DNA from: Porticoccaceae bacterium
GTDB lineage: Bacteria; Pseudomonadota; Gammaproteobacteria; Pseudomonadales; Porticoccaceae
Reading direction: 5' to 3'
Length of the DNA: 11,604 bases
NCBI GenBank assembly: GCA_030741175.1
Contig: JASLVT010000021.1
Location: forward strand, 1 to 11,604
Shown: positions 1 through 11,604 of the stretch, piece by piece
Layout of the letters: each line of letters opens with the position of its first letter
Numbering within the stretch: the stretch's first letter is position 1
Program-made: the position numbers and the translations under genes
The notes under the pieces: generated by a model
Told to the model about the DNA's origin: nothing
The model's database searches: none
The model's input: only the letters and a program-made list of their open reading frames with translations

Positions 1-1
1 C

Positions 2-1021
2 CTATTCGAAAAGCTTGAACTTCCGGTGCTGAAGAAAACCGCAAAAGGCGCTCCCTCTACCAAGGAAGAGGTATTGCAGGAGCTGGCCCTTGACTACCCA
101 TTGCCAAAAGTACTGCTAGAACACCGTGGCTTGGCCAAGCTGAAGTCAACTTACACCGACAAGTTGCCAACCATGATAAATCCGTCGACCAAACGGATTC
201 ATACTTCTTATCATCAAGCGGGTACGGCCACGGGCCGACTATCATCCTCGGATCCCAATCTACAGAATATTCCTGTGCGCACCTCTGAGGGTCGTCGTGT
301 ACGTCAAGCATTTATCGCCTCGCAAAATAGCCATATAGTGGCTGCAGACTATTCACAAATTGAATTGCGGATTATGGCGCATCTCTCTGAGGATCCCAGC
401 CTATTGTCAGCATTTGCGGCCGGTGAGGATATTCATCGCGCCACAGCCTCAGAGGTATTTGCAGTAACCAAAGAGCAGGTTACAGCTGATATGCGACGCA
501 ACGCCAAGGCAATTAACTTCGGACTCATTTATGGTATGTCCGCCTTTGGCTTGGCAAGGCAATTAAATATTGGCCGCAAGCAGGCGGCAGAATATATTGA
601 ACTCTATTTTGAGCGTTACCCCGGTGTACAAAACTATATGAATAATATTCGCCACACCGCGGCAGAACAGGGCTATGTGGAAACGGTCTTTGGACGCCGG
701 TTATACCTTCCTGAGATAAATTCACGCAACGGTATGCGTCGCCAGGCCGCTGAGCGAACAGCTATTAATGCGCCCATGCAGGGTACCGCTGCCGATATTA
801 TTAAATTGGCCATGATACAGGTTGATGATTGGTTACAAAGTGCCAAACTGGAAAGCCGTATGATTATGCAAGTACATGACGAACTAGTCCTTGAAGTACC
901 CAGTGCCGAGATGGATATTGTCCAGCAAGGCCTGACCAGCCTGATGGAGAATGCTACTAGCTTATTGGTACCATTAGTGGTTGATGTCGGCGTTGGTGAC
1001 AACTGGGATGAAGCGCATTAA
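2..1021 (+). CDS. polA: DNA polymerase I, C-terminal polymerase domain (5'-truncated by window edge)
   Basis: This is the last 339 codons of DNA polymerase I, which fills gaps and replaces RNA primers during replication and repair. The frame is open from base 2, so the gene begins outside the window; the GTG at 26 is internal (the frame reads [12 protein letters not shown] across it). Family A palm and finger motifs are intact: motif A (DYSQIELR, from base 347), motif B ([14 protein letters not shown], 494-535) with the Phe typical of enzymes that exclude dideoxynucleotides, and motif C (QVHDE, 869-883) carrying the second catalytic Asp. The reading ends with GDNWDEAH and TAA, the usual family terminus. 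The 5' nuclease and 3'-5' exonuclease domains are not visible. The next plus-strand element is the small RNA candidate at about 1135, the same order as polA-spf in E. coli and polA-ersA in Pseudomonas. Confidence 0.98.
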
Positions 1022-1103
1022 CTCCAAGAGCAGACAATAATGGCGCGTTTTAGCGTTAAAAATTGCCACAATCAAAAATTTTTCGAATTTTTTAAATTTT
1101 TCG

Positions 1104-1131
1104 GGAACTTGTTGTAAAAGCTGTGTCTAAA
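1104..1131 (+). promoter_or_regulatory. Sigma-E/AlgU-like promoter of the small RNA downstream of polA
   Basis: GGAACTT at 1104-1110 followed by TCTAAA at 1126-1131 resembles the extracytoplasmic-stress sigma factor consensus (GAACTT, then TCTGA or TCTAA). The spacer between GAACTT and TCTAA is 15 bases, one shorter than the usual 16, which is the main weakness. Upstream, 1060-1100 is rich in A and T tracts, as often seen before such promoters. No sigma-70 promoter with acceptable spacing is visible here. Pseudomonas ErsA, at the same genomic position, is known to depend on AlgU, which supports the reading; a start near 1135 is inferred. Confidence 0.5.
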
Positions 1132-1134
1132 GAG

Positions 1135-1244
1135 GGGTACAACGAAGTGACATCATATTCTCCCCCGATTAGATGTGTGTATAGTAAGTAATACTCTCCG
1201 AGTAGCAAAGTAACCCCCGATCCAGGTTGGATCGGGGGTTTTTT
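1135..1244 (+). ncRNA. Putative Spot 42/ErsA-like small regulatory RNA
   Basis: The polA-engB gap holds a transcript-like unit of about 110 bases: a promoter-like sequence just upstream, no ORF worth reporting, and a strong intrinsic terminator. The 5' end contains GGGTACA (1135-1141), which matches the remembered start of E. coli Spot 42. A C-rich stretch TCTCCCCCGATT (1159-1170) could pair with purine-rich ribosome binding sites. A short hairpin TACTC-TCC-GAGTA (1192-1204) lies before the terminator stem (1212-1240). Spot 42 is 109 nt and also lies between polA and yihA/engB; Pseudomonas ErsA holds the same place. Position, size, layout and terminator are seen directly or follow from the sequence. 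Homology and regulatory function are inferred, and the exact 5' end is a guess. Confidence 0.62.
1212..1244 (+). terminator. Intrinsic terminator of the small RNA
   Basis: A perfect 12-bp stem, AACCCCCGATCC (1212-1223) with GGATCGGGGGTT (1229-1240), closes a 5-base loop and runs into a T tract (1239-1244). The minus strand lacks a T tract after the hairpin, so it should stop plus-strand transcripts only, not engB transcripts. Confidence 0.93.
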
Positions 1245-1311
1245 GTGACCTTGGCATTTTAGTCAGGTAGTGTGTCAGGCAGTATCGTCAGATAATACTG
1301 ATGATTTAGAC

Positions 1312-1941
1312 TTAGGTATCTGCTAGATCAGCATTCAACCAATGATTGAGCTGTTGCTCTAATGCTGACAAACCCTGCTTTTTAAGTGCAGAAAATGTTT
1401 GCACAGATAATAGGGTGCAACCTGGATCCATATCCCTTAATAGTGTTTCAACCCTTAATCTTGCATTTTCCGCTGGTCCTCTTTTGATTTTGTCGGCTTT
1501 GGTCAACAAGATATGAACAGGTAAACTCGCTTGAGCAGCCCAGTTGAGCATTTGTTGGTCGTAGTCCTGCAAAGGGTGACGAATATCCATCAGCAAGATA
1601 AGACCAGCCAAGCTCTCTCGCATCTGTAGATAATTCGCCAAGTGTCGATCCCACTCTGCTTTCATGGCCCTCGGCACCTTGGCATAACCATATCCAGGTA
1701 GATCAACCAGACGTTTGTTTTCAGTTAATTGAAAGAAATTAATAAGCTGAGTACGCCCCGGTGTTTTACTAGTGCGAGCTAGCCCTCTTTTTCGGGTAAG
1801 GGCATTGATGGCGCTCGATTTGCCCGCATTTGAGCGTCCAGCGAACGCAACTTCACTGCCGGTGTCGACAGGACACTCCTTAATGGTTGGAGCGCTAGTC
1901 AAAAATTCAGCGATCTGATAGTTGATTGCAAATGAATCCAT
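1312..1941 (-). CDS. engB: Ribosome biogenesis GTP-binding protein EngB/YihA/YsxC
   Basis: A 209-residue TRAFAC-class GTPase of the EngB (YihA/YsxC) family, known to be needed for assembly of the 50S ribosomal subunit. GTPase motifs are in order: G1 GRSNAGKS (35-42), G2 region with Thr in TPGRTQ (60-65), G3 DLPG (80-83) within the family-typical [11 protein letters not shown]4 TKAD (147-150), and G5 around SALKK (184-188). Length is normal and the protein is cytoplasmic. The ATG at 1939-1941 is the first usable start after an in-frame stop, but no clear Shine-Dalgarno sequence precedes it. It is divergent from the cytochrome c4 gene across about 137 bases and converges on the small RNA. Bases 1262-1305, just after its stop, contain two copies of GTCAGGYAGT and a weak hairpin without a T tract, so no clear terminator is seen. 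Confidence 0.97.
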
Positions 1942-1961
1942 AAAAGAGCTGCCAAGTAGCT

Positions 1962-1990
1962 GTAAGAAATCCAGTTAATTGGTATATAAT
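1962..1990 (+). promoter_or_regulatory. Probable sigma-70 promoter of the cytochrome c4-dsbA unit
   Basis: A perfect -10 hexamer TATAAT lies at 1985-1990 and is followed directly by GCGCGCGCC, a GC-rich discriminator of the kind often linked to growth-rate control. The -35 region at 1961-1967 (TGTAAGA) is poor, so an activator may help. The start would be near 1997, giving an untranslated leader of about 80 bases, with a small hairpin TTAGC/GCTAA at 2000-2016. Confidence 0.45.
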
Positions 1991-2078
1991 GCGCGCGCCT
2001 TAGCCAACAGAGCTAATGTTCAATGGTCGTGCGTATACACCGGCGACTATTCTAGCGGATTGCGAGAGTTGATTAACC

Positions 2079-2720
2079 ATGAAAAAAAGCTTTTTAAGTA
2101 TTATTTGTTTATTGCTGACATTGACAGCGAATCAGTCATTGGCTGCGGGCGATGCTGCGGCTGGTGAATCTAAGGTCGCTATGTGTACAGCCTGCCATGG
2201 CAATGATGGCAATAGTATGGTCGCTGCATTTCCCAAGCTCGCTGGGCTGGGTGAAAAATATATTACTGCTCAGTTACGGCAAGTAAAGTCCGGTGAGCGT
2301 GTGATTGTTGAGATGACTGGTATGCTAGATGCCTCCTCCGATCAAGATTTGCAGGATATGGCCGCCTACTATGACAGCCAAACGCGACAGATATCCGGTG
2401 CCAAAGATATTTCGCTAGTGGGTATTAGCGATCCTGATGAAGCGCTTTATTTTGGCGAGAAAGTTTATCGTGGTGGCAATATGAAAACTGGTGTTGCTGC
2501 CTGTACAGGTTGTCATTCTCCTTCAGGTAATGGCAATAACCCTGCCGGCTACCCTGCCTTGGGTGGTCAGCACGCTGACTATATCGAAAAACAACTTTTG
2601 GCCTACCGTCGCGGTGAACGCGCTGGTGGTGAAAATGCTAAGATTATGCAAGGCGTTGCTGCCAACCTTAGCGATAAAGAAATCAAGGCAGTAGCAAATT
2701 ATATTTCAGGTTTAAATTAA
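2079..2720 (+). CDS. cc4: Cytochrome c4, periplasmic diheme electron carrier
   Basis: A 213-residue diheme c-type cytochrome. A signal peptide (Lys-Lys, hydrophobic residues 5-16, cleavage near SLAA at 20-23) sends it to the periplasm. Two tandem cytochrome c domains carry heme-binding CTACH (36-40) and CTGCH (142-146). Met79 or Met82 and Met190 are likely the distal iron ligands. Domain duplication and length match cytochrome c4, which passes electrons to terminal oxidases, notably cbb3 type, in Pseudomonas and relatives. The ATG is preceded by GAGAG (2064-2068), a rather distant ribosome binding site. dsbA starts 44 bases after the stop with no terminator between, so the two are probably co-transcribed, as in Pseudomonas. 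Maturation requires the Ccm machinery, which is not in this window. Confidence 0.95.
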   Translation: MKKSFLSIICLLLTLTANQSLAAGDAAAGESKVAMCTACHGNDGNSMVAAFPKLAGLGEKYITAQLRQVKSGERVIVEMTGMLDASSDQDLQDMAAYYDSQTRQISGAKDISLVGISDPDEALYFGEKVYRGGNMKTGVAACTGCHSPSGNGNNPAGYPALGGQHADYIEKQLLAYRRGERAGGENAKIMQGVAANLSDKEIKAVANYISGLN

Positions 2721-2764
2721 TTTATTGCCGCTACGAGTAGCTGTGTAGCGATGGGGCATTACCG

Positions 2765-3406
2765 ATGACGAACTGGATGAAACGCTTAATTTTTCTTGCC
2801 ATGATCTTCCCAATGGCTATGTGTCAGGCGCAGGGTGATCAATATCAGGCTGGTGTGCATTATGAGGTTTTGCCGCAGAGTATCAGAACGGCAGACCCCA
2901 ATAAGATTGAGGTCAATGAAGTATTTTCATATACCTGTAGTCATTGCTATAACTTTGAATCTGTTATTCACCCTTGGTCCGAAACACTGGCTGCCGATGT
3001 GGATTTTCAGCGTACCCCAGCAGTATGGCAACCGGCACTAGAGCCTTATGCTCGCGCTTACTTTAGTGCTAAAGCGCTCAAGGTTTTGGATAAGGTGCAT
3101 ATTCCAATTTTCGAAGCCATTCATGTGCAGAGAAAATCTGTTCGTACGGAGCAGGATATTGCGGCCATCTTTGTTGCTCAGGGTGTCGATAAAGCAAAGT
3201 TTAGCCAAGTCTATAATTCGTTTGGCATCAATAGCCTTGTCAATCAAGCCAAATCGAGGGTGCGTGGTTATCGCGTTCAGGGCACTCCAGAAGTGATCGT
3301 GAACGGTAAATACCGCGTAAGCACCCGCAACGCCGGTGGTTTTAACGGAATGTTAAAAGTTGCGGAATTCCTTATAGACAAGGAGCGTGCCGCCCGAGCT
3401 AAATAG
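2765..3406 (+). CDS. dsbA: Thiol:disulfide interchange protein DsbA
   Basis: A 213-residue periplasmic disulfide oxidase of the thioredoxin fold with an inserted helical domain. It transfers its disulfide to newly exported proteins and is re-oxidised by DsbB. A signal peptide covers about residues 1-23. The active site is CSHC (58-61) in the context FSYTCSHCYNFE; E. coli has CPHC. The cis-proline loop is QGTPEV, with Pro175. Length is normal. The ATG at 2765 is preceded by a GGGG ribosome binding site (about 2753-2757); the ATG at 2777 is a possible alternative start. Cys20 in the signal peptide sits in PMAMC, which does not fit a lipobox well, so a soluble protein is more likely than a lipoprotein. 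It lies downstream of cytochrome c4 and ends at the terminator at 3428. Confidence 0.96.
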   Translation: MTNWMKRLIFLAMIFPMAMCQAQGDQYQAGVHYEVLPQSIRTADPNKIEVNEVFSYTCSHCYNFESVIHPWSETLAADVDFQRTPAVWQPALEPYARAYFSAKALKVLDKVHIPIFEAIHVQRKSVRTEQDIAAIFVAQGVDKAKFSQVYNSFGINSLVNQAKSRVRGYRVQGTPEVIVNGKYRVSTRNAGGFNGMLKVAEFLIDKERAARAK

Positions 3407-3427
3407 TCTTCAGTCAACATGGCGCAG

Positions 3428-3457
3428 AAATACGCTGTTTTAACAGCGTATTTTTTT
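3428..3457 (+). terminator. Intrinsic terminator after dsbA
   Basis: The inverted repeat AAATACGCTGTT / AACAGCGTATTT (3428-3453) forms a hairpin followed by a run of seven Ts (3451-3457). It lies 21 bases after the dsbA stop and separates the cytochrome c4-dsbA unit from serC. The A run before the stem and the T run after it are symmetric, so it could act on both strands, although no minus-strand gene ends here. Confidence 0.88.
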
Positions 3458-3480
3458 GTCATCAACATTCCAATCAGCTG

Positions 3481-3587
3481 TTAGATAATGACTATATAGA
3501 GGAAAGTACTTTATCTAAAAGCGACCTATAGGTACTATGTAGCCCCTTTTTTTGTAGCTTTTTTATCCATCTAGACTAAATGCCATC
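3481..3587 (+). promoter_or_regulatory. serC upstream region with inverted repeat and palindrome
   Basis: Between the dsbA terminator and serC lie an 8-bp perfect inverted repeat TTAGATAA (3481-3488) / TTATCTAA (3511-3518) and a 10-bp palindrome ACCTATAGGT (3524-3533), then T-rich sequence (3547-3566). These may be operator sites or leader structure. TACTAT (3533-3538) with TTTATC (3510-3515) at 17-base spacing is a weak promoter candidate. A three-codon ORF (ATGCCATCATGA, 3580-3591) overlaps the serC start codon. No clear ribosome binding site precedes serC. Confidence 0.35.
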
Positions 3588-4703
3588 ATGAAGCCAACAG
3601 TTAAGCCGAAGAATCCAAACTTCTCCTCTGGTCCATGCTCCAAGCGACCGGGTTATGATATTGCTAACCTAGATATCTCCACTCTGGGTCGTTCACATAG
3701 ATCCGCGATTGGTAAGACTGCTCTGGGTCGTGCCTGTGTTGAAACTGCCGATATTTTGGGATTACCCGAAGGTTACCGGGTTGGTGTAGTCCCCGCGTCT
3801 GATACAGGTGCTGTGGAAATGATTATGTGGTCGGTGCTAGGTGCACGACCAGTGGACATATTCGCTTGGGAATCATTTGGCGCCGGTTGGCTTACAGATG
3901 CCACGAAACAGCTCAAATTGGATCAACTCAATAGCTACACGGCTGACTATGGCCTATTGCCAGATATGACCCAAGCCAACCCAGATCATGATTGTATTTT
4001 CACTTGGAATGGCACCACGGCGGGAGTCAAAGTTCCCAATGCCGATTGGATTAGTGATGAGCGCACAGGGTTAACGATCTGTGATGCCACGTCGGCGGTC
4101 TTTGCGATGGACATGCCTTGGGAAAAACTAGATGTGGTTACCTATAGTTGGCAGAAAGTGCTGGGTGGAGAAGGGGCACATGGCATGCTTATTCTTAGCC
4201 CGCGCGCGGTAGAACGTCTCGAAAGCTATACGCCACCTTGGCCCCTGCCAAAAATCTTTCGTATGACCAAGGGGGGCAAATTAATTGAGGGTATTTTCCG
4301 TGGTGAAACGATCAATACTCCCTCGATGCTTTGTGTTGCAGATTATTTGGACGCACTAGATTGGATTCGATCTATCGGTGGACTGCCCGCGGCGATCGCC
4401 AAATCGGAAGCTAACTTAAAAGTGCTAAAAGACTTTGTCGCTACGCGACCCTGGGCGCATTTTTTAGCACGTGAGGATGACCAGCTATCCAATACCAGTG
4501 TCTGTCTCAGCCTAGACTTGGATGCCGATAAGGTAAAACAGATCGTCAAATTACTCGATGCCGAAGCTGTTGCTTATGATATTGGTGCCTATCGCGACGC
4601 GCCTGCGGGGCTGCGAATTTGGTGCGGTGCCACAGTTGAACAAGCTGATGTCGAAGCACTGATTCCCTGGCTTGACTGGGCCTATGAACAAGTAAACCAG
4701 TAA
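3588..4703 (+). CDS. serC: Phosphoserine aminotransferase, alphaproteobacterial/Methanosarcina-type SerC
   Basis: A PLP-dependent class V aminotransferase of 371 residues that converts 3-phosphohydroxypyruvate and glutamate to phosphoserine and 2-oxoglutarate, the second step of serine synthesis. Features seen: [12 protein letters not shown] (11-22), the [10 protein letters not shown] segment (69-78), CDATSA (165-170), the PLP lysine in SWQKVLGGE (Lys190), and [11 protein letters not shown] (351-361). Throughout, it resembles the SerC version usual in alphaproteobacteria rather than the E. coli enzyme (362 residues, beginning near FNFSSGPAMLP). The product is cytoplasmic. serA starts 39 bases after its stop, so the two are very likely one operon supplying consecutive steps. 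The ATG is chosen because the family motif follows ten residues later; the ribosome binding site is weak. Subtype assignment rests on remembered family sequences. Confidence 0.95.
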
Positions 4704-4742
4704 TGTAAACGTACGCCATTATTGAAATAACTGAGAAAATTT

Positions 4743-5912
4743 ATGTTTAACATCCGAACTTACAACGCTATTTCCTCAAAAGGTCTAAGCCGATTCAGTG
4801 CAGATAACTACAGTGTTTCCAGTGAGTCTGAATTACCCGAGGGAGTACTCCTGCGCAGTCAGAAACTGCATAACGAAGTGTTGCCTGATTCGGTATTAGC
4901 GGTGGCCAGAGCCGGTGCCGGTACCAATAATATTCCTACCGATAGTTATACCGAGCAAGGGATTGTGGTGTTTAACACGCCAGGTGCCAATGCCAATGCG
5001 GTAAAAGAGTTGATTGTTGCCGGACTGCTGTTGGGGTCTCGCGATATTTATGGCGGTATGAATTATGTACAAGAGCTCAGCCATATGGACGATTCTGGCG
5101 AGATGGGCAAGCTGCTAGAAAAAGAGAAGAAGCGCTTTGCTGGCTCGGAAATTACTGGAAAAACATTAGGCGTAGTTGGCTTGGGCGCCATTGGTTCGAT
5201 TATTGCTAATTTGGCGCTTGATTTAGGCATGGAGGTGATCGGCTATGATCCAGCCATTTCTGTTGAGGCGGCTTGGCAACTCTCCAGTCGGGTTGAGCGC
5301 ATGGACAGCTTGGAGGCACTATTAGGTCGAGCGGATTTTATTACCTTGCATGTGCCAGCGATCCCAGCAACCAGGCATCTTATTAATAAAGATACCTTAG
5401 CGCTGATGAAAAGCAGTGCCAAAATACTAAACTTTGCTCGAGAGGAAATTGTCAGCACTGATGATATGGTCGCCGCATTGGATCAGGGCACAATCGCCGG
5501 TTACATCAGTGATTTCCCCGCGCCAGCATTATTGGGCCGCACTGATGTCCTGCTTATGCCGCATATAGGCGCCAGCACTGAGGAGGCCGAGGAAAATTGT
5601 GCTGTTATGGCCGCCGATCAATTGATGGACTACCTTGAAAACGGCAATATCCGCAACTCGGTAAACTATCCCCCGACAAAAATGGCCCGCAATGGTGGGT
5701 CTCGCATTACCTTTACCAACAACAATGTGCCCAAGGTATTGGGTAGCGTGCTTTCGGTACTGGCAGATGCCGAGCTCAATGTGGTGGACATGGTCAATAA
5801 AAGTCGAGGCGAGATTGCTTACAACATTATCGATGTTGAGGGTGATCTCAGCCCGAGTATAGAGGCGGCTATCGCTGCGGTAGAGGGCGTAGTGCGAGTG
5901 CGTATTATCTAA
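4743..5912 (+). CDS. serA: D-3-phosphoglycerate dehydrogenase, short ACT-domain type
   Basis: A 389-residue NAD-dependent 2-hydroxyacid dehydrogenase that oxidises 3-phosphoglycerate to 3-phosphohydroxypyruvate, the first step of serine synthesis and the substrate source for SerC just upstream. Seen: substrate-loop segment ARAGAGTNNI (55-64), Rossmann motif GVVGLGAIG (143-151) with Asp169 at the second strand for NAD, catalytic Arg233 in FAREEIV, catalytic His274 in MPHIGAST, and a C-terminal ACT domain (about 319-389) likely used for serine feedback. E. coli SerA is 410 residues and more divergent. This form, with NTPGANANAVKEL (78-90) and the RVRII terminus, recalls Firmicutes/Bacteroidetes-type enzymes. 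The usual Glu of the DVFExEP motif is not evident; the equivalent stretch is SDFPAPALLG (256-265). A GAGA ribosome binding site precedes the ATG. Confidence 0.93.
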   Translation: MFNIRTYNAISSKGLSRFSADNYSVSSESELPEGVLLRSQKLHNEVLPDSVLAVARAGAGTNNIPTDSYTEQGIVVFNTPGANANAVKELIVAGLLLGSRDIYGGMNYVQELSHMDDSGEMGKLLEKEKKRFAGSEITGKTLGVVGLGAIGSIIANLALDLGMEVIGYDPAISVEAAWQLSSRVERMDSLEALLGRADFITLHVPAIPATRHLINKDTLALMKSSAKILNFAREEIVSTDDMVAALDQGTIAGYISDFPAPALLGRTDVLLMPHIGASTEEAEENCAVMAADQLMDYLENGNIRNSVNYPPTKMARNGGSRITFTNNNVPKVLGSVLSVLADAELNVVDMVNKSRGEIAYNIIDVEGDLSPSIEAAIAAVEGVVRVRII

Positions 5913-5917
5913 TACGC
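5900..5917. other. Hairpin spanning the serA stop codon
   Basis: A perfect 7-bp inverted repeat GCGTATT (5900-5906) / AATACGC (5911-5917) with loop ATCT includes the serA stop codon. It lies between convergent serA and the AraC-type regulator, which are only 28 bases apart. Neither strand has a T tract after it, so it is not a classical terminator, but it could stabilise both mRNA 3' ends or stop transcription weakly. No other terminator is visible between the two genes. Confidence 0.4.
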
Positions 5918-5940
5918 GAGCCTATCGCAGCATCTCTATT

Positions 5941-6924
5941 CTAGTTAAATAATTTAGCTCTGACGGTGTTGCGATAGTCTTTTGGCGAGTTACCTGACCA
6001 CTGCTTAAATCTCGATGAAAACCAACTGGACTCAGGGTATCCACTATAGTTGGCTATTTCTAGAATCGACAGATCAGTGTTCTTTAAAAGATCACAGGCG
6101 AAGACCATTCTTATTTCTGTCAGATAATCACTGGGTCTGGTTCCTACCGCCCGTTTAAAGCGGCGGTGAAACGTCCGCTCTGTCATGCCGAACTGTTTGG
6201 CGATATCAGCTATCAGCAGAGGTTTGCTTAAATTATCCTGAATCCATATTTGTGCCTGAGCAATTGATTCATCAGCATGCCTAGATGCCAGCTCATTGCC
6301 CAAGCTGAGGGGCTCAGCGATATTGCGAATCTCATGGAAGAAATTACGCTGGGCCTGTTTGGCAATAACTTGACCAAAGATTCGTTCGACCTGATAGACA
6401 ATCAACTCTGCCATCGCATTAACACTGGCGGCGCAGTAAATATTGCCCGCTTTGGTAGTGAAATGCTGGCGCTCAAGTTGCACACGGGGATACGCCTTTT
6501 GTAGTTGGTCAAAATAGTGCCAATGGGTTGTGGTTGGTTTGTCATCGAGCAATCCAGCCTCAGCGAGGAAACAGACACCAGTACCTACGGCAGTCATATT
6601 GATATTATTTTTATGTTGCTCTTGAAGCCAGGGAATGTAGTCGCGATATTTTTTAACGGCGGGACGTGGATTGCGCCAAAGAGCAGGTATATGGATCAAA
6701 TCGCTGTGACATTCTTCACCTAGGCGATGGGTTGGCTGTAACTCAAAGCCTGCTGAAGTGGTTACAGGCAGACCATCGGGGGTGATACGTTGAATAATCA
6801 CATCGCGCACCGGATGTTGTGAGGAGCGACCCATGGCCTCGGCGAATTTAAATATTTCAGCGGCTAATGTGCTGCCGGAAACCAGCATATTGTCACAGAG
6901 TAAAAGAGTCAGGTGAAAGGCCAT
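5941..6924 (-). CDS. GlxA/FtrA-like AraC-family regulator with DJ-1/PfpI-type domain
   Basis: A 327-residue transcriptional regulator. Residues 1 to about 190 resemble the DJ-1/PfpI (class I amidotransferase-like) domain found in GlxA and FtrA relatives, with the elbow Cys118 in GTGVCFLAEAGLL. That domain is thought to sense a small molecule in this family rather than catalyse. Residues 220-320 form the AraC DNA-binding domain with two helix-turn-helix units: IADIAKQFGMTERTFHRRF (238-256) and SILEIANYSGYPESSWF (286-302). The ligand cannot be read from the sequence. It is divergent from fabY across 121 bases, which makes fabY or its own gene possible targets, but such regulators often act elsewhere. 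The ATG at 6922-6924 has no Shine-Dalgarno sequence; an extended -10 element lies just upstream. It converges on serA. Confidence 0.9.
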   Translation of the reverse strand: MAFHLTLLLCDNMLVSGSTLAAEIFKFAEAMGRSSQHPVRDVIIQRITPDGLPVTTSAGFELQPTHRLGEECHSDLIHIPALWRNPRPAVKKYRDYIPWLQEQHKNNINMTAVGTGVCFLAEAGLLDDKPTTTHWHYFDQLQKAYPRVQLERQHFTTKAGNIYCAASVNAMAELIVYQVERIFGQVIAKQAQRNFFHEIRNIAEPLSLGNELASRHADESIAQAQIWIQDNLSKPLLIADIAKQFGMTERTFHRRFKRAVGTRPSDYLTEIRMVFACDLLKNTDLSILEIANYSGYPESSWFSSRFKQWSGNSPKDYRNTVRAKLFN

Positions 6925-6933
6925 AATCGGTGC

Positions 6934-6942
6934 AATATAGCA
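6934..6942 (-). promoter_or_regulatory. Extended -10 promoter of the AraC-type regulator
   Basis: On the minus strand TGCTATATT (plus 6934-6942) is an extended -10 element. The -35, TTAGTT 17 bases upstream, is weak, as is common with extended -10 promoters. Transcription would start near 6927, only about three bases before the ATG at 6924, so the mRNA would be almost leaderless. This fits the missing ribosome binding site. The imperfect palindrome ATTTGGCTAAAT (6945-6956) overlaps the spacer and could be an operator. Confidence 0.42.
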
Positions 6943-7045
6943 GAATTTGGCTAAATAACTAATATATATGGCTGTAATACTAATTAAAAGTCCTAAAATC
7001 GCGCCTACACTATTTATTCATTTTGCATAGCTTCTAGGACATTAC

Positions 7046-8953
7046 ATGAGTCACTCTCTTCCAGTCATTGTCGGTTTTGGCGGTTACAACGCCGCGGGCC
7101 GAAGTTCTTCCCATCAAGGGTTTCGACGTATGGTGCTGGAGTCGCTACCGGCGGCTGAGCAGACCAAAACCATTGTTGGATTAGCCTGTTTGATGGGCTA
7201 CCTAAAAAAGCAGGGTGATAGCTACATTGACTCTCAGGGTAATGGTTTAAGCATCGCGCAGGCAGAGTCTCAATACAGGGCAGCGGTTCTAGAGGGGACT
7301 CTGGTGCGCAAAATAGAGAGCTTTGATCCTTCGGCGGTGCCCGGAAATAAAAAGATTAGCTTCGCTCATGAAGAGGGTGAAAAAATTGTCTTCACCATGA
7401 TTAAACGTGATTTGCCGCGTAACTGTCCCGACGATTGGCAAATCCGTGATTTAGATGATGGCACAGTAGAGGTGACTGCCTCGGCAGTGAGTGATTATTT
7501 GATTGAGTCTTACTATGAGTTAGCGTCTAAAGCCGCCGGACAATTGCCGCGTGGTTTTGATCCGGCGAATCACTACAACAGCCGTTTCCATCCAAAAAGT
7601 TTGCAAATGGCGCTACTGGGTAGCAGTGATGCAATCCATTCCATGGGCATTGATTGGCAGACTGTCGCCGCATCTGTTAATCCAGATCAAGTGGGTGTTT
7701 ACTCCTCAAGCGCTTTGGGTCAGATGAGCGAAGAGGGGTTTGGCGGTCTGTTACAGGGGCGCCAAAAAGGTGTGCGCACCACCGCCAAGCAAATGCCTCT
7801 AGGTCTCAATACCATGCCAGCAGACTTTATCAATGCCTATGTTCTGGGCAGTGTTGGCCACACAGAGGCTATAACAGGCGCCTGTGCGACGTTTCTCTAT
7901 GTACTGCAAGCCGCCGTGCGAGATATACGCAGTGGCCATCGCCGTGTGGCGATCGTGGGTAATGCTGAGGCCGCACTGGTTCCCGAGATCTCAGAGGGGT
8001 TTGCCAATATGAGTGCCCTCGCCAGCGATGAGAATCTGTGCAAGCTAGATGGATCAGACCAGCCAGACTGGCGTCGTGCCAGCCGGCCATTTGGCCATAA
8101 CTGCGGTTTTATATTATCAGAGGCGACGCAATATCTGGTTCTTATGGATGATGCGCTGGCGGTTGAATTGGGTGCGGATATCCACGGTGCTGTACCGGAG
8201 GTATTTATCAATGCCGATGGCGTTAAAAAATCTATTTCAGCGCCTGGTGTGGGTAACTATATTTCGTTTGCCAAGGCGGTGGCAGCGGCAATTAGCATTG
8301 TGGGTAAAGAAACGGTGCAAAAGCACAGTTTTATTCATGCCCATGGCTCCAGTACGCCAGCTAATCGCACCACCGAGTCCGAATTAATTGACCGTGTCGC
8401 CGAGGCTTTTGAAATCAATGATTGGCCGGTCACCGCAGCTAAAGCCTTTGTTGGCCATTCCCTATCCACGGCCAGTGGTGATCAATTGGTGTCTGCGTTA
8501 GGAACCTTTAAATACGACGTTATTCCCGGAATCAAAACAATCACTGAGATCGCCCCTGATGTTCATCAGCAACGAGCTCATTTTGCTTTGGATGATATGG
8601 ATATCAGTGATCGCAAAATGCAGGTAGCGTTTATAAATTCCAAAGGCTTTGGGGGCAACAATGCTACGGCAGTGGTGTTGTCACCTGATCAGGTGCAGTC
8701 AATGTTATCTATTCGTCACGCGGACAGTTATGCGGACTATGCCACTCGACGCGAGCAAACCAGAGCTAATGCTACCGCCTATGCCGACAGGGCCGATAGC
8801 GCGGAGTTAGATGTTATCTATCGCTTCGGTGAATCATTAATTAATGAGGCTGAGGTTAGTCTGACTCAGCAAGGCATCGATATTCCCGGCTTTGCTCATC
8901 CTGTTGAATTTAATTTGCAGAATCCTTTCGCAGATATGCAAGGAAGTTCATGA
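7046..8953 (+). CDS. fabY: Beta-ketoacyl-ACP synthase FabY, fatty acid synthesis initiation
   Basis: A 635-residue ketoacyl synthase closely resembling P. aeruginosa FabY (PA5174, about 634 residues), which condenses acetyl-CoA with malonyl-ACP to start fatty acid synthesis in place of FabH. The opening LPVIVGFGGYNAAGRSS (5-21), LYNSRFHPK-like HYNSRFHPK (176-184), and PLGLNTMPADFINAYVLGSV (251-270) are FabY-specific in my recollection. The thiolase-fold catalytic triad is Cys280 in TGACATFLY, His433 in HAHGSSTPANR, and His471 in AAKAFVGHS, the Cys-His-His pattern of elongating-type synthases rather than the Cys-His-Asn of FabH. A glycine-rich GFGGNNAT lies at 534-541. The ATG is preceded by AGGA (7036-7039) at good spacing. 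Its last 44 bases overlap the end of the protease gene on the other strand. It is cytoplasmic and divergent from the AraC-type regulator. Confidence 0.94.
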   Translation: MSHSLPVIVGFGGYNAAGRSSSHQGFRRMVLESLPAAEQTKTIVGLACLMGYLKKQGDSYIDSQGNGLSIAQAESQYRAAVLEGTLVRKIESFDPSAVPGNKKISFAHEEGEKIVFTMIKRDLPRNCPDDWQIRDLDDGTVEVTASAVSDYLIESYYELASKAAGQLPRGFDPANHYNSRFHPKSLQMALLGSSDAIHSMGIDWQTVAASVNPDQVGVYSSSALGQMSEEGFGGLLQGRQKGVRTTAKQMPLGLNTMPADFINAYVLGSVGHTEAITGACATFLYVLQAAVRDIRSGHRRVAIVGNAEAALVPEISEGFANMSALASDENLCKLDGSDQPDWRRASRPFGHNCGFILSEATQYLVLMDDALAVELGADIHGAVPEVFINADGVKKSISAPGVGNYISFAKAVAAAISIVGKETVQKHSFIHAHGSSTPANRTTESELIDRVAEAFEINDWPVTAAKAFVGHSLSTASGDQLVSALGTFKYDVIPGIKTITEIAPDVHQQRAHFALDDMDISDRKMQVAFINSKGFGGNNATAVVLSPDQVQSMLSIRHADSYADYATRREQTRANATAYADRADSAELDVIYRFGESLINEAEVSLTQQGIDIPGFAHPVEFNLQNPFADMQGSS

Positions 8954-9746
8954 GTCGATCAAGCACGATGCTATCGATTTTGCGTGCCTGATTTATCCAC
9001 TGCTCCGCCTGTGCTCTGGCGCCCGGAGCGGCTTGATCGATACGGGTCAATGTGCCGCCATGCACAGCAATAACGCGATATTCCGCTCGATCCACTTTGA
9101 TATTATCGGCAATCGCCAACACAGGGCCGCCAGAGGAACCGGCAGAGCTATCGCAGTCATGTAAGAGCAACTCCGCACGGTTAAATGTTTGTGATTGATA
9201 GGATCGGCATGGACCACTGAGATCGATATTTTCAGTATTGTCGTTATAGCCAAGTAACAGTAAATCAGTGGGTTCGGTAGACCAGCCCAGTTTAAATCCT
9301 GTGCCATAGAGGCGGTGTTGTAAGGCAACAAAAACAATATCTGTTTCTGACTGACGCAACTTATCAGCATCCACAGGTTGGTAGCTATGGTTGGAAATCT
9401 GCTTAAAAGGTACGGCCATTAAACGTTTGTTTTGCGGCCTATAGCTGCAGTCAATAAATGGTACACCAGACTTTGCATCAAACAGCACATGAGCAGCGGT
9501 AATGATAATGGTGTGAGCTTGGTCTGGCCCTGTGGCATCAATGTGTAGCTGGGTGCCTGTTCCACGAAGTGCGCCATCGCAAAATATAGTCCCTACGCCG
9601 CCGATCAGGCTCTCTGGTGCTGAAGTGCGATCATCTTCAGGACCGTTTAATTGATCGCCATCGCCAAACACTGCACCCTGACTCAACTGACTGGCGAGGA
9701 CTAATCCTGTGCAAAGCAATTTGATCAATCCGGTTACCCTAGTCAT
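8910..9746 (-). CDS. Secreted trypsin-like serine protease (S1 family)
   Basis: Using the ATG at 9744-9746, this is a 278-residue protein with a signal peptide (MTRVTGLIK, then hydrophobic LLCTGLVLA) ending near SQGA, so it is probably periplasmic or secreted. A GTG at 9774-9776 would add ten residues and overlap rsmE by 14 bases; it is less likely because it spoils the signal peptide start. The catalytic triad is visible: His86 in ITAAHVLFD, Asp136 in ETDIVFV, and Ser205 in SAGSSGGPV. Cys56, Cys100, Cys180 and Cys198 could form two disulfides, a possible use for DsbA. GSSGGP replaces GDSGGP, so the Asp that pairs with the new N-terminus in trypsin is absent. It is the last gene of the ahcY-metF-rsmE cluster and overlaps fabY tail to tail. 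Substrate unknown. Confidence 0.85.
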   Translation of the reverse strand: MTRVTGLIKLLCTGLVLASQLSQGAVFGDGDQLNGPEDDRTSAPESLIGGVGTIFCDGALRGTGTQLHIDATGPDQAHTIIITAAHVLFDAKSGVPFIDCSYRPQNKRLMAVPFKQISNHSYQPVDADKLRQSETDIVFVALQHRLYGTGFKLGWSTEPTDLLLLGYNDNTENIDLSGPCRSYQSQTFNRAELLLHDCDSSAGSSGGPVLAIADNIKVDRAEYRVIAVHGGTLTRIDQAAPGARAQAEQWINQARKIDSIVLDRLMNFLAYLRKDSAN

Positions 9747-9762
9747 TGACTGAGCTATGGGG

Positions 9763-10494
9763 TTAACCCATATCACCCCAAACGGACTGAATTATGCTGA
9801 TGGCAGCCAGCGGAGCAGTTTCTGTGCGCAACACTCTGGGACCTAAGGCCATTGCTTGAAAGCCGTTGGCTAGCGCCTGCTCAATCTCATTGTTATTCAA
9901 GCCTCCTTCGGGACCCACTAAAAGCGCAATGTTGTTATTGTTGTTGGTCATATCAGCCAGGCGTTGCTCAGTGCGATGATGCAACACCAGCTTTAGATCT
10001 GCATCACAGCTTGGTAACCAGCGGTCGAGGCTGATGGCAGGATTAATGTTTGGCACAGTATTGCGCTGGCACTGCTCGCAGGCGCTGATGGCGATTTGCT
10101 GCCAATGTTTGAGTCTTTTTTTAAGCCTATCCTCGCTGAGCTTTACCTCACAGCGAGCGCTGAAAATGGGTGTAATCTGACTGATACCCAGTTCGGTCGC
10201 TTTTTGTATCACCCAGTCCATACGCTCGCCGCGGGAAATACCAATACCTAGATGCAACTGCAGATCTGATTCTCGACTACAGTCTGTGAAACCTGTGACC
10301 ATAACCGAGGCTTTACTTTTTTTTGCTGACACTAACTCAGCGTCAAACTCACCGCCCTGCCCATTAAATAGGATCAGTTGTTGACCCGCAGTCATGCGCA
10401 GCACCGCGGTGAGATGACGAGCAGCGCCTTCATCAAGATCGATGCAGACGCCGACCGTTAGCTGTTCAGGTGTATAGATTCGCGGGATACGCAT
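9763..10494 (-). CDS. rsmE: 16S rRNA (uracil-1498-N3)-methyltransferase RsmE
   Basis: A 243-residue SPOUT-class enzyme that uses SAM to methylate N3 of U1498 in helix 44 of 16S rRNA. An N-terminal PUA-like domain (about 1-70, with RIPRIY and HLTAVLRM) is followed by the trefoil-knot domain: ISRGERMDWVIQKATELG (86-103), LLVGPEGGL (191-199), and the knot loop ALGPRVLRTETAPLAAI (216-232) that binds SAM. Length is typical. It starts 13 bases after the metF stop, with GAGAG as a possible ribosome binding site, so it belongs to the same transcription unit. An Asn run (184-188), encoded by near-perfect trinucleotide repeats (9931-9946), sits in a loop before the GPEGG strand. In many gammaproteobacteria rsmE lies near gshB instead. 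Confidence 0.96.
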   Translation of the reverse strand: MRIPRIYTPEQLTVGVCIDLDEGAARHLTAVLRMTAGQQLILFNGQGGEFDAELVSAKKSKASVMVTGFTDCSRESDLQLHLGIGISRGERMDWVIQKATELGISQITPIFSARCEVKLSEDRLKKRLKHWQQIAISACEQCQRNTVPNINPAISLDRWLPSCDADLKLVLHHRTEQRLADMTNNNNNIALLVGPEGGLNNNEIEQALANGFQAMALGPRVLRTETAPLAAISIIQSVWGDMG

Positions 10495-10507
10495 GGGTCG
10501 CTCTCAT

Positions 10508-11356
10508 TTAACCGGCCTCAGTAGGAAGGCCCAAATTGCGACATAAGGTATCAGAAATTTGCCATTGATTCATGGTATAAAAATGCAATCCAGGTGCACC
10601 ACCGGCCAGAAGATCCTCACAGAGTTTGGTGACCACTTCAGTGCCATAGCTGATTAGATCTTCGGTGTTATCGCTGCGCTCTTTAAGTTGCCAGCGCAAC
10701 CAGCGGGGGATATCCGCGCCACAGTTATCAGAGAAGCGCACCAGATTGTGGTAATTGGTCAATGGCATAATCCCAGGAATAATGGGTTTATCAATGCCCG
10801 CCTGCGCACAGTGCTCGATATACCTAAAGTAGGCTTCTGGATTGTAAAAATATTGGGTTATAGCGCGATCGGCACCTGCATTAAACTTTTCACCAAGCCA
10901 GAAAATATCTTTACTGTAGCTCTCCGCTTCCGGATGAATTTCTGGATAGGCGGCCACATTGATTTCAAAATGATCACCACTGTGCTCACGAATTAATGCA
11001 ACCAGTTCATTGGCATGAACTAGCTGTTTTGTACCGCCAATGCCTGAGGGCAGATCGCCGCGCAGTGCAACAAGCTTGGTGATTCCAGCGTCTTTATAGG
11101 ATTGCACTAAATCAATAACTTCCGACTGTGTATCGCCACCGACGGAGAGGTGAGGCGCTGACTCATAGCCATTGGCTTTAATATCAAGCACGATATCTTT
11201 TGTGGTGTCTCTGGTAGAGCCACCAGCACCATAGGTAACTGAATAAAATTCAGGGCTGAATTTATCCAATTCAGCACAGGTAACTTTGAGTTTTTCACGA
11301 CCCTCTGGGGTTTTAGCCGCAAAAAACTCGAAACTTACGGGGGTGTTGTTCTTCAT
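10508..11356 (-). CDS. metF: Methylenetetrahydrofolate reductase MetF
   Basis: A 282-residue FAD-dependent TIM-barrel enzyme that reduces 5,10-methylene-THF to 5-methyl-THF, the methyl donor for methionine synthase. Seen: VSFEFFAAKT (7-16) with catalytic Glu10 (Glu28 in E. coli), TYGAGGSTRDTT (41-52), ALRGD with Asp101 (FAD/folate site), EINVAAYPEIHPEA (131-144), ITQYFYN with Gln168, PGIMPLTNY (194-202) and GLHFYTMN (256-263). The family usually has FEFFPP or FEFFPT; here Ala-Ala follows, a mild change. E. coli MetF is 296 residues. It lies 67 bases downstream of ahcY on the same strand and 13 bases before rsmE. ahcY removes S-adenosylhomocysteine and releases homocysteine, while MetF supplies the methyl group to rebuild methionine, so the pair is functionally coherent. 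The ribosome binding site is AGGA, about ten bases before the ATG. Confidence 0.97.
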   Translation of the reverse strand: MKNNTPVSFEFFAAKTPEGREKLKVTCAELDKFSPEFYSVTYGAGGSTRDTTKDIVLDIKANGYESAPHLSVGGDTQSEVIDLVQSYKDAGITKLVALRGDLPSGIGGTKQLVHANELVALIREHSGDHFEINVAAYPEIHPEAESYSKDIFWLGEKFNAGADRAITQYFYNPEAYFRYIEHCAQAGIDKPIIPGIMPLTNYHNLVRFSDNCGADIPRWLRWQLKERSDNTEDLISYGTEVVTKLCEDLLAGGAPGLHFYTMNQWQISDTLCRNLGLPTEAG

Positions 11357-11423
11357 GAAAGTGATTTCCTGAGCGGCGTCACCGCGAACGCCTTTATCAT
11401 TCGTTGCAGTGACGCACTGTTGC
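11357..11423 (-). other. Structured ahcY-metF intercistronic spacer
   Basis: The 67-base gap holds two small inverted repeats: CAGTG-ACG-CACTG (11407-11419) and GGCGT-8 bases-ACGCC (11375-11392), with GCGG/CCGC as an alternative pairing for the second. No T tract follows either on the minus strand, so read-through from ahcY to metF is expected. They may protect mRNA ends or set relative expression. It does not look like an S-adenosylhomocysteine riboswitch, which would lie upstream of ahcY, outside the window. Confidence 0.4.
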
Positions 11424-11604
11424 TTAATACTTGTAGCTTTCGCCTTTGAATGGTCCGGCTACCGGCACGTTAATATAGTCCGCTTGAGCCTGACTGAGTT
11501 TGGTAATTACGCCGCCAAACCCTCCAACCATATAGCGCGCCACTTCTTCATCCAGATGTTTAGGCAATACTTCAACTCGTAACTGTTGCTCTTTAGTGGC
11601 CTCG
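11424..11604 (-). CDS. ahcY: Adenosylhomocysteinase, C-terminal fragment (cut by window edge)
   Basis: The last 60 codons of S-adenosylhomocysteine hydrolase, which splits S-adenosylhomocysteine to adenosine and homocysteine with bound NAD. The frame is open to the window edge and reads ...[19 protein letters not shown], then [17 protein letters not shown], and ends KGESYKY and TAA at 11424-11426. Family members end in similar GPYK/GPFK...Y(R/K)Y tails, which contribute a conserved Lys and Tyr to the NAD site of the neighbouring subunit. The start and most of the enzyme lie outside. It is the most upstream gene seen in the minus-strand methyl-cycle cluster. Confidence 0.93.

Follow-up and report, generated by a model that had tools for sequence, protein, structure and literature searches.

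A candidate C-rich small RNA under a sigma-E-type promoter in the polA-yihA interval of Porticoccaceae

A conserved unit behind polA

The interval between polA and the GTPase gene yihA/engB in the window (the whole stretch of 11,604 nucleotides analysed here) holds a unit which, judged by its sequence, is a conserved gene and very probably yields a free transcript. The best reading of this unit, with a probability of roughly 0.6, is that it encodes a C-rich, sigma-E-dependent sRNA repressing an outer-membrane receptor. In the mechanism that we propose, the free-standing gene would produce a regulatory RNA of roughly 110 nt, ended by its own terminator and transcribed by sigma-E (RpoE/AlgU) under envelope stress. 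Two runs rich in C would be exposed on this RNA, CUCUCC and, at or close to an apical loop, UCUCCCCC. The latter would pair in the cell with the G-rich ribosome-binding site (RBS) GGGGGAGA of a TonB-dependent receptor mRNA, the predicted pairing reaching the start codon in several genomes. The ensuing block of translation would lower the outer-membrane protein load under envelope stress. Hfq, encoded in the window genome (102.9 bits), probably assists. If true, this would add to the envelope-stress response a non-coding branch that lacks annotation and has a target open to experiment, in a lineage known here mostly from metagenome assemblies. No earlier description of the sRNA was found among the titles and abstract beginnings searched; its kind is already known. 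The features considered below are the following.

1..1021, + strand: 3' part of polA (DNA polymerase I), entering from the window edge; ORF 26-1021, stop codon 1019-1021
1104..1110, + strand: -35 box GGAACTT of a sigma-E-type promoter, read from the sequence; GAACT in 32/32 aligned genus copies
1126..1131, + strand: -10 box TCTAAA (GTCTAA in context), read from the sequence, after a 15-base spacer
1135..1244, + strand: putative sRNA gene, about 110 nt, from models R1/R2 and fold; 5' end placed by its spacing from the promoter boxes
1150..1176, + strand: hairpin 1 of the constrained fold, ACATC 1150-1154 with GATGT 1172-1176 around the C-rich stretch
1159..1167, + strand: C-rich motif UCUCCCCC(G), predicted pairing seed, from conservation and the duplex with the TonB receptor RBS
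1194..1199, + strand: second C-rich motif CUCUCC, then GAGUAGCAAA; CC 1198-1199 invariant in 29 copies
1212..1244, + strand: intrinsic terminator, stem 1212-1224/1228-1240, loop 1225-1227, T tail
1312..1941, - strand: yihA/engB GTPase gene, an ORF convergent to polA

We take 1..1021 to be polA by its protein sequence, and its reading frame is the one matched by the 80 named polA loci that were kept; 1312..1941 is presumably yihA/engB, a name taken from the sequence-only reading and a protein motif. These coordinates bear out the location between the two genes proposed in that reading. The window genome (G000) consists of 305 contigs, 1.6 Mb in all, and is 73% complete; Porticoccaceae are probably a marine family.

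Distribution, tandem units and dispersed copies

A DNA search of 56 genomes returned, own genome aside, nine genus relatives at E ≤ 1e-5 (best 1.6e-20), whereas the rest of the rows, listed to E = 1, are for the most part probably chance matches. Of the 112 family genomes 108 have a polA that could be placed, and for 90 of these 108 its downstream sequence was available. Across 29 aligned genus copies 24 positions are invariant. Comparison of the polA-engB gaps of relatives, proposed earlier as a check, gave the expected outcome: the promoter boxes, the C-rich stretch and the terminator are all kept. Model R1, built from 11 copies, matches 40 of 44 genus polA loci at E ≤ 5.1e-7, a set which includes the window and the 11 training copies and leaves out L115 and L132, where the contig ends behind polA. 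Two of the loci missed by R1 nevertheless carry the unit: in L145 (G027) a second model, R2, for which 69 copies from the family were used, matches weakly at the right place (E = 7.8e-4), and in L146 (G079) a pair of copies adjoins yihA, behind other sequence. A copy is thus found between polA and yihA in 42/44 genus loci examined; G033 and G077 (L152, L153) have none in this interval by either model, though yihA is visible.

At E ≤ 0.01, R2 matches 94 of the 112 family genomes, representing 12 of 14 genera, with many of the matches being its own training copies. Its 28 matches in a 293-genome sample of the order comprise 12 in the family and 16 outside, the latter weak (best E = 1.8e-6). Over the 80 named polA loci R1 gave three matches at E < 1e-4 (L032, L033, L050), only the last of which is independent of the model, because two of its training copies come from the genomes of L032 and L033. 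In L125, L135-L137, L141, L150 and L252 polA and the sRNA are separated by other sequence, apparently a gene; the sRNA is nevertheless followed by yihA in all of these but L125, where yihA is out of view. As a separate observation, locus L088 is labelled Nitrospira, yet its polA stretch is 69% identical to the gammaproteobacterial one of the window, so that its label or binning looks doubtful.

Tandem units occur behind polA at 11 loci of genus g31 (L158-L164, L166, L167, L169, L170), two or three at each; L159 and L162 are the loci with three, and L166 has one good and one weak unit (E = 0.11 for the latter). Each has its own terminator and GAACT-type boxes, in the form GAAACT in two. R2 also finds units at loci other than polA in many genus genomes. 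Twenty such stretches, fetched because R2 had matched them, have a best match of E ≤ 1.4e-5 each, with GAACT, the C-rich run and the terminator visible; they come from genus g1 (L234-L246, L248-L251, L253) and from g31 (L247), the remaining one, L252, being the polA-yihA interval of G079. In L234 and L237-L240 the unit lies behind what we take, by its sequence, to be an aldehyde-dehydrogenase-like gene, and in L242, L243 and L253 near a presumably AraC-like gene. In the window genome one unit was found, the assembly being incomplete.

These copies bear on the view that the unit is just the terminator region of polA, with any RNA from it produced by read-through. Terminators behind genes are indeed ordinary. 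However, the promoter boxes and two internal motifs are conserved as well, promoter, C-rich run and terminator are retained where a gene intervenes between polA and the copy or where the copy sits at another locus, and tandem copies carry promoter-like boxes of their own. We therefore reject this view as highly improbable.

The promoter and its likeness to that of rpoE

The sequence-only reading had described the promoter as sigma-E-type, GGAACTT-15-TCTAAA, and both the boxes with their 15-base spacer and the type hold up: the arrangement is kept in relatives, and rpoE is present with similar boxes upstream. In 32 genus copies the -10 element reads GTC followed by TAA, TTA, TGA, CAA or AAA, with identical spacing. 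A scan of the + strand of the 351-base stretch for sigma-70 promoters found none. RpoE is encoded in the window genome (TIGR02939, 307.8 bits) and in 49/50 genus genomes. Of 30 rpoE loci fetched, 22 could be parsed, and all 22 have, within the 330 bases up to the QLVVRVQ codons, GAACTT or GAACTA, 15 nt, and then GTCTGT or something close to it (L208 reads ATCTTT, L210 GTCTTT). Eleven of the 22 belong to clade B, and each of these carries GAACTA ahead of rpoE, the same as in its own sRNA gene; six of the seven genomes of the clade A set (A2) have GAACTT at both places, the seventh (L216) having GAACTA at rpoE only. A shared sigma factor could leave such a trace, and we consider it quite probable that sigma-E drives the sRNA.

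Fold, terminator and reading frames

The terminator had been described as a perfect 12-bp stem; the hairpin is there, at 1212-1240, with 13 pairs by the tool's count (8 of them G-C), a loop of 3 and a run of T's. No other terminator-like site occurs in these 351 bases, and shuffled versions have 0.2 such sites on average; 12 of its 13 pairs show changes on both sides among 69 copies. For the unit of 112 nt the predicted folding energy is -38.4 kcal/mol (z = -3.44; 1/200 shuffles as stable), much of which is that of the terminator.

Upstream of the terminator, UCUC (1159-1162) and CC (1165-1166) of the first C-rich motif are invariant across the 29 genus copies, and many copies of other genera have CCCAAGCAACAGCAAAGC at the second. 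In the family alignment of 69 copies, which was fitted to the structure model and so leans towards its own structure, 92.8% of cells are paired, covariation is 0.463 vs 0.204 in shuffled data, 17 of 18 pairs show changes on both sides, and helix 1 covaries. Alignment-free tests asked whether the hairpin around the C-run is better than with shuffled flanks at p ≤ 0.05. This was so in 17/60 copies with the whole motif kept unpaired and in 15/59 with four C's unpaired, where about three are expected, and in the latter test the C's are enclosed in 57/59 copies against 44.2 expected; the window copy is not significant in either (0.34 and 0.25). Since significance comes from other copies and not from that of the window, we regard an apical C-rich loop as likely for the family and as uncertain here. 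RNAalifold recovered the terminator and nothing else on the mixed alignment A1, and no pair with changes on both sides on alignment A3.

The description of the 110-base unit as lacking an ORF worth reporting is upheld. The longest ORF within the window copy has 14 codons, and although each of the 69 copies allows some short ORF (5-36 codons) through the C-run, none is convincing, because frame and length shift with the length of the C-run and among clades. A tiny leader peptide within the unit is nonetheless conceivable. Four close relatives (L135, L136, L137, L141) share a similar 33-codon ATG reading (MIA.NLPRD...) through C-run and terminator, which beyond its first codons is not kept in other clades.

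Relationship to known sRNAs

The sequence-only reading had called the unit Spot 42/ErsA-like. Position, promoter type and C-rich character agree with this, whereas membership in either family finds no support: cmscan of the window gave no match to RF00021 (Spot 42) or RF01719 (ErsA/Pseudomon-1), at the gathering score or at E ≤ 10. The same library did recognize its controls, namely the Stutzerimonas locus L087 as ErsA (122.8 bits) and two loci, L048 and L111, as Spot 42 (125.6 and 88.2 bits). In the opposite direction R1 had no match to these three loci at E ≤ 1. The Spot 42 model scan proposed as a check thus came out negative with working controls. The window scan at E ≤ 10 returned 11 Rfam matches in all (best E = 0.19), each below the gathering score of its family and several on the terminator, which we take as chance; another 20 loci, among them relatives, copies from other places and receptor genes, gave no Rfam match.

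ErsA of Pseudomonas also sits in the polA-engB interval (PMC8575079), and is described as sigma-22/AlgU-dependent, acting with Hfq and repressing algC and the porin gene oprD (PMC8395346). A further likeness is a C-rich stretch in the Stutzerimonas gap, and the promoter type also recalls ErsA, the Porticoccaceae boxes being conserved and similar to those before rpoE. The differences, beside the lack of a model match either way, are the predicted target and the tandem and dispersed copies in Porticoccaceae. Spot 42 has a place downstream of polA and a comparable length in common with the unit, but the promoter here is of sigma-E type, whereas spf (Spot 42) is repressed by cAMP-CRP according to a title cited in PMC3771888. 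The same article describes sX13 of Xanthomonas, an RNA of 115 nt always downstream of polA, whose apical C-rich loops act on G-rich motifs near translation starts and which is reported there to be confined to Xanthomonadaceae and Hfq-independent (PMC3771888). Compared by this description, sX13 resembles the present unit in polA-downstream position and C-richness; in our case the C-rich motif is conserved, its place in a loop is partly supported and a G-rich target is predicted.

The window genome encodes both Hfq and RpoE, as would suit an Hfq-dependent sigma-E sRNA. MicA and RybB of enterics likewise have a sigma-E promoter and repress outer-membrane protein mRNAs, as proposed here; their loci and seeds are other than those of the Porticoccaceae sRNA, the comparison with them being made through the Rfam scan. 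A literature search over titles and abstract beginnings, with most subscription journals outside it, returned no description of a polA-linked sRNA of Porticoccaceae.

When the gaps behind polA of the 80 named loci were read over up to 450 nt, 21 contained GAACT-N15-18-GTC, while shuffling predicts 1.9; two of the 21 are genomes of the window's genus, the match in L057 lies far downstream, and none is in a locus named after a genus of Enterobacterales. This suggests a wider class of sRNAs. It also fits the idea that the unit is a fast-diverging true orthologue of ErsA, perhaps of Spot 42, a single ancestral polA-locus sRNA having drifted past recognition by the models, all the more as the interval from polA to yihA/engB is shared and the Stutzerimonas gap also has GAACTT...GTC and the C-rich stretch. 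The mutual silence of the models at these loci, and the few weak R2 matches outside the family, speak against it, and we hold such orthology to be possible but doubtful. Other Gammaproteobacteria have polA gaps with GAACT...GTC boxes and C-rich runs (L039, L042-L044, L049, L051, L061, L064, L074, L076, L079, L080, L096), in which R1 has no match at E ≤ 1. A stretch of the Pseudidiomarina polA gap (L103:3096-3177) scores exactly at the gathering score of RF00519 suhB/mmgR (41 bits).

A TonB-dependent receptor mRNA as candidate target

The motif UCUCCCCC is exactly complementary to GGGGGAGA at the RBS of TonB-dependent receptor genes. In the window genome alone there is no clear enrichment of such sites, because GGGGGAG-N1-14-ATG occurs 12 times against 8 for the backwards pattern and the sRNA gene itself, read on its opposite strand, supplies two of the 12. 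Two G-rich sites in this genome stand at starts of long ORFs. One belongs to a TonB-dependent receptor (Plug 62.2 bits, beta-barrel 52.1 bits; site ATCTCGGGGGAGATCTATG), which ranks first for predicted duplex with the sRNA among 46 own genes, a rank that is partly circular because the gene was first noticed through the G-rich pattern. The other, with CGGGGGAG at its RBS and the second-best duplex, is a 399-aa ORF (L261) which we take by its sequence to be CoA-transferase-like.

Relatives of the receptor at E ≤ 1e-80 were found in 38 of 48 genus genomes (42 rows, of which those at about 50% identity may be paralogues). The start codon is preceded by GGGGGAGA in 27 of the 42 and by AGGGGAGAA in 8 more; three receptors (G077, G033, G005) have neither, and the remaining four rows, namely the second rows of G000, G077 and G033 plus G081, are unread or different, that of G000 having ATCTCAGGGAGGAT. 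In the 30 loci that were read the corresponding counts are 19, 8 and 3. Over these 30, identity is 80% in the segment -17..-1 and falls to 49% further upstream, at -40..-21; positions -10..-4 reach 90-97%. The -20..-1 bases of rpoE are also 77% identical (n = 22), and conservation of a G-rich RBS can reflect translation alone.

Across the 48 genus genomes GGGGGAGA-N1-8-ATGA occurs at 71 sites, against 30 for the backwards pattern, and 27 of the 71 are start codons of TonB receptors. Most of the excess sits in the receptor, since removal of these 27 and of seven sites on the other strand of sRNA genes leaves 37 vs 30; part of it may be ordinary, because the backwards control is not Shine-Dalgarno-like. 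The predicted duplex of sRNA and RBS is better than with 300 shuffled sRNAs at p ≤ 0.05 in 19 of 21 genomes, all of them site-bearing, the two others being G072 (0.053) and G073 (0.113). Predicted pairing extends to the start codon in the tested clade A genomes and in the group of G003, G028 and G024, and comes down to the 8-bp core alone in most tested clade B genomes.

G033 and G077, the genomes without a polA-linked sRNA, account for two of the three receptors without a site. This joint absence fits co-loss, and may be one event because the two genomes may be sisters; both keep a related sRNA elsewhere (L238, L239). In G005 the sRNA is present and the receptor site absent.

The same RBS could, however, be G-rich or palindromic for reasons of its own, as a strong Shine-Dalgarno sequence, a cis hairpin or a CsrA/RsmA site, while a real sigma-E sRNA would act mainly on mRNAs other than this one. 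Two groups of receptors differ in their RBS, ATCTC-GGGG-GAGAT as against TTCTC-TAGGG-GAGAA, and the fact that this change is paired suggests a cis hairpin. The G-rich site of the CoA-transferase-like gene also favours this alternative. On the other side, receptor sites make up most of the seed-complementary excess, and site and polA-linked sRNA are jointly absent in G033 and G077. We give this alternative appreciably less weight, without dismissing it, and lean slightly towards repression of the TonB receptor as a main role of the sRNA.

At a more speculative level, the polA-yihA interval might be an ancient source of C-rich sRNAs under sigma-E control among the Gammaproteobacteria outside the enterics. 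A single ancestral gene would have given rise to ErsA and to the Porticoccaceae form, followed by tandem amplification to two to three copies, copying to other loci and, in the genus, a tie to the TonB receptor through a C-loop facing the G-loop of a palindromic RBS hairpin. We regard this scenario as rather unlikely as it stands. The two loops would be AUCUC-CCCC-GAGAU in some sRNAs vs AUCUC-GGGG-GAGAU in receptor mRNAs.

Some further observations concern the G-rich sites themselves. A palindromic RBS element, TATCTCGGGGGAGATTT or TTCTCTAGGGGAGAATT, lies about 17 bases before the start in L308-L321 and L324-L336, and the receptor proteins behind it have diverged to about 50% identity. Other TonB receptors of the window genome have GGGG before the start (L302, L304 and, at a second start, L301). 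Finally, a recurrent sequence, GGGGGAGAAAAATGA, accounts for seven of the 71 pattern sites and, in the four that were read (L343, L350, L355, L366), leads into 5-codon ORFs.
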